Source of the DNA: Ahaetulla prasina
Taxonomy: Eukaryota; Chordata; Lepidosauria; Squamata; Colubridae
DNA length: 64,000 nucleotides
Reading direction: 5' to 3'
Assembly: GCF_028640845.1 (NCBI RefSeq)
Contig: NC_080541.1
Location: 7,718,935 to 7,782,934, forward strand
Shown here piece after piece: positions 1 to 64,000 of the stretch (position 1 is the stretch's first letter; every line of letters starts with the position of its first letter). Under the pieces are notes generated by a model. That model saw nothing but the letters and a program-made list of their open reading frames with translations, was not told where the DNA came from and did not search any database. The translations under genes were made by a program, and so were the position numbers.

Positions 1-285
1 GTGTACTTTAGTGGTCAGGAAATAGACTGAGATGAACTTGGCAATGGCAGGAACAACTTTTCGGACTGATTTTCCTGCCAGCTTCTCCAGCAACTTTGCT
101 TGTGAAAAAATGGCAGGGAAGGTTGCAAACACCGATCACGTGACAGCGAGATTTGGCAACTGTTGTAAGTCTGAGCCAGTTGCCAAATGCCTGGATCACA
201 ATCGTGTCACCATGGCGGCACTGCGATAGCCAAACGCTGATGAATGGTCATATGTACCAGTTGTTCAGTGCCATCAGAATTTTGA
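1..285. mobile_element. Degenerate family A miniature element
   Basis: Contains the family A landmarks in order: a TTTGCTTGTGA segment, a GATCACGTGAC block, the phrase GAGCCAGTTGCCAAATGCC, and a second GATCACA/ACCATGG block. These are shared with copies at 41844-42231 and 51096-51457. The left end lies outside the window or is eroded. No coding capacity is seen. Confidence 0.65.
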
Positions 286-289
286 ACAG

Positions 290-590
290 TCAGAATAACA
301 AAATAGAATAACAGAGTTGGAAGGGACCTCGGAGATCTTCTAGTCCAACCCCCTGCTCAGGCAGAAAACTCTACCATTTCAGACAAATGGCTGTCCAGTT
401 TCTTCTTAAAAACCTCCAGTGATGGAGCACCCACAACTTCTGAAGGCAATTTGTTCCACTGGTTAATTGTCCTTCACTGTTAGGAAGTTTCTCCTCAATT
501 CCAGGTTGCTTCTCTCCTTGATTAGTTTCCATCCATTGCTTCTTGTCCTGCCTTTGAAGAATAGGCTTGACTCCCTCTTATTCAGTCAAG
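290..590 (-). mobile_element. CR1 LINE 3' end, truncated
   Basis: Read on the minus strand this is the 3' end of CR1 ORF2 plus its short 3' UTR. The + strand shows AACAGAGTTGGAAGGGACC and CTTCTAGTCCAACCCCCTG, the reverse complement of the usual CR1 terminus, preceded by an AATAG-type tail. It loses similarity to other CR1 copies in this window near 590. It is dead by 5' truncation. Confidence 0.9.
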
Positions 591-1369
591 GACTGCCTGT
601 GCTTCTTGAAATCATTTCCATCAAATTTCTAAAACTACTGTTTGATCCCTGTTTTAATTTTTTTTTTAATACGACTAATGTCGCAGTCTGCTGCGATTTT
701 TTCTTTCTTTTGCTGGCCTGTTTTTTTTTTGTTAAAAGCTCCCCTTTTTGCCATCGTAGGAAGTCCAGCATTATCTTACCTGTTAAATCTCCCCCTCTTG
801 TTCTGCATTTTTATTCCTTTTCTAATATAGTTTCATTTTTTCAAAACTACTTTATAACATCCTGTAAGTGGCTGAGTAAGCACAACGGTTTATGAGGCTA
901 AGTGAAGCTCTTGAAATCTTCCGCTCTTCGGCAGTTGTGCAAATTGTATGGTATCCTGCATTTTAGAGAAAGAGCTTGGATCTGGAAGTTTTGCTACTTC
1001 TGTTTGTTTTAAAATTCTGCTTCTAGCCTAACTCATTGCCAGCCAGGATAAGGTGAATAATAATTTTCATAACAATGTTGACACTGAATAAATAACCTTC
1101 ACATCTTCCCTAATTAAGTAATGTGAGTTGTTTCTGTTCTGCTCTCCGTGAACAAACTAACAAAACAACAGCAGGAGCTGATTTTATGTACCATTTCAAA
1201 TGTTATCCATGGAAGCTACTATAAAATATGAGAAACGTTGTTTCTCAATAACACTTAGACATCTGAGAATGCCGAATTATTCTATATCAGCAATTAACTG
1301 CCTATTTTCAGAGGCCTACTTTGGTATTATATGTGAAAGCTGGGAAACTAACTTGAATATGGAAATGTC
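591..1369. other. AT-rich unique sequence, no gene seen
   Basis: Pyrimidine-rich stretches lie near 650-740. There is no repeat I recognise and no open frame with protein-like composition. Confidence 0.5.
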
Positions 1370-1440
1370 TATGGAGATTCTCAGTCGTCCAGGTCATGGT
1401 TGTCCCAAAGATACTTTTTTCAAAAGGCAACTGGACTTTC
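1370..1440 (-). mobile_element. Penelope-like 3' arm fragment
   Basis: The sequence GGCAACTGGACTTTCTG following GTCGTCCAGGTCATGGTTGT matches the left arm of the foldback copy at 57349-57525. It is a short solitary arm. Confidence 0.45.
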
Positions 1441-2215
1441 TGCTTTTTTTATTTAAAAAAATGTTTTTTTTTAAATAAAGTTTTATTTAAAAAACTTGTG
1501 TTAAAAAATTTAACATACATTTAAAACATCAACAATTCCTTCTGTGTGACGTCTCGGTGTTTTTTTCCTGACTCCCTTATTTTGCTGTTTCTTCTTTCTT
1601 CATTTCAATTTGAATTATTCCCATTTTTCCACAAATACCTTATTATTATTTTCTTACATAATTATTATCCATTACTTATCTGTACTTCTCTTCTAACCAA
1701 TGGTAAAATTTATCCCATATCTTAAAATATTCTGAATCCTCTCTTTCTTTAATCATCAAAGTTAATCTATTCATTTCTGCACAATCTAAAAATTTTCTAG
1801 TAATTTCTCCTTCCAGGGATATTTTCTCTGCTTTCCGATTTTGCGCAAAAACTATTCTTGCTGCCGTAATTACATGTATAATCAGACAAATATTATCTTT
1901 ACTAATTTTCTCTGGTAGGATCCCCAGTAAAAACAACTCCGGTTTTAGATCAATATGTTGTTGGGTTATTTCTTCTATCCAACCTTTTATTTTCTCCCAA
2001 TAGTTTTTGGCTTCTGGACCATGTCCACCGCGTATGATAATAAGATCCTGGTAGCTGATGGCATTTCCAACATCTAGCTGATTTGTCTTTAAACATTTTC
2101 ACCAGTTTCTCAGGTGGCACAGGCCATCTATAAAACATTTTATATTGATTATATGCAGTGGACATCGTTAATTGTAACGTAACGTAAAATCGTCTCTGAA
2201 CTAGTCTCAACTGAA
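1441..2215 (-). pseudogene. L1 LINE ORF2 3' end (broken)
   Basis: The minus strand encodes two adjacent segments, about 2210-1950 and 1936-1676, resembling the C-terminal part of L1 ORF2. The first has the cysteine/histidine region pattern KMFKDKSARCWKCHQ followed by a spaced H and TW, as in the L1 C-terminal CCHC region (W-T-P-x-K-L-x-K-M then C-x-x-C). The second has a leucine-rich HVITAARIVFAQ segment typical of the downstream region. They are in different frames, so the copy is frameshifted. The poly-T on the + strand at 1441-1500 is the poly(A) end. It is 5'-truncated and inactive. Confidence 0.75.
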
Positions 2216-2325
2216 GTGAACTGAAAGAAGCTTCTTGGATGAGAAGTAAAATGTCTTCAAAGGGGAAAAGAAAGTCCAGTTGCCTTTTGAAAAAGGACCT
2301 TCGGGATTGAATTCAGAAACTGGCA
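2216..2325 (+). mobile_element. Penelope-like 3' arm fragment
   Basis: Shows GAAGCTTCTTGGATGAGAAG, then a TGTCTTCAAAG block and AAAGTCCAGTTGCC, the same order as at 57430-57510. A solitary arm. Confidence 0.45.
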
Positions 2326-2334
2326 TTGCGAAGA

Positions 2335-2830
2335 TCTGTTGTTAGTTGCGAAGTCGTTTCTGACCCATCGCAACCTCATGGACAATGTTCCTCCAGGCCT
2401 TCCTGTCCTCTACCATCCTCTGGAGTCCATTTAAGCTCACGCCGACTGCTTCAGTGACTCCATCCAGCCACCTCGTTCTCTGTCGTCCCTTTCTTCTTTT
2501 GCCCTCAATCTTTCCCAGCATTAGGCTCTTCTCCAGTGAGTCCTTCCTTCTCATTAGGTGGCCAAAGTATTTCAGTTTCATCTTCAGGATCTGGCCTTCT
2601 AAAGAGCAGTCAGGGTTGATCTCCTCTAGAACTGACTTGTTTGTTCGCCTTGCAGTCCAAGGGACTCACAAGAGTCTTCTCCAGCATCAGAGTTCAAAGG
2701 CCTCAATTCTTTGGCGCTCAGCCTTTCTTATGGTCCAACCTTCACAGCCATACATTGCAACTGGGAAAACCATAGCTTTGACTATACGCACTTTTGTTGG
2801 CAGGTTGATGTCTCTGCTTTTTAGTACGTA
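2335..2830 (-). pseudogene. RTE-BovB LINE 3' end
   Basis: The minus strand codes for the characteristic C-terminal segment of BovB ORF2, including YFGHLMRRKDSLEKSLMLGK, a basic GKRRKGRQRTRWLDG motif, and a terminal DRKAWRNIVHEVA segment. Upstream (toward 2830) is further RTE reverse-transcriptase C-terminal sequence with frame breaks. BovB is the element known for horizontal transfer between squamates, ruminants and ticks. This copy is 5'-truncated. Confidence 0.92.
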
Positions 2831-2864
2831 GATCTGTAGCCATTTCCAAATGACAGAACAAGAC

Positions 2865-3127
2865 TAAGATTTGTCTTCAGGGTCACCTGACTAATAGTAT
2901 ACACCCATTTGCACTACTCAGGAGACCCTGAGAACACAGATAAACCTCCAAGTGGCCTCAATGACTATCTAAAAAAGATGCAAATGACCAGCTGTCTGCA
3001 AGGAGTACAAATCCTTCCATTCCCCACCATCCAGTCAGAGCTGAAGAAGCTTCTTGGATTGAGAAGGGAAACGTCTTCGAAGAAAAAACAAGAAAGTCCA
3101 GTCACCTCCTGAAAAAAGCAACTTTGG
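2865..3127 (+). mobile_element. Penelope-like element 3' region
   Basis: Downstream part of the element found at 38848-39136 and 10392-10895: a GAGAACACAGATAAACCTCC block, then CCAGCTGTCTGCAAGG, CCATTCCCCACCATCCAGTC, then the GAAGAAGCTTCTTGG arm. The Penelope assignment rests on the coding remnant found in two other copies, not on this one. Confidence 0.5.
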
Positions 3128-3345
3128 GACGATTGAAGGAGATGTTTAGCCTTCAGAAAAGTCAACCAAGGTGAGATGTGATAGCATTCTTCAAAACCCA
3201 GAAAGCATCTCATATAGAAAATCTCAAGATACACACCGTCTCATTCCAGAGGGCAGAAAATAGGAATAATGGGTTTAAGTCACAAAAGGAAGAGTCTGAT
3301 TGATTATAAGAAAGAACCGCTCAACATTGACACCAAATACTCAAG
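3128..3345 (+). mobile_element. Degenerate CR1-group LINE fragment
   Basis: Conceptual + strand translation gives a weak CR1-like C-terminal pattern (FSLQKS, then D-x-I-x-F-F, then NRNNGFK). Low identity to the other CR1 copies suggests an older subfamily. Confidence 0.4.
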
Positions 3346-3355
3346 CAGGTGATTG

Positions 3356-3530
3356 GCTTATCTTCACTGAGCTGTGCTGATGCAGTGGTTGGAATGCAGT
3401 ATTGCAGGCTGACTCTGCCCACAGCCAGGAGTTTGATCATGACTGATTCAGCCTTCTATGCTTCCAAGGTGGGCAAAAGGAGGACCCAGATTGTTGGGGG
3501 CAATAGGCTAAATGTCAACTCGCAAAGCAT
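3356..3530 (+). mobile_element. tRNA-derived SINE, degenerate
   Basis: Shares the block AGGACCCAGATTGTTGGGGG and the GACTGATTCAGCCTTC segment with full SINE copies such as 29688-29960. The promoter boxes are eroded. Confidence 0.6.
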
Positions 3531-3711
3531 CCCTGGCCTCTTCTCGAGTTGCCATAGGCAAGGGGGATGGGAAACCAATGAAGCAGCATGGTAGCCAAAT
3601 ACAAAAGCACATTCCAGACATATCTCTCTCAAGGCTGTCTCCCAGGGCTACCTACAGCGGCCGGTGGGAGTGATCTTTGTAACCCATGAAATTGCTCCGT
3701 TGGTGAATGTG

Positions 3712-3790
3712 ATTTTTTTTATTTATTTGCATTTATATCCCGCCCTTCTCCGAAGACTCAGGGCGGCTTACACTATGTCAAGCATTTGAT
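3712..3790 (-). mobile_element. SINE 3' tail fragment
   Basis: Contains ATATCCCGCCCTTCTCCGAA then CTCAGGGCGGCTTACACTAT, preceded by a T-rich tail; this is the reverse complement of the SINE/L2-like terminus. It is cut after about 80 bp. Confidence 0.75.
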
Positions 3791-3793
3791 TGA

Positions 3794-3971
3794 TGACACA
3801 CCCTTGGAGGGAGGGGGAAACAGGGTCATGATTGGAGCATAAATTACATGGAGTCAGAGTTAGCTTCACTTGGAACGTGCCGACATGAAGCTCCTAATAA
3901 ATAATTGGGTTTTATTTGAAGCTTGGCTTGAAGTTCATGATTTAGTTAGGGCATATGTCTGAACCCTGACA
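3794..3971 (+). other. Possible LTR fragment
   Basis: Ends GAACCCTGACA like the solo LTR at 9463-9854, and carries CTAATAAATAA, a possible poly(A) signal. I could not find matching target duplications, so the assignment is weak. Confidence 0.25.
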
Positions 3972-4007
3972 GGAAGCCAACTTTGACCCCACGTAATTTA
4001 CATCCAC

Positions 4008-4076
4008 TGTAAACCTCTTAGAGATGGCTGTAAAACACCTTGAAGCGGTATATAAGTCTAAGCGCTCTGTTCATCC
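4008..4076 (+). mobile_element. SINE/LINE 3' tail fragment, second subfamily
   Basis: A CCACTGTAAACC block followed by GAAGCGGTATATAAGTCTAA resembles squamate SINE ends of the TATAAGTCTAA type, also seen reversed at 28183-28230. Confidence 0.5.
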
Positions 4077-4185
4077 AGAGACCAGATAAGGGCCTGTCTA
4101 GGATTGTTTAATTGGATTCTCTGCAGTGCTTTATAACCCTGTGATTTTGTTTAAGAAGCCAGAAGTTAAATATTTTTGCTATAAG

Positions 4186-4265
4186 CCAGGGGTGTCCAAA
4201 CTTGGCAACTTGTGGACTTCAACTCCCAGAATTCCTCAGCCAGCTTTGCTGACACCTCTGCTATA
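4186..4265. mobile_element. Family B palindromic element, half copy
   Basis: Starts CAGGGGTGTCCAAACTTGGC and runs through GTGGACTTCAACTCCCAG into CCAGCTTTGCTG; the second arm of the palindrome is missing. Confidence 0.75.
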
Positions 4266-4717
4266 AGCCCTCCCATTCCCTTCCCCAATTCCCACTGCTT
4301 ATAAATTATGCTTATAAATTATGCAGTGTGCAACGGTAGTTAAAAATCTCAGACAGGCAATAGATACTTTTTTTTTAAGAATGAAAAATGGATTAGAACG
4401 ATGTAGATACATGAAGCGATTCAGAAAAAAGAGCGGGTTTGCTCATGATAATGCATGTATTTCTTAACAGCTGCATCACATGCAAAAAAATAAAATTATA
4501 AAGCAACACATAAAGCAGAGAGCAGAGTCAGGATGTTGCAAATTTATGGTGCATAGCGGATTTGAAAGAAGCTACTAACATGAAGGATATGCAGTTGTAA
4601 CACGAAATCTACCTTTCTATGGTTTTTTTAAAAAAATGTGACAGCTGGTAGAAGTATATCTCTGAGTGAGAGTCGTCATTAAATCGAAAAAACAGAATTT
4701 TGAATTTTTATGTCTAT
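4266..4717. other. AT-rich unique sequence
   Basis: No recognisable repeat or protein-like frame; short A and T runs only. Confidence 0.5.
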
Positions 4718-4730
4718 ATCTAAATCCTTA

Positions 4731-5087
4731 AAAAGGTAAAAGTTCCCCTCGCACATACGTGCTAGTCGTTGCCGACTCTAGGGGACGGTGCTCATCTCCG
4801 TTTCAAAGCCGAAGAGACAGCGCTGTCAGAAGACGTCTTCGTGGTCATGTGGCCGGCATGACTCAACGCCAAAGGCGCACAGAACGCTGTTACCTTCCCA
4901 CCAAGGTGGTCCCTATTTTCTCTACTTGCATTTTTACCCGCTTTCGAAACTGCTAGGTTGGCAGAAGCTGGGACAAGTAACAGGAGCTCACCCCGTTACA
5001 CGGCAGCACTAGGGATTCGAACCGCTGAGCTGCCGACCTTTTGATCGACAAGCTCAACATCCTACCCCTGAGCCACCGCGTCCCTTC
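4731..5087 (-). mobile_element. Full-length Sauria-type SINE with target duplication
   Basis: On the minus strand the element starts with a tRNA-like head: box A GTGGCTCAGGGGTAGGATG and box B GGTTCGAATCC. It ends near GAGTCGGCAACGACTAG followed by an A-rich tail. The last part resembles the 3' end of BovB, the LINE known to mobilise Sauria SINEs. A 13-bp direct repeat ATCTAAATCCTTA lies exactly at 4718-4730 and 5088-5100, so both boundaries are defined. This is a retroposed copy, not a tRNA gene. Confidence 0.9.
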
Positions 5088-5205
5088 ATCTAAATCCTTA
5101 GGTTATGGAAAATCCAAGTTTTATGTTTGAGTACATGAAAATGTAACTGTCACCCCCCCGCCCCCAGTCATTATTAAAGAAAGCCAGCAAACGTTTTCTC
5201 TAGAG

Positions 5206-5597
5206 CAGGAGTGTCAAACAAAATTTCATTGAGGGCCGCATCAGGTTGTGTTTGACCTCGGGGGGTGGGTGGGCGGGGGGTGGGATGAGCATGGCCAGGG
5301 TGGACAGGGCCAGCTTGACATCACAGGGGTGTCAAACTCAAGGCCCGGGGGCTGGATGTGGCCCGCGGGGCCAGCTTGGAAGGAGCGAAGGATCGGGCTG
5401 TGGTGCCTCTGCCTGAGTAAACAGACTCCGTTTTCAGCTAGGACAGCCTCCTGCAACCCTCTGACAGCGAAAACAGCGAAAACAGAGCTCAGAAGTCCGT
5501 TTTCTCAGGCAGAGGCACCACAGCCTGATCCTTCGCTGTTTCCAAGCTGGCCCCGTGGACCACATCCAGCCCCCGGGCCTTGAGTTTGACACCCCTG
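5206..5597. mobile_element. Family C inverted-repeat element (hAT-like)
   Basis: Terminal CAGGAGTGTCAAAC at the left and GTTTGACACCCCTG at the right. Flanks CTCTAGAG (5198-5205) and CTATAGAA (5598-5605) agree at 6 of 8 positions, the 8-bp duplication expected of hAT transposition. Inside, 5324-5597 is itself a long hairpin whose arms contain AGGCCCGGGGGCTGGAT and GCAGAGGCACCACAG with their complements. No transposase is encoded. Confidence 0.8.
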
Positions 5598-5683
5598 CTA
5601 TAGAACAAGCCATTTTTCTCCTACTTCACCCCTCATTTTTCTGGCCTTCCCTTCAAATACTGTCTTCCCCACTCTCTTTGGAG

Positions 5684-6134
5684 CAGGGGTGAAATCCAGC
5701 AGGTTCTGACAGGTTCTGGGGAATCGGCAGCAGAAATTTTGAGTAGCTCGGAGAACTGGCAAAGATCACCTCTGGCTGGCCCTAGAGTGGGGTGGGAATG
5801 GGGATTTTGCAATATCCTTCCCCCAGGAGTGGGGAGGGAATGGGGATTTTGCAGTATCCTTCCCCCAGGAGTGGGGTGGGAATGGGGATTTTGCAATATC
5901 CTTCCCCCAGGAGTGTGGTGGGAATGGGGATTTTGCAATGTCCTTCCCCCAGGAGTGGGGTGGGAATGGGGATTTTGCAATATCCTTCCCCCAGGAGTGG
6001 GGTGGGAATGGGGATTTTGCAGTATCCTTCCCCTGCCATGCCCACCAAGCCTCACCCCGCCCACCAAGCCTCACCACACCCACCAAACCATGCCTACAGA
6101 ACCGGTAGTAAAAAAAATTTGAATTTCACCACTG
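5684..6134. mobile_element. Family D element with perfect 8-bp target duplication
   Basis: Begins CAGGGGTGAAATCCAGCAGG and ends GAATTTCACCACTG. It is flanked on both sides by CTTTGGAG (5676-5683 and 6135-6142), a perfect 8-bp duplication typical of hAT elements. A shorter copy at 58851-59102 shows the unexpanded form. This copy is enlarged by an internal tandem array at 5788-6032. Confidence 0.88.
5788..6032. repeat. 42-bp minisatellite, six units, inside family D
   Basis: The block GGGATTTTGCAATATCCTTC recurs at 5801, 5843, 5885, 5927, 5969 and 6011, an exact 42-bp period. Because 42 is a multiple of three, several frames stay open and give repetitive hypothetical peptides of 14-residue period on both strands; I do not regard them as genes. 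Confidence 0.95.
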
Positions 6135-6142
6135 CTTTGGAG

Positions 6143-7108
6143 GGTTGACCTTATCAAAGTGCAATGAAGCTTATATGGCTTGCAGGTTTCAGATTTGCTC
6201 CAGGGTGTAAAGGAAAAAAAAGTGAAGTGGGGGAGGGGGAACCAGCTTCCATTCTGGAAAGTTAGAGTAATTTTACCACGGCTTTACACGATCAATCTGG
6301 CATGGCTTTGAGAAAGATTGATGATGAGATCTGAGATTGGAATCTGCTGCAGTCATTACCGTTGTTGTTGTTGTTATTATTATTATTATTATTATTACTG
6401 CAATAAGGAGAAAGTAATTGAGCTTCTCTTCATTCTACGCACCGTTCATAAAAAGAATATTTTTTTCAGACACAAATGTAAATCCCAGCTCATTTTTGCC
6501 TAACCTAACAGCACCGCATCTTAAATGACAGTTGTATGCTATAGTCTGCATCTCCCTTACGGCGAGTTCAATTGGCATCTGAGCGCCGTCTATTTATAGC
6601 AGGAGCACAATTATTTCCATTTCATTGTGATGTCTTTGGGTGGCAGAGATATTTTTAGCTGCAAAATTGGATCTGGAGGAGAAAGGTCAGGAATTTTGAT
6701 GAGGCTAAAAAGTTTTTTTTTTCTTGAAGGGCTGCTGTGCATCCAGGATTTCTCTCTTTCTCTCTCTTTTTTTTTCCATAGCCACCTCAGCTAAAGCATC
6801 TCAACAATTCTGCTTGCGGTGTAATTGCCATCCCATAATAGAAACATTACTCGAGCACGCTTTGTTACCCAAGCTCTTCAAAATTCTGCACCCAGGATCA
6901 GAAACGGGCCTTTATTGTTGTATTATTTACACAGATGAAACTGCGTAGAGTCGGAGGCCCAGGAGGCGTGTGCTGTGAAACCAACAATATTGTTACCTTG
7001 TCGTTTCCCTAGTGGGGAAATGGTGCGAAATATTAAATCCAAACAATTTACGATGTCCACATCATGTGTTTGTACTGTTTTCTGAAATCAAACAGCTGAT
7101 ACGGGGTA
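6143..7108. other. AT-rich unique sequence
   Basis: No gene or known repeat seen, apart from the trinucleotide tract listed separately and a pyrimidine-rich run near 6745-6778. Confidence 0.45.
6361..6398. repeat. (TTG)n(TTA)n microsatellite
   Basis: Five TTG units are followed by about eight TTA units. Confidence 0.95.
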
Positions 7109-7120
7109 GGTTAATGATGG

Positions 7121-7640
7121 GGTATCAAACTCCCATTTCATTGAGGGCCCATCAGGATTGTGTTTGACCTCAGGGGGTGGGATGGACGTGGCCAGGGTGG
7201 GCGTGGCCAGCTTGACATCACAGGGGTGTCAAACTCCCATTTCATTGAGGGCCCATCAGGATTGTGTTTGACCTCAGGGGTGGGATGAGCATGGCCAGGG
7301 TGGACAGGGCCAGCTTGACATCACAGGGGTGTCAAACTCCCATTTCATTGAGGGCCGCATCAGGTTGTGTTTGACCTCAGGGGTGGGATGAGCATGGCCA
7401 GGGTGGACAGGGCCAGCTTGACATCACAGGGGTGTCAAACTCCCATTTCATTGAGGGCCCATCAGGATTGTGTTTGACCTCAGGGGTGGGATGAGCATGG
7501 CCAGGGTGGACAGGGCCAGCTTGACATCACAGGGGTGTCAAACTCCCATTTCATTGAGGGCCCATCAGGATTGTGTTTGACCTCAGGGGGTGGGATGGAC
7601 GTGGCCAGGGTGGGCGTGGCCAGCTCGGCATCACTCATGT
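7121..7640. repeat. 103-bp minisatellite, about five units, inside family C
   Basis: The block TCCCATTTCATTGAGGGCC recurs at 7131, 7235, 7338, 7441 and 7544. Each unit carries the terminal-type motif CAGGGGTGTCAAACTCC, so the array consists of reiterated element ends. A single unit of the same type occurs at 5206-5323. Confidence 0.95.
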
Positions 7641-7690
7641 CAGGGGTACCTGTGGTGGCCAAGTGCTAAGGCAGGACCCTCCCTCACTCT

Positions 7691-7880
7691 CATTATAACC
7701 TTCCTTCCTTCCTTCCTTCCTCCCTCCCTCCCTCCCTCCCTCCCTTTTCTTTTTCCTTCCCTCTTCATTCTCCTTTCATCTTCCACTCTTTCCTTATTTT
7801 TCCTTCCTTGCTCTCTTCCCATCTTCCCTTCTTTTTCTTTTTCTTTCCTCTTTCCTTTTCTCCTTTCCTATCCCTTCTTG
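7691..7880. repeat. Pyrimidine microsatellite (TTCC/CTCC/TTTC)
   Basis: Runs of CTTCCTTCC and CCTCCCTCC followed by irregular pyrimidines, almost free of purines on the + strand. Confidence 0.9.
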
Positions 7881-8183
7881 GATGCTCAAGTGCAAAAGGG
7901 GAATTTTTTTCTCCTTTTGTTTGGTTTTTTGTTTCTTTTGCTAGCCTCTGCCAGTGAAAACGGAGCTCGCGGGGGGCTCATCCAGCCTGCGGGCCTTGAG
8001 TTTGACACCCCTGAGTTAACGGATGGAGGAACAAGAATAGAACCTTTGTTTCTCCGACCACAGCAAATCCTTTGAGTAAATTATTGTTTTATTAATAATT
8101 AAAGGCCACCCCGATCCATTCAGGTTCCACCATACAAGGTGGAGAACAATTCCAAAATACAATAAATTAAAAACAATCCACTA

Positions 8184-8328
8184 TCATAGAACGTAGAATA
8201 ATAGAGTTGGAAGGGACCATGAAGGTCTTCTAGTCCAACCCCCCTGCTCAAGCAGGAGACTTTATACCATTCTGGACAAAGGGCTGTCCAGCCTCTTCTT
8301 GAAAACCTACGGTGATGGAACATCCACA
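8184..8328 (-). mobile_element. CR1 3' end fragment
   Basis: Reverse complement of the CR1 terminus (AGAGTTGGAAGGGACC, CTAGTCCAACCCCCCTGC), ending abruptly in a TCATCA-rich tract. Confidence 0.85.
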
Positions 8329-8390
8329 TCTCCATCATCATCTCCCTCTTCCTCTTCATCATCATCCACATCCTCCTCACCTTTGTCATC
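8329..8390. repeat. (TCATC)-rich microsatellite
   Basis: Imperfect TCATCA/TCCTCC units immediately follow the truncated CR1. Confidence 0.8.
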
Positions 8391-8799
8391 ATATCTATGT
8401 ATCATGGCACCCCAAACACAACCAAGTTCAGGAAGTCCATTGGAATAGTAGAGCTTTATATTTGCTTCTTCATAGCAAGGAGGTTGGGGGTGAGACTTGG
8501 GTTTCTCCCTTCATTACTGGAGCCATCTGTATACGTCCAGAGATAAGATGTTCTATAGAACTGTACCTATCATCAATTCTGTCAGAATGGAATTACCGGT
8601 ATATTAAGACCAGTGCCTGGACCAGAATACCTTATTTTTCTCTTGAGGAAGCTATAAAATAGATGAGAACCTCCTATAAGGACTAAGCTTGAAGAAATGG
8701 CTTAGTTCAAAAAGAAAGGGAATGAGGCAGTGATGCCTAGTGTACCTATATCTGTGTGACTTAGACCATTAATACAGGAATGGCAGGACTGGTGTAGAC

Positions 8800-8918
8800 C
8801 AGGGGTCTGCAAACTTGGCTCTTTTAAGACTTGTGGACTCCAACTCCCAGAAGCAGGCTGAGGAACTCTGGGAGTTGAAGTCCACAAGTCTTAAAAGAGC
8901 CAAGTTTGCAGACCCCTG
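8800..8918. mobile_element. Family B palindromic element, perfect 8-bp duplication
   Basis: A 119-bp near-perfect palindrome from CAGGGGTCTGCAAACTTGGC to its complement. Flanked by GTGTAGAC at 8792-8799 and 8919-8926, identical. The 8-bp duplication and CAGGGG ends point to hAT-type mobilisation. It is non-coding and would form a strong hairpin. Confidence 0.92.
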
Positions 8919-9008
8919 GTGTAGACAACTACTACCAAAATCTAAAGTTAAGATAGTAATGATTTTAGATATGCAGATGACACACTTCTTTTACCAGAAA
9001 CTATAGAC

Positions 9009-9272
9009 TCGCAGTCCCCAACCTTTCCAGCTCGGCGGACCAGCGGGGAGGGGAGGCGATGGCTCCATGCGAATGTCAGGTGTGCAGGTGAGCACGTGCA
9101 ACTCCATTTGTGCAAGTGGAGCTTAGCGCACAAGCGTGTGCGCCTGCCACTCGCACAACTGGAGCTGCGAGTGCCTGCCGTTCGCGTAAATGGATCGGCA
9201 CACAAACACATCTCTCCTGCCGTTCGCACGGCCCAGTTCTGAACGGGCCACGACCCGGGGGTAGGGGGCCCT
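9009..9272. mobile_element. Family E element, eroded
   Basis: Begins near AGTCCCCAACCTTTCCAGCT, the complement of the right end of the better copy at 12839-13124, and contains GTGCA/GCGCA-rich blocks shared with it. Confidence 0.65.
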
Positions 9273-9462
9273 TGGTATTGACTTTGAAAAGCTCATTATG
9301 CAACTCCAAAGGCTCAGGGTGACAGTTTACGGATTGCAGTAAGGGTGAAGAAGTTACTATGTTGCCTGTCCTAGCAGCCAGGATTTTTCATATAGAAAAT
9401 GTTACTATGTTGTCTGTCCTACCATTGGCAGATTTTTCGCATAGATCCCCAAAAGTTCAAAG

Positions 9463-9854
9463 TGTCAACCCTGAAGCTGGCCTGACCGAGGCTGTCTTGG
9501 AGGCTTCAGTGTTGCCACAATGGTGCTGAGGGATAGGGAGGGGGGAATAGAGATAGCTGTGATTTTGTAGCCAAAGCAAAATACTTTCTCTTGGGAACCA
9601 AGGACATTCTCACACCCGGTCAGAGGAAGGAGAAGTGATGTCACCAGCCAGCCCCTTGATTGGACCATGTGACTGATTGTTTGTGGTTTGAGGGAAAACT
9701 TTTATTTTTAATTAGGTGAAAACTGCAGGAACCTTCAGAGTTGGTTTTCACCAGATCTGTGCCAATATGATATATCCTAATAAAACTATTCTTTGAGGAA
9801 TCTACCTGCCTCGGAGTTTTGTTCGCCATGGGTTTATTACTTGGAACCCTGACA
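9463..9854 (+). mobile_element. Solo LTR, 392 bp
   Basis: Starts TGTCAACCCTG, ends GGAACCCTGACA (TG...CA). Flanks CAAAG (9458-9462) and CGAAG (9855-9859) match at 4 of 5. A poly(A) signal AATAAA sits in CCTAATAAAACTATTC near 9779. There is no internal region, so it is a recombination-derived solo LTR. The element family is not recognised. Confidence 0.65.
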
Positions 9855-10069
9855 CGAAGTCATCGATCTGCCTGCCCAGATCAAATGCCAGGATCTTTTT
9901 CAAAAACTGGACACAGTATTCTTCAGCTAAAAGTGCTAAAGAATAAGTCTTGATCCTCTTTGTTTATCTGGGCGAGTGCGTGATTGATAAAATATTTAGA
10001 TTGCATAATCAGTAATGACGACGGAGAGATGGGTAGAATAGGTAGACCTCAAATTATAGCCATACATTT

Positions 10070-10391
10070 AGCTACAGTTTAGAGGGACACTGAAAAAAAA
10101 TGTCAGCGGAGTCTCTCAATTACTACTTTTGCAGCATCTCCAGGGCCAGGTGATCAAAACTCAGGTGCTTGGTACCCAGTATGTATTTACAACAGTGGCC
10201 GCATCTCAGGATCATTTGCAGTCTTCCCACCCGGCTTCCCACAGGCAAAGTCCAGGTCAGAAAAATGGATTCACTTAACAAAGGCATGAATCACTAAACT
10301 GCAGGGATTAGCAGCCATGACAAAAAAAGGGGGGGTTTGTAAAATTTGATGCGAGTGACAGAAACTTTGGTCGTAAATCAAGGGTTACCTG
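10070..10391. mobile_element. Family A element
   Basis: Shows the GACACTGAAAAAAA left part, CAGCATCTCCAGGG, GGCTTCCC and a right end GTCGTAAATCAAGGGTTACC. Moderately diverged. Confidence 0.7.
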
Positions 10392-10895
10392 TCCCAAAGG
10401 TGCTTTTTCAAGAAGCAACTGGACTTCCAAGACATTTCGCTTCTCATCCGAGAAGCTTCTTCAGTTCTGACTGGATGGTGGGGGAATGGAAGGATTGGTA
10501 CTCCTTGCAGACAGCTGGTCATTTGCATCCTTTTAGAAATTTATTTATTTTATTTTATTTTATTTTATTTGCATTTATATCCCGCCCTTCTCCGAAGACT
10601 CAGGGCGGCTTACACTATGTTAGCAATAGTCTTCATCCTATTTGTATATTTATATACAAAGTCAACTTTTTATTGCCCCCAACAATCTGGGTCCTCATTT
10701 TACCTACCTTATAAAAGATGGAAGGCTGAGTCAACCTTGGGCCTGGTGGGACTAGAACCTGCAGTAATTGCAGGCAGTTGCTGTTAATAACAGACTGCAT
10801 TAGCAGTCTGAGCCACAGAGGCCCCTTCATTGTTGAGGCCACTTGGAGGTTTATCTGTGTCCTCAGGATCACCTGAGTGGTGCAAATCGGTTGGA
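10392..10895 (-). mobile_element. Penelope-like 3' region, split by a SINE
   Basis: Reverse-complement order of 2865-3127: GCAACTGGACTTCC, the GAAGCTTCTTCAGTTC arm, CCATTCC, CAGACAGCTGGTCATTTGCA, then after the SINE GAGGCCACTTGGAGGTTTAT and the TCAGGATCACCTGAG block. Confidence 0.5.
10530..10827 (-). mobile_element. tRNA-derived SINE, near full length
   Basis: Minus-strand head GGCCTCTGTGGCTCAGACTG (box A) with a box-B-like GCAGGTTCTAGTCCC, body AGGACCCAGATTGTTGGGGG, and L2-like tail GTAAGCCGCCCTGAGTC ending in an ATAAA-type run (10530-10570). It interrupts a Penelope-like remnant. Confidence 0.88.
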
Positions 10896-10899
10896 GCTT

Positions 10900-10925
10900 T
10901 CTTTTCTTTTCTTTTCTTTTCTTTT
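10900..10925. repeat. (CTTTT)n microsatellite
   Basis: Five tandem CTTTT units, probably seeded by the tail of the adjacent minus-strand LINE. Confidence 0.9.
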
Positions 10926-11605
10926 GTCACACAGTATATATAAGCATAAGCATGTAATAACTATACAATATATAAGCATATATATAAGTATGAGTATGTA
11001 ATAACTATATTAATTGGATATAACGAAAGGAAACGATAGGACAGGAACGGTAGGCACGCTGGTGCTCTTATGCACGCCCCTTACAGACCTCTTAGAAATG
11101 GGGTGAGGTCAATAGTAGACAGTTTTTGGTTGAAGCTTTGGGGATTTTGGGAAGAGACCACAGAGTCAGGTAGTTTATCTGACTCTGTCTTTATTTACTC
11201 TCTGCTATGACCTGTCCGTCTTGGGTGTCCCTGCACAGCATAGCTTCATTGAGCTACGCAAGCCCCTTCGCCATGACAAGGCAGTAATCCATGAAAGGGA
11301 CAACTCTGTTACTGAAGTCAATCAAGATTGGAGCGGTTAACATTAAGCTTAAATCTGTTGTGTGCTCGTGTATTGTTGCAATTGAAGCTGAAGTAGTCTT
11401 CGACAGGAAGGACATTGTAATAGATGATTCTATGAGTTAAACTCAGGTCATGTCGTTGGCGGAGTAGTTCTAAATTTTCTAAACCCAGGATTTCAAGTCT
11501 GGTGGCATAAGGTATTTTGTTGTATTCGGAGGAGTGGAGAACTCTTCTTGTAAAATATTTCTGGACACGTTCAATTGTATCGATGTCCGAAATGTGTTCT
11601 TGCAA
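10926..11605 (-). pseudogene. Non-LTR retrotransposon 3' end (CR1/L2/R4-like, clade unsure)
   Basis: From 11605 to 11318 the minus strand encodes a LINE C-terminal segment with IERVQKYFTRRVL, a TRLEILGLENLELLRQRHDL segment, and a terminal RAHNRFKLNV motif. Many CR1- and L2-group LINEs share this layout (ERVQ-x-x-FTRR, then LxLxxLExRR, then RGHxxKL). The 3' UTR follows to 10926. It ends by truncation against a Penelope-like fragment at about 11606. Confidence 0.7.
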
Positions 11606-11765
11606 CTGTTGAAAGGACTGTGTTGTAGATTGGAGATAGATGATGTTGTATCCTTCCCCTTCTGTTGAGAGAGGACTGTTCAATTTGGACATAGATGGCC
11701 TCTTTGACCCCTCTTCCTCCTTTTTTCGATTTCTCTTCACAGGTTTTAGTATCTAATTCTGTGGG
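11606..11765 (-). pseudogene. Penelope-like endonuclease C-terminus remnant
   Basis: Minus-strand translation gives GVKEAIYVQIEQSSLNR followed by LSPIYN. The K-E-A-I-x-V ... S/P-x-L-N-R pattern matches the end of the GIY-YIG endonuclease in vertebrate Penelope-like elements. A parallel copy lies at 38909-39017. Family assignment is from remembered motif only. Confidence 0.5.
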
Positions 11766-11850
11766 GGTGTTTTCTGAACCTGGTACGTTTTACTGAATTA
11801 CAGAACTGGATACTAAAACCTGTGAAGAGAGACTGAAAAAGGAGGGCGTG
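11709..11850. repeat. Inverted repeat, arms about 45 bp
   Basis: CTCTTCACAGGTTTTAGTAT near 11729 recurs as its complement ATACTAAAACCTGTGAAGAG near 11811, and similarity extends to about 45 bp per arm with a spacer of about 40 bp. One arm joins a minus-strand Penelope-like fragment, the other a plus-strand CR1-like fragment. Confidence 0.85.
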
Positions 11851-12000
11851 TTTAGCCTTTAGAAGATAAAATGGATAAGTTTCTTCAGATACCCAAAGAA
11901 GTACCACATATAAGGAAACAGATCTGTTGCTATTGCTCTAGAGTGAAAGATGAGGATTTATACTCTTAATTTGCAGGAAAATCCATTGTACTCGAACGTT
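11851..12000 (+). mobile_element. Degenerate CR1-group fragment
   Basis: Follows GGAGGGCGTGTTTAGCCTTT; similar in design to 3128-3345. Heavily decayed. Confidence 0.35.
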
Positions 12001-12836
12001 AGATTTTTTTTTTTAAAAAAAGAACAGTTTACTGGCGGAGTTTGAGTGTCCTCTGGATACTGAGATCAGACAATGATCTGTAAGAGATGCTTTGATCTGG
12101 TCACTTGCCTTGACCAAGGAAGTTAAAAGCAGTGGCTTCAATCGCCCTTCCACTTGTCGGATTTCACATTGAAAAACAACTTGTTCTTTGATGTAAACTA
12201 CATCTGCAGGTTTGTGCTATCAGATGTTTTAAAATTCTCAGCACAAATAGCTCAGATACGTTGTTGTGGAGTTTTTCGGTTATACGTTGGGTGTAAGCCT
12301 GAAAAATATGCTTTAAAGAAATGTTTTTTTATACAAGTATCCTGCATAGAGAAAATAAAATGAATTATGAATGATTTCCAACCAGGGACATTTTGTTGGA
12401 TGATTCATCTTTGTTCCTTTAAAGTATTATTATTATTTTTTTGGCTTGTTGTGCTGCTCTTTTTTTTTTTTTTTTGCCTTGAGAAAACATATCTGAAGGG
12501 GAAAAAATAGTTAAATTGAGAAAGCAAGATTTTTATGAAGTAAAACATCCGTCTTCCCCGAAGAAAGACTTAGAAAAACGAACATAGTTTATAGTACTGA
12601 ACATATTAAATCAACTAAGAAGTTGATTTAATTTGATTAAATTTGATGCTTACCATTAGGTGGCAAAATATTTCTGTAACGATTAATGTATGTTGGAATT
12701 AGAATTATTGTACAAGTTCTAATTCTATTTGAAGCAAGATCTAATTGTAACAAGTGAGTAGAAAAAGCAATAGGTGGATCATAGAGGATTTAATTTGGAT
12801 TCTTCTCCTGAACAAAGGTTGAAGATGATGATCTAA
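12001..12836. other. AT-rich unique sequence
   Basis: Homopolymer T/A runs near 12006 and 12462. No gene or known repeat seen. Confidence 0.5.
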
Positions 12837-12838
12837 GC

Positions 12839-13124
12839 CAGGGGTCTTCAAACCCTGAGCCGCAGCCCACTTCCGGGCTGGAGCCCATTCAGAACTGGGC
12901 CATGGAAGCGACGGGCGAACGCATGTACGGCTCCACTGGTGTGCACAGCAGGTGGGCAAGTGTGCGTGTGCAGCCCCATTTGTGCAAGTGTTGGGCGCAC
13001 ATGCCTGTTGCTTGTGCAAATGGAGCTGCATTGTGGACATGTGCTTACCCACCACTCGTGTGGAATCATTCCCTCTCCCCCTCCCCTTGCTGGCCTGCAA
13101 AGCCGGAAAGGTTGGGGACCACTG
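12839..13124. mobile_element. Family E element (hAT-like)
   Basis: CAGGGGTCTTCAAACC at the left and GGTTGGGGACCACTG at the right. Flanks ATCTAAGC and AACTGAGG match at only 5 of 8. GC-rich body with GTGCA and TGCGTGTG blocks shared with 9009-9272. Confidence 0.7.
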
Positions 13125-13375
13125 AACTGAGGGTTGGTTTCGGCTGTTCAGCGTATGATTCTGGTCCTAGTCACACCTTACTATCAAACATACATTCTAA
13201 GTAAGAGGGAGATAGGAGTTGTAGAGTTAGGAAAATTATCTCGATGGAGAGATGCAGGATCTGCTGCCTCAGTAAAAGGAGCAGAGAGAATTTCTAAGTC
13301 CAGAACTGTGAGATATCATTTGAAAAGCGGCTTCATCTTAAGGACCTCTGTGGGGTTTATGGAGGGGAGGAGGAA

Positions 13376-14012
13376 GATTAGATTAGATTAACAGAGTTGG
13401 AAGGGACCTTGTAGGTCATCTTAGTCCAACCCCATGCCCAAGCAGGAGACCCTACACCATTTCTGGCAGATGGCTGTCCAATCTCTTCTTGAAAGCCTCC
13501 AGGGATGAAGCTCCCACAACTTCTGAAGGCAACTTCTGTTCCATTGGTTGATTGCTCTCACTGTCAGGAAATTTCTCCTTATTTCCATGGTTGAATCTCT
13601 CCTTGGTTAGTTTCCATCCATTATTCCTTGCCTGGCCTTCAGGTGCTTTGGAAAATAGCTTGACCTCCTCTTCTCTGTGGCAGCCCCTCAAATTGGAAGA
13701 TTGCTATCCTGTCTTCCCTGGTCCTTCTCTGCACTAGACTAGCCATGCCCAGTTCCTGCAACCGTTCTTCATATGTTGTAGCCTCCAGCGGCCCCCTAAT
13801 CATCTTGGTTGCTCTTCTCTGCATTCTTTCTAGAGTCTCAACATCTTAGTTTATTGTGTGGTGCAGTACTCTAGATGTGGTCTTACTAAGGCTTTATAAA
13901 GTGGTATTAGTACCTCGCTTGATCTTGATTATATCCCTCTGTTAATGCAGTTTAGGATTGCATTGGCTTTTTTGACTGTCGCTACACACTGCTGGCTCAT
14001 ATTTAGCTGGTT
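13376..14012 (-). pseudogene. CR1 LINE ORF2 3' end
   Basis: Minus-strand translation carries the CR1 C-terminal series [30 protein letters not shown] in the right order with frame shifts. The tail is GATTA-type at 13376. The 5' end is lost near 14012. Confidence 0.9.
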
Positions 14013-14115
14013 GTAGAGAAGGAGAAGGGATGCTTGATGCTCTCTGAGGTTGGTTGTTTTTTTGCAGATGTTTCATTACCGAACTAGATAACCTCATCAG
14101 TTCTAGAAGGGAGTA
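14013..14115 (-). repeat. Dispersed repeat R fragment
   Basis: Contains GCAGATGTTTCATTACC then AACTAGATAACCTCATCAG, whose complement appears at 36090-36150, 39140-39185 and 47880-47955. Family not identified. Confidence 0.5.
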
Positions 14116-14617
14116 GGGTTGGGTCTCTCTCATCTCCCTAATTTACCCAGCTATAAGGAGGAGGAAGAGATGGCATACTGTAATCAGACCTGAAAAATTC
14201 TGCTTTTATAGTTAATCTCTATAAAAATAATGTTAACCTTCCTGTGGAATTGATTTCCTGGTTTCGTTTAGTTAGGGCACTCACTCTGCACCAAGTATAC
14301 AATCAACACTGGGAATCTGGGGGCGCTCCTGACTGTTTTGATACTGCTTTTAGTAATTAGAGTAACTCACTAAAGATAAAAGTATGAAGTGGCTCATTGA
14401 GGAAGTCAGAGAAAACTTGAAAAATGCTACTGTGTAAATGTGTAAAGTTCAAATGGTTTACTTCAAAAAGCATTGGACGTTCCTTTTTCAGGCTAAACGT
14501 CATATATATCACGTTGTTTCTGCCAGATTTTCCCATATTCTTCTTATTTCCCAGTGCTAAAAAAAGAAAAAAGAAACTTATGACTATAAATAGAATAAAG
14601 ATTATGTGACTTGTTAG

Positions 14618-15119
14618 TACCACTTTATAGTGCCTTGGTAGTATTGGACTACTGCATCCAGTTTTGGTCGCCATGATGTAAAAAAGATGTGGAGACTGTA
14701 GAAATAGTGCAGAGAAGAGCAACAAAGATGTTTAACTGGAGGCTGAAACATACAAAGAACGGTTACTGGGACTAGGTATGTCTAGTTTGATGAAAAGAAG
14801 GACAAGAGGTGATATGATAACCATATTTCCAATATCTCAGGGGTTGCCACAAAGAAGAGGGAGTCAAACTATTCTCCAAAGCACCTGAGGGTAGAACAAG
14901 AAGCAATGGGTGGAAACTTAGAACTAAGGAGAAATTTTCCTGACAATGAAAACAATAAACCAGTGGAACAACTTGCCTCCAGAAGTTGTGAATGCTCAAA
15001 CACTGGAGGTTTTTAAGAAGAGACTGGACAACCATTTCCTGCCTGAGGGTTTCCTGTCTGATCAGGGGTTGGACTAAAAGACCTCCAAGTTTCCTTCCAA
15101 TTCTGTTATTCTGTTATTG
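14618..15119 (+). pseudogene. CR1 LINE ORF2 3' end, plus strand
   Basis: Reads from TACTGCATCCAGTTTTGGTC through the AGAGAAGAGCAACAAAGATG segment to CCTTCCAATTCTGTTATTCT on the + strand. Several stops and indels. One of few plus-strand CR1 copies here. Confidence 0.9.
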
Positions 15120-16058
15120 AAAGTTGTGTCCCTTTAATTTTGGCAATTAGAGGTAGAGAGAGGCATGCTTTGTATTTTAATGCTTACACGGACTTTAAGA
15201 ATGCAAATAAGATTCCTTATGTAAATCTTTCTGCTTTTTGTACTCGAATAGAGTCTCCCTTTTAGCAATTTATGGAAAAATAATTTCATTCTGCAATATA
15301 CTTTAAAAAGTTGATCCTTATAAATACAGCGCCGTATATAATTTAAAAGTAACAAAACGCAATTAAACAACAACAAAAAAAATGAAATAGCCATGAAAAC
15401 TTATCTGAAATATGACATCTCGTTTATTTTATTTTTTTCCTGAAGATAATGAAGCTTGCTTTTTTGGCAGCCATCCTTTCATAGAATTCCAAAGGACTGC
15501 AACTCAAACATAAATAGCATTCTCACAAATCCTGCTTCCTTCATAAAAAAAAAATGGGTTTGAAAACAAAAATGGGTCTGAAACCCTTTGCTGGTCTGCT
15601 AACTGAATTAATTCATTTAGAAAAAATATATATCTTTGGAACTGGATTGTATAAACTTTTGCTCTCCCTTCTAGGATTAGAAAAATGTTCAATGGTAGTT
15701 CAGTTTCTTGAAATCTGCCTCTTTTTAAAGGATCTATTCAGTCCTTAAGAGCATTTAAAGGGAAAATTGAAACTATGAAGAAAAACGCCTCAGAAACTGG
15801 AATTCATAATCCGTTGGCAGTTTCAATTTGATCTCTTTGATTGTAGGAACGTAGAGTATACAAAATAATATTCTTACTAAAAGTATACAAAATAATATTC
15901 TTACTAGTTTGCTAATATGTGTGAATACCCAAGGCTGTTTTCAAGATACTTTGTAAACTGGATTAATACCCAGTAGCTAAAATGTTACAAATAATGTTTG
16001 ACTAAATTAAGTAGCAGACTTCTAGAAGAGTGATTGTAATGTTTTAGTTATTACATTA
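15120..16058. other. AT-rich unique sequence
   Basis: No gene or known repeat. A tandem duplication of about 27 bp (ACAAAATAATATTCTTACTA twice) lies at 15858-15910. Confidence 0.5.
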
Positions 16059-16066
16059 AAAAAATT

Positions 16067-16279
16067 CAGGGGTGGGTTCTACTTACCTTTACTACGGGTT
16101 CACAACAGGACCGTGCTCACGCGCTCGCTTTGATCGCCCGCTCGCCGTGCTTCTGCGCATGTACAGAAACTTCCTGATGACTGTGGGCGGAGAAGCTTCC
16201 TGATCAGTGAGCGGAGCCTCCCGCCGATTTTACTACCAGTTCTTGCGAACTGGTCCAAACTGGAAGCAACCCACCACTG
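16067..16279. mobile_element. Family G element (hAT-like)
   Basis: Left end CAGGGGTGGGTTCTACTT, right end AAGCAACCCACCACTG. Flanks AAAAAATT (16059-16066) and AAAAGATT (16280-16287) match at 7 of 8. 213 bp, non-coding, GC-rich centre. Confidence 0.82.
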
Positions 16280-16604
16280 AAAAGATTATATCCAGAAGAG
16301 TAAAAAACAAAGCCATATTGTAATGAAATGAAGATAGAACTGTAGGAAAGAGCAAAATGAATGTATAAATTTTAAAAACTTGACAATCTAGAATGAAACA
16401 TGATAAAACCTCAGTGAAATAACGGGTGTGGAAAATCTGAATGTTCAAACTGCTTTGTAAAATCCTACTGAGAATAAAAAATATCTTGTTGGGAGTGTTG
16501 TATATAACTGCACGGGTGCAGGAACTAGTATGCTGGCAGCATCCTCATTTTCAATTTGAAAGCAAGTAAATTATCTTGCTACAAGAGGCTGGTATGATCT
16601 AGAA

Positions 16605-16640
16605 TCACACACACACACACACACAAAAAGAGAGAGAGAT
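16605..16640. repeat. (CA)n then (GA)n microsatellite
   Basis: About ten CA units followed by AAAAAGAGAGAGAGA. Confidence 0.9.
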
Positions 16641-16941
16641 GGTGTTTGTTTCTGCCTGATTCATTATTTTGAAAGGACTGTGCTGGTATTTCCTCATCAG
16701 AGCTTTATCAAGAAATTATATAGATCGGGTGGCTCCTGAAACTTTTATTTTTCAATGTAAAATGAAGATCAGCTTGGAAAAAAAAAATAGCCATTGACCG
16801 AGGAAACAGTGATTTTGGAAGAAATTCTGTCCACCTGAGGTGGTAGAAAACATCAGAAGAAAAAAAAATGGTATTAGGTAGTCCTCCACTTATGACAACA
16901 TCTGGGACCAGAATTTCCATTTAACAAGGCAGTGGTTAAAT

Positions 16942-17267
16942 CACTGGTGTCAAACTCAAGGCCAGGGGGCCAGAGCTGGCCCGCAGGATGCTTAGATTTG
17001 ATCCATGAGGCCGCCCTGGAAACAGCGAAGGACCAGACCACAGTGCCTCTGCGAGTGAAAACGGAGCTTGAGAGGGCTGTGTACGGCCCTCCCGAGCTCG
17101 GTTTTCACTGGCAGAAGGTTGCAGGAGGCCATCTCAGCCGAAAATGGAGCTCAGGAGCCCATTTTCACTGGCAGAGTGTCCGGGCCACCACAGGCGCCCC
17201 TGACACGAGTGACATCGAGCTGGCCATGCCCACCCTGGCCCCCAGTGAAATCAAGTTGACACCCTTG
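16942..17267. mobile_element. Family C element nested in family A
   Basis: Termini CACTGGTGTCAAACTC and AGTTGACACCCTTG. Flanks GGTTAAAT (16934-16941) and GGTTAAAA (17268-17275) match at 7 of 8, confirming insertion into the A element. Confidence 0.85.
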
Positions 17268-17441
17268 GGTTAAAACGAAGTACACATGATGTTACAGCCT
17301 ATCGTGTTACATACGTTAAGCGAATCAACATAGTTGTTGAATGAAGCATGCAGACTTTAAGCGAATCCAGCATCCCCCATTGACTTTGCTTCTCAGAAGC
17401 CAGCTGGGAAGGTCTACAGATGGTGATCACATGGCCCAGGG

Positions 17442-18025
17442 TGTTGTGACCCGCTAGCTGCCAGCAGAACTGGCGGCAGACTCGGACGATGAGGAGGTTT
17501 GGGAGGAATTTGGGCCAGCTCTGGAGTCTGGGAAAGGCTCTGATGGATGCTCTCCATCAGACGCAGCGATAGAGCCGTCCGATATTTCCCAGCCATCGGA
17601 GTGGCAGCTGCCTTTGGAGGCTGAAGTAAGTGAGGAGGAAGAACAGCTGGGGCCTGTTCCAGATGCATGTATACGCAGAGCTGTTAGGAGAGGACAACTG
17701 AGGACAAGGAGTCGACTTGGGAAGCTGAATGTCCCCTCCCTGGCTGGGGAATAAATAAAAGAAAAGGGGAGTGGTTGTTGTAGGAGACAACCGTTCGTAT
17801 TTCTGGCTCATTGCATTTCGTGCCACAAAGACTTCTTGCCAGAACTTACTTTGCAGCCATAATCACAAGGAACTGATAAGGTCTGTTACTGCAGTTAACT
17901 CTTTGAAGGACTATTGCGTGGACTTTTCAGTCGTTAAATGCCATTAATTCACAAGATGAAAATAAAGAGGGTTTTTTTGTGACCAGGAGTCTATTTCTTG
18001 CTTCTGCTAAGGCTGGGTCGGAACA
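17442..18025 (+). mobile_element. Solo LTR, U3-ORF family, copy 1
   Basis: 584 bp, TGTTGTGACC to GGTCGGAACA. Flanks CAGGG (17437-17441) and CTGGG (18026-18030) match at 4 of 5. U3 carries a reading frame with one stop at 17454-17456 and otherwise open to about 17750, encoding an acidic stretch ADSDDEEVWEEFG and ending PVPDACIRRAVRRGQ. A TATA-like ATAAATAAAA lies at 17751, and AATAAA at 17961. No internal retroviral sequence remains. Confidence 0.82.
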
Positions 18026-18180
18026 CTGGGATGCTATATGCCTGTTGCCAAGCAGCTGAATTTTGTTCATGTGAGCAATAGTCATAAGTGCAAGGAGTAT
18101 GTTCTTGGGAACGTTTCTTTTTTCTGAGCCATTGTAACTGACTGTTCACTAAACAAATGAATGGTTGTAAGTCAAAGATT

Positions 18181-18580
18181 TGGGAAAACTTGTCAAAAGA
18201 AAGCTGAGAAGATTAGCGTGAATTACACTTCTTCCAAAATGCAACTCCATGCATTAGTTCTTACATAAATGTGGTAAAAAGGACTGTTGCGTAACTAAAA
18301 TTCTATTGTTTTTCTTGCACTCCGCTGCTTAGTGGAGGTAGAGAGAAGGAGGTAAAATCAGATTTTTATTGTAACGTTGTCTGTTCTGTAGCACTTCTAA
18401 TAAAAAGTAAAATATCCAATAAAGCCGTAGAAGAAGTTTATTGCCTAATCAGAACTCAAGTAATACAAACCTATTGGCACTTCATTATGCCACTTCGGTA
18501 CAAAAAGCTAAATCTAACTTTCTTTGAGATTCAGACTCCTTACTCAGTAGTTTAACTGAGTATGTTCTTGGGAACATTTT
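18181..18580. other. AT-rich unique sequence
   Basis: No gene or recognisable repeat seen before the CT tract. Confidence 0.45.
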
Positions 18581-18583
18581 TTT

Positions 18584-18624
18584 CTTGCTTTCTCCCTCTC
18601 CCTCTCTCTCTCTCTGTCTGTCTG

Positions 18625-18667
<43 letters not shown>

Positions 18668-19087
18668 TCTCTCTTTCTCTCTGTTTCTCTCTCTGTGTTT
18701 CTCTTTCTGTGTGTCTCTCTCTCTGTTTCTCTCTCTCTCTCTGTCTCTCTCTCTCTCTCTCTCTGTTTCTCTCTCTCTCTCTCTGTCTCTCTGTTTCTCT
18801 CCGTGTCTCTCTTTCTCTCTGTTTCTCTCTCTCTGTTTCTCTCTCTCTCTCTGTCTCTCTCTCTCTCTCTCTCTGTTTCTCTCTCTCCGTGTCTCTCTTT
18901 TTCTCTGTTTCTCTCTCTGTGTTTCTCTTTATGTGTGTGTGTCTCTCTCTCTGTTTCTCTCTCTCTCTCTCTCTGTTTCTCTCCGTGTCTCTCTTTCTCT
19001 CTGTTTCTCTCTCTCTGTCTCTCTCTCTCTCTCTGTCTCTCTCTCTTTCTCTCTGTTTCTCTCTCTCTGTCTCTCTCTCTCTCACAC
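18584..19087. repeat. Long (TC)n compound microsatellite
   Basis: About 500 bp that is nearly all pyrimidine with periodic GTTTCTC and CCGTGTCTC interruptions, followed by a short CA run to 19110. Long open frames on both strands (up to 235 codons of R/E or S/L) are pure by-products. Confidence 0.97.
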
Positions 19088-19590
19088 ACAGACACACACA
19101 GACATACAAACAAACACACATTGCACATTTGCAATCTAAATAGGAACATAGTCTGTTTCTTTACTTCTTTACTCATGAAATTATAAAGGCACTGTCTCTG
19201 AGAAGGCTGTTTTTGGAAGAGGGCTGATAAGAAAATTTTCACAAATCTCATTTATCTTCCAGCCTTCTGACAGCGCATTCACTCTAAAATGGCTGCTCAT
19301 AGGCCCAACCAATCTATTTCTAATGGCTTTGATCTATCTTTAGACTTGCTTTGAGTATCAGTGGGACAAATTAAGACTGGACTGAAAAGTTAAAGTGACT
19401 AGAAACGGAGGAAAAACTCTTTTCAATACAGTATCAATACAGATTTTTTTAAAAAAAAAAATTCCTGAATAGCTCTATTTAGATAGCAAGTGATTTATAT
19501 AGGTGTTAAAATTGTAAGTTATCAAAAAAAACAACGAGTCTTTGGTAGCTTTGATATTCAGAAGTCTCCGTCTGAAATGCAGTTTCTTTC

Positions 19591-21028
<1,438 letters not shown>

Positions 21029-21029
21029 G

Positions 21030-21415
21030 ATCGTATTAAATAAATGCAGGTGTAAATAGCAAAACGTTAACCTTGAATTTCCCTTGGGATATACCCCATG
21101 CTATACAGCAGAAATGAAATTTAGCCATATCTATCTGAAAGGAAGAAAACCTTTCATCTCAGATGACACCCCTGTCTCGGCAAAGGAAAAACAGACAAGG
21201 AAGTCTCCTTATCACATTGGCCTAAACCTTAGATAAATGTTTTAGGCTTCTTTTCAGATAAGTGTGGTTCCTCGTTATTTCCCAACCTTTGCTCTAGTAG
21301 TTCAGCAATTATTATGGGTCTGCATGCAAGTTTTTCTTCTTCCCAGAATGTCCAGGGAAAACATCTATAGCAAAATTTGGACTCCCTGTTTCGTTGTAGT
21401 TCCTTTCAAGGTAGC
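21030..21415. other. Unique sequence
   Basis: No gene or recognised repeat. Confidence 0.45.
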
Positions 21416-21423
21416 ATCTAGAG

Positions 21424-21576
21424 CAAGGGTCTCCAACCTTGGTCCCTTTAAGACTTGTGGACTTGTGGACTTCAACTCCCAGACTTCAACTCCCACTTCA
21501 AACCAGCTTTGCTGGCTGAGGGACTCTGGGAGTTGAAGTCCACAAGTCTTAAAGGGACCAAGATTGGAGACCCCTG
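21424..21576. mobile_element. Family B palindrome, perfect 8-bp duplication
   Basis: CAAGGGTCTCCAACCTTGG to its complement. ATCTAGAG flanks on both sides (21416-21423 and 21577-21584). Small internal duplications (GACTTGTG twice, ACTTCAACTCCCA twice) enlarge the left arm, an early step of the tandem growth seen at 32042-32796. Confidence 0.92.
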
Positions 21577-21802
21577 ATCTAGAGACTGGTGCTTCTTATA
21601 TTAAAACAGACTAATGTTTTTTTTTCTATTTTATAATGTTCTTTTATTCCTGTCAGCGTGGCCCTTAATTTTGTTATGTTGTAGTTTGACTCCTCTGTCC
21701 TCAGGCTCATTCAAGATACCGCCGTAGAGGAAGTTTGCAATGTCATTTTAAGGACATTTTGACATTGGTTGCTTGTTCAAAGTCAGGAAGATCTGTATAG
21801 AC

Positions 21803-21942
21803 CAGGGGTCTCCAATCTTGGCAACTTTAAGCCTGGAAGACTTCAACTCCCAGAATGCCCCAGCCAGCTTTGCTTTGCTGGCTGGGGAATTCTGGGAGTT
21901 GAAGTCCTCCAGGCTTAAAGTTGCCAAGGTTGGAGACTCCTG
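21803..21942. mobile_element. Family B palindrome, 140 bp
   Basis: CAGGGGTCTCCAATCTTGGC to its complement. Flanks GTATAGAC (21795-21802) and GTATAGAT (21943-21950) match at 7 of 8. Confidence 0.92.
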
Positions 21943-21950
21943 GTATAGAT

Positions 21951-22768
21951 GACTCCTCTAGTTCTTGGGCTCTTCTCCCACCAGGAGACTTTGTGTTCAA
22001 TACCAAAACCGCAATCAGCGTGTGACATTTAGCAGCTCTTGAGACTTTTCATATCAGGGCAGTTTTCCATCCTCGATATCCAGTGGCAGATATTCCATCT
22101 GTTTTCTTTGAAATCGGATAAGCCTTAAAATGATCGGTTATTAAAAGAGGAAATATTGACTTTATTCCAATTCCTCCTTGCAAGGTCTCCCTTACGTGTC
22201 TGCAACATTCTCGAATCCGCCTTGTGGCCCCCTTTTTTTTTTCCAATTGACATCGCTGCCTTTCGCACTGCTCAACCCACCTTTCTCCCCTCCTCCCCCT
22301 TTTCCTCCTGCAGTGAAAGAATATTATTGCTTTCTTCGAGCAAGTAGAAAGACGGATGGACAAGTGATAAACATCACTGGTTTGAGTCACTGTTTTTTTC
22401 CTTCTCAAAAAAAAAAAAAAGAAAGAAAGAAAGAAGAAGAACACATGTTTTATATACCAGGGGCATTTTGTTCTGCTCCAAAGTAGTATCTCTTTTTCTC
22501 ATTAGAAAGAACTTCAAGAGTTCTTGGTCTCCCTCCCTGATTTGTCATGGTCTTTACCGTATATGTTGGGACATTTGGACTGGATTTATGCCGTTGTTTT
22601 GAAGGACTCCACAAAGAAAGTCCCATTTTTCCGCCGATCCCAGAGATAAGCTGACAAAAAAAAGCATTGAAGTTTCTGGTTTGAGAAATGATGGGAGCAG
22701 TGATGCATCTCGCTTAGGTTGCTGCGTGATTCCTCAATTCCTAAATGTAGATCATGCTCCTATCTGCT
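21951..22768. other. Unique sequence
   Basis: No gene seen. A short A-rich, GAAAGAAA purine run lies at 22409-22440. Confidence 0.45.
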
Positions 22769-22769
22769 T

Positions 22770-22985
22770 TTTCCAAAAAAAGGCCGTTGGACTTTCTTTG
22801 GTTTTTCCTTGAAAACGTTGCGCTTTTCATCCAAGAAGCTTCTTCAATTCTTCTTCATTGGGAAGTGAAGAAGCCTCTTGGATGAGAAGCGAAACGTTTT
22901 CAAGGGGGGGGGGGAAACCAACCCAAGAAGATCCAGTTGCCTTTTGGAAAAAAAGCACAACTATGACCTTGATGATGGAGAATCT
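22770..22985. mobile_element. Penelope-like foldback copy
   Basis: Two copies of the arm in opposite orientation: TTGAAAACGTTGCGCTTTTC then AAGAAGCTTCTTC on the left, and GAAGAAGCCTCTTGGATGAG then AAACGTTTTCAAGG on the right, each extending to GCCNTTGGACTT / AGATCCAGTTGCC. A long hairpin. Confidence 0.5.
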
Positions 22986-23118
22986 CCCTATAAGATATCT
23001 ATCTGCCGGATATTTGATTCATGAGAGAGGATTCTTTTGGGAAATCTTGCTTATTTGTTCCTTTGTACCCCATCTTTATTGTTTTTACAAATTATTCAAG
23101 GCAGTGAACATATCCAAC

Positions 23119-23802
23119 CGGTGGTGGGATTCAAATAGTTTAACAGCCGGTTCTCTGTCCTAATGACTGGCTGGCTGGGTGTGGCCAGGATTGGCATGGC
23201 CAGGGGGTGTGACAGGCAACACTCGGTCTCCTGCACCCCCCTGGGAGCAAAAACAGGCCACGGGGGGAGTGTGCTGCCCCCACATGCCTTGTTTTGGGCC
23301 TAGGAGGCATCCCTGTAGCCTCCTAAGAGCAAAAACGAGCTGTGTGGGGGGGCACACTGCACCCCAATTTGTGCCTACGAGGCCTCCCTGAAGCCTCCTA
23401 AGAGCAAAAACGGGCCACGGGGGGGGGGCACACTGCACCCCATTTGCGCCTAGGAGGCTTCCCTGAAGCCTCCTAAGAGCAAAAAGGAGCTGTGGGGGGG
23501 GCACACTGCACCCCATTTTGTGCCTACGAGGCCTCCCTGAAGCCTCCTAAGAGCAAAAACGGGCCACGGGGGGGGGCACACTGCACCCCATTTTGCGCCT
23601 AGGAGGCCTCCCTGAAGCCTTCTGGGAGTGGAAATTGGCCACAGGAGGGGGCGCAACTCCCCCCGCAGCCCCTTTTGAGTTTAGGAGGCTTCCCTGCACT
23701 TATCTGGGGGCCAAAATGGGGTGTGTGTGGAGTCTGGAGAGGGGAGGGGCCAGCCAGCAATTTAACGACTGGTTTTCCCGAACCGGCTGAATCCCACCAC
23801 TG
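23119..23802. mobile_element. Family H element (hAT-like) with internal satellite
   Basis: Left terminus CGGTGGTGGGATTCAAA, right terminus CTGAATCCCACCACTG. Flanks TATCCAAC (23111-23118) and TATCCATC (23803-23810) match at 7 of 8. The body carries a 75-bp tandem array. A right-hand fragment of the family is at 56167-56290. Confidence 0.85.
23243..23660. repeat. 75-bp minisatellite, about five to six units, inside family H
   Basis: The block TCCTAAGAGCAAAAAC recurs at 23321, 23396, 23471 and 23545, with degenerate units before and after (TCTGGGAGTG at 23621). G-runs of 7-9 occur in each unit. The minus-strand frame repeats every 25 residues (FALRRLQG), a consequence of the 75-bp period. Confidence 0.93.
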
Positions 23803-23810
23803 TATCCATC

Positions 23811-24578
23811 ATACCTTCTTCCTCAGTAAGTTCCTTACAACAAACTTGCGAGATGGGTCGGCCACTTGAACTCACATCTCCGTCTTTGTAGCCCTTTGTA
23901 GCCTTAATCACTAGACCAAACTGGTTCTTGCGTCATGTCTTGCCATTTCAGCACATAACCGATAGTTACTTTTTTGTGTGTGTGTGTGTGTGTTTTTAAG
24001 AACAGCTGTGCGTGATCTGTAGGTGGGCAAAGATTCAAAAGCGATTCTTTCCTGCAACAAGTTCTGCTTCTCTTTTTGCCAATACTGTTGTGGTTTGCAA
24101 AATGTCCAAATGATAGATGAAAATGTGGAATTACTGGTTTAATCGATAGCTCCGTTTCAGTAATAAAACACGTTTTAATAATGTACATCCGTGGAAGCAG
24201 CCAAGAAAGGGTCTTCTGGAATAATCTTTCACCGGGGGATGGGAGTGGGGGGGAACCAGATGGCAAAACATCATTTGGAGCAGCATCAAGAATCTAATAC
24301 ACCCCTTTAAGCGTGAACGGATGGGCACACATGCTCTTTTGAATGATGCCGAAAGCAGCCCATGATGCTAGATACGATCCATTCTTTATACCTTCCGTGG
24401 GATCTTGTAATGAAACTGATGCTAAGGATTACGGTAATGTATACACAGAAGTGCAGTGGGAAGAGATGAGGCAGGTTTGACGCTGCTGAAAGAAACCCAA
24501 AGTGAAAATATTACAATAAGAGGTTATGTCCTTAAACAATTTAAAATAGAAGGATTCTTTGTCTATGCTTTTAGAAAG
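23811..24578. other. Unique sequence with a short (TG)n
   Basis: A TG run lies at 23975-23992. No gene or recognised element. Confidence 0.45.
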
Positions 24579-24857
24579 AAAGAGAGAGAGGGAGAGAGAG
24601 AGAGAGAAAAAAGGAAAGGAAAGAAGGGAGGGAGGGAGGGAAGGAAAGAAAGAAAGAAAAAGAAAGAGAGAGAGAGAAAGAAAGAGAGAGAGAAAGAAGG
24701 AAAGGAAAGAAGGGAGGGAAGGGAGGGAGGGAGGGAAGGAAAGAAAGAAAGAAAATAGAAGTGATGGAAAGAAAGTGAGAGAGAGAAAGAAAGAAAGAGA
24801 AAGGGAGAAAGAAAGAAGAAAGAAGGAAAGGAAAGAAGGGAGGGAGGGAAGGAAGGA

Positions 24858-24905
<48 letters not shown>

Positions 24906-24964
24906 AGAAAGGAAGGAGAAGTGATGGAAAGAAAGAAAGAAAGAAAGAAAGGAGAAGTGATGGA

Positions 24965-25019
<55 letters not shown>

Positions 25020-25076
25020 GAGAAGTGATGGAAAGAAAGAAAGAAAGAAAGAAAGAAAGGAAGGAGAAGTGATGGA

Positions 25077-25107
<31 letters not shown>

Positions 25108-25120
25108 GAGAAGTGATGGA

Positions 25121-25155
<35 letters not shown>

Positions 25156-25168
25156 GAGAAGTGATGGA

Positions 25169-25203
<35 letters not shown>

Positions 25204-25229
25204 TAAGAAAGAAAGAAAGAAAGAAAGAA
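24579..25229. repeat. Long (GAAA)n/(GGAA)n purine microsatellite
   Basis: About 650 bp of purine on the + strand. From 24747 the run is broken repeatedly by GAGAAGTGATGGAAAG, about seven times at irregular 35-170 bp spacing, so the array grew as larger units and not only by 4-bp slippage. Confidence 0.97.
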
Positions 25230-25570
25230 ATCGGGATAAACGTGACCGAGCTCTAAATCTGTAGCCAAAATGTGCCCTTGATGATGAACAGAAGGCATCC
25301 AGTTAGTGTTAATTTTAGCACAGCAGGACGATATTGGCAGGGTGCCAGCCCTAAAACCCTTTCAAGTAACATGCATTTGCTTTCAGGTTTGTCTGCCAAT
25401 TAGAAATCTTAAAACCCAGTTAGTAAAATGTTTATTATAAGGTTAAAAGTACTTGCAATGGCGTTTCCTTATCGTTGCTTGAATGATCTCCACATAAGTG
25501 AAAGGACTTATTGTTAACGCATCAGACATCCTGTATACTCTCAGGTTGATTTTTCAGTTTTGATGGTTGC
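25230..25570. other. Unique sequence
   Basis: No gene or recognised repeat. Confidence 0.45.
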
Positions 25571-25574
25571 GGTC

Positions 25575-25805
25575 GTTTCACATTAGCCCCTGCTGAGAAA
25601 CCTATGGGATGCGTGCCAGAAGTGGCACACGGCGCCCTCTCTATGGACACGCAAGCCGTTGACCCAGTTCAGCTGCGCCACGCATGCACATTTGCCTCCT
25701 GCTGGCCAGCTGGTCTTCAGGTCTCTGCCACACATGTGCGGGGGCCCGGCTTGTGTGGGGACGGATGGGCGCAGAGCATGCACGGGGGAGGGGCTGTGCA
25801 GGGGG
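25575..25805. mobile_element. Family F element fragment
   Basis: Shares GAAACCTATGGGATGCGTGC, a CACATTTGCCTCCTGCTGGC block and GGTCTCTGCC with other F copies. The right end is lost against a CR1. Confidence 0.65.
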
Positions 25806-25807
25806 AG

Positions 25808-26380
25808 GGCAGGTGGCTGTCCAGTCTCTTCTTAAAAACCTCCAGCGATGAAGCACCCACAACATTCATCAATTGAATGTAACTATCTATTCTTTTAGCT
25901 GTTTTTTATCTATTATATGTTTTCTGTTGTTTTTTTGACTGTGAACCGCCCTGAGTCCTTCGGGAGATGGGCAGTATACAAATCTAATAATAAATAAATA
26001 AACTTCTGAAGACCACTGGTTAATTATCTTCACTGTTAGGAAGTTTCTCCTTAATTCCAGGTGGCTTCTCCTCTTGTTTAGTTTCCATCCATTGTTTTTT
26101 GTCCTGGCCTCTGGTGCTTTGGAAACTAAGTTGGCCCCCCATCTTCTTTCTGGCAGCATCTCAAATACTGGAAGACTTGCTACCCTCCTTTTCTCTAGTC
26201 TAGCCAAACCCAAATCCTGCAATCATTCTTCATATGTTGTAGTCTCCAGGCCTTTAATCATCCTAGTTGCTCTTCCTTGCACTTTTTCCAAAGTCTCAAC
26301 ATTTTTTATTTTATTTTTTTGTAATATGGTGGCCAAAACTGGAAGCAGGATTCCAGGTGTGGTCTCACTAAGGCTTTATA
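25808..26380 (-). pseudogene. CR1 3' end, interrupted by L2 fragments
   Basis: CR1 complement at 25808-25862 (GTGGCTGTCCAGTCTCTTCT) and again at 26004-26380 (AACTTCTGAAG, TTTCTCCTTAATTCCAGG, GGTGTGGTCTCACTAAGG). It resumes after 26936 with ACTTTATAACGTG. It therefore hosts two L2 insertions. Confidence 0.85.
25863..26003 (+). mobile_element. L2 3' end, inserted in CR1
   Basis: Reads TTGACTGTGAACCGCCCTGA, TCCTTCGGGAGATGGGCAGT and an AATAAATA tail, as at the end of the L2 at 59578-60292. Confidence 0.8.
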
Positions 26381-26935
26381 TTTATTATTTATTTATTAAT
26401 TCGATTTGTATACCGCCCTTCTCCAGAGGACTCAGGGCGGTTCACAGCCAGTAAAAAATACATATAATACAAGCTAAGAACAATATAAAAAACTGATTCA
26501 ATTTATGGCCTAAAAACTAAAATAAGAATAAAACCCCGTTTAAAAGACTACATTTAAGCTAGCCCTGCGAGATGGAACAGAAGCGTCTTCAGCTCGCGGC
26601 GAAAGGTCCGGAGGTCGGGGAGTTGACGCAGCCCCGGAGGCAGCTCATTCCAGAGGGCAGGAGCCCCCACAGAGAAGGCCCTCCCCCTGGGGGTCGTCAG
26701 CCGACATTGTTTGGCCGATGGCACCCTGAGGAGGCCCTCCCTGTGGGAGTGCACAGGTCAATGGGAGGCTACTGGTGGCAGTAGGCGGTCCCATAAGTAA
26801 CCCGGTCCTATGCCATGGAGCGCTTTAAAGGTGGTAACCAACACCTTGAATTGCACCCGAAAGACCACCGGAAGCCAGTGCAGACCGCGCAGGAGAGGTG
26901 TCACATGGGAGCCACAAGGTGCTCCCTCTATCACA
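26381..26935 (-). mobile_element. L2 3' end with 7-bp target duplication
   Basis: Minus-strand L2: C-terminal motifs SVGAPALWNELPPGLRQLPD are visible at 26680-26620, and the 3' end TACCGCCCTTCTCCAGAGGA abuts a TTTATTATT tail. CTTTATA occurs at 26374-26380 and 26936-26942, marking insertion into the CR1. Confidence 0.88.
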
Positions 26936-27169
26936 CTTTATAACGTGAATCAATACCTTTTATAAACCTTCTGGAAATGGGGCAGGGGATGGAGCAGTCA
27001 CATTGGTGAATCAGTGATGGACGATGCCTTCCCTTTAGAGAAAGTAAATTTCTTAGCTTTCTTCTGTACAGGGAAGTGCTCATTGGAATTGCCTGAAACT
27101 GACCTCCGATGCCGTTCATCGCACGTTCTAACCCTGATTCTAAAATCCCATTAACCACAGCATCTGCTG

Positions 27170-27670
27170 ACTATTTTTTTTTTTTCTTTAAAGAACGTGC
27201 TACTCTCGACACCACTTTTCCTTTCAATCTCCAACCCATCGCAGAAACAGGTTAGCTATTGGAGTGTTTCCAACCCCCCCCCTTTTTTTTTTCTATAAAA
27301 ATCTTGCAGGATGAACAATTTGTGCCACCTCACTGATGATTTGCTTATGATGCAGTTACTGCTCAGCTTGATCACTTTATTTCAGGCATTGTTGCCCCCA
27401 CCCTCCCACCCCCCCTCACCCCAACCCCTCCACCCCCGTAATCCCAGGACAGATTTCCAGGCCCTTTCTGCTTTTGGTAAAGTAAGAGAGTTTGTTTCAC
27501 TCCCCCAGACTCATCTTATTTGAAGCCCAATGTTTGAATGTTTTTCCTACTGGCATAAAGTCCATTAATTGCTCTCCTTAATTTGATCCTCGTTAAAGCT
27601 GTCAAGACATCAGAGTTTACCATCCTTGTTACTGAGACAGGATAGAGCTTGGTCAGGGAGACAAGGCAAT
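27170..27670. other. Unique sequence, pyrimidine- and C-rich patches
   Basis: Poly-T near 27174 and a C-rich stretch near 27390-27440. No gene seen. Confidence 0.45.
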
Positions 27671-27675
27671 TTGAA

Positions 27676-28141
27676 TAGAATAGAATAACAGAGTTGGAAG
27701 GGACCTTGGAGGTCTTCTAGTCCAACCCCCTGCTTAAGCAGGAAACCCTACACCACTTCAGACAAATGGTTATCTAACATCTTCTTAAAAATTTCCAGTA
27801 TTGGAGCATTCACAGCTTCTGGAGGCAAGTCGTTCTCATTGTCGGGAAATTTCTCCTTAGTTCTAAGTTGCTTCTCTCCTTGATTAGTTTCCACCCATTG
27901 TTTCTTGTCCTACCCAGCTTTGGAGAATAGCTTGACTCCCTCTTCTTTGTGGCAGCCCCTGAGATATTGGAGCACTTATATCATGTCACCTCCTAGTCCT
28001 TCTTTTCATTAAACTAGACATACCGAGTTCCTGCAACCGGTCTTCATATGTTTTAGCCTCCAGTCCCCTAATCCTCTTTGTTGCTCTTCTCTGCGCTCTT
28101 TCTAGAGTCTCCACATCTTTTTTACATCGTGGCGCCCAAAA
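27676..28141 (-). pseudogene. CR1 3' end
   Basis: Tail complement TAGAATAGAATAACAGAG at the left, then the usual CR1 terminus and ORF2 C-terminal coding ([20 protein letters not shown] on the minus strand). Truncated at TTACATCGTGGCGCCCA. Confidence 0.92.
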
Positions 28142-28182
28142 AATTTGGGTCAGCATCTTCTTCTGATGACTCGAATGATAGC

Positions 28183-28404
28183 AATAGCACTTAGTATATA
28201 CCACTTCACAGTGCTTTTGCAGCCCTATCTAAGCAGTTTACAGAGTCGGCCTATTGCCCCCAACAATCCTAGTCCTTATTTTACTGACCTCGGAAGGTCG
28301 GAAAGCTGAGTCAACCTTGAGCCTGGTGAGATTCGATCTGCCAAATTGCAGGCAGTCGGCAGAAGTAGCCTGCAGTACTGCATTCTAACCACTACACCAC
28401 TCAG
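28183..28404 (-). mobile_element. tRNA-derived SINE, second subfamily
   Basis: Minus strand: head TGGTGTAGTGGTTAGAATGC (box A), a degenerate box B, body and a tail ending ACTAAGTGCTATTGCTATC. Inserted beside a CR1. Confidence 0.82.
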
Positions 28405-28523
28405 CAGTGTCTAACCTTGGCAACTTTAAGACTCGTACACTTCAACTCCCAAAATTCCCACCTGGGGAATTCTGGGAGTTGAAGTCCGCAGGTCTTAAAG
28501 TTGCTAAGGTTGGGCACCCCTGA
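28405..28523. mobile_element. Family B palindrome
   Basis: AACCTTGGCAACTTTAAGAC with ACTTCAACTCCCA, then the complementary arm ending GGTTGGGCACCCCTG. More diverged than other copies; no clear duplication. Confidence 0.82.
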
Positions 28524-28524
28524 T

Positions 28525-29495
28525 GTAGCTAAAGAAAGTGCAAGACTTTTGTCTAAGATCTTGCCGATAAACATCTAAAGAGCAACGTACACATACAGTA
28601 TATGTGTGAACGTTCATTACCTCTTCCACGCATGAAAACACCGGTAGAAATAACACCAGCATGCCTGTAAATACAGGCAGCTTAGCCATATTTGTTTCCT
28701 TTTGTTTCTATTCATCGGTCAATATTTATAGATGTACATGTGTATATTGGGTGTATAAACATGTCACATTTTAAGCGAGTGGATTAAATTAGATGTCTCA
28801 TGCTCAGATTTATGAAGCCGGGAAGACTTTCTTAGAGAGCTACTTACTGATTTCATATCAAATTGCGAAGAATCAAATGGACCTCAAATTCATTTCGTTT
28901 CATTCCAATGACGGTTATTGATGTGCATTGTAATTAAAAATGTCTTGTCTTGTAAGACTTGTCAATTCCTGGCTCTGCCCTTTTCAAACTTTGTTTTACA
29001 AGGACAATATAATTTACCTTGCCCACCAGCTGACCTTAATGGGTGTAATGACAGAAATATTCCCAAACCAGCAGAACACAATTAAGAATGACACTCACCC
29101 TATAATTAGAAAGTTTGTCTTAAGGATGGGTTATATTCGTCCGTTGGTGATTGGTGTTCAAGGAAATATGAGTGTTTGTTTTATCACATTCTGTTTTGGC
29201 TTAGGGCTGTTCCTCAATTATTTTATGTGTGTCACCACGACAGTGTAGCAGCTTTCTGTCATAGAAGCCAAGAGTAACGGAGATTAATTTTCCAATTGCA
29301 CAAACTGTACAGCATAGTAAAGAATGTCTTGCCAATGATCATAGGGAATAATTCAGCAAATGAGCTACTTGCATTTAGAGACAATATGTTCAGCAGTGAT
29401 ATAAACCTAACGTGATATTTAATAGAGTCATTGCATTAACTTTGTCTTTGCATGTTTGCAGTGAGAAGAAATATGAAATATGGAAAGCATAATAA
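28525..29495. other. AT-rich unique block, no gene supported
   Basis: About 970 bp free of recognisable repeats. A 102-codon frame at 28940-29248 lacks any motif I know. One of the longest single-copy stretches in the window and a candidate place to look for conserved non-coding sequence. Confidence 0.4.
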
Positions 29496-29499
29496 CTAG

Positions 29500-29684
29500 T
29501 TAATAAGGAGAAACCTCCTAACAGTGAGGGCAATTAACCAGTGGAACAGCTCACTGGAGGTTTTTAAGAAGAGACTAGACATTCATTTATCTGAAATAGT
29601 ATAGGTTCTCCTGCTTGAGCAGGTGGCTGGACTAGAAGACCTCTAGGTTCTCTATTCTGTTCTGTTCTGTTCTGTTCTGTTCTA
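29500..29684 (+). mobile_element. CR1 3' end, plus strand
   Basis: AACCAGTGGAACAGCTCACT, GGTTTTTAAGAAGAGACTAG, then a (TTCTG)5 tail at 29657-29684. Confidence 0.9.
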
Positions 29685-29687
29685 TAA

Positions 29688-29960
29688 GGGCCGTGATAGC
29701 TCAGGCTGTAAGAAGCCTGTTATTAGAACACAGCAGCCTGCAATTACTGCAGGTTCAAGCCCGGCCCAAGGTTGACTCAGCCTTCCATTCTTTATAAGGT
29801 AGGTAAAATGAGGACCCAGATTGTTGGGGGGGGGCAATAAGTTGACTTTGTAAATATACAAATAGAATGAGACTATTGCCTTATACACTGTAAGCCGCCC
29901 TGAGTCTTCTGAGAAGGGTGGGATATAAATGTAAATTAATAAATAAATAAATAAATAAAA
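29688..29960 (+). mobile_element. Full-length tRNA-derived SINE
   Basis: Head GGGCCGTGATAGCTCAGGCT (box A) and box B GCAGGTTCAAGCCC, the body with AGGACCCAGATTGTTGGGGG, and the L2-like tail ACTGTAAGCCGCCCTGAGTC then ATATAAATGTAAAT and AAATA repeats. The most complete plus-strand copy. Confidence 0.92.
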
Positions 29961-29962
29961 AT

Positions 29963-30000
29963 ATTCCGTTCTATTCCATTCCATTCCATTCCATTCCATA
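29963..30000. repeat. (ATTCC)n microsatellite
   Basis: Six to seven units of ATTCC/ATTCT following the SINE tail. Confidence 0.85.
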
Positions 30001-30103
30001 GTAAGAGTGCTTGATTTCATACCACAATTTTTTTTTATTATGTTACTGCAATAGTAGAGCTTTTTGTTTAGAAATCGATCCAATTGTTTTTGTTCAGTTG
30101 TAT

Positions 30104-30572
30104 ATAGAATTAGAATAGAATAGAGCTGGAAGGGACCTTGGAGATCTTCTAGTCCAACCCCCTGCTCAAGGCTGAAATCATACATCATTACAGACAAGTG
30201 GCCGTCCAGTCTCTACTTAAAAACTTCCAGTGATGAAGCGCCCATGATTTCTGGTGGCAAGCTGTTCCACTGGTTAATTGTCCTCACTGTTAGGAAGTTT
30301 CTCCTTAATTCCAGTTTGCTTCTCTCCTTGATTAGTTTCCACCCATTTTTTTCTTGTCCTGCCCTCTGGTCCTTTGGGAAATAATTTGAGTCCCTCTTCT
30401 TTGTGGCAGCCCCTCAAATACTGGAATACTGCTATCATGTCACCTCTAATTCTTCTTTTCTTTAGACTAGCCAAACCCAAATCTAGTAACGTTCTTCATA
30501 TGTTTTAGTCTTCAGGTCTTTAATCATCTTAGTTGCTCTTCTTTGAACTTTTTCCAAAATCTCAACATCGTT
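30104..30572 (-). pseudogene. CR1 3' end
   Basis: Tail complement TAGAATAGAATAGAGCTGG, and C-terminal coding on the minus strand ([18 protein letters not shown]). 5'-truncated. Confidence 0.92.
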
Positions 30573-30667
30573 TTATTCTTTGCAACCCCAAGTACTATAG
30601 TACGTCATGCCCCCCACCTCCCCTACAATGTCTCCTGGAGTTTACTCAAATTTATGTTCATTGCCTT

Positions 30668-31322
30668 ATAGAATAGAATAGAATAGAAGTAGAATAGAAT
30701 AGAATTTTATTGGCCAAGTGTGATTGGACACACAAGGAATTTGTCTTGGTGCATATGCTCTCAGTGTACATAAAAGAAAAGATACGTTCATCAAGGTACA
30801 ACATTTACAACACAATTGATGGTCAATATATCAATATAAATCATAAGGATTGCCAGCAACAAGTTATAGTCATACAGTCCTAAGTGGAAAGAGATTGGTG
30901 ATGGGAACTATGAAACGATTAATAGTAGTGCAGATTCAGTAAATGGTCTGACAGTGTTGAGGGAATGATTTGTTTAGCAGAGTGATGGCCTTCGGGAAAA
31001 AACTGTTCTTGTGTCTAGTTGTTCTGGTGTGCAGTGCTCTATAGCGTCGTTTTGAGGGTAGGAGTTGAAACAGTTTATGTCCAGGATGCGAGGGATCTGC
31101 AAATATTTTCACGGCCCTCTTCTTGATTCGTGCAGTATACAGGTCCTCAATGGAAGGCAGGTTGGTAGCAATTATTTTTTCTGCAGTTCTAATTATCCTC
31201 TGAAGTCTGTGTTTTTCTTGTTGGGTTGCAGAACCGAACCAGACAGTTATAGAGGTGCAAATGACAGACTCAATAATTCCTCTGTAGAACTGGATCAGCA
31301 GTTCCTTGGGCAGTTTGAGCTT
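30668..31322 (-). pseudogene. LINE-Y (Rex1/Babar-like) 3' end
   Basis: Minus-strand frame about 31322-30960: KLKLPKELLIQFYRGIIESV, then TSITVWFGS, RIIRTAEKIIATNLPSIEDL, DPSHPGHKLF, and a KNSFFPKAITLLNK terminus. This arrangement matches Rex1/Babar-type vertebrate LINE C-termini (L2-related clades are the alternative). The 3' UTR complement starts after an (AATAG)n tail at 30668 with TTTTATTGGCCAAGTGTGAT. Confidence 0.8.
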
Positions 31323-31397
31323 ACTTATACACTGTAAGCCGCCCTGAGTCTTCGGAGAAGGGCGGGGTATAAATGTAAACAAAAAAAAAAAAAAATT
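31323..31397 (+). mobile_element. SINE/L2 tail-only insertion
   Basis: CACTGTAAGCCGCCCTGAGT to GGTATAAATGTAAACA plus poly(A). Only the last 65-75 bp is present, as in the copy at 34270-34334. Confidence 0.8.
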
Positions 31398-32041
31398 GTG
31401 TCGATGACATCATCTAACCATCTCATCCTCTGCCATCCTCTGTCTGCCTGGGGAATTCTGGGAATTGAAGTTCACACTGTTGTGGCCCTCCAGCTGCCAG
31501 CAGAGCTGGCGGCAGACTCAGACGATGAGGAGGTTGGGGAAGAACTTGGTCCTGTTTTGGAACCTGGGGAAGGCTCTGATGGATGCTCAGCATCGGACGC
31601 AGAGGTAGAGCCAGGGCCATCTGGCATTTCCCAGCCAGAGAGACAGCTGCCTTTCGAGTCAGAGATGAGTGAGGAGGAGGAACAGCTGGGGCCTGTTCCA
31701 GATGCGTGTATGCGCAGAGCAGATAGGAGAGGTGAACAACGGAGGACAATGAGCCGCCTCGGGAAGCAAAAAAACATGGACGCTGACTGGCCCCTCCCTG
31801 GCTGGGGAATAAATAGGAGGAAACGGGGTGGTGGTGGTTTGGTTGTCACAGACAACCTAGATTTCTAGAAAGTTTGCTCCTTGTGTGTTTCGTGTGACAA
31901 CGACTGCCTTGCCAGAGCTGAGGTTTGTTTATTTCTCTGTTTGAACTGACTTTAAATTGCAGCCTCCCGGCTGGGAGCCCACTACCTTGCATTTATCCTA
32001 AGGAGCTGATAAGGACCATTGTTTCAATTAACTCCTTACAG

Positions 32042-32796
32042 CAGGGGTCTCCGATCTTGGCCACTTTAAGACTTGTGGACATCAACTCCCAGAGTTGATC
32101 AACTCCCAAAAATTCTGGGAGTTGAAGTCCACAAGTCTTAAAGCGGCCAAGGTTGGAGACGCTGGCTGAGGAATTCTGGGAGTTGAAGTCCACAAGTCTT
32201 AAAGCGGCCAAGGTTGGAGACGCTGGCTGAGGAATTCTGGGAGTTGAAGTCCACAAGTCTTAAAGTGGCCAAGGTTGGAGACCCTGGAAGTCCACAAGTC
32301 TTAAAGTGGCCAAGGTTGGAGACGCTGGCTGAGGAATTCTGGGAGTTGAAGTCCACAAGTCTTAAAGCGGCCAAGGTTGGAGATGCTGGCTGAGGAATTC
32401 TGGGAGTTGAAGTCCACAAGTCTTAAAGTGGCCAAGGTTGGAGACCCTGGAAGTCCACAAGTCTTAAAGTGGCCAAGGTTGGAGACGCTGGCTGAGGAAT
32501 TCTGGGAGTTGAAGTCCACAAGTCTTAAAGCGGCCAAGGTTGGAGACGCTGGCTGAGGAATTCTGGGAGTTGAAGTCCACAAGTCTTAAAGCGGCCAAGG
32601 TTGGAGACGCTGGCTGAGGAATTCTGGGAGTTGAAGTCCACAAGTCTTAAAGCGGCCAAGGTTGGAGACGCTGGCTGAGGAATTCTGGGAGTTGAAGTCC
32701 ACAAGTCTTAAAGTGACCAAGGTTGGAGATGCTGGCTGAGGAATTCTGGGAGTTGAAGTCCACAAGTCTTAAAGCGGCCAAGGTTGGAGACCCCTG
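32042..32796. mobile_element. Family B element expanded to 755 bp, perfect 8-bp duplication
   Basis: Begins CAGGGGTCTCCGATCTTGGC, ends GGTTGGAGACCCCTG, and is flanked by CCTTACAG at 32034-32041 and 32797-32804 (identical). Ordinary copies are 119-153 bp. The right arm has been reiterated into a 61-bp array while the target duplications stayed intact, so growth occurred during or after a fairly recent insertion into the LTR. Confidence 0.93.
32112..32791. repeat. 61-bp satellite with a 163-bp higher-order unit
   Basis: Full 61-bp units (GCTGGCTGAGGAATTCTGGG ...) start at 32161, 32222, 32324, 32385, 32487, 32548, 32609, 32670 and 32731. Short 41-bp units (CCTGGAAGTCCACAAGTCTT ...) lie at 32283-32323 and 32446-32486. 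The order 61+61+41 is repeated exactly at 32161-32323 and 32324-32486, a higher-order repeat of 163 bp. Unit variants (AAAGCGG or AAAGTGG) follow the same order in both. Confidence 0.96.
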
Positions 32797-32933
32797 CCTT
32801 ACAGGACTCTTGCCTGGACTTTCTGTTGGTGAATGCAGTTAATTCCCAAGGTGTAAATAAAGCTTTTGGGTTTTTTTTTCTTTGTGGGGAGTCTGTTTCT
32901 TGCTTCTGCGAAGGCCCTGGTCAGAACACACAC

Positions 32934-34125
32934 AACTTAAAGTTGCCAACGTTGACAGACATTAGAGACTTGGAGACGGATGAATTTATGCCCCCATAGA
33001 CCATCCTCTCCATGACCAGCGAAGACGTTTATGTTACAATAACTTCTCTCCCTCTCAGACTGCGGCATCAATTATTCTATGCTCATTTCAATCAGCAATG
33101 TGACATTGTGTTTGGGAACATCCACCAGTTGGCTGATCCGAAAAGAGAGCCCGAAAGCCCGAAAGCCTCATTTGCCACAGCCAGCTTCATCTCTTAATTC
33201 ATTTTTTGTCGGTAGATTCCCCTCTCTTGCACACCCTCCGCTGTGTGTTTCTGCATATAAAACTGAAAAGTAATTAAAATGCCTGTCTCTCAGGTCTCTT
33301 AATTAAAAAAAAAAAAGTAGTGTGTTGCCACGGTTGAAATATGTGTCAAGAACTCCCTGAGGCTTCCCCCCCCCCACTTTACTATAAAAAGAATCTTCCA
33401 TTTTTGCTTCACTCTTCTCCGAAACAAACAAACGCAAAGCTAAAATAATCCACCCTGCTTATTCATCCCTGTTTGGAGTTTGCTGATCCCGTTGCAAGAC
33501 CTGGAGGTTTAAAATTAGCAACCGTGCCATAGTAGCCCATAGGGGTGCATTGCTTCATTTATTAAAAGAAAAAAGTGTCCACGCAGCACAGCACTTGGCA
33601 GAAGGCCTCGGCCGGAATAGCTGCTTTTCACATCGTGTCCATATTATTATTATTTTTCATTTTCTCACACCCAAAATTACTTTTAGCTATGAGAAAAAAA
33701 GATAAAGAGGGTTTTTGGTGTGTCCCCCCTCCACTCCTTACTGCCCCCTAACCTCTTTGTTTGATTTGCCGGGTGAGATGCTCATATTCCATCTTTTCCT
33801 GATCTTGTTTGAGCTGTTGAGTTCTCAGCTACTTAAGAATGGTCTCTCGGTACTGAAATGTTCAGGGATCGTTTGCAAAGCCAGGGAAACATCTGTCAGG
33901 TTTATACACCTGCTTCTCCTTAAGCAGTTGCCTATTAATTATCCCCTGCAAGTCAGTTTTGCTGGGACTTGGCAGTATTTCATTTGTTGATTAGATTTGT
34001 TTAAGGTCTCCCGATTCGAAAAAGACTTCAACCAGTGCCTAAATTTTAAACAGACAGCTACAACCACACTCAGACTAAAGCAGCGTTTTCCAAAAATCAA
34101 GAAAAAAAGACCCAACGGGACCTCT
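32934..34125. other. Unique sequence, no gene supported
   Basis: Starts with about 20 bp of an older family B right arm (AACTTAAAGTTGCCAACG) split by the LTR. The rest shows short A and C runs, but no recognised repeat and no convincing frame. Confidence 0.4.
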
Positions 34126-34269
34126 ACTCAGCTAGTCCTTGACTTACAAGCACAATTGGACCCAAAATATCTGTTGCTAAGTAAGACCGTCATTGCGAGT
34201 TTAAACCCCATTTCACGACCTTGTGAATCACTGCAGTTGTGAAGTTAGTAAGATGGTTGTTAAGTGAAT

Positions 34270-34334
34270 CCACTGTAAGCCGCCCTGAGTCTTCGGAGAA
34301 GGGCGGGATATAAATGTAAACAAAAAAAAAAAAT
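34270..34334 (+). mobile_element. SINE/L2 tail-only insertion
   Basis: CACTGTAAGCCGCCCTGAGT to GGATATAAATGTAAACA with poly(A), inserted in the A element. Confidence 0.8.
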
Positions 34335-34393
34335 CGGCTTCCATCCTTGACTTTGCTTCTCAGAGAGTTGCAAAAGGGGATCACGTGACCCCC

Positions 34394-35009
34394 TGTTGTG
34401 GTCTGCCAGCTACCTGCGAATCTGGCAACGGATTCAGACAGCGATGAGGCTGAGGAAGAACATGGGCCAGTCTTGGAGGCTGGGGAAGGCCTGGATAAGG
34501 GCTCTGCGATGGAGGCAGAGGTTGGGCCAGGGCCATCGGGGAGTGATGTGTGGACTCCGGAGCCTCCAGAGGCTGACAGTTGTGAGGCAGAGGAACAGGA
34601 GGAGCCTGTTCCTAATGCATGCATGAGAAGAGCTGCCAGAAGGGAAGAGCAGCTCAAGCGAATAGGATGACTCGGGAGTAGGGCCAAGAGATGATTGGCC
34701 CCTCCCATAAGGCTTAAAAGACCAGCAACAGCGTTTGGGCTCTTTGCCGGAAAACAACGTTGAAATCTTTGTCTTGCTGCATTTGTTTCTTATCGGCATC
34801 TTCTGAACGTTTGCCAAGAAAGGCCTTTGGCAGTTTGCCTAATTAGATCAAGGTTGGTGATAAGGCTGAGGAATTGTGTTGGGAAGAATTTGCTTTGATT
34901 TAGTTTGGACGATGCTGAGAATGAGTTAATTCTCAGCTGTGCTAATAAAGTTTGTTTGTTTTTGAACTGACTGAGTTTTCTACTACCTACTTGGGCCTGG
35001 GTCACAATA
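34394..35009 (+). mobile_element. Solo LTR, U3-ORF family, copy 3
   Basis: 616 bp, TGTTGTGGTCTGCCAGC to GGGTCACAATA. Flanks CCCCC (34389-34393) and CCCCT (35010-35014) match at 4 of 5. U3 is open from the third base to about 34670: DSDSDEAEEEHGPVLE, GPGPSG, EEPVPNACMRRAARREEQ. TATA-like CTTAAAAG near 34712; AATAAA at 34944. Sequence is well diverged from the copies at 17442 and 31478, but the protein pattern is kept. Confidence 0.85.
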
Positions 35010-35292
35010 CCCCTGGGACACGGCAACTGTTATAAAAGGCCTGCCAGCGGCCAAGTGTCCAAATTTTTGTCATGTGACCATGGGAATACCTCAGCGGTGG
35101 TAAGATTGAAAAATGGACATAAGTCACTTTTTCGGTTCTGCTGTAACTTTGGGTGGTTGGTCATCGAACGGTTGCAAGTCGAGAACCATCAGTAAACACT
35201 GTGATCCAGAGGCCTGGAATAGAGCTGAAGCCATGCATACCTTCAGTGATTGGGATGAAGAAGGCCGAGTTCCTCACTTCCGCCAGATGGTA

Positions 35293-35665
35293 CAGGTAGT
35301 CCTCGATTTACAACAGTTCGTTTAGTGATCCTTCACAGTTACAGCGGCACTGAAAAAAGTGACTTGTGACCGATTTTCACAAAAAATGGAGATTTGCGGC
35401 ATCTCCATGGTTACCTGATTTACGTTCGGCGGCTTGACAACTGGTTCAGATTTATGACGGTAGCAGCAACCCAGGGTTACGTGATCCTCTTTTGCAGCCT
35501 TCTGACAAGCAAAGTCCATGGGGAAGCCAGATTCCCCTAACAAACGTGTGACTAATTTAACAACTGCAGTGATTCACTTAACAAATGTTAACAACATTTG
35601 TTAAATGTTAAGTTAACAAATCTTAACTTAAAAAGTCATAAAATTGCTCACTTAGCAATCTTGCA
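35293..35665. mobile_element. Family A element, right end lost
   Basis: Starts CAGGTAGTCCTCGATTTACA, with GCATCTCCATGGTTACC, GCAAAGTCCATGGGGAAGCC and GTGATTCACTTAACAAATG. The end is rearranged by local AACAAATGTTAA duplications and joined to a LINE. Confidence 0.85.
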
Positions 35666-35668
35666 AGT

Positions 35669-36089
35669 TTACCAGACAGATGTAATAGGGAACAAAGCTG
35701 TTACAGAATTGGGTAGTCCTGCTATAAATACTTCGAAACCTCCTCCCAGAGGGGAGCAACAGAAACAGACCATAAAGTGGGTGGGTGGGTGGGTGGGGTC
35801 TCTAACAATGCTTTGAGCTCTAAGCACACAGCACTTATAAGCAGCATCCTGAATAACAGGAAGCGAGCTTGCTATAATCTCCACTATCTTCACCACTCTC
35901 TGTATGGACTTTCTATCTGAGGCACTGTTGCCACCAAACCAAACAGGGATGCAGTTTGTTAAAACGCTCTCAATCGTGGCTCTGTAGAAAGCGGCCAGGA
36001 CAGAAGGAGAAAGATGCGTGCTCTTCATCCGACACAGGAAATGCAGGCGGTGGTTTGCACACTTTGAAACAGCATTGATGATGCTACCA
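35669..36089 (-). pseudogene. Second Rex1/Babar-like LINE fragment
   Basis: Minus-strand frame includes LSPSVLAAFYRATIESVLTN, PVWFGGNSASDRKSIQRVVK and SIVRDPTHP, the same C-terminal architecture as LINE-Y but clearly a different family. Frame decays near 35760. Confidence 0.7.
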
Positions 36090-36160
36090 AATTGGGTAAT
36101 GAAATGTCTGCAGGAAAACAACCAAGCTGAGAGACCACCAAGAACTCCACGGTGGAAAGA
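36090..36160 (+). repeat. Dispersed repeat R fragment
   Basis: Contains GGGTAATGAAATGTCTGCAG and AACAACCAAGCTGAGAGACC. Also found at 14013-14115, 39140-39185 and 47880-47955. Confidence 0.5.
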
Positions 36161-36169
36161 GAGATGAGG

Positions 36170-37340
36170 CAAGAAGTCAGTACATACTACTTACATCTTA
36201 GAAATGGGTGCACATGAACCGCAGTGTTAAAGCATTAAGCCAAGCCAATAAGACTAGGTAGCTTTTATAGGGAGGGTGAACTATATCGTAAGGCTTAAAA
36301 CTAAATTTACAATAAAAGTGGGCAGGGTGAGATAGGAATTCCCCAGAACAGAAGGAAATGGCTATGCCCAAGCTCTATAAGGCTCTAGTCTCACAGCTCT
36401 TGAAATGGAAATTTTGAGCTGCAGTGCAGCCAAGTTGGAAAAAAACCAGCAAACTGAATCCGGAAGATGGTATAGGGACAGAAATGTAGAGTGGCAAACC
36501 TCGACCGGTGCCAATATTTCCTATGTTGCGAAACTAACCATGACTGAAGGGGTCTGGAAGAAAAATGAATCTAATACGCTTCCTTTTGGCATTGTTTTAA
36601 TATTTTATCACTTCCCTCTTTTTTTAAAAAAAAAAACAACAACCCAGACCTTCAATCCAAAGCAAAAATAGAAGAGATACTATATATTCTCAGTGGCATG
36701 CAAATACTGTACTGCAGAAAGGATCGTTTTTATTACAGAATGTTGAACCAAAATCTCAGCTCCCCTGATATTAAAAATTCTAGGAGCTGTATCTACATTA
36801 GGCATACTTGATATGGTAAGCTGTAGCGTTCTAGCAAGAGAAATAGGCTTTCAAATGAGATTAAATGCTCATTTGGCCCACCTATATTAGGCTAAGCGCT
36901 CATCCATCATATCTGTGGCTCAGGAAAATCAAAACAATGAAAATCCTATAAGGTAAAACAAGCAAACAATTTCTTTCAGAGCCTCTGCGCGAAGGAAGGG
37001 GTAATGTGTCATCATGCGAATTCTGCTCAAGAATTATTCCCTGATTCTGAAATGTAAACAATGAATAAAAATCAAGTAGAAACGTTCAACGGAGGATGGC
37101 ATTCTTAGTCTCTTGTCGCAGTAAATCTCCCATTTGGCTGGGACAGTTAAGCTAGATCAAGACAATCTCGATCACAAGGTCCAAAAAGCAATAGGATAGA
37201 GTACTTTTATTGCATCGCTGTGTGCAAAATCCTTTCCGCTCAGTGGACACGGATGTTGGGTGTGTGCCTGAGGTCACCTTTTATTCCTGGTCTTTTCCAT
37301 CAGACACAGTTGTTGAATGGGCTGCTTAGAACCTTAGAAT
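36170..37340. other. Unique sequence
   Basis: No gene or recognised repeat; a mixed A-rich run near 36625-36645. Confidence 0.45.
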
Positions 37341-37544
37341 TAGAACCTTGGTTGAATAGCTGCCTTTCAGATGTTGTAGGGTCCTCATCCCTGGAGGTTT
37401 TCAAGAAGAGACTGGACAGCCACTTGTCAGAAAAGGTAGAGGGCCGTGATGGCGAATCTATGGCACGCCCTCTCTGCTGGTACATGTGCCGTCGTCCCAG
37501 GTCAGATCTGCGTGGCCTTTCTTTCGTGAGCTTCTGTTTCCCTG

Positions 37545-38102
37545 TGTAGGAAGTTAGCACCCCCACCCCCCGAAGAATGAAATATTTTAGAAAATATTTA
37601 AAAGGCAGAATATATTTTCCTGAATGAGAAATGGAGAAACATGTTTTAAAGACAAAGCAGCTTCCTGACTCCCCCCACCTTTGTCAATGGATCAGAGACA
37701 GAACCTCACTCCCCCCACCTTTGTCAATGGGTCAGAGGTAGAAACTCATTCTCCCCACCTTTGTCAATGGGACCATCATCTGCAACACAATAGGACCCAT
37801 CTAGCAACAGAAACTCACCACATGGCACCTGGGAAGATTACATCAGTCAGCAAGGCTAGCTAAGACCCCCACCCTCTGGGAGTCTGACAACCAATCAGGG
37901 TACTCTTCTTGTGCCCCAGGAAATTCAAAGCTCAGAGAAAGCATAAAGCCAGGGAGTCCACAGGATCTCATCCCCTTTTCTGTTCAGGAACTCAAGCCAC
38001 GTGATCCTGATCACCATTAAACCATCTTTCCAAGCAGCCTCCATGTTTCCAGTGTCTTTATCCCCACTTGGAACTGAACCCAGATGGATATTTCTTCCAA
38101 CA
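37545..38102 (+). mobile_element. Solo LTR with 4-bp duplication (class-I-like)
   Basis: 558 bp, TGTAGGAAGTTAGCACC to CTTCCAACA; ends are imperfect inverted repeats. CCTG occurs on both sides (37541-37544 and 38103-38106). A 4-bp duplication is usual for gammaretrovirus-like elements. A TATA-like GCATAAAGCC lies near 37943 and ATTAAA near 38015. The U3 carries 40-bp direct repeats. Orientation is inferred from these signals. Confidence 0.65.
37671..37772 (+). repeat. 40-bp direct repeats in LTR U3
   Basis: CCCCACCTTTGTCAATGG recurs at period 40 (37673, 37713, 37753). Tandem U3 repeats of this size resemble enhancer repeats of retroviral LTRs; function not shown. Confidence 0.85.
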
Positions 38103-38399
38103 CCTGCAAATGGCGAAACAGAAGCTCACGAAAGAAAAAAATCATACCTCTTACCACACTGCTGGTGTTGCGATGCTACGCCTCTTGCTGGCCACCTGGC
38201 CTCGGGTCTCTGCTGCCTAGGCATGCATGTCCGCGCATGTGCGTGTGCACGTCTGCGCATGGCTGTACATTCACGCATTCGCACGTCCATGCACCTTGCA
38301 GTTTGGGCATGCGCCCTCGCGCAGTTTGGGCACGGTGTCTAAAAGGTTCGCCATCCCTAGCATAGGGTCTCCCGGTTGAGCAGGGGATTGGACTAATCA

Positions 38400-38845
38400 A
38401 TCAGAATAGAGCTGGAAGGGACCTTGGAGGTCTTCTAGTCCAGCCCCCTCCTCAAGCAAGAGATCCTATACCATTTCAGACAAGTGGCTGTCCAGGCTCT
38501 TCTTAAAAACCTCCAGTGATGAAGCACCCACAACTTCTGGTGGCAAGCTGTTCCACTGGTTAGTTGTCCTCACTGTCATGAAATTTCTCCTTAGTTCTTA
38601 GTTGCTTCTCTCCTTGATTAGTTTCCATCCATTGTTTCTCGTCTTGCCTTCTGGTCCTTTGGGGAATAAGTTGACCCCTCGTCTTCTTTGTAGCAGCCTC
38701 TCAAAATACTGGAATACTGGTATCACCCCCTAGTCCTTCTTTTCCCTAGGCTGGCCAAACCCAACTCCTGCAACTGTTTCTTCCTATGTTTTAGTCTCCA
38801 AGCCTTTAATCGTCTTAGTTGCTCTTCTTTGCACTTTTTCCACCT
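38400..38845 (-). pseudogene. CR1 3' end
   Basis: CAGAATAGAGCTGGAAGGGA at the left, then CR1 C-terminal coding complement to TTTGCACTTTTTCCACC. Confidence 0.92.
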
Positions 38846-38847
38846 GG

Positions 38848-39136
38848 AGATTTATCTGCGTTCTCAGGGTCACTTGAATGGTGAAAATGAGTGTGAAGCC
38901 TTCTTGAACTGTTGAAAGGACTTTGTTGTAGACGGGAGATAGATGATGTCATATCCCTCCCTCTCTGTTGAGGGAGGGTTGTTTAATGTTGACCTTGATG
39001 GCCTCTTTGATGATACAGATAAACCTCCATGTGGTTTTAACAATTTGCTAAAAAAATGCAAAATACCAGCTGTCTGCAAGGACAGACAAATCCATTCCCC
39101 ATCATCCAGTCAGAGCTGAAGAAGCTTCTTGGATGA
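38848..39136. mobile_element. Penelope-like remnant, inverted halves
   Basis: The minus strand at 39017-38909 encodes IKEAIKVNIKQPSLNREG and LSPVYN (GIY-YIG endonuclease C-terminal pattern), continuing to CCTGAGAACGCAGATAAATC. From 39018 the plus strand carries the 3' region again (CAGATAAACCTCCATGTGG to GAAGAAGCTTCTTGGATGAT). Two fragments lie head to head. Confidence 0.5.
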
Positions 39137-39139
39137 TGT

Positions 39140-39297
39140 ATCAAGTCCACTGAAGATGTCACCTAGCCTGGTAATGAAACCATTCCTCAAACGTGGAGAA
39201 CGAACTCCCCCCCTGGTCAGGCTCCTTTCCAATGAGTCCTCTCTTCTCATCTGGTGGCCAAAGTATTTGAGCTTCAACTTCCAGAGTCAGGCTGATT
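39140..39297. mobile_element. Repeat R fragment followed by BovB-like fragment
   Basis: 39140-39185 has GATGTCACCTAGCCTGGTAA (repeat R). 39190-39297 has TCTCATCTGGTGGCCAAAGT, the complement of the BovB YFGH-L-M-R segment. Confidence 0.55.
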
Positions 39298-39872
39298 TCT
39301 TCTATAACTGTCTGGTTCGGTTCTGCAACCCAACAAGAAAAACACAGACTTCAGAGGATAATTAGAACTGCAGAAAAAATAATTGCTACCAACCTGCCTT
39401 CCATTGAGGACCTGTATACTGCACGAATCAAGAAGAGGGCCGTGAAAATATTTACAGACCCCTCGCATCCTGGACATAAACTGTTTCAACTCCTACCCTC
39501 AAAACGACGCTATAGAGCACTGCACACCAGAACAACTAGACACAAGAACAGTTTTTTCCCGAAGGCCATCACTCTGCTAAACAAATAATTCCCTCAACAC
39601 TGTCAGACTATTTACTGAATCTGCACTACTATTAATCGTTTCATAGTTCCCATCACCAATCTCTTTCCACTTATGACTGTATGACTATAACTTGTTGCTG
39701 GCAATCCTTATGATTTATATTGATATATTGATCATCAATTGTGTTGTAAATGTTGTACCTTGATGAACGTATCTTTTCTTTTATGTACACTGAGAGCATA
39801 TGCACCAAGACAAATTCCTTGTGTGTCCAATCACACTTGGCCAATAAAAATTCTATTCTATTCTATTCTATT
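39298..39872 (+). pseudogene. LINE-Y 3' end, plus strand
   Basis: Starts ACTGTCTGGTTCGGTTCTGC (VWFGS codons), reads through DPSHPGHKLF to the NSFFPKAITLLNK stop at about 39587, then the 3' UTR to TTGGCCAATAAAAATTC and a (TATTC)n tail. Includes AATAAA at 39843. Confidence 0.85.
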
Positions 39873-39879
39873 CTCTTAG

Positions 39880-40530
39880 GAATCTTAAAATGACGTTGCA
39901 CAGCCCTGCTGTTCGCCCACAATGCATCTTCCCTTCCCTCCTCCTGCAAAGGTCGTGTAACGGTTTAAGGACTGTGGTTTTGCCACGTTGCTTTCAATCA
40001 AAGCTATTTCCCGCTTGCATTTCCACTTCTGGTTTGCTGTTCTTTTTCACCTGTTTGGCTAAGGGACATACTTTCTTTTCACTGATGGTAGCACAGCCGC
40101 TGCCAAGCTAATTGGTTCGCATGTGTTGCCTTTATGCATCCTTTCAATAAGCGTTCGTTGTCAGCCTTGGCTTGTTCTGTTGTTGTTGGGTTGTTGTTGT
40201 TTTTTTTGTCTTCTGGATTCTCTGGAAAAAATCCAATGATGAGGCCTCAACATTTTGTTTCGCACAGTAGCCGCCAGATGCCTCTGAGTTGCTCGCTGGG
40301 AGAGTTAGCTCTCAGACCAGATAAAAAGAATGGCGTTTGCCAGAACAATAAAGCTGCTACAGACTGGTCCGCCTTCAGAAAATATGGGCATTTGATTGTC
40401 TTTTTCCTCTGAAAAGGTTTAAGAAAACGGACAAGAATCCGGGCCTCCTTAAAACTGCCTGTCTATTTGCCATCCTTTGAAAGTGTTCATTGGGAATCTG
40501 GTGGGATATTTCTATCGATCAATCAGTCAA
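39880..40530. other. Unique sequence
   Basis: No gene or recognised repeat; a TTGTTGTT/T-rich run lies near 40180-40208. Confidence 0.45.
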
Positions 40531-40534
40531 TCGG

Positions 40535-40990
40535 AATTAGAGACCCTGGTCTGAAATGGTATGGGGTCTCCTGCTCGAGCAGGGGGGTTGGCCTACAACA
40601 GGGGTGTCAAACTCAAGGCCCGGGGGCTGGATCTGGCCTGCAGGATGCTTAGATCTGGTCCATGGAGCTACCCTGGAAACAGTGAAGGACTGGCCCACAG
40701 TGCCTCTGCCAGCGAAAACAGCTTGGGACGGCCCTCCCAAACTCCGTTTTCACTGGCAGAGGGTTACAGGAGGCCATCTCAGCCGAAAACGGAGCTCGGG
40801 AGCCCGTCTTCCCTGGCAAAGCGCTCGGGCCGCCACAGGCGCCCCCGACATGAATGATGTCGAGCTGCCCCCCCCGCCATGCCCCCCCCCTGAGGTCAAA
40901 CACAACCCTGATGTGGCCCTCAATGAAATCGAGTTTGACACCCCTGGATTAGAAGATCTCCAAGGTCGTTTCCAGTTCTATTCCGATCAA
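40535..40990 (+). mobile_element. CR1 3' end, plus strand, split by family C
   Basis: GGTATGGGGTCTCCTGCTCG before and TTAGAAGATCTCCAAGGTCG after the family C element. Confidence 0.8.
40599..40946. mobile_element. Family C element
   Basis: CAGGGGTGTCAAACTCAAGG to GAGTTTGACACCCCTG, 348 bp. Flanks GCCTACAA and GATTAGAA match at 5 of 8. The clearest full-length copy, with no tandem expansion. Confidence 0.88.
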
Positions 40991-41062
40991 TACAGAAACT
41001 CTACTCTTCAGGACCTATGAAATGAGATGGTGAATGAAATGTTTCCATTGAGATATTAAACA

Positions 41063-41064
<2 letters not shown>

Positions 41065-41121
<57 letters not shown>
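41065..41121 (+). repeat. (CTG)19 trinucleotide repeat
   Basis: 57 bp of uninterrupted CTG. The tract is pure, unlike most long repeats in the window. It is not in a supported reading frame. Confidence 0.97.
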
Positions 41122-41138
41122 AAGATGAACGGATGAAT

Positions 41139-41231
41139 GAGTGAGCTGGAAGAGACCTTGGAGGTCTTCTAGTCCAGCCCTCTGCTTAAGCAGGAGAACC
41201 TATGCCATGTCAGATAAGTGACTGTCTATAG
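41139..41231 (-). mobile_element. CR1 3' terminal fragment
   Basis: GAGCTGGAAGAGACCTTGGA and TCTTCTAGTCCAGCCCTC, cut at a family B copy. Confidence 0.85.
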
Positions 41232-41327
41232 CAGGGGTCTCCAACCTTGGCAACTTGAAGACTTGTGGACTTCAATTCCCAGAATTCCTCAGCCAGCAAA
41301 TTCTGGGAGTTGAAGTCCACAAGTCTT
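41232..41327. mobile_element. Family B palindrome, right end lost
   Basis: CAGGGGTCTCCAACCTTGGC through the centre to GTCCACAAGTCT, then joined to unrelated sequence. Confidence 0.88.
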
Positions 41328-41470
41328 CTCCACATCTTCCGACCTTGTGCTGCTTCTTGGAGTTGTTCTACGCTCCGCGTGGTGCCAGCTATGATGGTGT
41401 CCAGCCACCATGTTCTTTGGCGGCCTGGTTTCTTTTACCGCTAACTCTTCCGGACATAACTGCTAACCCT
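41328..41470 (-). mobile_element. RTE-like LINE or SINE fragment
   Basis: GTGCCAGCTATGATGGTGTC and GGCGGCCTGGTTTCTTTTAC recur at 42270-42320. The layout resembles the complement of an RTE ORF2 C-terminus, a sister of the BovB region at 44149. Clade uncertain. Confidence 0.45.
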
Positions 41471-41779
41471 AAACCTAGAGCACCAACTCTGCTTTTATTT
41501 AGTGGGTCTTAAGTGCTGTTACTTGCCCAAAACCGTCTTAAGGCAGATGATTTGCGATAAATTGCCTAGAAAAAAGCTTCTTATAACCACATGCACACAA
41601 TAGGGTGTTGCCAATTTTGGGGAGTCTGGACCCAGTAATATTGAGCTTGCAAACACCCTAAATCTCATCCGGAGTCAATACAGTTTTAGGCCAAAAATGC
41701 TTTTCCACCCATTATGGACCGATTGTTCTGTTAGAATATTTTATTGAATAATAGTATTGATGGTGATGCTATCCACTCA

Positions 41780-42343
41780 GTCAGGTCCAGCTCGTTTTGA
41801 TTCTCTGGGCCAGGTCTCCCCCATGTCTTCTGATCTTGTACTCCAGGTAGTCCTTGATTTACAACCACAATTGACTCCCCCCCCCAATTTCTGTTGTTAG
41901 GTGAGACGCTTGTTAAATGAGTTTTGCCCCATTTTACGAACTTTCTTGCTACAATGGCTAAATGAATCCCTGCCGTTGATAAGTTAGTAACCCGGTCGTT
42001 AAGTGAATCTGGCTTCCCTCTTGACTTGGCTTGTCATAAAGTTACACAAGGGGATCACAGGATTCCATGACACAGCAAGGGCTATAAATAGGAAGCAGTT
42101 GCCCAGCATCTGAACGTTGATTGCATGATTGTGGGGATGCTACAAAAGGTTGTAACTGTGAAAAATGGTCATAAGTCCGTTGTAACTTTGAACAGTCCCT
42201 AAATGAACTGTTGTAAGTCAAGGACTACCTGTACTTCTATGAATTCTTCTGTGCTCTGGCTGGTGTCAGCTATGATGGTGTCCAGCCGTTGTGTCCTTTG
42301 GCGGCCTGGTTTCCTTTTCCCGCTGACTCTTCCCAACTCTTCC
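41780..42343 (-). mobile_element. RTE-like fragment split by family A
   Basis: Left part 41780-41843 (CATGTCTTCTGATCTTGTAC) and right part 42232-42343 (GCTCTGGCTGGTGTCAGCTA, TCCTTTGGCGGCCTGG). Confidence 0.45.
41844..42231. mobile_element. Family A element, complete
   Basis: CAGGTAGTCCTTGATTTACA to AGTCAAGGACTACCTG, 388 bp, terminal inverted repeats of about 20 bp. Flanking bases TACTC and TACTT suggest a short duplication of the host repeat. Non-coding. Confidence 0.9.
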
Positions 42344-42344
42344 C

Positions 42345-42718
42345 GTATTTTTCAGAGTATAGATGCATCTGCCTTTTTTGGGTAGGAAAATTAAAAAAAA
42401 AAAAATTGCTTCTGCCTCCCAACAATTTGCCTCCGTGCAGCAAATGGGACGCGTGGCAATAGGCAATTGCAATCCCTGCAGCCTGAAACAGCTGATGGTT
42501 GGGAGGCCGATCCAACCGACAATCAGCTGCTTGTGCTAATCAGGCTGTGCTGAAGCTAAATCTGAAACAGGCTGTTTGCTGCAAAGAGGCAAATTACCGG
42601 GAGGCAGAGGCCAAAGGGCAGGGGTGGGCGGGGCTACATTCGGTGTATAAGACACGCCCAAATTTTCACCCTCTTTTAGTGGGGAAAAAGTGCGTCTTAT
42701 ACTCTGAAAAATATGGTA
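42345..42718. mobile_element. Family I inverted-repeat element
   Basis: CCGTATTTTTCAGAGTATAG at the left and TATACTCTGAAAAATATGG at the right form terminal inverted repeats of about 27 bp. The 374-bp body is non-coding. Superfamily not assigned. Confidence 0.8.
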
Positions 42719-42789
42719 AATTGCTTTTTCCCGTGAATTCTCCCGCGCAACATGGCCAAAATAAGTGAGACACACTTGTGATTTTTTTT

Positions 42790-43010
42790 CCTTCTGGTAA
42801 CACGTCTGGTGTTATGCGCTCCAGTACTAGCCTGTTAGTCACCTTTGCTGTCCAAGGAATACGCAGGAGCCTTAATTATCAGGGAACAGAAATTGTCTCA
42901 ATGTTTTTTTTTCCCATGTTGATGCGAACCATATCGACAAAAGTCATCACTATCAGCATTCAAGGTATTTATAGCTGTTGTAAGTACTCAGGAGTTTGTT
43001 GGCAGCTGAT
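42790..43010 (-). mobile_element. Old RTE/BovB-like fragment
   Basis: CCTTTGCTGTCCAAGGAATA then CGCAGGAGCCTT parallels TTGCAGTCCAAGGGACTCAC in the BovB at 2335-2830. Low identity. Confidence 0.4.
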
Positions 43011-43071
43011 GCAGAGGGAGGGTTAGATGGGTTTTTCATCTCAGTGGTGAAAGGGGATAATGTGAGTTGCC

Positions 43072-43336
43072 TTTTTATTTATTTATTTATTTACATTTAT
43101 ATCCCGCCCTTCTCCGAAGACTCAGGGCGGCTTACAGTGTATAAGGCAATAGTCTCATTCTATTTGTATATTTACAAAGTCAACTTATTGCCCCCCCCAA
43201 CAATCTGGGTCCTCATTTTACCTACCTTATAAAGGATGGAAGGCTGAGTCAACCTTGGGCCGGGCTCGAACCTGCAGTAATTGCAGGCAGCTGTGTTTTA
43301 ATAACAGGCTTCTTACCAGCCTGAGCTACCACGGCC
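43072..43336 (-). mobile_element. Full-length tRNA-derived SINE
   Basis: Minus-strand head AGGCCGTGGTAGCTCAGGCT, box B CAGGTTCGAGCCC, body, and L2-like tail with an ATTTATTT run at 43072-43098. Confidence 0.92.
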
Positions 43337-43448
43337 TGCTGGGTATTGTATTGTCCTCTCGTAATAAGTACACTAAAAGAGGTAATAAAAGGTTACCTCT
43401 AATCTATTTATAGCTTTTTTTCTCCCTCAGATATATCAAGCAGGTTAT

Positions 43449-43796
43449 GTACAGATCGTCCTCGACTTACAACATTTCATTTAGTGACCGTTTGAAATTA
43501 CAGTGGCATTGAAAAAAAGTGACTTACAACTGTTTCTCACACTTACGACACAGCATCCCCGTGGTCTCGTGATCAGAATTCAGACGCTTGGCACCTGATT
43601 CAGATCTACGACGGTTGCAGTGTTCTGACAAACAGATGGGGAAGCCAGAGTCACGTAACAACTGTGTTGCTAACTTAACAACTGCAGTGATTCACATAAC
43701 AACTGTGGCAAGGAAGGTCGTGAAACGGGACAAAATTCACTTGACAAATGTCTCGCTTAGCAGCCTACATTGAGGTCGCAAGTCGAGGACTTCCTA
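43449..43796. mobile_element. Family A element
   Basis: ACAGATCGTCCTCGACTTAC to GGTCGCAAGTCGAGGACTTCC, 348 bp. The left terminus has drifted. TA precedes it. Confidence 0.85.
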
Positions 43797-43911
43797 TTTA
43801 TAACTAGTCCATAGTTTCAAAATTAACCTCTGGTTTTGATTTTTTTTTTAATTTTGGGAGCTATCTCTGTGAGTGTTTGTGAGTCTATCTTTCTGTTTGC
43901 CTATCATCTCG

Positions 43912-43912
<1 letters not shown>

Positions 43913-43948
<36 letters not shown>

Positions 43949-43977
43949 CCATCCATTCATCCATCCATCCTCAATAC
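43913..43977. repeat. (TC)n then (CATC)n microsatellite
   Basis: About thirteen TC units followed by CCATCCATTCATCCATCCAT. Confidence 0.93.
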
Positions 43978-44148
43978 ATTTGCAGCATGTGTAGCCTAAC
44001 ATAATTTATCTGCATAAAATTGTTCACATTCTGTTTTAAAACCACTAACAGCTGCAGCCGTAGGGTTTTCATTTGGATGACAAATATTTTTTCCTCTCTC
44101 CCGCTCTCTCTTTGAGAGATTAATGATTCTTTCCTGATAAATGATTTT

Positions 44149-44491
44149 GCTGTTGCTGTTAGTTGCTTGAAGTCGCGTCTGACCATCGCGACCCCATGGA
44201 CAACATTCCTCCAGGCCTTCCTATCCTCCACCATCCTCCGGAGTCCATTTAAGCTCACCGCCGACTGCTTCAGTGACTCCATCCAGCCACCTCGATCTCT
44301 GTCGTCCCCTTCTTCTTTGGCCCTCCATCGTTCCCAGCATTAGGCTCTTCTCCAAGGAGTCCTTCCTTCTCATTAGGTGGCCAAAGTATTTGAGTTTCAT
44401 CTTCAGGATCTGGCCTTCTAAAGAGCAGTCAGGGTTGATCTCCTCTAGGACTGACCGGTTGGATCGCCTTTCAGCCTTTCTTATGGTCCAA
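44149..44491 (-). mobile_element. RTE-BovB 3' end with target duplication
   Basis: Minus strand encodes the BovB C-terminus with frame breaks (the NVVHGVAM segment near 44200). Compared with 2335-2830 it lacks about 75 bp after GGATCGCCTT (44470). CTGATAAATGATTTT (44134-44148) and CTGATTAATGATTTT (44492-44506) are 14/15 identical, marking a target duplication. Confidence 0.9.
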
Positions 44492-44506
44492 CTGATTAAT
44501 GATTTT

Positions 44507-44930
44507 AATAAAAGCTTTATCAGATTTGGTGACCTTTACACGGTGAAATACATTGGTAATTTTTATCTCAGAATAATGCCTATCTTGATTTTCCCTAGAA
44601 AAAAGTGGACTTGTTCGTCTGCATTATCTTCCACTCACACTTTCTTTATGAAGTTTATCAAACTATAACTCTTTTTCGCTCGTCTCTGCTCTTTTTAAAT
44701 CTTGTTTTATTTCAAGTGGAACCGAAAAAAGAATGCATTTATTTGCTTAATGTTTGGTAATTAAATAATAGAAAAAGCTCCCCAATCGTACATGTCCTAA
44801 ACAACACTTTTTTATTATTTGTGCTATCCATCTGTTTTCGCATATCACATATGTTCTTTGCAAAATGTTCGGTGGCTCATTTCTTTTTCAGCATAAGGCA
44901 GTTTGCTTGCTCCTCTGAATGGAGATACCA
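44507..44930. other. AT-rich unique sequence
   Basis: No gene or recognised repeat. Confidence 0.45.
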
Positions 44931-45165
44931 CGGCACAGGGCGGATAAAAATGGATGATTTTTAAAAATAAATTAAAAAGAATCGGATTTTTTAAAATTTA
45001 AATCAGATTTTTTTTGATTTGAATTGGATTTTTTTTTAATCAAATTTATTTTAATGAAATGCTTTGGGAGTAAAAATCTATCTAAAGACAGTTTTCTATA
45101 TAAGATACATTAATAGTTTATTCAGCACGAAATGGAGCTTAGCTCTGTAGCATGAGGCTGTATAA

Positions 45166-46158
45166 CAGTGATGGGTCTCATTCGAGACAATGACGAATCC
45201 ACATATAGACAAGAGGTCGAACGACTAGCCTTGTGGTGCAACCAAAACAATCTGGAACTGAACACACTCAAAACCGTAGAAATGGTGGTCGACTTTAGGA
45301 GAAACCCTTCCATACTTCCACCTCTCACAATACTAGACAACACAGTATCAACAGTAGAAACCTTCAAATTTCTAGGTTCTATCATATCGCAAGATCTAAA
45401 ATGGACAGCCAACATCAAAAACATCATTAAAAAAGGACAGCAAAGAATGTTCTTTCTGCGCCAACTCAGTAAGCTCAAACTGCCCAAGGAGCTGCTGATC
45501 CAATTCTACAGAGGAATTATTGAGTCTGTCATTTGCACCTCTATAACTGTCTGGTTCGGTTCTCAACCCAACAAGAAAAACACAGATTTCAGAGGATAAT
45601 TAGAACTGCAGAAAAAATAATTGCTACCAACCTGCCTTCCATTGAGGACCTGTATACTGCACGAATCAAGAAGAGGGCCGTGAAAATATTTACAGACCCC
45701 TCGCATCCTGGACATAAACTGTTTCAACTCCTACCCTCAAAACGACGCTATAGAGCACTGCACACCAGAACAACTAGACACAAGAACAGTTTTTTCCCGA
45801 AGGCCATCACTCTGCTAAACAAATAATTCCATCAACACTGTCAAACTATGTACTGAATCTGCACTACTATTAATCTTCTCATAGTTCCCATCACCAATCT
45901 CTTTCCACTTATGACTGTATGACTATAACTTGTTGCTGGCAATCCTTATGATTTATATTGATATATTGACCATCAATTGTGTTGTAAATGTTGTACCTTG
46001 ATGAACGTATCTTTTCTTTTATGTACACTGAGAGCATATGCACCAAGACAAATTCCTTGTGTGTCCAATCACACTTGGCCAATAAAATTCTATTCTATTC
46101 TATTCTATTCTATTCTATTCTATTCTATTCTATTCTATTCTATTCTATTCTATTCTAT
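45166..46158 (+). pseudogene. LINE-Y, 5'-truncated, longest plus-strand copy
   Basis: Starts just after the YADD/FADD motif region (GGTCTCATTCGAGACAATGA = GLIRDND). The frame 45168-45599 carries EVERLALWCNQNNLELNTLK, FKFLGSIISQDLKW and the KELLIQFYRG segment. A 2-bp loss near 45563 shifts the frame, and 45570-45826 completes DPSHPGHKLF to NSFFPKAITLLNK. The 3' UTR ends GCCAATAAAATTC, followed by (TATTC)n. Confidence 0.85.
46087..46157. repeat. (TTCTA)n microsatellite at LINE-Y tail
   Basis: About fourteen TTCTA units directly follow the LINE-Y 3' UTR. Confidence 0.95.
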
Positions 46159-46491
46159 ATTCTGCAATATTGGGGACTATGTGGGTGAGTCAACAGCGGG
46201 TCAGAGGAGGAGCTGCTGCAGGACAGAGATGACAGCTGCTCTTTAAAAATTATGATTTAAATCGAGTTGATTTAAATCAAATCCACCCTGCCACAGCATT
46301 ATCGAAGCATTTATAAACACATTCTGGATTAAATTTTGGAATCACTAAATTGTGTTCTCTCTCTATTTTGCATGATAATTGTATGCCCTTTACTGACCGT
46401 CTTTTGACTTCCTCCTCTATTATTAGAAAAGCCATATTTGGCTTCTTGGCTCCCTCCGATTTACTCAACGTTTCCCATGTTTTCCAAAGTA

Positions 46492-46872
46492 CAGGTAGTC
46501 CTCGACTTAGAACAGTTCATTTAGTGACCGTTCAAAGTTACAATGGTGCTGAAAAATGTGACTTATGACCGTTTTTCACAGTTACGACCTTTGCAGCTTC
46601 CCCATGATCGTGTGGTCAAAATTCAGAGGCTGGCCAACTGGTTCATATTTATGACCGTTGCTGGATCCCAAGGTCATGTGATCACTTTTTACGACCTTCT
46701 GACAAGCAAAGTCAATGGGGGAGCCAGATTCACTCAGCAACCGGGGTTACTAACTGGTCAACTGCAGTGATTCACTTAAGAACTGTGGCAAGAAAGGTTG
46801 TAAAATGGGGCAAAACTCACCTAACAAGAGAAATTTGGGGCTCAATCATGGTCGTAAGTCGAGGACTACCTG
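46492..46872. mobile_element. Family A element, complete, TA-flanked
   Basis: CAGGTAGTCCTCGACTTAGA to GTCGAGGACTACCTG, 381 bp. TA immediately flanks both ends, as at 51096-51457, which suggests a TA target as in Tc1/mariner-type transposition. Confidence 0.92.
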
Positions 46873-47050
46873 TATTAAAGGGATTGTTTGATTCCAGTTG
46901 GTTGGAAAGGTTTAATATATAAACCTGCCAATCATTGTACCACTGTTTCCAGTTCATTTCTTGAGCGAGTCAAAATGGAGCTTTACAGTCTCCCATTCCC
47001 ACTTTGCAAAATATTATTCTCAATCAAATCTCCCCCCACTCTTTTAAGTG

Positions 47051-47052
<2 letters not shown>

Positions 47053-47114
<62 letters not shown>

Positions 47115-47150
47115 TTAATTTTTATACCGCCCTTCTCCCGAAGGACTCAT
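47053..47150 (-). mobile_element. L2 3' tail with (AAT)n
   Basis: About twenty AAT units followed by TTTATACCGCCCTTCTCCCG and AAGGACTCA; cut after about 40 bp of element. Confidence 0.85.
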
Positions 47151-47186
47151 ATTTCAATGGCTTTGCAAAGGCCCACACATCTGCAT

Positions 47187-47700
47187 CAGGGGTGAGATCT
47201 AACAATTTTCCCTACCGGTTCTGTGGGCGTGGCTTAATTGGTGGGTGTGGCTTGGTGGTCAGGTGACTGAATGGGCATGGTCAATAATAATAATAAATAA
47301 TAAAAATTAAGTATACAAAACTTGGGAGGCACCGGTCTATCTTCTTTAAAAATAGAGGCCCCGGTCTACCAATTGCCTTTTACTGAGAGGCACCGGTCTA
47401 CCAAGTGCCTTTTTTTGCAGGGCAAAAAAACCTACCGTCTTTAAAAATAGAGGCACCGGTCTACTAGCTGCCTACAGCGCTGATCAGCTGTAGTGCGGCC
47501 CTTTGAAGTGCCGTGGCAGTCATTTAATGCTGTTTGCAGCTATATCATCACCGAGCGCTTCAGGGACAGAGAAGAGGAACAGCAAAGCGTGGGCAGTGCA
47601 GGGGGGGGGCAGGGATTTTTGCTACCGGTTCTCCGAACTACCTGCTCCCATCACTACTGGATCGCGCAATCTGGTCCAAACCGGGAGCATTTCACTCCTG
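47187..47700. mobile_element. Family K element (hAT-like)
   Basis: CAGGGGTGAGATCTAACAAT to GGGAGCATTTCACTCCTG. Flanks ATCTGCAT (47179-47186) and ATCTGCGT (47701-47708) match at 7 of 8. Inside, the block AGGCACCGGTCTAC recurs at irregular spacing (near 47330, 47393 and 47451, and as GGCCCCGGTCTAC near 47360), a weak internal repeat. Confidence 0.82.
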
Positions 47701-47879
47701 ATCTGCGTAGTTAAGCTTACCAACCGGTAAACTTACCAACAGGTAAAATTGAGGAAGATGTATATTATATTTTGCTTTAGTTGTTTTGTGTGCTGTAGTG
47801 ATGTCATGTGGTGGTACTAGTCTGTTGTTTGTTTCTGAGAGGTTTTGATGTATGTAACCAAGAAGTAAACTCCACTTGC

Positions 47880-47960
47880 ACACTCCATTTCCACTGATGA
47901 CGTAATGAGATGTCTTCAGGCAAACAATCAAGCTCAGAGGCTATCAAGGACTTCATGAAA
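47880..47960 (-). repeat. Dispersed repeat R fragment
   Basis: ACGTAATGAGATGTCTTCAG and CAATCAAGCTCAGAGGC; see 36090-36160. Confidence 0.45.
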
Positions 47961-48268
47961 ATTCCGGTGGTTACAAAGCTCTTGACCAAATTAAATTACA
48001 GAGGATGCATGGTTTTATTGTTGGTTCATTAAATTTTTGAATCACTTTAAATGACTTGACAGACAATTACTCAAGTTAATTTCTTGTACAGTGAAGGCTC
48101 AGCCCCCGATACAAATTGAGTTTAGTTTAAAGTTAAGTAACTATAAGGTTGAAGGCCTTAAAGTAATAAAATTGAGGAAGGAACACATTTTTTCCATATA
48201 TCACCATTGTAGTACTTTCACCTACAGTATTTTACACTTATTTAAATAATCTGAAGTAATAATAATAA

Positions 48269-48912
48269 TAATATCAGAGTTAGAAGGGACCTTGGAGGTC
48301 TTGTAGTCCAACCCCCTGCCCAAGGAGGAAACCCTACACCATTTCAGACAAATGGCTATCCAACATTTTCTTAAACATTTCCAGTGTTGGAGCAGCCACA
48401 ACTTCTGCAGGCAAGTTGTTCCACTTATTGATTGTTCTAACTGTCAGGAAATTTCTCCTTAATTCTAAGTTGCTTCTCTCCTTGATCAGTTTCCACCTAT
48501 TGCTTCTTGGAGGTGCTTTGGAGAATAGTTTGACTCCCTCTTCTTTGTGGCAACCTCTGAGATATTGGAACACTGCTCTCATGTCTCCCCTAGTCCTTCT
48601 TTTCATTAAACTAGACATACCCAGTTCCTGCAACCATTCTTCATATGTTTTAGCCTCCAGTCCCCTAATCATCTTTGTTGCTCTTCTCTGCACTCTTTCT
48701 AGAGTCTCAACATCCTTTTTACATCGTGGCGACCAAAACTGAATGCAATATTCCAAGTGTGGCCTTACCAAGGCATTATAAAGTGGTATTAACACTTCAC
48801 GTGATCTTGATTCTATTCCTCTGTTTATGCAGCCCAGAACTGTGTTGGCTTTTTTGGCAGCTGCTGCACACGGCTGGCTCATATCTAAATGGTTGTCCAC
48901 TAGGACTCCAAG
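48269..48912 (-). pseudogene. CR1 ORF2 3' end, long open frame
   Basis: About 188 codons open on the minus strand (48900-48334): [58 protein letters not shown] and [16 protein letters not shown]. These are the CR1 C-terminal motifs in order. 5'-truncated. A 15-bp loss relative to other copies (near 48508) is in frame. Confidence 0.93.
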
Positions 48913-48919
48913 AAGTGTT

Positions 48920-49766
48920 TTCTATGTCTACCTGTGTTCTTGATCCAGAGGTGGGGTATTCAAATCCAAATTCAGAGGAAAGTTTATTGGATCCGCCACT
49001 GCCTCTCAGCCTGGATTATATTTAAAATTAGTTCCCTGTTTGTTTGATTTTCTTTTTAATGTGGGGAATAGAAATTTAACGACTACATAAAATTTAATCA
49101 TAAAGCTTACTTTGTAAGAATGAATAACAAGTTTATAAAATATTGTCTCCTGAAAGATATCAGTTGAATTATTAAAGTGTTTTGCTAATCACTGTCAGTT
49201 GTAAATTAGATGTGCTAACTGTATACTTTGAAATTTCACCCAAATATAGAGATTAAATTGACAGCCTAATATTACTAAATTGCTGCATGTGTTTGGAATG
49301 AATAGACATATTATTTTCTGTGCACAAAAAAAAACCCAAGCAAATTTGTGGAGTTTCTTCGGGTTTTAAAAGGAAGAATAAAAATAAAACCTGCTTGCTA
49401 AATATATATTTGTGTATGAGTGACTACTGTACGCTGCTTAATCTTCTCTTTAAATTGAAAGAAGAAAAAGGGAATGCCCAAATTTTAATTTGTAGATTTT
49501 TTTCAGGATTTGTGGCTATTTTGTCCGTGCCAAGTAATAAGGGCATCTATGGGGCGGGAAGACACCGCTGACCAATCAAAACAGTGGTTCTTTCTACATT
49601 CATCCAATACACACAGAGCACCTTAAAAAGGGGGCAGGCCTTTAACGCCTGCCCTTTTAGATTTATTGACCTCCCTTTGCAAATGTCCCTGCTAAACAAA
49701 AATGGGGAATACATTAATTGTTGATTAATATGATCCATCTAAGGAAGGGTTGTGTAGAAATACAGT
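48920..49766. other. AT-rich unique sequence
   Basis: No gene or recognised repeat. A hairpin TTAACGCCTGCCCTTTT/AAAAAGGGGGCAGGCC lies at 49624-49660. Confidence 0.45.
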
Positions 49767-49869
49767 ACAGGTAGTCCTTTACTTATGACCACAATTGAGC
49801 TCAAAATTTATGTAGTTAAATGAGACATTTGTTGCCTAGATTTTGTCCGATTTTATGACCTTTCTTGCC

Positions 49870-50730
49870 AGCGTTGAATTTTTTTATTTATTTGCATTTA
49901 TATCCCGCCCTTCTCCGAAGACTCAGGGCGGCTTACACTATGTTAGCAATAGTCTTCATCCTATTTGTATATTATATACAAAGTCATAACATAACATAAC
50001 ATAACAACAGAGTTAGAAGGGACCTTGGAGGCCTTCTAGTCCAACCCCCTGCCCAGGCAGGAAACCCTACACCATCTCAGTCAGAAGGTTATCCAACATT
50101 TTCTTAAAAATTTCCAGTGTTGGAGCATTCACAATTTCTGCAGGCAAGTCGTTCCACTTATTAATTGTTCTAACTGTCAGGAAATTTCTCCTTAGTTCTA
50201 AGTTGCTTCTTTCTTTGATCAGTTTCCACCCATTGCTTCTTGTTCTACCCTCAGGTGCTTTGGAGAACAGCCCGACTCCCTCTTCTTTGTGGCAGCCCCT
50301 GAGATATTGGAACACTGCTATCATGTCTCCCCTAGTCCTTCTTTTCATTAAACTAGACATACCCAGTTCCTGCAACCGTTCTTCATATGTTTTAGCCTCC
50401 AGTCCCCTAATCATCTTTGTTGCTCTTCTCTGCACTCTTTCTAGAGTCTCAACATCTTTTTTACATCGTGGCGACCAAAACTGGATGCAATATTCCAAGT
50501 GTGGCCTTACCAAGGCATTATAAAGTGGTACTAACACTTCACGTGATCTTGTCAACTTGTCAATAAGTCAACTTATTGCCCCCAACAATCTGGGTCCCCA
50601 TTTTACCTACCTTATAAAGGATGGAAGGCTGAGTCAACCTTGGGCCTGGTGGGACTTGAACCTGCAGTAACTGCAGGCAGCTGCTGTTAATAACAGACTG
50701 CATTAGCAGTCTGAGCCACAGAGGCCCACT
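49870..50730 (-). mobile_element. tRNA-derived SINE split by CR1
   Basis: Tail half 49870-49985 (ATATCCCGCCCTTCTCCGAA to ATATACAAAGTCA) and head half about 50551-50730 (AACTTATTGCCCCCAACAAT to CTGAGCCACAGAGGCCC). Box B complement is GGGACTTGAACCTGC. Confidence 0.88.
49986..50550 (-). pseudogene. CR1 3' end nested in SINE
   Basis: (ATAAC)n tail at 49986-50003, then the standard CR1 terminus. The open minus-strand frame 50555-50067 (162 codons) has [20 protein letters not shown] and KMLDNLLTEMV at its end. Very similar to the CR1 at 55645-56166. Confidence 0.93.
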
Positions 50731-51095
50731 CTGTGAATCACTGTAGTTGATAAGTAAGTAACCCGGTTGTTAAGTTGTTAAATCTGATTTTCCCATTGAC
50801 TTTAGCTGTCAAAATGTGTATATATGTTTTATACGTATTTATATGTTAGGATGTAGGTCTATAGGTACATTTGTACGTATATAGCATATCAATATGTGTG
50901 TTGTGTACTGTATAGGTACACTTTTAAGAGCAGGCAACAGAATTTCATTTTTAATTTCATTTTCACTGTCCATTTGAGTTGATCAATTGTTTGAAGTGGC
51001 ACTAATTTCCTTGCCAAAAGATCAATCCTTAGGGACGCTGCCTGTTTCCTTGGGAAGCCATTGACACAAATTCTCTCCTATCACATGTCAAAATA

Positions 51096-51457
51096 CAGGT
51101 ATTCCATTCCAGTAAACATTTGTTAAGTCAGTTTTGCCCATTCTACGATCTTTCTTCCCACAGGTGTTAAGTAAGTCACTGCCGTTGATAAGTTAGTAAC
51201 CCGGTCGTTAAGTGAACCTGGCTTTTCCCATTGACTTTGCTTATCAAAAGATTACAAAAGGTGATCGCATGATCATGGGACACACCTCAATGGTCAAAAA
51301 TATGAATCCAGTTGCCAAGCATCTGAATTTTGATCGCATGATCATGGGGATGCTGCAAAGGTTGTACCTGTGAAAAATGGTCGTAAGTCACTTTTTTCAG
51401 TGCCTTTGTAACTTTGCACGGTCACTAAATGAACTGTTGTAAGTCAAGAACTACCTG
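51096..51457. mobile_element. Family A element, complete, TA-flanked
   Basis: CAGGTATTCCATTCCAGTAA to GTCAAGAACTACCTG, 362 bp, with TA on both sides (51094-51095 and 51458-51459). Confidence 0.9.
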
Positions 51458-51459
51458 TA

Positions 51460-53232
51460 TTCAAAGGATAAATTATTTTGGTAATTTGATTGTGGTATAC
51501 AATGGACTTTTGATAGGGGAGACATACAGTCCAACTGCTTTTGGCACTCGATGCGTTTTGACATGAAAATTTTGTCCCGGGTACTCAGCGTTGGTTCGGT
51601 ACTCAGTGCACAAGCTACAACTTGTCGGTGTCAGTTGCCTTGTGACTCACGACATTATTCTTCATGGGAGAATAATTTGTTCGGTACTCATCCATTTTGG
51701 TACTCATCGCACCTCCTTGGGACCCAGGAAGGATGACCATCTAGGTACCACTCTACATTGGAAGGATCAAAGACCCATCTTTTAGTAAAAGTGTTATGCC
51801 ATCCAAGAAATAATTTCCTCCAATTTATTTGAAAAAAACATTCTTTCAAGGAGAGGCAGCAGGATAAAACATATTTATCTTTTAGGATTCTGTAATTATT
51901 TTAATGCTAAGAATTTTCTAAAGTGGGCACTGAAGCTGAAGAAGTTAAGGATGTTTGGATTTTGCAAAGTTAACGATGGAAGGCTAAAAAAAAAAACATA
52001 TTGCACTTGGAAGTAATAGAAAAGAATATCTGGTGACTATTTCACACATACACACCCAAGTATTTTCGACATTTGAAATTGGTTGCCTATGGAAACCAGG
52101 TGAATTGTTAAATCCATGTCTAGTTTAATAGTCAACTGCTGTATTTTGCTCTCCTCTTCCTGCTTCAAAATGGATTAATGTTATTGCTGGTGAGGTTGTG
52201 ATAAGATTTTATTTTACACGGATTGCTGGGGATTATCATTTTTATTTTCATTAGGCTTTCTCTCTGCTATTTATTCTAAGGATCCCATCCCTTAAAATTT
52301 GCCTTTTTCCCAAAATGCTGTCAATGCCTCTCCACCCCCCACCCCCACCCCCCGGTAGTCTTATCATTATGAGTAACTTAAAAAACTTCCAGAGAAAAAA
52401 TAATAATTTAAGAGCTGCATTAATACTTCATTGCTTTGAAAGTGTAATCCTCAAAAAAAACCCTCTCTTCTGTTCTTTAGATACTTTTTGAATCTTCCGC
52501 TTGATTTGCATCTTTTCAGACTGTCGAAAAATAGGTAAATACACAGCTTAAAACTAGGGTTTGTTTGCAGTGGATTGTATGCAGAGAATTCTCAGAGGGC
52601 ATAATAATGCTTTTTCTCTCCATGTTATAAATATTCATTTATATAGACATTTTTATTCTGTTCTCCCTCCCCCACCTTCCAGGGATTTTGAGTAGACAGA
52701 TCAATAGGTGGATTGATCTGTGAGTGACAGGCATCTTCCTCAATCTCCGGTCGACTCCAGAGGCCTAGGAGTTTGAGGTTTTTGTGTAGTGTTTTAGCTG
52801 TTTCTAACACTGCACATTTCTGGATAGAGAGCTCCGATGTTGTTCCAGCAATCTGTTGGAGCTTCTTCACCAGCTTAAGTGGACTTGTTGGGACCGCTCT
52901 GTCCTTGATTTTCCACATCCTTTTTTTTTTTTTGTACCTTCTTCAGGCCCTTCTACTTCTCCAACTTCTCTCATTCCTTCTTGCAGCTGTGGCTGTCATT
53001 TGCCACCGCTATCTCTTTCTGCCCTCCATTGTCTTCTGGTTCTTGTGTACCTTTCTATCTGGATCTGGAAGTCCCCGCAGGATGTTAACTCTCCTTATTT
53101 TCCATGACCCTCTGTGGAATCTGTAAATTCCAGAATAAAATTGTATCTGTAAAAAACTGTAAATTACAAGACTAAAAACATTTCAGTTATGGTTAGGACA
53201 TATCTGAAGGACCGTCTCTTGCGGTCACATCC
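51460..53232. other. Long unique block, no gene supported
   Basis: About 1.8 kb without a repeat I recognise. C-rich CCACCCCCCACCCCC near 52333 and poly-T near 52921. Short frames only. The longest low-repeat stretch in the window. Confidence 0.4.
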
Positions 53233-53240
53233 ATCTGACC

Positions 53241-53494
53241 CAGGGGTGAAATGCTCCCGGTTCTGACTGTATCTTGCGATCCGGTATCGATCGTGGCTGG
53301 TGGTTCGGCGATCCGGTAGTGATCTCCGAACCACCGGCGACACCTGCTGCCTGGGTGTCATTACTTCCTGATTTTAACCAGGAAGTAACGTGTTTTTACA
53401 CGTAACAGAAGGTCTGTGTGTGTGTGTGACGCACACAAGTGAATGGTGTGTAGACTTCCAAGCCGGTAAGGAAGGTAAGTAGATTTCACCCGTA
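53241..53494. mobile_element. Family K-like element (hAT-like)
   Basis: CAGGGGTGAAATGCTCCCGG to GTAGATTTCACCCGTA. Flanks ATCTGACC (53233-53240) and ATCTGACA (53495-53502) match at 7 of 8. Contains GATCCGGTA twice and a (TG)n run. Confidence 0.75.
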
Positions 53495-53497
53495 ATC

Positions 53498-54025
53498 TGA
53501 CACACTAGAGCGGGGAGGTAAGGTATGTTGCGGGTACCCCGTCCCCTAAGGAGGTACATCTGGCGGAACTCAGAAGAAGGGCCTTCTCCATGGTGGCTCC
53601 CTCCCTCTGGAAAGTTATCCCTCCAGAAATTAGACTGGCCCCACACTCTGATACTCTTATGTAAGGCCCTGAAAACTTGCTTTTGCCAGCTGATCTGGGG
53701 AACTCAGAGTGGGATGGAGCCCATTAAATGGATGATTTGAGTGTGTGTTGTCACCAAGTGGGGGTGGGTTGGTGGGTTATTATTTTATTATTATTATTAT
53801 TAGTAGTAGTATTATTTTATTGAATTTATATCCCGCCCTTCTCCGAAGACTCAGGGCGGCTTACAATGTGTTAAGCAATAACACCTAATCTGACCCTTAA
53901 TTTTATTATTTTAATTTTCTCTACATTGTGTAGAAGCCACCTAGAGTCACTGTGAATGAGTAGGCTATATACATTTTCTAAAACCAATCAGTCAGTCAGT
54001 CAGTCAGTCAGTCAATCAATCAATC
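53498..54025 (+). pseudogene. Old L2 3' end with SINE-tail insertion and (TCAG)n
   Basis: Plus-strand translation gives AFSMVAPSLW then PPEIRLAPTLILLCKALKT, the L2 C-terminal pattern with frame breaks. A minus-oriented SINE tail (ATATCCCGCCCTTCTCCGAA) sits at about 53770-53885. The L2 end GAAGCCACCTAGAGTCAC precedes a (TCAG)7 run at 53990-54015. Confidence 0.7.
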
Positions 54026-54093
54026 TCCAATCTGGATTTGGGAATATCTAGCCCATGCAGCGCAGATGTTCCTGTATACCATCTATCTGCTTG

Positions 54094-54668
54094 TGTCGTG
54101 TCCCACTCCTCCGCTGACGGCCGGGTCAGGGAAATCCGAATCAGGCTTGCCTCTGCAGCTCTGCCCAAAGTCCTAGCAAAGTCCTCAGAGCAGGCAGGAG
54201 ACCAGAAAGTGACTTCAGCAAGATAAGTTCGACTTTGCCTGACTCAGAGACTGCCAGAAAGCAGATCCTTTATATAGGCCATGGGGTGTGGCTCCATGAC
54301 TCAGCACTCATTAAGGCCTGCCCCTCCCTTCCTTCTGTTGCCTCCGCCTATCCAGTCTTCTGATGCGAGGGTCACTCCAATCAACAGCTGTTGGAAATAA
54401 ACCTTCCTCAGGCTCACATGCTGTGGAGGAGGGGGAGGGGTCTAGCTGCTCCGTTTGCCTGGGCATGGAGCCAGGGCTGGGGCCGGGGGGTGCTCCCTCC
54501 TCTGCAGCCTGCTTGGGCATGGAGCCAGGGCTGGGACCGGGAGGTGCCCCCTCCTCTTCAGCTTGTCTGGGCATGGAGCCAGGACTGGGGCCGGGAGGCA
54601 TACATTCCTCCGTGTTCGGGAGCAGATAAGAAGGCCCCGGCTGCTGTGAGAGCGGGCAAGACACAACA
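54094..54668 (-). mobile_element. Solo LTR with U3 ORF, related design
   Basis: 575 bp. On the minus strand it runs from TGTTGTGTCTTGCCCGC to GGGACACGACA, with identical flanks GCTTG (54089-54093 and 54669-54673). A minus-strand frame is open from before the LTR start to about 54311. It has three 18-residue repeats (GPSPGSMPRQAEEEGAPP), then EEGLFP and a basic end DPRIRRLDRRRQQKEG. TATA-like TATATAAAGG lies at 54276-54267. First codons (VV) and layout parallel the LTR copies at 17442, 31478 and 34394, though nucleotide identity is low. Confidence 0.85.
54461..54622 (-). repeat. 54-bp in-frame repeats in LTR U3
   Basis: GGGCATGGAGCCAGGGCTGG recurs at 54461, 54515 and 54569: exact 54-bp period, 18 codons per unit, preserving the LTR reading frame. 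Confidence 0.95.
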
Positions 54669-54713
54669 GCTTGGTTGTGCCATTTAGTGTATGCGGTTTC
54701 TGCCTGAATCATC

Positions 54714-55290
54714 CTCCTGCCTTCTTGTCCTGCCTTCAGGTGCTTTGGAGAATAGCTTGACTCCCTCTTCTTTATGGCAGTTCCTTAGATATTGGAACAC
54801 TGCTATCATGTCCCCCCTAGTCCTTCTTTTCATTAAACTAATCACACTCAATTCCAGCAACTATTCTTGATATGTTTTAGCCTCCAGTCCCCAATCCTCT
54901 TTTTTGCTCTTCTCTGCACTCTTTCTAGAGTCTCCACATCTTTTTTACATCGTGGCGACCAAAACTGGATGCGATATTCTAGGTGTGGTGTGTAAGGCTT
55001 TATAGAGTGGTATTAGTACCTGACATGATCTTGATTCTATCCCTCTGTTTATGCAGCCTAGAACTGTGTTGGCTTTTTTGGCAACTGCAGCACACTGTTG
55101 GCTCATATTTAAGTGGTTGTCTACTGGGACCCCAAGATCTGTCTCAGAGTTACTACTTTTGAGCCAGGTACCTCCTTTGGTTTTTCTGTTCCTTTGGTTT
55201 TTCTTGCCTAAATGTAGAACTTTCCTTTTTTCACCCTGGAGTATGTACTCCTTGGATCTCTGCAATTTTGCATGCTTTTTATACAGCATC
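54714..55290 (-). pseudogene. CR1 ORF2 3' part, extends further 5'
   Basis: Minus-strand segments include [53 protein letters not shown] and then QFWSPRC-type sequence after a break near 54990. Lacks the 3' terminus present in other copies. Confidence 0.9.
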
Positions 55291-55299
55291 ATTGTCATT

Positions 55300-55643
55300 T
55301 CAGGGAAATAGCCAAAATGTTACACTTGGTTAAAAAGCTAATTCCAAAAGAATATACAGGCCCGTTTCCAAAAGTCCACTTAATAGTGCGTTCTGCTGCA
55401 CTTTGCCAGGGGAGACGCACATTAAAGATAATTTGCCAGATCTGTTGATGTACTTGAGATGTGTAGGAAAATTATCCCTGTATCCCAGGGCTCGTCTCCG
55501 CTGTTCCAGGCATCCTACAATAGGAGTTATGCACAGCATATTTATTTTCACCTGGTGAGGGTCACAAATTCTCGATGGAAGATGGGGTAGAGATAACGGT
55601 TCGTGTGAATCAGTAGTTAAATTGCTGGCTATCCCCTCCCCTT
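55300..55643. other. Unique sequence
   Basis: No gene or recognised repeat. Confidence 0.45.
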
Positions 55644-55644
55644 A

Positions 55645-56166
55645 ACATAACATAACATAACATCAGAGTTGGAAGGGACCTTGGAGGCCTTCTAGTCCAA
55701 CCCCCTGCCCAGGCAGGAAACCCTACACCATCTCAGTCAGATGGTTATCCAACATTTTCTTAAAAATTTCCAGTGTTGGAGCATTCACAACTTCTGAAGG
55801 CAAGTCGTTCCACTTATTAATTGTTCTAACTGTCAGGAAATTTCTCCTTAGTTCTAAGTTGCTTCTCTCCTTGATTAGTTTCCACCCATTGCTTCTCGTT
55901 CTACCCTCAGGTGCTTTGGAGAACAGCCCGACTCCCTCTTCTTTGTGGCAGCCCCTGAGATATTGGAACACAGCTATCATGTCTCCCCTAGTCCTTCTTT
56001 TTGTTAAACTAGACATGCCCAGTTCCTGCAACCGTTCTTCATATGTTTTATCCTCCAGTCCCCTAATCATCTTTGTTGCTCTTCTCTGCACTCTTTCTAG
56101 AGTCTCAATATCTTTTTTACATCGTGGCGACCAAAACTGGATGCAATATTCCAAGTGTGGCCTTAC
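55645..56166 (-). pseudogene. CR1 3' end
   Basis: (ATAAC)n tail at 55645-55662. The minus-strand frame to about 56166 carries [20 protein letters not shown] and KMLDNHLTEMV. Near-identical to 49986-50550. Truncated by a family H fragment. Confidence 0.93.
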
Positions 56167-56290
56167 AGGAGTGCAGGAGGCTGAGTGCTGCCTGTCACAC
56201 ACCCCTGGCCACGCCCATCATGGCCACGCCCACCCAGCCGGTCATTAGGGCAGAGAACCGATTGTTAAATTATTTGAATCCCATCGCTGG
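56167..56290. mobile_element. Family H right-end fragment
   Basis: GGCCACGCCCATCATGGCCA and AGAACCGATTGTTAAATTAT then GAATCCCATCGCTG, the complement of the family H left end. Confidence 0.7.
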
Positions 56291-56655
56291 GTAGAGATAA
56301 CCCTTTTCATTTCTCAGGTCTTCTCTTCTGCGGTTAAAAGAATTCGGTAGAAGATTATTTGAAAATTCTCTCTGAAATCCAAATTTTAAACTTAATCAGT
56401 GTTTGAGATGCGATTTCTCTGTTGCTTGACTACAGCAGAGAGTTGTAATGGAAAGATTTGATTTTTCGGTCATCTTTTGCCTGGCTTTCTCTGAACAGAC
56501 CAGATTAGCTACTCCTATTACTCCTATGACTAATGGGCTTGAAGCTTAGTTTTATCTAGGTAAGTAGACCAGTTAAGTGAAGCCAATTAACCTATTTTTG
56601 CTGTTCCCGTGGACACAAATTCCTCCCATCTTAAGTAAGCACAGAAAGCTGGTTT
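56291..56655. other. Unique sequence
   Basis: No gene or recognised repeat. Confidence 0.45.
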
Positions 56656-56657
56656 TC

Positions 56658-56779
56658 TAGGGGTTTCCAACCTTGGCAACTTTAAGATTTGGGGACTTTT
56701 AACTCCCAGAGTTCCTCAGCCAGCAACTCTGGGAGTTGAAGTCCCCAACTCTTAAAGTTACCAAGGTTGGAGAGCCCTG
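56658..56779. mobile_element. Family B palindrome
   Basis: CTAGGGGTTTCCAACCTTGG to CCAAGGTTGGAGAGCCCTG. No clear flanking duplication. Confidence 0.88.
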
Positions 56780-56787
56780 GTCTAGAC

Positions 56788-57318
56788 AGATAGTGTGTGA
56801 CTTACAACAGTTTTTAATGACCGTTCGAAGTTACAACAGCACTGACACAAGTGACCTGTGACCATTTTTCATACTTAATGACCGCTGCGGCATCCCCGTG
56901 GTCACATGACCAGAATTCAGATGCTTGACAACCAACTCATATTTATGATGGTTGCAATCAGGGGTCTCCAACCTTGGTCTCTTTAAGACTTGTGGACTTC
57001 AACTCCCAGAGTTCCTCAGCCAGCTTTGCTGGCTTGAGGGACTCTGGGAGTTGAAGTCCACAAGTCTAAAAGGGACCAAGGTTGGAGACCCCTGGTTGCA
57101 ATGACCTATGGTCACGTCATTGCTTTTTACGACTTTTTGACAAGCGGTCAATGCGGTCAAGCCAGATTCATTTAACAAGTCATGTTGCTAACTTAACAAA
57201 TGCAGTGATTCACTTAAAAACCGTTTGAAAGAAAAGTCGTAAAATAGAGCAAAGCTCCCTTTACAAATCTCTCACTTGGCAGCAGAAATTTTGAGCGCAA
57301 CTGTGATCATCAGTTGAG
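56788..57318. mobile_element. Family A element hosting family B
   Basis: GTGACTTACAACAGTTTTTA to CTGTGATCATCAGTTGAG, with GCATCCCCGTGGTCACATGA and GTGATTCACTTAAAAACCG inside. Split at 56959-57094. Confidence 0.83.
56959..57094. mobile_element. Family B palindrome, perfect 8-bp duplication
   Basis: CAGGGGTCTCCAACCTTGGT to its complement, flanked by GTTGCAAT at 56951-56958 and 57095-57102. Nested in family A. Confidence 0.94.
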
Positions 57319-57348
57319 TTCTACTAGTAACTATCATTCTTTCTTTAT

Positions 57349-57525
57349 TTTATGGAGATTCTCAGTCATCCAGATCATGGTTGTCCCAAAGGCAACTGGA
57401 CTTTCTGATTTATTTATTTTTTTGAAGACGTTTCGTTTGTGCTCTGAAGAAGCTTCTTGGATGAGAAGCGAAACGTCTTCAAAGAAAAACCAGAAAGTCC
57501 AGTTGCCTCTTGAAAAAGCAAAATC
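57349..57525. mobile_element. Penelope-like foldback copy
   Basis: Left GGCAACTGGACTTTCTG and GAAGACGTTTCG; right CGAAACGTCTTC and CAGAAAGTCCAGTTGCC. The arms are complementary around a GAAGAAGCTTCTTGG centre. Confidence 0.55.
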
Positions 57526-58465
57526 TGATGTTAGCTAAGAGAGGATATGGCACAGATCCTCATTATATAATGCCTATTTTTACAACGCAATATATTGCTT
57601 CCTCCTTTTTAATAAAATCTGTTATGAATATAATTGCAGCCAATAGATCAATAAGAACTGCAACCAAAACCTGTGAATTACCTTCTTAGAATAAGGTAGA
57701 CGCAGTTCTGAGACAGACGGAGGTAAAATTGAATATCTGTTGCTCCAAGATGTTTGGCTTTGAACACTGAATTACTTGGCATGTTTTCACCAACTGCAGA
57801 ATCAAAAAATAATGGAGAATTCTTACCGTATGGAATGATGGTAATAAAACAGCTCCAGAGTATTTGAAATAACTGAATTTGATATCCATTGTTTTTTTAA
57901 TTATCGAATAAAATAGAAAAGAACAATTTTAGTTCTTTTTTGTACATTTTGCTTTTTCTTCAGATTAAAAGTTGATGTCTTGGAAGACTCAGAGGGATGA
58001 TATTCTATTATATGCTGCCATTGAAACCTTTGACTCTCAAGAAGACCCACAATTCAAATACTAATAAATAATGGCATTAAGAATCTGTCTGCATACAGAT
58101 CTTTCTAATCACATCCGATATCTCCTGGCAGAATTTCAACAGCTGCATTTTGCAGCACAATTTGAAGCGAATTTTATATATGTTTGGTTGAATGTCTTTA
58201 CAAAGTTCCCATTTCAGAACCATGAAAAAAATCAGGAACTTTGCCGCTGCAAGTTTTCTGGAAATATGGTCAACTGAAAAACCCCATCAGGTCTTGATAG
58301 TAAAAACACGACGATTTTAAAGTCTTCCAAATATGGAGAGGAAAGGTTACCAGATGCCTCAGTTTAATTAGGCTGTTCTTGTGCACAGCAGATATCTCTA
58401 TATTGCCATATTACCAATTCTACAGGTCCAGTTGACCTATTTGGTGGTGCGGGAAATGTGCTTAA
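57526..58465. other. AT-rich unique block
   Basis: About 940 bp with no recognised repeat and no supported gene. Confidence 0.4.
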
Positions 58466-58820
58466 TTTTATTTGTTTATTTTTCTCATTTTTGAACCACC
58501 CATCTCCCTCAGAGATGGATTCTGAGCGGTCTACAATAACATCTGAAATTATAAAACGAACCGGTAAAAGAATTTAAAATTTAAAAGGAGGCAAGGATGC
58601 TTAAACACTATTAAAAATAATTAAAAGCAGGAGCCTGCCTCACTTCTGGGAGGAGAATATTCCACAGGGTGGGGGGAACAGCGCAGAAGGCACTCTTCCT
58701 GTTGGTCGGATTTATTTTAAATGGTGGGGTCTACAGCCTGTCTTCCTTGCCTATCTGAGTGGCATGGGCTGATGGAATGAAGACGGTTCCATAGGTAGCC
58801 CCCCTCCATGCCTTAGATAC
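58466..58820 (-). pseudogene. Old L2-like 3' end
   Basis: Complement of an L2-type tail (GAACCACCCATCTCCCTCAG, GAGCGGTCTACAATA) and of a C-terminal coding segment with TTCCACAGGGTGGGG. Diverged. Confidence 0.5.
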
Positions 58821-58823
58821 AGG

Positions 58824-59392
58824 TTAACAGAATTGGAAGGGAGCCTGTAGCAGAGGTGGGTTTCAGCAGGTTCTGACCAGGTTCTGAAGAAACGGTAGTG
58901 GAAATTTTGAGTAGTTCAGAGAACCGGTAGTAAAAATTCTGATTGCCCCACCCACATCTATTCTCTGCCTCCCAAGTCCCAACTGATTGGGAGGAATGGA
59001 GATTTTACAGTATCCTTCCCCTGCCACGCCTATCAAGCCACACCACGCCCACTGAGCCACACCCACAGAACCAGTAATAAAAAATTTTAAAACCCACCCC
59101 TGCCCTGTAGGTCATCTAGTCCAATCCCCCACCCAAGCAGAAGACCGTACACCATTTCTGACAGATGGCAGCCCAGTCTCTTCTTGAAAGCCTCCAGTGA
59201 TGAAGGTCTCACAACTTCTGAAGGAAATTTCGGTTCCATTGGTTGATGGTTCTCACTGTCAGGAAGTTCCTCCTTATTTCCAGGTTGAATTTCTCCTTGT
59301 TCAGTTTTCCATCCGTTGTTCCTTGTCTGGCCTTCTGGTGCTTTGGAAAATAGCTTGACCCCCTTCCTCTCTGTGGCAGCCCCTCGCAAAGG
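58824..59392 (-). pseudogene. CR1 3' end split by family D
   Basis: AACAGAATTGGAAGGGAGCC before and GGTCATCTAGTCCAATCCCC after the family D copy. C-terminal coding on the minus strand to about 59387. Confidence 0.88.
58851..59102. mobile_element. Family D element, unexpanded
   Basis: CAGAGGTGGGTTTCAGCAGG to AAACCCACCCCTG. Flanks GCCTGTAG (58843-58850) and CCCTGTAG (59103-59110) match at 7 of 8. 252 bp with a single core block GGAGATTTTACAGTATCCTT, the ancestor of the 42-bp unit at 5788-6032. Confidence 0.88.
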
Positions 59393-60259
59393 TGTCTTGT
59401 AGGTATTTATAGGCCATTACCAACAACCTGAACTGGACCCAAAAGCAAACTGGTACCCAATGCAGTTTATGGATCAAAGGTTTTGCAGGTGCTCTTCTTT
59501 GGGTACCCAAAATTGCTAACGTGGCCGCATTCTGTACCAGCTGAAACTTCCAAATACTTTCCAAGGGTAGCCCCATGTACTGCCCTATGCGCGGTCACTC
59601 ATGCCCTCGTGACCTCTCGTCTGGATTACTGCAATGCTCTCTACATGGGGCTCCCCTTGAAGGGCATCCGGAGGCTGCAGTTAGTTCAGAAAGCGGCTGC
59701 GCGGGTGATAGAGGGAGCCCCTCGTGGCACCCACGTGACACCTCTCCTGCGCAGACTGCACTGGCTGCCTGTGGCTTTCCGGGTGCGCTTCAAGGTGCTG
59801 GTAACTATCTTTAAAGCGCTCCATGGCATTGGGCCGGGTTATCTACGGGCCCGCCTGCTGCTACCAAATACCTCTCACCGACCCGTGCGCTCTCACAGAG
59901 AGGGACTCCTCAGGGTGCCGTCGGCTAGGCAGTGCCGTCTGGCGACACCCAGGGGAAGGGCCTTCTCTGTGGGGGCTCCCACCCTCTGGAACGAACTCCC
60001 CCCAGGACTTCGTCAACTTCCGGACCTCCGAACCTTCCGCCGCGAGCTTAAAACATATCTATTTGTCTGCGCAGGGCTGGATTAGGTTTTTTAAATTTTT
60101 TAAATTTAGATTTTAAATGGGTTTTTATATATATTGTTTTAATTATCGGGCTATATTTAATAAGTTTTTTAACTGACATTTTATCTTGTATTTATATGTA
60201 TTTTATCTGCCTGTGAACCGCCCTGAGTCCCTAGGGAGATAGGGCGGTATATAAATTTG

Positions 60260-60290
<31 letters not shown>

Positions 60291-60440
60291 CATTGCAGTA
60301 GTCCAAACAGATTACTTATGCAAAAATTCTTACGCAAAAGTGCATAAGAGCACCAGCTTGCCTATCGTCCATTGCCTTCTTCTGGGCTCTTATTTCCATT
60401 TTTCAATCTAGTCTAAAACCCTGGGTTTTCCCCATGACCG
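59393..60440 (-). pseudogene. Old L2 (minus) hosting a younger L2
   Basis: 59393-59577 is a diverged minus-strand L2 (complement of the CNALYMGLP region near 59560). It resumes at 60293 with CATTGCAGTAGTCCAAACAG. The younger copy sits exactly in this gap. Confidence 0.75.
59578..60292 (+). mobile_element. L2 LINE 3' end, young, inserted into older L2
   Basis: The open plus-strand frame to 60085 carries VTHALVTSRLDYCNALYMGL, RLQLVQKAAARVIEG, LRRLHWLPVAFRVRFKVL, GRAFSVGAPTLWNELPPGLR and a terminal FRRELKTYLF. The 3' UTR ends TGTGAACCGCCCTGAGTCC, GGGCGGTATATAAATTTGAA and a (TAAAC)n tail. 5'-truncated; no stops in about 168 codons. Confidence 0.92.
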
Positions 60441-61145
60441 CCCACCCAAAATATGAATGATATTTGATCGCTTGGGGTTTACAAGATCAGCCAAGGTCAC
60501 GTCGGTGCTGCCACCACCTGCCGTGCCATTTCATCGTCTAGCGGGGTTGCATTGGCTAATTCTACTCACGATTAAGTAACCGCGGTGTTGAAAATGTCTA
60601 ATTTACATCTCCTTGAGCTGTTTCATTATATCAAGCTGGTATGCGCAAATTGGGGAATTGAAATCTCATTTGCTGAAACAATGAGGTTACATCCCCTGTT
60701 TTCTTATCGCCTGCCACAGTTACGGTTATCACTTCAGCGTTGCTGCAAGTTATTCTTGCAGATTCTAGTGTACTGTACATTCTTAAGTGATTTAAGAGTA
60801 GCAATTTGGTGCTGTGAAGTGATGTAAGCAGAGAAACAGCCCATATTTAACACAGCATCGAGATTACTCATGTTGATGTTACCAGCTTGTAACTATATCT
60901 TTAGGTAGGATTGTTAATCCTAATCCATCTAATGTTAGCACGGTGTTTTTGGATTTTGGTCTTTGAGAGAGCCGGTGAGTTCTACTTCAATGGCGTTGAG
61001 CTTTATTTCAATCTTAAAACCTCCATCTATGGAGGTTGTCAAGACTGAGAATGTGTACTGTACATCCAGGTGGTCCAAAACCAAAATGCTTGGATGGGTA
61101 TCTAAAGGTCACTTGTGAAATGCAGAATATGTGAGCCCCAGTGGA
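60441..61145. other. Unique sequence
   Basis: No gene or recognised repeat. Confidence 0.4.
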
Positions 61146-61366
61146 TGAAAGACACTATGGGGGTCTTCTAGTCTCACCTCCTGCCCAAGCAGGAGATCCT
61201 ACACCGTTTCAGACAAATGGTGGCCCAATCTCTTCTTTAAAACCACCAGTGATGAAGCCCTACAACTTCAGCAGAGAAGCTGTTCCACTGATTATTTGTT
61301 CCAACTGTCAGGAAATGTCTCCTTATTTCTAGATTGGTTCTTTCCTTGATTAGTTTCCCTCCAACA
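61146..61366 (-). mobile_element. Old CR1 3' end
   Basis: GGTCTTCTAGTCTCACCTCC and AACTGTCAGGAAATGTCTCC; more diverged than other copies, tail lost. Confidence 0.85.
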
Positions 61367-61443
61367 TAATTTTCCTAAATATTAATTGGTGATATTTTTG
61401 AGTGCTTTTGTTATAAGGTGGGAGGGGAAAAAATCAAATATTG

Positions 61444-61565
61444 GATGGATGGATGGATGGATGGATAGAAGGCAGGAAGGAAAGAGAGAGAGAGGGAGAA
61501 AGAAAGAAAGGAAGGAAGGAAGGAAGGAAGGAAGGAAGGAAGGAAGGAAGGAAGGAAGGAAGGAA

Positions 61566-61624
<59 letters not shown>
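61444..61624. repeat. (ATGG)n(GGAA)n(GAAA)n compound microsatellite
   Basis: Five to six ATGG units, then a GAGAG segment, about twenty GGAA/AAGG units and about fifteen GAAA units. Confidence 0.97.
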
Positions 61625-61764
61625 CATGCATTATGGCTCATTTTTGCTACCTCCATTCCTTGTCTTCTGGCTCTCTATACAAATATCCTGGAAAGAGAGA
61701 GAGGAGTGTAATAGACAGTGACTCCTTTTGACATAAGTACTATGTAAAATGTAAGGATCTCACA

Positions 61765-61976
61765 GTTTTACAATAGAATAACAGAGTTGGAAGGGACCTT
61801 GGAGGTCTTCTAGTCCAACCCCCTGCTTTTGCAGAAAATCCTACACCACTTCAGGCAAATGGTTATTCAACCTCTTCTTAAAAACTTCCAGTGTTGGAGC
61901 ATTCACAACTTCTGGAGGCAAGTTGTTCCACTGAGTAATTGTTCTAACTCTCAGGAAATTTCTCCTTAGTTCTAAG
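61765..61976 (-). mobile_element. CR1 3' terminus
   Basis: ACAATAGAATAACAGAGTTG at the left to TTTCTCCTTAGTTCTAAG, where it meets an oppositely oriented CR1. Confidence 0.9.
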
Positions 61977-62303
61977 TAAGACCACACTTAGAGTACTGCA
62001 TCCCGTTTTGGGTACCACACTATTAAAAAGATGTTGAGACTCTAGAAAGAGTGCAGAGGAGAGCAACCAGGATGATTAGGGCACTGTAGACTAAAATATA
62101 CGATGAACGGTTGCAGGAGCTGGCTAGTTTACTGAAGAGAAGGACCAGGGATGATATCAATCTTCCAATATTTGAGGGGCTGCCACATAGAGGAAGGGGT
62201 CAAGCTATTTTCCAAAGCACCTGAAGGCTAGACAAGGAATAATGGATGCAAACTGATCAAGGAGAGATTCAACCTGGAAATAAGGAAGAACATTCTGACA
62301 GTG
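61977..62303 (+). pseudogene. CR1 3' part, plus strand
   Basis: AGTACTGCATCCCGTTTTGG, AGTGCAGAGGAGAGCAACCA to ATTCTGACAGTGAGAAG, cut by a minus-strand LINE-Y tail. Together with 61765-61976 it makes a head-to-head CR1 pair. Confidence 0.88.
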
Positions 62304-63012
62304 AGAAGAATAGAATAGAATAGAATAGAATAGAATAGAATAGAATAGAATAGAATAGAATAGAATAGAATAGAATAGAATAGAATTTTTTATTGGCCAA
62401 GTGTGATTGGACACACAAGGAATTTGTCTTGGTGCATATGCTCTCAGTGTACATAAAAGAAAAGATACGTTCATCAAGGTACAACATTTACAACAAAATT
62501 GATGGTCAATATATCAATATAAATCATAAGGATTGCCAGCAACAAGTTATAGTCATACAGTCATAAGTGGATGCAGAACCGAACCAGACAGTTATAGAAG
62601 TGCAAATGACAGACTCAATAATTCCTCTGTAGAACTGAATCAGCAGCTCCTTGGGCAGTTTGAGCTTCCTGAGTTGGCGCAGAAAAAACATTCTTTGTTG
62701 TCCTTTTTTGATGATGTTTTTGATTTTAGCTGTCCATTTGAGATCTTGCGATATGATAGAACCTAGAAATTTGAAGGTTTCTACTGTTGATACTGTGTTG
62801 TCTAGTATTGTGAGAGGTGGAAGTATGGAAGGGTTTCTCCTAAAGTCTACCACCATTTCTACGGTTTTGAGTGTGTTCAGTTCCAGATTGTTTTGGTTGC
62901 ACCACAAGGCTAGTCGTTCGACCTCTCGTCTATATGCGGATTCGTCATTGTCTCGAATGAGACCGATCACTGTTGTGTCATCTGCGAACTTCAGTAGCTT
63001 AACAGATGGATC
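62304..63012 (-). pseudogene. LINE-Y with internal deletion
   Basis: The (AATAG)n tail at 62306-62386 is followed by the 3' UTR complement to ATAAGTGG (62570). It then jumps directly to GAACCGAACCAGACAGTTAT (VWFGS codons), omitting about 600 bp present in 30890-31230-type copies. Upstream, the minus strand encodes LLKFADDTTVIGLIRDNDES (catalytic FADD), EVERLALWCNQNNLELNTLK and FKFLGSIISQDLKW. The RT C-terminus is therefore deleted. Confidence 0.88.
62306..62386. repeat. (AATAG)16 microsatellite at LINE-Y tail
   Basis: Uninterrupted AATAG units over about 80 bp, exactly at the LINE 3' end. Confidence 0.97.
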
Positions 63013-63027
63013 GTTGGAGACCCCTGC

Positions 63028-63150
63028 TTTGGAGAATAGCTTGACTCCCTCTTCTTTGTGGCTTAGATATTGGAACACTGTTATTATGTCTCCCCGAAGT
63101 CCTTCTTTTCATTAAACTAGACATACCCAGTTCCTGCAACCGTTCTTCAT
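63028..63150 (-). mobile_element. CR1 internal fragment
   Basis: TTTGGAGAATAGCTTGACTC to TGCAACCGTTCTTCAT; both ends truncated. Confidence 0.85.
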
Positions 63151-63655
63151 CTTTGCTCCAGAGTAATACTGCTGGTGTCAGAAGAGCAGAGAAAATTAGC
63201 ATGGTAATATTGTATAATTTCCTCGATTCAAGAATTGCTCATTTTTTTCTTTCTGTTTTATATTTTCTATATAAAATGTGGCTGAGCGTCCTATTGGCCT
63301 ACCCCATGGCAGCAAAAGCTCAGTCCACACTCGATTACATTTTCAGATTACTTTCCAGTGGTCTTATTTAGTATTGCTTGCTCCCTGGGGAGCACCAGGC
63401 TGGAAGAGAGCAACCAGCCAGCCTCTGTGACTCATTTATAAATCATTTTGAAATGAAAATCGCTCCCGTTCACTTGCATTTGGAGACCGACCGGCAAGTC
63501 AGAATCCAATGAGATGGGAAGGAGGTATTTTGAAAGCTCATCTGGGGTTTGTTTAAGCCTGTCAGCTCCCAGGAAATTAGTAGTAGTCATCTTACGATAT
63601 TTTTATAGTTCTCGTCTATTTGAAGATCTCTATTGATATATCCTGAAATATTGGC
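63151..63655. other. Unique sequence
   Basis: No gene or recognised repeat. Confidence 0.45.
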
Positions 63656-64000
63656 CAACCATTTGTCTGAAATGGTATAGGCCTGTAGCCGTGATGGCGA
63701 ACCTACGGCACGCAGCATGCGAGCCGTAGCCGGTTGCTCTTCTGTGAACATCTGTGCGTTCTGGCGCACTGTCCAGCTGGTCTTCACGTGCGCAGGAGCA
63801 CCGGAAACCGGAAGAGCAGCTGCCCAGTGCGCATGTGTGCACCTGGTGGCTGCTTTTCTGGTCTTTGGCATGCGCATGTACACCGGGCAGCTGCTCTTCT
63901 GGTTTCCGGCTTGCGTGTGCACGCACTCCCTTTTCGGCACTGAGTGCCGAAAAGGTTCTCCAGCACTGGCCTATAGGGTCTCCTGCCTGAGCAAGGGGTT
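63656..64000 (+). mobile_element. CR1 3' end, plus strand, split by family F
   Basis: TTTGTCTGAAATGGTATAGG before and TATAGGGTCTCCTGCCTGAG after the family F copy. Continues past the window end. Confidence 0.82.
63689..63968. mobile_element. Family F element
   Basis: CCGTGATGGCGAACCTACGG to GGTTCTCCAGCACTG. Flanks GCCTGTAG (63681-63688) and GCCTATAG (63969-63976) match at 7 of 8. Inside, CCGGAAACCGGAAGAGCAGC and its complement GCTGCTCTTCTGGTTTCCGG form an inverted repeat. Confidence 0.85.

Follow-up and report, generated by a model that had tools for sequence, protein, structure and literature searches.

The 755-bp element at 32042-32796 of the window (the whole 64,000-nucleotide stretch of Ahaetulla prasina DNA analysed here) is best explained as a non-autonomous palindromic hAT-type MITE in which the right arm has become a tandem array. 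It exemplifies a process that recurs in this genome and is not a one-off. We consider it probable that the arm was duplicated once at one end of chromosome-size contig C3 and spread locally, and that similar arrays were founded repeatedly across the genome, with growth biased toward chromosome ends.

The 755-bp element and its family in the window

The element is flanked on both sides by the target duplication CCTTACAG (8/8) and carries a single left arm and 12 head-to-tail copies of the right arm, with right-arm spacings, in order, of 61, 61, 41, 61, 61, 41, 61, 61, 61, 61 and 61 bp. The sequence-only reading had described a palindromic miniature transposon of 755 bp with identical 8-bp target duplications, in which only the right arm had multiplied to give nine 61-bp and two 41-bp units. 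Each of these points is borne out, the unit lengths being right-arm spacings. Features of the element are as follows.

32034..32041: left 8-bp target site duplication, CCTTACAG
32042..32096, plus strand: single left arm, with tip CAGGGGTCTCC
32081..32105: rearranged centre, with ATCAACTC at 32081 and 32098 and the inverse GAGTTGAT at 32092
32111..32160, plus strand: first right-arm copy, which begins AATTCTGGG and is without the linker GCTGGCTGAGG
32124..32796, plus strand: head-to-tail array of 12 right-arm copies
32222..32383, plus strand: block-duplication core, 162 nt identical to 32385-32546
32246..32286, plus strand: first 41-bp unit, with GGAGACCCTG joined to GAAGTCC
32385..32546, plus strand: second copy of the 162-nt block-duplication core
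32409..32449, plus strand: second 41-bp unit, identical to the first
32786..32796, plus strand: sole complete right tip, GGAGACCCCTG, which is absent from the 11 inner junctions
32797..32804: right 8-bp target site duplication, CCTTACAG

Over 61 nt, complementarity of the left arm to the terminal right arm is 89%, with 48 matches across the outer 53 nt, and the number of units in the two inverted repeats is unequal (12 right, 1 left). A 19-base arm motif, allowing up to three mismatches, occurs 25 times in the window (10 inside the element) against a shuffle mean of 0.04; thus, arm similarity in the window is not due to chance. Predicted folding of the left arm with the first right arm gave -48.9 kcal/mol (shuffle mean -14.2), and that of an ordinary copy at 56959-57094 gave -76.6 kcal/mol (shuffle mean -20.1). 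With ATCAACTC present twice and its inverse in between, the centre of the element looks like a template-switch scar, judging by sequence pattern. An origin by side-by-side insertions was rejected; the half elements share one orientation, and no target duplication lies inside. The intact outer duplications had been taken to indicate a fairly recent insertion. They do not support that reading: at 6% divergence, all 16 bases would still be unchanged in an expected 37% of cases.

Ten pieces of the family reside in the window: the 755-bp element, seven other two-ended copies, a one-ended copy at 41232 and a fragment at 31444. Other roughly full-length two-ended copies measure 119, 121, 122, 136, 140 and 153 bp, in agreement with the 119-153 bp previously given as normal for the family (family B), and a 74-bp internal-deletion derivative is also present at 4187-4260 with target duplication CTATAAGC (8/8). 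Target duplications of the eight two-ended copies, a tally that leaves out the one-ended copy and the fragment, are 8/8 in five cases, 7/8 in one and lacking in two. The inner-arm sequence GCTGGCTGAGG is exact in 5 of the 9 other family pieces. We take family B to be hAT on the basis of tip sequence and target-duplication length: the 755-bp element displays both the 8-bp target site duplication (8/8) and the short terminal inverted repeats starting CAG (CAGGGGTCTCC at both ends) of this superfamily. A family copy at 21424-21576 has a left arm with local 8-bp and 14-bp duplications.

A 29-base family pattern had no matches among viral contigs, and a 21-base pattern had none among collected genome contigs of bacterial, archaeal and viral collections, which have little bearing on a reptile. 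Two contigs (L001 and L002) found with an 18-base pattern resembled the element over 20-35 bases only and were taken as chance. Among the literature matches listed for the family strings, MITE, hAT and tandem arrays, there was no report of the window's family.

The window contains additional repeats. A second hAT-like element at 7117-8013 has a one-sided tandem left end of five 103-104 bp units and a target duplication of 6/8. At 5206-5597, a 274-bp element is fused to one 103-bp-like unit, with the junction found in the 7117 array, and the target duplication is 6/8 around the composite and 3/8 around the inner element. Tandem Repeats Finder assigned a minisatellite at 23292-23620 periods of 75 (86% matches) and 149 (94% matches); plain shifts of this array revealed no dimer advantage (0.717 at 75 versus 0.722 at 149), and the suggestion of a dimer level comes from the Tandem Repeats Finder figures only. 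The same program detected a 42-bp tandem repeat at 5785-6033 (5.9 copies, 95% matches). On the minus strand, a 409-codon open frame at 19874-21100 resembles, by eye, a LINE reverse transcriptase and is a candidate for one.

Unit order and the 163-bp level

Each 61-bp unit is an arm running from GCTGGCTGAGG to GGAGAC, and the 41-bp unit is a 61-bp unit minus 20 bases, plus one G to C change. The nine 61-bp units vary at three columns, all by transitions, with 40 differences over 36 pairs, 11 of 36 pairs identical and a mean identity of 98.2% (59.9 of 61). All nine of these later units contain the linker GCTGGCTGAGG that is missing from the first right arm.

An exact duplication of the order 61+61+41 had been proposed. 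The order of unit lengths is indeed repeated, but the sequence is not exact. Block 32124-32286 differs from block 32287-32449 at 2 of 163 positions; over 164 registers, differences number one (122 registers), two (38) or three (4), with a longest exact match of 162 nt. Exact 163-bp duplication was therefore rejected. Tandem Repeats Finder reports 3.0 copies of 163 bp in the element, and a third block (32450-32612) has 3/163 differences to each of the other two. No 41-bp unit closes this block; it matches because a 61-bp unit begins almost as a 41-bp unit does.

Multimers of a higher-order repeat should be much more alike than monomers, and their order should go beyond chance. Blocks of 163 bp are 98.2-99.4% alike (160-162 of 163), barely closer than single 61-bp units. 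With gaps counted, identity in the window array is 0.936 for units three apart versus 0.838 for neighbours, as a genuine 163-bp higher-order repeat would predict; however, this three-unit period was equalled in 60 of 500 unit-order shuffles, and the peak is due to the two 41-bp units. Because block copies are inexact and so many shuffles are as strong, the higher-order repeat previously claimed for this element is not supported, and we regard it as very unlikely. A single duplication of three units is enough to account for the 163-bp level. Simulated block duplication left two marked units at least two apart in 55, 80 and 94% of cases, versus 0% with single-unit steps, a result that, with parameters of our own choosing and no deletion or conversion, shows only that block steps suffice.

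Unit order went beyond shuffles in three of eight arrays, namely L016 (1/500), L048 (0/500) and L050 (3/500), and fell within shuffles in the window array (L003; 60 of 500) and in L011 (303), L034 (146), L022 (220) and L014 (262). The first three are long arrays of 87, 68 and 77 arms, respectively, and likely have real higher-order structure. Two levels of satellite organisation had been proposed for one element; the proposal is not supported for the window array and finds support in longer arrays of the family (three of the eight tested).

Shared junctions, array places and chromosome position

An exact genome scan with the junction 21-mer GGTTGGAGACGCTGGCTGAGG yielded 28 matches, and a backwards control pattern yielded none. 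All 28 are on C3 at 6.07-7.75 Mb, in five places (7 in L012, 10 in L011, 1 in L029, 3 in L030 and 7 in the window) that span 1.7 Mb at one chromosome end of a 1.77-Gb genome. The window element, L011 and L012 are separate insertions: perfect target duplications differ among the three (CCTTACAG, TTCTACAC and ATCTAGAT, each 8/8), and their flanks have no mutual match over 150 nt. L029 and L030 are 3 kb apart and have a common flank (98.7% over 154 nt) that represents a local duplication; therefore, not every spread was by transposition.

Relationships among these places are consistent with movement of an expanded arm. The 41-bp breakpoint of the window is also present in L011, twice, as GGAGACGCTG joined to GAAGTCC. 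The column-21 base of 7 of the 12 arms of the 755-bp element also occurs in the printed L012 and L030 units. It is missing from the element's own left arm and, of the 14 other window arms aligned, from all 13 that are not gapped at this column. The left arm of L012 belongs to another subtype (38/44 to that of the window), yet 37 of 120 right-arm pairs show no difference, a combination that looks as though another MITE copy had acquired an array arm. Right arms of the window and L011 have a mean identity of 0.89, no closer than their left arms (40/44), and arm exchange is thus suggested by L012 only. The sequence-only reading had the array form in place, and held that identical 61-bp arrays elsewhere would count against this. 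A genome-wide search found just that, the same 61-bp junction recurring at four further places near this end of C3. Because GGTTGGAGACGCTGGCTGAGG occurs at five C3 places, three with different intact target duplications, the window array was probably moved or exchanged after the first duplication instead of being born at 32042.

A genome search with the 755-bp query returned 472 matches; 40 of 3836 candidates were scored, and the matches listed correspond to 38 places including the window. The proposed check for other expanded copies thus uncovered at least 37 further places with tandem arms in the same genome. Among the matches listed, array places have 3-87 right arms with a modal spacing of 48-114 bp, and exactly one left arm at 30 of 38 places, none at 4, and two or three at 4, a left arm being counted if inside the array or no more than 260 bp before it. 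Array ends were set by tip search, and the arm finder adds one false window arm (13 for 12) that was removed before unit-order, class and position analyses. Arrays range from minisatellite to small satellite, with 0.69 kb in the window and up to 87 arms and 5.7 kb at the others. Among the matches listed, the largest array with an 8/8 duplication is L016, whose 87 arms span 5661 bp between copies of GTCTGAGG. Also among the matches listed, target duplications are 8/8 at 7 of the 38 places and 7/8 at another 7, scores that carry a slight favourable bias because at some places the best-scoring pair among a small number of tip pairs was taken; outward-shifted control pairs reach 7 in 0 of 290 cases. 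The remaining 24 (15 below 7/8 and 9 not measurable) are without a good target duplication, and a bounded insertion is consequently not demonstrable for many arrays. In L053 (C10), L055 (C14), L049 (C13) and L054 (C1), with arrays of 88 and 111/114 bp, the unit extends beyond the MITE tip and takes in other DNA. Their beyond-tip junctions include CCCCTG joined to GACTAGATGACCTC, and L053 and L055 have the same junction on different chromosomes.

Of the 1.77 Gb of the genome, 1.76 Gb is contained in 18 chromosome-size contigs. Among the matches listed, with L029 left out, junction strings fell into 18, 16 and 12 classes at edit distances of 3, 4 and 5, respectively. Same-class pairs were on one chromosome more often than in permutations at each distance among the matches listed (21/79 versus 7.7, p 0.0004; 21/83 versus 8.1, p 0.0006; and 27/170 versus 16.6, p 0.015). 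At edit distances 3-5, the window junction shares its class with a near relative, GGAGACCCTGGCTGGGG, that occurs on C1, C3 and C6.

Arrays are concentrated near chromosome ends, and the source element is dispersed. Among the matches listed, 37 of 38 arrays are within 9 Mb of a chromosome end, the exception being at 23.6 Mb on C1, and 32 of 33 remain so without the five C3 places with the window junction. Uniform spread predicts a fraction of 0.18 within 9 Mb. Unexpanded copies, represented by the 39 nearest relatives of each of two window copies (those two excluded), are this close in 14 of 78 cases (9/39 and 5/39), a difference from the listed arrays (Fisher 1.5e-17) that compares not quite like with like because arrays were chosen by one query and controls by two other copies. 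On large chromosomes alone, 29 of 30 arrays among the matches listed are near an end versus 8 of 60 unexpanded copies.

In the explanation we favour, the first arm duplication would have occurred once on the C3 end, presumably by template switching or slippage of a polymerase at the hairpin-forming arm. The expanded arm may then have reached neighbouring sites by local transposition or by arm exchange between nearby MITE copies, with slippage or unequal exchange altering unit number at each site, and the 163-bp block may reflect one local duplication of three units. Genome-wide, the same process would have been founded many times with different junctions, and arrays would grow or persist mainly near chromosome ends while the MITE itself inserts widely.

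Birth of the array at 32042 after insertion, with later seeding of other C3 places, is in our judgement improbable. Tips and target duplication are intact there, window units are homogeneous, and the locus could be the source of the other C3 places; against this, the first right arm is without the linker present in every later 61-bp unit, and L011 has more arms (23) and more varied units. Far less credible is independent origin of the 61-bp junction at each C3 place. Occurrence of the near relative GGAGACCCTGGCTGGGG on three chromosomes indicates the region may be join-prone, but the exact 21-mer is limited to 1.7 Mb of the genome and the 41-bp breakpoint is also common to the window and L011. 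Tandem arrays are error-prone in assembly; yet an artefact is the explanation to which we give least credence, as this array is under 1 kb, has private variants and has at least 37 similar counterparts in chromosome-size contigs.

The main alternative to the position part of our explanation, and the only part on which it bears, is that array-forming MITE subfamilies insert mainly near ends and growth is independent of position. Control copies are related to two other copies in the window rather than to array arms, which leaves room for such subfamilies. Nonetheless, the 78 same-family controls are widely spread, and we think insertion bias unlikely, if deserving of some weight. Local spread from a single C3 duplication, with repeated founding and end-biased growth elsewhere, remains the preferred explanation.

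Meaning and comparison with known systems

It has long been asked why tandem arrays form from some pieces of transposons but not from most. In this genome a single short element displays both outcomes, as dispersed unexpanded copies and as near-terminal arrays with readable founding junctions. The system makes it possible to separate where an element lands from where arrays grow, and makes founding events countable. We tentatively suggest, as a possibility short of an even chance, that position rather than the identity of the element decides fate: chromosome ends may amplify the hAT MITE arm, and the expanded arm may re-enter the transposon cycle nearby, giving end-specific clans of arrays with private junctions. 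If so, re-entry would proceed by local hopping or arm exchange, and the system would amount to the life cycle of a mobile minisatellite, for which the many unexpanded insertions provide an internal control.

Drosophila FB elements contain 31-bp units grouped in 155-bp blocks. An earlier remark that higher-order repeats are usually discussed in settings other than hairpin transposons is uncontradicted, there being no text on such repeats in a hairpin transposon among the literature matches listed; tandem growth inside inverted repeats, on the other hand, has already been described. A beet repeat has been likened to higher-order structure (PMC2820488), and the sSat3 satellites of squamates show an alternating di-/trimeric pattern in some species (PMC10702118). 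A table of snake satellites includes one of 64 bp and 37.5% G+C (PMC9913375).

The sSat3 satellites, derived from SINEs and found especially in snakes, are subtelomeric, more strongly so for longer loci (PMC10702118). As in the MITE arrays, tandem units derive from part of a dispersed element and one side of the array retains an element end, and there are many loci with varied units and a clear subtelomeric preference (PMC10702118). The window array differs in its source, a hAT-type MITE arm instead of a SINE, and unlike in sSat3 as described there (PMC10702118), target duplications bound some MITE arrays and junctions are common along one chromosome end. That SINE-derived arrays are already known at snake chromosome ends, and MITE arrays are found there too, suggests chromosome region, more than source element, drives array growth.

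Unequal unit number in two inverted repeats, as described for Galileo and Tm1, is also seen here (12 versus 1). In the Galileo F group of Drosophila mojavensis, units grow in the terminal inverted repeat and the two repeats are unequal, but units are of ~210 bp, with up to three copies described in the text consulted, and the element is of the P superfamily (PMC3573991). Tandem units of the inverted repeat likewise expand within Tetris of Drosophila virilis (TIR-220), where alleles with 3 and 4 units and arrays of up to 66 copies are described; this is a foldback element with ~220-bp units (PMC4079207). Unit number is unequal between the two inverted repeats of Tm1 of root-knot nematodes, a Mutator-like element with 14-bp units (PMC3169594). 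Tandem repeats are tied to MITEs in Xstir and miDNA4 of Xenopus, and a 16-copy hobo tandem of Drosophila provides hAT-superfamily DNA in tandem, all from families other than that of the window (PMC12628747, PMC9659126). The opening part of the mechanisms section of one review (PMC12628747) does not describe one-armed arrays at chromosome ends. Collectively, the closest precedents are the SINE-derived subtelomeric satellites of snakes, Galileo and Tetris.
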